A stretch of DNA of 9,287 nucleotides from Candidatus Tectimicrobiota bacterium (GTDB lineage Bacteria > JACPSX01): positions 2,697 through 11,983 of the forward strand of contig JACPSX010000187.1 in the NCBI GenBank assembly GCA_016193065.1. The letters are read 5' to 3'. Under the pieces are notes generated by a model. That model had not been told where the DNA came from. It saw nothing but the letters and a program-made list of their open reading frames with translations, and made no database searches. Below, piece after piece: positions 1-9,287 of this stretch (positions are counted from its first letter, which is position 1; each line of letters begins with the position of its first letter). The position numbers and the translations under genes are program-made.

Positions 1-13
1 CCGCAAATTCAAC

Positions 14-43
14 TTGACACAAAATCGGGGAAAATGTTATAGC
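14..43 (+). promoter_or_regulatory. Candidate sigma70-type promoter for the cold-shock gene
   Basis: A perfect TTGACA (14-19) is followed after 18 bp by TATAGC (38-43), a 4/6 match to the -10 consensus that keeps TATA. Transcription would start near 50, giving a leader of about 140 nt before the ATG at 190. Long leaders are known for cspA-type genes. This is consensus matching by eye; no start site is mapped. Confidence 0.45.
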
Positions 44-101
44 CAGCAACGGAATGGAAATCCCCTGTCCAAATCAAGCGCCCTAAGAGAAATGAAAATG
101 A

Positions 102-123
102 CAAAGCACCGCCATGTGCTTTG
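102..123 (+). promoter_or_regulatory. 5'-leader stem-loop of the cold-shock gene
   Basis: CAAAGCAC (102-109) and GTGCTTTG (116-123) are perfect inverted repeats of 8 bp around a 6-nt loop. The downstream flank is not T-rich, so it does not look like an intrinsic terminator. It lies 66 nt before the start codon, inside the predicted leader. A role in leader folding or temperature sensing is inference by analogy with cspA leaders. Confidence 0.4.
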
Positions 124-189
124 ACGTTCTTCGTGTGGCCACGGGAGGCCGCCGGCACAGGGGAGTCACGCAGGAGAAGGAGGAAGTGC

Positions 190-390
190 ATGCCGAAGGG
201 CAAAGTCAAGTGGTTCAATGACTCCAAGGGATACGGATTCATTGAGCAGGAAAACGGAGAAGACGTTTTTGTGCACTACTCTGCCATCCAGGGGGACGGA
301 TTTAAATCCCTCACCCAGGGCCAGGATGTGGAGTTCGAGGTCACCCAGGGGCCCAAGGGGCTTCAGGCTAGCCGGGTGACAAAGGCCTAA
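190..390 (+). CDS. csp: Cold-shock domain protein (CspA family)
   Basis: Single cold-shock domain (OB fold) of 66 residues, the usual family length. It binds single-stranded RNA and DNA in the cytoplasm and acts as an RNA chaperone in cold or growth transitions. The start fits the family N-terminus (GKVKWFN at 4-10). RNP1 is KGYGFIEQ (13-20) and RNP2 is VFVHYSAI (26-33), with the nucleic-acid-stacking aromatics W8, F9, Y15, F17, F27 and H29 present. The ATG at 190 follows a strong purine-rich ribosome-binding stretch (GGAGAAGGAGG), so the longer frame opening at 121 is not the start. It is monocistronic and converges on tsaC/sua5, with 9 nt between the two stop codons. Which Csp paralogue this is, and whether it is cold-induced, cannot be told from sequence. 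Confidence 0.97.
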
Positions 391-399
391 TTCCTTCTC

Positions 400-1071
400 T
401 CACTCCCCCACCTCGTTGAGGAGCGCGCGGATCACCCTCCAGGGGAGGTCTCCTTCTCTCAGGAGGAGGGGGTCTTTCGCACTGACATCCACGACCGTGG
501 ATCCCCGGCTGGGAGGGAGTTCGCCGCCGTCCAGGTACAGGTCTGCCCCTTCCCCCAAACTGCGCAGGATGGAATCAACATCTCCGGGACAAGGTTCTCC
601 GGAACGGTTCGCGCTTGTGGCAACCAGGGGAACACCCAACTGCCGCACCAGACCTTGAGCCACGGGGGACCTGGAAATGCGCAGGCCAATCGTTCCCGCG
701 TGACTTACCAGATGGGCAGGAGCACCCGTCGAGGCCCGGTAAATAAGGGTTAGAGGACCCGGCCAGAAGGCTCTCTGCAAGACCAGGGCTGATTCAGGCA
801 CTTCTCCCACCAGGCCCGCGAGCCAGGTTTCATCGGCTATCAGAAGGGGGAAACTCTTTTCCGCAGACCGCCCCTTGAGCGCCATCACGCGCTCGACGGC
901 GGCCCGCTCCGATCCGGCGCAGCCCAGGCCATACAGCGTGTCCGTAGGGTAAATGACCACACCCCCACGCCGGGCGCACTGGGCCGCTTCCTCCAGAAGG
1001 GCCGGATTTGGGGAAGAGAGGTCAAGGGAAATTCGTTTCAGTGGTTGGCCAGCGCGGCGGAGGGAACTCAT
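400..1071 (-). CDS. tsaC: L-threonylcarbamoyladenylate synthase (TsaC/Sua5/YrdC family)
   Basis: Makes threonylcarbamoyl-AMP from threonine, bicarbonate and ATP, the first step of t6A formation at tRNA position 37; cytoplasmic. The 223-aa product is the short YrdC-domain form without the extra Sua5 C-terminal domain. Visible family motifs are YPTDTLYGLGC (41-51), LKGRSAEKSFPLLI (65-78) with the substrate-site K and R residues, WPGPLT (103-108), the glycine-rich GTIGLRI (126-132), ATSANRSGEP (151-160), STVVDV (191-196) and LLREG (203-207). The ATG at 1071 has GAAGGAG about 5 nt upstream. It is the last gene of the leuB-acpS-purE-tsaC run, 14 nt after the purE stop. The name Sua5 or YwlC would be equally acceptable. 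Confidence 0.95.
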   Translation of the reverse strand: MSSLRRAGQPLKRISLDLSSPNPALLEEAAQCARRGGVVIYPTDTLYGLGCAGSERAAVERVMALKGRSAEKSFPLLIADETWLAGLVGEVPESALVLQRAFWPGPLTLIYRASTGAPAHLVSHAGTIGLRISRSPVAQGLVRQLGVPLVATSANRSGEPCPGDVDSILRSLGEGADLYLDGGELPPSRGSTVVDVSAKDPLLLREGDLPWRVIRALLNEVGE

Positions 1072-1085
1072 GACGGCTCCTTCAA

Positions 1086-1592
1086 TTAACCGCCCCGTTT
1101 CCCTTTCAGCTTGCGGTCTGCTTCCTCCACACCCTGACTCATTTTCTGTTTGAAGTCCCGCAGTTTTTGAGACAGATCGGGATCCGAGAGGGCGAGGATC
1201 TGGACGGCCAGGATGCCTGCGTTGCGGGCTCCGCTTTTTCCCACGGCCATCGTGGCCACCGGAGTCCCCCGGGGCATCTGAACCGTGGCCAGGAGAGCAT
1301 CAAAGCCCTGCAGGGGGGAAGAATCGATGGGGACCCCAATGACCGGAAGGATGGTCTCCGCTGCCAAGACCCCGGCCAGGTGGGCGGCCCCTCCGGCGCC
1401 GGCAATGAGCACCTGCACCCCTCGCTCGGCGGCCCGCCGCGCATACTCACTCGTGCGGGCGGGAGAGCGGTGGGCGGAACTGACCGTCAGCTCGTACGGA
1501 ACTCCGAACTCGTCGAGAGCCTTGAGGCACTCCTCCATGATCTCTTGATCCGAAGTACTGCCCATGACAACCCCGACTTTAGGCCCGGCCAT
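1086..1592 (-). CDS. purE: N5-carboxyaminoimidazole ribonucleotide mutase (PurE, class I)
   Basis: Converts N5-CAIR to CAIR in de novo purine synthesis. The 168-aa product has the class I signatures: VGVVMGSTSD phosphate loop (6-15), SSAHRSP (38-44) with catalytic H41, GAGGAAHLAGV (65-75), and the SSPLQGFDALL...MPRGTPVAT region (91-114). Two in-frame ATGs, at 1592 and 1607, each have GGAGG at about 6 nt. I chose 1592 because the protein then begins just before the conserved first strand; starting at 1607 would add five residues (MGRER). With the 1592 start the gene overlaps the end of acpS by 14 nt, implying translational coupling. Class I PurE normally needs PurK, but no purK is visible here, so it must lie elsewhere. 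Confidence 0.95.
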   Translation of the reverse strand: MAGPKVGVVMGSTSDQEIMEECLKALDEFGVPYELTVSSAHRSPARTSEYARRAAERGVQVLIAGAGGAAHLAGVLAAETILPVIGVPIDSSPLQGFDALLATVQMPRGTPVATMAVGKSGARNAGILAVQILALSDPDLSQKLRDFKQKMSQGVEEADRKLKGKRGG

Positions 1593-2001
1593 CCGCTCCC
1601 TCCCCATTGTTTCCCTCCAACAGGACGGTGGCGACAGCGACCCCCTTGGTGTGGGAGAGGCTAAGGAAGATTTTGCGAACTCCAAGGCGCTCGGAAATCT
1701 CCCGCGTGCGTCCTTGAAGCTCGATCGTGGGGGGCCCCCCGGGCTTGCGGACCACCTGCACTTCCTTCCAGCGCACCCCCTGGCGAAGTCCGGTTCCCAG
1801 GGCCTTGAAAACCGCCTCTTTGGCGGCAAACCGCCCGGCAAAGGAGGGGTAAGGATCCCTCTTCCTCTGGCAATAGCGGATCTCTCCTTCCGTGTAGATC
1901 CGGTTCAAAAAGCGCTCGCGCCATTCCTGAATGACCCCGGCGATCCGCTCCACCTCGACCATGTCGACCCCAATGCCGACGGCCCCTGCCGGTCTTTTCA
2001 T
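1579..2001 (-). CDS. acpS: Holo-[acyl-carrier-protein] synthase (AcpS)
   Basis: Transfers 4'-phosphopantetheine from CoA to a serine of apo-ACP, activating fatty-acid synthesis; cytoplasmic. The 140-aa product is slightly longer than the usual 120-130. It carries GIGVDMVEVERI (9-20) with Mg-binding D13, and RFAAKEAVFKALGTG (57-71) with Mg-binding E62. The C-terminal LSLSHTKGVAVATV (114-127) matches the closing strand of the family. The last dozen residues (LLEGNNGEGADGRA region) are a non-conserved tail whose codons overlap the purE start. The ATG abuts the leuB stop with no intervening base, so translation is probably coupled to leuB. A dedicated secondary-metabolism phosphopantetheinyl transferase is unlikely in view of size and context. 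Confidence 0.95.
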   Translation of the reverse strand: MKRPAGAVGIGVDMVEVERIAGVIQEWRERFLNRIYTEGEIRYCQRKRDPYPSFAGRFAAKEAVFKALGTGLRQGVRWKEVQVVRKPGGPPTIELQGRTREISERLGVRKIFLSLSHTKGVAVATVLLEGNNGEGADGRA

Positions 2002-3087
2002 CTATCGCTCCCGCCCGATCCGGTCGGCCACCAGATCGCCCATTTCGTCCGTGGCCACGAGCTTCTTTCCCGGCTCCATGATGTCCACGGTCCGGTAATC
2101 CTGGTTCAAAACCCACTCCACGGCCCGCTCGATCGCCCCGGCCTCTTGCAGCAGATTGAAGGAGTAAGTCAGCATCATGGCCACGGTGAGAATACTCCCC
2201 AGGGGATTCGCCTTCCTTTGCCCCGCGATGTCCGGAGCCGAGCCGTGGACCGGCTCGTAGTAGGCAATGCGACCGGTGCTGATGGACCCAGAGGGGAGCA
2301 TGCCCAGAGAGCCGGCCAGGACAGCTCCCTCATCGCTCAGGATATCCCCAAAGGTGTTCTCGGTGACGATGACATCGAAGTCTTGCGGCTGGGTGACCAG
2401 CTTCATGGCCCCCACATCCACCAGAACGTGGTCGAGGGCAACATCCGGGTAGCCCTTGCCCACCCGCTCCACGGTCTCCCGCCACAGCCGGGAGGTTTCC
2501 AGGATGTTTGCCTTGTCGATGGAGGTAACCTTCTTGCGACGCTTGCGGGCGGTCTCGAAGGCCACCCGGGCAATGCGCTCGATCTCCGCCGTGGTGTATT
2601 CCATGGTATCGACAGCCCTAAACCCATTCCCCAGGGAGGTGCGCTCTTTTGGCTTTCCGTAGTAGAGGCCCCCGGTCAGCTCCCGCACCAGGAGAATGTT
2701 AATTCCCTGGCGGATCCGCTCGCTCTTTAAGGGAGAGACCCCGGCCAGGGCGGGATAGACAATAATGGGGCGCAGGTTGGCAAAACAGCCAAACTCCTTG
2801 CGGATCCGGAGCAAGGCCTGCTCGGGCCGCTTGTCCAGGCCCAGTTGGTCCCACTTGGGCCCCCCCACAGCTCCCATGAGAATCGCATCAGAACCGCGGC
2901 AGACTTCCATCGTGCCCTCGGGAAGCGGGTCTCCAAACTCGTCATAGGCACAGCCGCCGATCGGTGCTTCCCGGATCTCAAACCGGTGGCCAAAAGCCTT
3001 TTCGATTGCTTTCAACACCTTTAATCCTTCCCGGATCACTTCGGGGCCAATCCCGTCGCCGGGAAGCACGGCAATGACTGGGCTCAT
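2002..3087 (-). CDS. leuB: 3-isopropylmalate dehydrogenase (LeuB)
   Basis: NAD-dependent oxidative decarboxylation of 3-isopropylmalate, the third step of leucine synthesis. The 361-aa product has the usual length and motifs: PGDGIGPEV (9-17), GAVGGPKWD (72-80), substrate arginines in LLRIRKEFG (92-100), NLRP (104-107) and VREL (134-137), DKANILETS (191-199) with K192 and N194, metal ligands D248 and D252 in NTFGDILSDEG (244-254), and YEPVHGSAPDIAG (277-289). The ATG at 3087 fits the family N-terminus; the extra 12 codons upstream come from the repeat at 3111 onward and are not conserved-looking. A GAGAGGA stretch lies about 9-10 nt before the ATG. One oddity is VDVGAM at 223-228 where LeuB usually has VDNAAM; the aspartate D224 is kept. 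leuC and leuD are not in the window. A related beta-decarboxylating dehydrogenase is possible but less likely. Confidence 0.95.
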   Translation of the reverse strand: MSPVIAVLPGDGIGPEVIREGLKVLKAIEKAFGHRFEIREAPIGGCAYDEFGDPLPEGTMEVCRGSDAILMGAVGGPKWDQLGLDKRPEQALLRIRKEFGCFANLRPIIVYPALAGVSPLKSERIRQGINILLVRELTGGLYYGKPKERTSLGNGFRAVDTMEYTTAEIERIARVAFETARKRRKKVTSIDKANILETSRLWRETVERVGKGYPDVALDHVLVDVGAMKLVTQPQDFDVIVTENTFGDILSDEGAVLAGSLGMLPSGSISTGRIAYYEPVHGSAPDIAGQRKANPLGSILTVAMMLTYSFNLLQEAGAIERAVEWVLNQDYRTVDIMEPGKKLVATDEMGDLVADRIGRER

Positions 3088-3110
3088 GGGAATCAATCCT
3101 CTCTGATCTG

Positions 3111-3167
3111 CCCCCCCACCCATCCCTCCCCCTCAGAGGGGGGAGGAAGGGGAAAGGGAGCCCGGGG
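3111..3167. repeat. G-rich dispersed palindrome, copy A (upstream of leuB)
   Basis: A run of seven C, then ACCCAT, then CCCTCCCCCTC (3111-3134) is followed by a G-rich arm (3136-3158). CCCCCT and AGGGGG pair around CAG. The + strand carries four G tracts (3138-3143, 3149-3152, 3156-3158, 3164-3167), so it also fits a G-quadruplex motif. The 24-nt left arm recurs at 7168-7192 with a single inserted A, which is why I call it a repeat family. It lies in the presumed leuB 5' leader. It is REP-like, with no coding content. Confidence 0.6.
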
Positions 3168-3231
3168 AAATGCACGCCTATCTTAGCCCCGATGCGGAAA
3201 AAATCAAGGCCCAGACTCTCCAGGGAAAGGA

Positions 3232-3247
3232 AGCCTGCACGCAGGCT
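3232..3247. other. Short stem-loop between the small ORF and leuB
   Basis: AGCCTG (3232-3237) and CAGGCT (3242-3247) form a 6-bp stem with a 4-nt loop. On the leuB strand it is followed by TTCCTTTCC, too poor in T for a confident terminator. It lies just downstream, in the leuB direction, of the larger inverted repeat at 3256-3327. Its function is unknown. Confidence 0.3.
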
Positions 3248-3255
3248 AAAACGAT

Positions 3256-3327
3256 CAAGGACCCGGTGGGCTCCCGGACGCGGCAAGAACTCCGGCACGC
3301 GCCACCAGAAGCCCGAACGGGTCCTTG
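3256..3327 (-). promoter_or_regulatory. Inverted repeat with 10-bp arms in the leuB leader
   Basis: CAAGGACCCG (3256-3265) and CGGGTCCTTG (3318-3327) are perfect inverted repeats. Inside them GGGCT (3268-3272) pairs with AGCCC (3310-3314), and CCGGA (3274-3278) with TCCGG (3291-3295), giving a branched or extended hairpin of 72 nt. On the minus strand it begins 19 nt after the small ORF stop and is followed by ATCGTTTT, a weak terminator-like tail. It may be an attenuator, an RNA element, or a remnant of a mobile palindrome. The pairing is seen directly; the role is inferred. Confidence 0.4.
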
Positions 3328-3346
3328 GAAAATTGGGAAAATGAAG

Positions 3347-3472
3347 CTAGATCACACGGGACAGGAGGATATCAAACAGGATCAGGATCAAAATGCCAGC
3401 AGCCCACATGAGAAGCTTTTGGCGATCAACTTTGGGAACGGATTTCTTGATCCTCGCATGTGCAAGCGGCAT
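3347..3472 (-). CDS. Small Leu/Ile-rich ORF: single-pass membrane protein or leader peptide
   Basis: A 41-codon ORF. The N-terminal half is basic and polar (R7, K9, K10, K14, R17, K19). From about residue 20 it becomes a continuous hydrophobic segment with the core AAGILILILFDILL (24-37) ending in SRVI. This is the pattern of a tail-anchored single-pass inner-membrane protein. Eight Leu and six Ile codons, most of them in codons 20-41, also fit a branched-chain leader peptide, since leuB is the next gene on the strand and an inverted repeat follows the stop by 19 nt. AAGGAG lies 10 nt before the ATG but only 4 nt before an in-frame TTG at 3478, which may be the true start. A sigma70-like promoter lies about 90 bp upstream. 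I do not recognise a family. The coding status is plausible but unproven. Confidence 0.45.
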   Translation of the reverse strand: MPLAHARIKKSVPKVDRQKLLMWAAGILILILFDILLSRVI

Positions 3473-3561
3473 AAACAAAGAACTCCTTCACGACAGCAAC
3501 GTGACCGAGCACAACCAAATTTTGCCCCCCTACTCGGAGGGTTCTCCCTACACGGGGGCGG

Positions 3562-3589
3562 ATTCTACCACCCCATGGCAGGGAGTCAA
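3562..3589 (-). promoter_or_regulatory. Sigma70-type promoter for the small ORF-leuB-acpS-purE-tsaC unit
   Basis: Reading the minus strand, TTGACT (3589-3584) is separated by 16 bp from TAGAAT (3567-3562). Each hexamer matches 5/6 of consensus. An A/T-rich stretch (3594-3605) lies just upstream of the -35 in UP-element position. Transcription would start near 3555, some 80 nt before the small ORF. It is the best promoter match I found for the leuB operon. Its -35 faces that of the divergent promoter 26 bp away. Confidence 0.55.
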
Positions 3590-3615
3590 GAGCTAATTTT
3601 TCCATAGAAGGCGGC

Positions 3616-3644
3616 TTGAACATCTGATGGATTTTCACTATAGT
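3616..3644 (+). promoter_or_regulatory. Sigma70-type promoter for the 149-aa protein/DUF2203 pair
   Basis: TTGAAC (3616-3621) is followed after exactly 17 bp by TATAGT (3639-3644), a 5/6 match at -10. The predicted start near 3651 gives a short leader of about 39 nt. AGGAGGGGG then sits in ribosome-binding position before the ATG at 3690. The -10 box is inside a dyad (3622-3659), suggesting control of this promoter by a bound repressor. Confidence 0.55.
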
Positions 3645-3659
3645 GAGATACTTTCAGAT
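3622..3659. promoter_or_regulatory. Nested symmetric dyad, candidate operator
   Basis: A perfect 12-bp palindrome TCACTATAGTGA (3635-3646) is flanked at exactly 7 bp on each side by ATCTGA (3622-3627) and TCAGAT (3654-3659), which are themselves inverted repeats on the same axis. It covers the spacer, the -10 box and the expected start of the + strand promoter. A dimeric or tetrameric regulator could bind here; none is encoded in the window. A 12-bp palindrome alone occurs by chance a couple of times in this length, so the coaxial outer arms and the position are what make it notable. Confidence 0.45.
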
Positions 3660-3689
3660 TTCTTCTAAGACCTTGCAGGAGGGGGACTT

Positions 3690-4139
3690 ATGAGCGCACA
3701 GCGGGAGATTCGGATTGGCCTGGACAATTACATGCTGCCGGATTTTTCTCAAAACGGGCACAACCACATTTACCGGGACCGCAAGGGCCGGCCGATTTGC
3801 GTGGCCGCCTATGAAGAAGCCGGCCGCGGGAACTTCGGCGCTTTGAACCCGGACATCCGGGTCGGCCGGGCCATTTATGATAAACTCCACGTCCAGGTGA
3901 CTCTGTGGCGGAAGAACTGTGAGGACGTTCCCACCTACATCGTGAACGGAGATCCGGGTCTGGAGATCACCCAGGACATCAACTGGCTTCTCTCCGAGCA
4001 CCTTGAGGCCTTCGGAAATTGGGAAAAGGTCACCGTGGAGGCCTTCAAGGACTACATGTTCCGGAACTATCAGGTCACCTACAGCAGCAGGGGGGAGTGG
4101 ACCCACATCAGCGCTGAGGAGCGGATGGCCCAGCACTAG
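3690..4139 (+). CDS. Hypothetical protein, 149 aa, family not recognised
   Basis: I do not recognise this protein. It is soluble-looking, with no signal peptide or membrane segment, and rich in Tyr, Asn and Trp. Visible landmarks are a GHNHIYRD stretch (23-30) with H24 and H26, IC at 36-37, RKNCEDVP (74-81) with the second Cys at 77, and a C-terminal half with helix-like segments (ITQDINWLLSEHLEAF at 93-108; VEAFKDYMFRNY at 116-127). The two His and two Cys could bind metal or be incidental. The ATG at 3690 has an excellent AGGAGGGGG site. It is the first gene after the dyad-controlled promoter. The DUF2203 gene follows after 27 nt on the same strand, so the two are probably co-transcribed. 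Reading frame, ribosome-binding site and codon use support a real gene. Confidence 0.85.
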   Translation: MSAQREIRIGLDNYMLPDFSQNGHNHIYRDRKGRPICVAAYEEAGRGNFGALNPDIRVGRAIYDKLHVQVTLWRKNCEDVPTYIVNGDPGLEITQDINWLLSEHLEAFGNWEKVTVEAFKDYMFRNYQVTYSSRGEWTHISAEERMAQH

Positions 4140-4166
4140 CCATCTACAAGGGACCGCCAAGCGATC

Positions 4167-4556
4167 ATGAGCAAAAAATTTTTTACCGTGGAGGAAGCGA
4201 ACGGGCTTCTTCCCAATCTGATCCCGATTCTTGAGGAGCTCAAGAACGTGGAGAAGTCCCTGAGGAAAACCCGGAAAGTTGCCACCGCTCTGGCTCAAAA
4301 GGCCGAGGGCAACGGCGGCGGCAAGGAAGGGAGCCAGCAGCTCCTCCGCCACTACTTCCCCATACAGAGCCTCCTCCAGAGAATCGAAAGCCTCGGCATC
4401 TTGGTGAAGAACATCGAGCGCGGGCTCATTGACTTCCCCTACTGGAAAGAGGGGCGCGAAGTGTGCCTGTGCTGGGAATTTGGGGAAACCCGCATCGGCT
4501 ATTGGCACGAAGTGGAGGCAGGTTATGAAGGACGGCAGTCTATTGAGACCCTCTAG
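4167..4556 (+). CDS. DUF2203 family protein
   Basis: The 129-aa product matches the DUF2203 family as I know it: FTVEEANGLLPNLIPILEEL (6-25) at the N-terminus, a helical and variable middle with a Gly/Lys-rich linker (48-56), then the diagnostic GILVKNIERGLIDFPYW (77-93), REVCLCWEFGE (97-107) and IGYWHEVEAGYEGRQSI (110-126). The family is found in many bacteria and has no assigned function. Helix composition suggests a coiled-coil or helical-hairpin first half. No good ribosome-binding site stands directly before the ATG (AAGGGA is about 13 nt away), so expression may depend on coupling to the preceding gene. Its TAG stop shares the tetranucleotide CTAG with the TAG stop of the convergent HtrA-like gene. 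Confidence 0.9.
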   Translation: MSKKFFTVEEANGLLPNLIPILEELKNVEKSLRKTRKVATALAQKAEGNGGGKEGSQQLLRHYFPIQSLLQRIESLGILVKNIERGLIDFPYWKEGREVCLCWEFGETRIGYWHEVEAGYEGRQSIETL

Positions 4557-5449
4557 CGGTAGAACTCCTCGCGATTGCCGCAGACGATCTCCACGTTCTT
4601 GAGTTCCTTATCCCGCAGGATGTTGAGAACCACCGTATCCCCGGGCTTCTTTTTCCAGAGCTCACCGTAAAGCTCCGCCCGGCTGGTAACGTCCCGGGAA
4701 TTGATCCCCAAAATCACATCCCCCTCGCGCAGCCCGTGGATCTGGGCGGGGCCGTAAGGAACCACGCTGGCCACCACCAGCCCTCCTTCCAGAGGGTGAG
4801 CGTAGAATCCAATCCATCCCTGGGCGGACCGGATGCGCTGCCCCAGGGTCAGGAATTCCTCCCGGTAGTCCAGAAAGTACTCGACCGGGATCACCATGGT
4901 CGAGCGCAGAAGCTCATTCAGGTTAAGGGAAACCACCCCAACCAGGTCCCCCCTCATCGTGAACAGACCCCCTCCGCCAAACCCGGGATTCAGGGCGGTG
5001 GTCATGATGGCCCGATCGAGCATGTACTCCCAGTGGGCATCAAAAGGCCCCAGGTAGGTAACGATGCCTCCGTTCCCCTTGCGGCCTTCACCGCCGGTCC
5101 CGGCCACCACGAATACCGGCTGTCCAATCTCCAGGGTACGGGAGGAAACCATCTCAACGAGAGGAGCAATGGTCAGAGGGATGCGCAGGAGCGCAATGCC
5201 GCTCTCAAAGTCCTGGGCCACTGTTTCCCCCGGAAAACTCCTGCCGTCGCTCAAGGTGACCGTTATCTTCTCGGCACCCAAGACCACGTAATTGACGGTC
5301 AAAATCAAACCCGAGGAATCAACGAGCGTACCCGAACCCAGGCGCTCGGTTCCCAGCGCCCAGACGGAAGGGTGACCCGCAGGAACCTGAACCTGCAGGG
5401 AGACAGTGGCCGGCGCGACCTTTTCAATCAGGGCAACATTCGCGTCCAT
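4553..5449 (-). CDS. HtrA/DegP-like protein lacking the catalytic triad, with PDZ domain
   Basis: The fold is that of the S1C trypsin-like proteases (about 1-200) followed by a PDZ domain (about 211-295; GLREGDVILGIN at 239-250). Landmarks align readily: GSGTLVDSSGLILT (38-51), TLSDGRSFPG (65-74), NPG...GGGL (154-162), GDLVGVVSLNLNE (167-179). All three catalytic positions are changed. The His of the NxHVV motif is Tyr54 (NYVV), the Asp of SDIAL is Gly84 (SGIAL), and the Ser of GNSGG is Gly158 (GFGGG). I checked these codons in the nucleotide sequence: TAC, GGC and GGC. There is no signal peptide; the protein starts at the protease domain, so it may be cytoplasmic, unlike periplasmic DegP. 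Length 298 aa suits one protease plus one PDZ domain. It is probably a pseudoprotease acting as a chaperone or peptide-binding scaffold; the frame is intact, arguing against simple decay. Confidence 0.88.
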   Translation of the reverse strand: MDANVALIEKVAPATVSLQVQVPAGHPSVWALGTERLGSGTLVDSSGLILTVNYVVLGAEKITVTLSDGRSFPGETVAQDFESGIALLRIPLTIAPLVEMVSSRTLEIGQPVFVVAGTGGEGRKGNGGIVTYLGPFDAHWEYMLDRAIMTTALNPGFGGGGLFTMRGDLVGVVSLNLNELLRSTMVIPVEYFLDYREEFLTLGQRIRSAQGWIGFYAHPLEGGLVVASVVPYGPAQIHGLREGDVILGINSRDVTSRAELYGELWKKKPGDTVVLNILRDKELKNVEIVCGNREEFYR

Positions 5450-5469
5450 AAGTCCTTCTCTCAGACCTC

Positions 5470-5498
5470 ACTGTACACAGTCTCAGGAAAGGAGACAA
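5470..5498 (-). promoter_or_regulatory. Candidate promoter of the HtrA-like gene, with small dyad
   Basis: On the minus strand TTGTCT (5498-5493) and TACAGT (5475-5470) are 17 bp apart, each 4/6 to consensus. The -10 lies in the imperfect dyad ACTGT-GT-ACAGT (5481-5470). The ATG at 5449 follows with GAAGGA about 4 nt upstream. The rest of the 179-nt gap between this gene and the racemase fragment (5450-5628) shows no further gene. The promoter is moderate in quality. Confidence 0.3.
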
Positions 5499-5628
5499 GC
5501 ACGAATCCGGCAGAGAAGACACGCCGCCAGGAGGGTTTTGCTCCGCACTCATCTGGCCGGCATGGTTGCAAATCCGACCAGCATGTTTGCGTTGATGATA
5601 TCAGGGATGGGAGAACCTTTCCGCCCGT

Positions 5629-6090
5629 CTACAAGTTTGTCCTCGCGGTTGAAAACATTCCAAGATCTGCCGTCCCCAGCGTTACGGGCCGGGGATAACT
5701 GACCCGGCTGTGCCGGATCCGGAGCCGCACGCACATTTCGGCGATTCCCACGGCAATTCCAATGGGGTCCAGAACAGAAACTCCCATGTCGCGGGCCGCC
5801 TCGACTCCGGGATCGGAATTACAATGCACAATGGCCGCATCGAATCCCCGCTCTTCCCCCTCCTTGAGCTTCCTCACGATGAAGGGCTCCAGGAAAGTGA
5901 AATCCAGGCCCGTGGGACCGCCGCCGGCGCGGGAACGCGCGTAAAGCTGACCCACTTCCCCGTTTTCCGGACAGACCAGTTCGATGACTGTCCCCGAAGA
6001 CGCCAGGGATTGCAGATAGGATTGTTCCCGTTCGATATGGGAGGGCTCATAACACGCTGCGCTGGAAAGCTTGACTACCCAGAGTCGCAT
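5629..6090 (-). CDS. Asp/Glu (hydantoin) racemase family protein, C-terminally truncated
   Basis: The N-terminal domain resembles the Asp/Glu/hydantoin racemase superfamily: an opening strand (MRLWVVKL) and, near 82-100, GFDAAIVHCNSDPGVEAAR, the segment holding the first catalytic cysteine (C90), then a VSVLDPIGIAVGIAEM helix region (104-119). Family members are usually about 210-250 aa with a second catalytic Cys in a C-terminal domain. This ORF ends at 153, and its last 30 residues (from about SRVSYPRP) do not look like the family. The next 179 nt contain no recognisable C-terminal half in any minus frame. It is therefore probably a degraded or truncated gene. The ATG lies 6 nt after the SBP stop with no clear ribosome-binding site, implying co-transcription. 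Racemases of this type accompany hydantoinases, consistent with hyuA nearby. Confidence 0.6.
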   Translation of the reverse strand: MRLWVVKLSSAACYEPSHIEREQSYLQSLASSGTVIELVCPENGEVGQLYARSRAGGGPTGLDFTFLEPFIVRKLKEGEERGFDAAIVHCNSDPGVEAARDMGVSVLDPIGIAVGIAEMCVRLRIRHSRVSYPRPVTLGTADLGMFSTARTNL

Positions 6091-6096
6091 GGATTT

Positions 6097-7098
6097 TCAA
6101 CGCCCGTAGAGCTTATCGATCGCGCCCGAGCGGTCGATCTCCCGGACAAAACTAAGATCCATGAACTGCTCCGGTTTCGCCGCCGCCGCTTTTGGATTTT
6201 TCCCCGCGATCAGGTCAAGCAGAGTCTGGAACGCTTTTTCCGTGATGTAGGGTTTATTGGGAATCAGCTTGACGAACCCCTCGTAACTTTCCCGGAGGGC
6301 CTCCGCGTCGTTGAGCTTCATGTACTTGCCCAGGATCTCCACTCCCTGGGTAGGATTTTGCTTGAAGTAAGCAATGCTCTCCACCCAGGCCCGCACGAAG
6401 GCCCGCACCACTTCGGGCTTCTCCTTGATGAAGCTCTTCCGCGAGGCGATTAGAGAATGAGGATATTCCAGTCCCAGGGCCGAGAGATCCGCCAGAAGAT
6501 TGTAGCCGAGCTTGCGGGCCGTCAGCGTCCACGGGGGGGAGATCACGGTCCCCTGAATGCCGCCCGCCTTCATGGCGGCAAAGCGGGTCGATTCTCCGCC
6601 GATGACAATCACCGCCACATCCTTCTCGGGCGTCAAGCCCAGGCGCTGCAGGGCGAAGCGAACCGCGGTGTCCGAGGTCGATCCGAAGGAGCTCACGCCG
6701 GCCTTCTTCCCCTTCAGATCCTTGGGTTCCTTTACCTCCGCGGTGGTGACGAAGCTGTAGGGCATGGTGTTGACATGGCCCGCGACGCTCACCGAATCCG
6801 CTCCGGCCAGGTTGGCGTTGATCAGAGCTGCGCCACTCAAAGTAACAATGTCCATACTCCCGCCGACCAGGGCCTGGATGCTTTTCTGATCCCCCTCGAT
6901 GAAGGTAAACTCCACATCAATGCCGTTCTTCTCCAGGAACTTGCCATCCTTCAGGAGCCACACGGGGCCATATCCCCCGTTGACGGCGTTCCAGGCAAAA
7001 CGCAGGGGGTACCGCCCCTGGGCCTGGCTCCCGATGGGAATGGCAATCCAGAGAAGCAAGCCCAGGACGATTGCGGTGATTCCAGAGAGTCTCTTCAT
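6097..7098 (-). CDS. ABC transporter substrate-binding protein, NitT/TauT (SsuA/NMT1-like) family
   Basis: Periplasmic ligand-binding subunit of an ABC importer. The 333-aa product has a typical signal peptide: MKR, a hydrophobic core (ITAIVLGLLLWIAIPIG, 7-23) and an SQA cleavage site with cleavage likely after A26. The mature part shows the family pattern: GPVWLLKDGKFLEKNGIDVEF (44-64) as first lobe, LVGGSMDI (77-84), PKDLKGKKAGVSSFGSTSD binding loop, and KEKPEVVRAFVRAWVESIAYF near 230-250. AGGAGGG precedes the ATG by about 6 nt. Members take up sulfonates, nitrate, pyrimidine precursors or other small organics; the ligand cannot be read from sequence. Position between hyuA and the racemase fragment suggests a cyclic amide, hydantoin or related N-compound, but this is inference. 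No permease or ATPase gene is in the window, so partners are elsewhere. Confidence 0.92.
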   Translation of the reverse strand: MKRLSGITAIVLGLLLWIAIPIGSQAQGRYPLRFAWNAVNGGYGPVWLLKDGKFLEKNGIDVEFTFIEGDQKSIQALVGGSMDIVTLSGAALINANLAGADSVSVAGHVNTMPYSFVTTAEVKEPKDLKGKKAGVSSFGSTSDTAVRFALQRLGLTPEKDVAVIVIGGESTRFAAMKAGGIQGTVISPPWTLTARKLGYNLLADLSALGLEYPHSLIASRKSFIKEKPEVVRAFVRAWVESIAYFKQNPTQGVEILGKYMKLNDAEALRESYEGFVKLIPNKPYITEKAFQTLLDLIAGKNPKAAAAKPEQFMDLSFVREIDRSGAIDKLYGR

Positions 7099-7112
7099 TT
7101 CGTTCCCTCCTA

Positions 7113-7124
7113 CCAGAATTCTGG
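7113..7124. promoter_or_regulatory. 12-bp palindrome upstream of the SBP gene
   Basis: CCAGAATTCTGG (7113-7124) is a perfect palindrome 15 bp upstream of the SBP start codon, next to its ribosome-binding site. It is accompanied by GGAC-CGTA-GTCC (7137-7148). A palindrome of this length is expected a few times by chance in the window, so an operator function is only a suggestion. I found no convincing -35/-10 pair in this gap. Confidence 0.2.
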
Positions 7125-7167
7125 ATCAGTGATCACGGACCGTAGTCCAACCGTGCATCATGAACAT

Positions 7168-7213
7168 CCCCCCCACCCATACCCTCCCCCTCGGGGAGGG
7201 GCAGGGAGGGGGT
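7168..7213. repeat. G-rich dispersed palindrome, copy B (between hyuA and the SBP gene)
   Basis: The left arm (7168-7192) equals 3111-3134 apart from one inserted A. CCCTCCCC (7182-7189) pairs with GGGGAGGG (7193-7200) around a 3-nt loop. The + strand arm 7193-7212 has G tracts 4-4-3-5 with loops of 1, 2 and 1 nt, a tight G-quadruplex motif. It begins 7 nt after the hyuA stop on the minus strand, so it could shield or end the hyuA transcript, although no T tract follows. Confidence 0.6.
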
Positions 7214-7220
7214 GAACCAG

Positions 7221-9128
7221 TCATTTTCGTGACAGAGACGGGGTCAAGATCACGTTCCCCAGGGGATCGACCTTTCCCCGCCACTCGGGAAAGATGACGA
7301 TCGTGGCCCCGGATTCCTCCACAATGGCCGGACCCTCCAGGCAATTGCCAGGACGCAAAGATTCCCGATTATAGACCGGGGTGCGAACGACCTGGCCGGA
7401 AAAATAGACATCACGGACTTCCCGGCCCGCCTCGCCGGAGGGATTTTCATCCCCCGGCGCCTCCGCGGGCAGGCTGGGCTTGGGAACCGCGGCAATGACC
7501 GCGGCCCTGACGTTGATGAGCTGAACCTCGCCGGCTTCCTTCCCATGCCCGTAGACCTCTCGGAAGGCGCGATAAAAGCGCTGCCGCAAAACCTCCATCG
7601 GTTCCACCTCGGGCTCATAAGGAACGTTGAGCTCGAAGGCTTGCCCGAGGTAGCGCAGGTCCACGGAGAAGCGGGCTCTCATTTCCTCCCGCTGAAACCC
7701 CTCCCCCATGAGAATGTTCTCTCCCTGTGCCGCCAGCTCCCGGCAGACCTCCGGGAGCTCCTCCGCCTGGAGTTCCTGGAACAAGCGCAGGTGAGTTTTT
7801 ACCAGATCGAGTTTCAGATCCGAGGCCAGCAGGCCCATGGCCGACAGGTTTCCGGGGTATTTCGGGATGAAGACCCGGCTAATCTGCAACTCCTCCGCAA
7901 TGGGAACTGCGTGCATGGGACCCGCCCCTCCGAAGGGGATTAAAACGTAATCCCGGGGATCTTTCCCCTTTTCAATGGAAATTTCCCGGATGGAGCTCAC
8001 CATCTTGGCCACGGCAATTTGGATGATCCCCTCCGCCAGGCGCCGCACATCCATACCTCCGAGCCTTTCCGAGAGGGACATTAATGCCTTCTCGGCGAGC
8101 CCCCGATCCAGGCGGATCTTGCCGCCCAGAACGAGCCCCGCTCCCAGGCGGTTCAGGTACAAGTTCGCGTCGGTGACCGTAACCTCCGTCCCTTCCTTGC
8201 CGTAGCAAGCCGGGCCGGGGTCGGCCCCGGCGCTTTCGGGACCCACGGTTATGACTCCAGCCATGTCAGCGCGGGCCAGACTTCCCCCGCCGGCTCCCAC
8301 GGTGTTGATTTCGACCTGCGGATACTTGAGGGGGAAGCCGCGGATCTTGTTCTCGCTGGAAACCACCGGGGCGAGATCTTCAATCAAACAGACGTCCGTG
8401 CTGGTGCCGCCCATGTCGTAGGTGATCATATGGGAGAGACCCGCCTTCTGCGCGGCAAAGAGGGCCCCGTTGACCCCTCCCACGGGCCCTGACAGGATGG
8501 TACGAACAGGCAAGGCGCGGGCTTGGGCCGCGGTACAGGCGCCTCCGTTGGAAGACATGATGAAGAGTTTGGAGCGGTAGCCGCGCAGTTGCAGCTCCTC
8601 CTCCAGACTCCCCAGATAACGATCCATGACGGGGAGAAGATAGCAATTCAGAACCGTGGTCGAGAAGCGCTCGTATTCACGGTACTCGGTGACAACCTCC
8701 GAAGAGGCAGAGATGAGGGCGCTCTGCAGCTTCTCAGCCAGGCGTCGCTTCACGAGCTGCTCGTGCTTTGGATTGATATAAGAATGAAGAAAACAGACGG
8801 CCACTGCCTCGGCTCTGCAGCGCACAATGTCCTGGGAGACCTGATCGACTTCCGGCAGGGAAATACCCGCCAGGACCTCACCGTCGTAGCGCAGCCTTTC
8901 CTGAATCTCAAAGCGGCGGGTGCGCGGGACCAGAGGCTTCTCTTTGCTAAACTTGATCTGAAACAAGCTGCCCGGCGCGTTGCGTTGCGTGCGGCCGATC
9001 TCGAGGAGATCCTTGAACCCTTTCGTGGTGACCAGGGCCACCCGGGCTCCCTTGCGCTCCAGGATCGTATTGGTCCCCACCGTCATCCCGTGCACGATCC
9101 GGCGCACCTTGTGCAGATCGATCTTCAT
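7221..9128 (-). CDS. hyuA: Hydantoinase/5-oxoprolinase-type ATPase subunit HyuA, main open part of an interrupted gene
   Basis: HyuA-type proteins work with HyuB in ATP-dependent opening of cyclic amides (N-methylhydantoin, 5-oxoproline) or in related carboxylases. This 635-aa open part covers nearly all of the protein: HGMTVGTNTILERKGARVAL (13-32), SSNGGA (192-197), the second nucleotide-binding motif YDMGGTSTDV (237-246), INTVGAGGGSLA..., ADPGPACYG, GAGPMHA, and the C-terminal beta-rich domain ending in IVIFPEWRGKVDPLGNVIL. What it lacks is the first phosphate-binding motif, which lies upstream in the same frame at 9221-9257 but is cut off by an amber codon at 9174-9176. The ATG at 9128 has no ribosome-binding site (AGGG 9-13 nt away at best), so it is a poor start. 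The natural gene is 7221-9269, 682 codons, the normal family length. hyuB is not adjacent downstream. The exact substrate is unknown. Confidence 0.85.
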   Translation of the reverse strand: MKIDLHKVRRIVHGMTVGTNTILERKGARVALVTTKGFKDLLEIGRTQRNAPGSLFQIKFSKEKPLVPRTRRFEIQERLRYDGEVLAGISLPEVDQVSQDIVRCRAEAVAVCFLHSYINPKHEQLVKRRLAEKLQSALISASSEVVTEYREYERFSTTVLNCYLLPVMDRYLGSLEEELQLRGYRSKLFIMSSNGGACTAAQARALPVRTILSGPVGGVNGALFAAQKAGLSHMITYDMGGTSTDVCLIEDLAPVVSSENKIRGFPLKYPQVEINTVGAGGGSLARADMAGVITVGPESAGADPGPACYGKEGTEVTVTDANLYLNRLGAGLVLGGKIRLDRGLAEKALMSLSERLGGMDVRRLAEGIIQIAVAKMVSSIREISIEKGKDPRDYVLIPFGGAGPMHAVPIAEELQISRVFIPKYPGNLSAMGLLASDLKLDLVKTHLRLFQELQAEELPEVCRELAAQGENILMGEGFQREEMRARFSVDLRYLGQAFELNVPYEPEVEPMEVLRQRFYRAFREVYGHGKEAGEVQLINVRAAVIAAVPKPSLPAEAPGDENPSGEAGREVRDVYFSGQVVRTPVYNRESLRPGNCLEGPAIVEESGATIVIFPEWRGKVDPLGNVILTPSLSRK

Positions 9129-9173
9129 TTGTTCGAGACCCTGGATGACCCCGAGGGCCTGATTGGCCGGAGT

Positions 9174-9269
9174 CTAGGGGACCTTGCCGACCCGGGTCTC
9201 CCCGCTCTCCTCGTCAAAGGCCACCAGGTCCGTGAACGTCCCTCCTACGTCAACGCCGATTGTCAGCAC
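9174..9269 (-). pseudogene. hyuA: 5' end of hyuA, cut off by in-frame amber codon 32
   Basis: A GTG at 9269 preceded at about 5 nt by an AGGAGGAG ribosome-binding site opens the natural hyuA frame. Its first residues read LTIGVDVGGTFTDLVAF, the canonical N-terminal actin-fold phosphate-1 motif of HyuA. Codon 32 is TAG (9176-9174), then the same frame continues TPANQALGVIQGLEQ straight into the main ORF with no indel. The family commonly has Ser or Thr here (KVPSTP), so TCG to TAG by one C-to-A change is the simplest origin. Five other genes in the window, counting the small ORF, end with TAG, so genome-wide amber reassignment is unlikely. A sequencing error cannot be excluded. The gene may extend past the window edge if an earlier start is used. 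Confidence 0.8.
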
Positions 9270-9287
9270 ATCCTCCTCCTGACTCAG

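Follow-up and report, generated by a model that had tools for sequence, protein, structure and literature searches.

We identified an HtrA-like protein in which all three residues of the catalytic triad have been replaced, encoded on the minus strand at positions 4553 to 5449 of the window (the whole stretch of 9,287 nucleotides analyzed, from a Candidatus Tectimicrobiota genome). It is most likely a dedicated binding protein that does not cut, rather than the product of a broken gene. Our preferred reading, to which we assign a probability of roughly 0.6, is that of a cytoplasmic HtrA pseudoprotease whose PDZ domain and dead protease domain would bind peptides or C termini as an adaptor or holdase. 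The protein belongs to a bacterial family that has the HtrA shape, shares the loss of the triad, and is apparently undescribed.

An Intact Gene Encodes a Predicted HtrA Fold Lacking the Catalytic Triad

The minus-strand frame runs from an ATG at 5449 to 5447 through 298 codons to position 4553 with no internal stop, confirming the open frame reported in the first-pass annotation, which had not given the strand. A possible ribosome-binding site, AGAAGG, is read from the sequence 4 nt upstream of the ATG (5454 to 5459, minus strand). GC content by codon position in the pseudoprotease gene (0.64/0.42/0.75) resembles that of its neighbors and has the pattern of a genuine gene. An antisense ORF on the plus strand (4736 to 5698) has no support as coding sequence, as both the family match and the gene-like codon-position GC belong to the minus frame. 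The stop-to-stop frame comprises 304 codons, and with only six residues preceding the ATG a signal peptide could not fit, in line with the earlier statement that none is present.

Pfam placed a protease-fold domain (Trypsin_2, 5e-18) at residues 38 to 172 (4934 to 5338, minus strand) and a PDZ domain (PDZ_2, 7e-18) at residues 212 to 288 (4586 to 4816, minus strand). An AlphaFold model built with a 70-row alignment had a mean pLDDT of 94.5 and a pTM of 0.91. The structure search agreed on the fold, with HtrA proteases occupying the top ranks of Foldseek and VIA-align 2 throughout; DegQ (3pv2) was the best PDB match of the model (VIA Z 27.9), and the protease domain of HtrA1 (3tjo) matched it at 2.1 Å over 180 residues. 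For most entries, the rmsd over the two domains was 4 to 9 Å, compared with about 2 Å for the protease domain alone, and the PDZ is therefore placed differently in the model. The window protein is thus predicted to fold as an HtrA protease plus one PDZ, and the claim that fold and PDZ are kept was borne out by both the domain matches and the model.

Tyr54 (codon 5288 to 5290), Gly84 (5198 to 5200), and Gly158 (4976 to 4978), all on the minus strand, fall on the catalytic His, Asp, and Ser, respectively, in phmmer alignments to solved DegP and DegQ chains, again in a MAFFT alignment with the host genome's own two HtrA proteases, and likewise in a profile (HMM) alignment. This agreement among three alignments upholds the replacements that had been read from motifs alone. 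In a separate alignment, the same columns held His, Asp, and Ser in 35/35 canonical HtrA rows. Among the membership features of active HtrA/DegP proteases (S1C), a trypsin fold followed by a PDZ is therefore present, while the His-Asp-Ser triad and the export signal are absent. In the model, strands 122 to 138 and 142 to 150 are joined by a short turn carrying Trp140-Glu141-Tyr142 (5024 to 5032, minus strand), the hallmark of the family. From knowledge of HtrA proteases and the alignment to those of the host genome, we take this turn to sit where canonical HtrA has the flexible sensor loop L3.

The Replacements Define a Single Clade with Two Subfamilies

The family set comprised 70 nonredundant members, namely 41 in group A, 27 in group B, and two with His-Gly-Ser. 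Gly occupies position 84 in all 70 members and position 158 in 66, and Tyr occupies position 54 in 66. Trp140 and Glu141 are invariant (70/70), as is Asp80, and Tyr142 is found in 69/70. At the carboxylate-binding loop of the PDZ, Trp212-x-Gly214 is likewise invariant (70/70). The window protein, with Trp-Glu-Tyr at 140 to 142 and Gly at the Asp position, carries the features by which the family is defined. Since the same substitutions recur family-wide, they are more than chance.

Group A, including the window gene, consists of proteins of about 300 amino acids with a conserved N-terminal Met-Asp-Ala start and no signal peptide, and no hydrophobic stretch was found upstream of the group A start. 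Residue 156, the oxyanion-hole position 193 in chymotrypsin numbering, is Gly in 41/41 group A members and is followed at 157 by an aromatic residue or leucine in 40/41. In group B, 26 of 27 members have a residue other than Gly at 156, and position 157 is Trp or Phe without exception. Most of group B has a hydrophobic, signal-peptide-like N terminus, as judged by eye, with the exception of L009 and L043, which group with B. Group B (L045, L046, L048, and others), the second of the two pseudoprotease subfamilies, is apparently exported. Single departures at position 54 were His in L063 (3455 to 4351; genome G113) and Ser in L057 (15088 to 15981, minus strand; genome G115). In each of these two genomes, group A is represented by two copies separated by about 12 kb.

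In a tree with 35 canonical HtrA rows, the family formed one clade (support 100/100), which was still supported after the triad columns and their neighbors had been deleted. The two His-Gly-Ser relatives, L085 (1501 to 2391, minus strand) and L056 (3505 to 4392, minus strand), keep His and Ser, have Gly for Asp together with the Trp-Glu-Tyr motif, and are possible transitional forms. In the full-column tree, they were sister to the rest (99/91), and changes counted on that tree numbered one for Asp, two for Ser, and three for His. The retained His and Ser of L085 and L056, their signal-like N termini, and their basal place in the full tree suggest descent from exported HtrA proteases with Asp lost once. 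Once the triad columns were removed, the basal split of these relatives was unsettled (AU p 0.07, log-likelihood difference 0.65), and with that support gone, we do not claim an Asp-first order of triad loss.

Members of the family span at least five phylum-level groups. One homolog of the window protein, at 50% identity, came from a groundwater MAG labeled Deltaproteobacteria, and further homologs at 47, 41, and 32% identity were found in three other phylum-level groups. In the phylum-level group of genome G084, 74 of 95 genomes had a match at E < 1e-60, a count by E-value at a threshold well beyond the score level of canonical HtrA proteases; the gene was mostly missing from one family of this group (f104). 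Two other phylum-level groups had the family in 3/4 and 2/5 genomes. The window genome and G047, each the sole genome compared from its phylum-level group, both carry it. In a domain-wide sample of 386 genomes, only six have the family, and its distribution is therefore narrow.

The Family Is under Purifying Selection

A search for homologs with the Tyr-Gly-Gly pattern, including any close homologs with an intact triad, recovered a conserved clade from which the triad is missing throughout. NG86 omega was 0.03 to 0.29 in pairs at 88 to 99% amino acid identity, barring one pair with a dS of only 0.017. Over the 653 pairs with at least 60% identity, the median was 0.31, and since NG86 tends to underestimate dS at such divergence and GC content, any error there would make omega too high. 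Purifying selection on the family is well supported. The first-pass annotation had proposed a selected, nonproteolytic, and cytoplasmic protein, a reading consistent with both the clade-wide triad loss and omega well below 1.

A decaying gene copy without function would explain why catalysis has been totally lost, and close-range selection on the window gene is not measurable because its genome is alone in its phylum-level group; for the window's own lineage, the sole one compared from that group, we infer selection from the family. However, frame, length, motif, and substitutions are conserved across phylum-level groups at 32 to 53% identity, and omega is well below 1 in close pairs. This conservation, together with omega, rules out a decaying pseudogene for the family and leaves decay of the window gene with hardly any probability.

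A Binding Role in the Cytoplasm Is Proposed

Nonproteolysis of the window protein, as judged from its residues, is well supported. Catalysis could in principle persist via other residues, as group A conserves His26 (39/41) and Ser28 (40/41), an alternative site judged by conservation and not by geometry. Nevertheless, His26 falls outside the near-invariant columns of the family as a whole, all three triad positions are replaced, and the non-Gly residue at oxyanion-hole position 156 in 26/27 group B members is linked in MamO to a blocked active conformation, where a residue other than Gly at position 193 and a bulky Trp of that loop have been described as incompatible with catalysis (PMC4794232). 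We consider persistent catalysis very unlikely.

Without a signal peptide, the window protein would be expected in the cytoplasm, apart from exported HtrA; a mixed complex with HtrA is therefore unlikely in group A, though possible in group B. Binding of C termini or hydrophobic peptides is most likely the surviving activity, given that the carboxylate-binding loop of the PDZ is intact. We propose that this PDZ would bind cytoplasmic proteins by their C termini or by hydrophobic peptides that they expose, and that the dead protease domain, with its aromatic residue beside the former nucleophile and the tight Trp-Glu-Tyr hairpin in place of the flexible L3, would provide a rigid module for binding or adaptor work without cutting. 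The protein could then act as an ATP-independent adaptor or holdase, passing on or shielding the proteins it binds; we infer this ligand and cellular role, with the adaptor or holdase function drawn from the fold alone. A bolder version, which we regard as tentative and rather doubtful, is that a cytoplasmic branch of the HtrA superfamily serves as a dedicated and near-universal nonproteolytic adaptor or chaperone throughout most families of one bacterial phylum, a new Trp-Glu-Tyr hairpin linking ligand binding by the PDZ to a former active site that is closed and holds peptide.

Ordinary HtrA protease matches were found in 16/16 genomes examined, including that of the window, and the family is therefore no replacement for them. 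The Phe of the NPFG segment in the host genome's HtrA proteases, which presumably belongs to the HtrA trimer contact, is Gly in the window protein and mostly Gly in group A; coassembly with HtrA is therefore doubtful, and the window protein may be monomeric.

The presence of ordinary HtrA proteases in every genome examined also speaks for a regulatory subunit, that is, a pseudoprotease that joins or binds an active HtrA or other protease and modulates it. There is a precedent in MamO and MamE-dependent proteolysis (PMC4794232), and one phylum-level group has an exported HtrA gene convergent to the family gene at a distance of about 1.2 kb (L078, 5734 to 6873 and 8101 to 9093). Against this, group A proteins, the window protein among them, have no signal peptide whereas HtrA is typically exported, so the two would not meet, and the NPFG substitution argues against coassembly. 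The regulatory role suits group B better, and a protease partner is the weaker option for the window gene, for which we judge it unlikely. The exported HtrA neighbor in L078 carries the His, Asp, and Ser motifs.

The precedent of MamO, whose protease domain was repurposed, could equally favor small-ligand or metal binding, and the invariant Trp140, Glu141, and Asp80 with the near-invariant Tyr142 could make a new pocket. However, the whole-family alignment contained neither a conserved di-histidine pair nor any near-invariant His, and we view this repurposing as quite improbable. Peptide or C-terminus binding in the cytoplasm is thus the reading we retain.

Relation to Known HtrA Proteases and Pseudoproteases

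The window protein resembles DegP, DegQ, and DegS (HtrA, MEROPS S1C) in its protease-fold and PDZ architecture, in sequence, and in fold (Z 27.9 to DegQ), and its closest NCBIfam model is degP_htrA_DO (Do-family endopeptidase, 4e-35). Unlike these proteases, it has no His-Asp-Ser triad, no signal peptide, a single short PDZ, and the Trp-Glu-Tyr hairpin for the flexible L3, and its score of 121.5 bits falls far short of the curated NCBIfam cutoff of 416.2 bits.

MamO and the inactive MamE paralogs likewise descend from HtrA proteases, are maintained by selection as pseudoproteases, and carry a bulky residue in loop L1 (PMC4794232). MamO, from magnetotactic Alphaproteobacteria, binds metal via a di-His motif, activates MamE via its TauE domain, and has Thr replacing Ser (PMC4794232). 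In contrast, the Trp-Glu-Tyr family has all three triad positions replaced and retains the PDZ, and its subfamily A lacks a signal peptide. By sequence comparison, the di-histidine metal site of MamO is absent from the family. A C-terminal TauE domain is also absent, as the 298-residue protein ends after the PDZ and Pfam finds only protease and PDZ domains. The NCBIfam MamO model matched the window protein weakly (E 0.0025), and the family was not found beside magnetosome genes in the loci compared. Inactive plant Deg proteins, namely AtDeg16 and the second protease domain of AtDeg7, are also HtrA domains without triad residues; AtDeg16 lacks Asp only, the inactive domain of AtDeg7 makes up one half of a protein that has two such domains, and both are eukaryotic (PMC3473262).

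Thus, the earlier remark that triad-less S1C proteins are not well described is accurate for this family, on which open papers yielded nothing beyond MamO and the plant proteins and which only generic models match in annotation and family libraries, but too broad for HtrA pseudoproteases as a kind, which are already known (PMC4794232, PMC3473262). The family differs from those examples in the clade-wide loss of all three residues, the Trp-Glu-Tyr hallmark, a subfamily without a signal peptide, and its spread through one phylum-level group. Annotation pipelines would label such genes proteases, which they very probably cannot be. HtrA proteases combine protease and chaperone roles, of which the chaperone part is hard to separate, and a conserved HtrA family that is naturally protease-free and apparently cytoplasmic provides a natural test of the fold in the absence of cutting.

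Gene Neighborhood

Gene position gave no clue to function, as the neighbors differ between phylum-level groups and no operon was conserved among them. Three neighboring genes, named by eye as a short-chain dehydrogenase, a dienelactone-hydrolase-like gene, and a BrkB-like membrane gene, are common within one large family and occur neither in the window nor in other phylum-level groups; we rejected them as operon partners and regard them as local synteny. In the window, positions 3690 to 4139 (plus strand) hold a 149-residue frame that has gene-like codon-position GC but matches no family significantly (best Pfam E 0.089). A DUF2203 gene (4167 to 4556, plus strand) is convergent with the pseudoprotease gene, and the ends of the two overlap by 4 bases.
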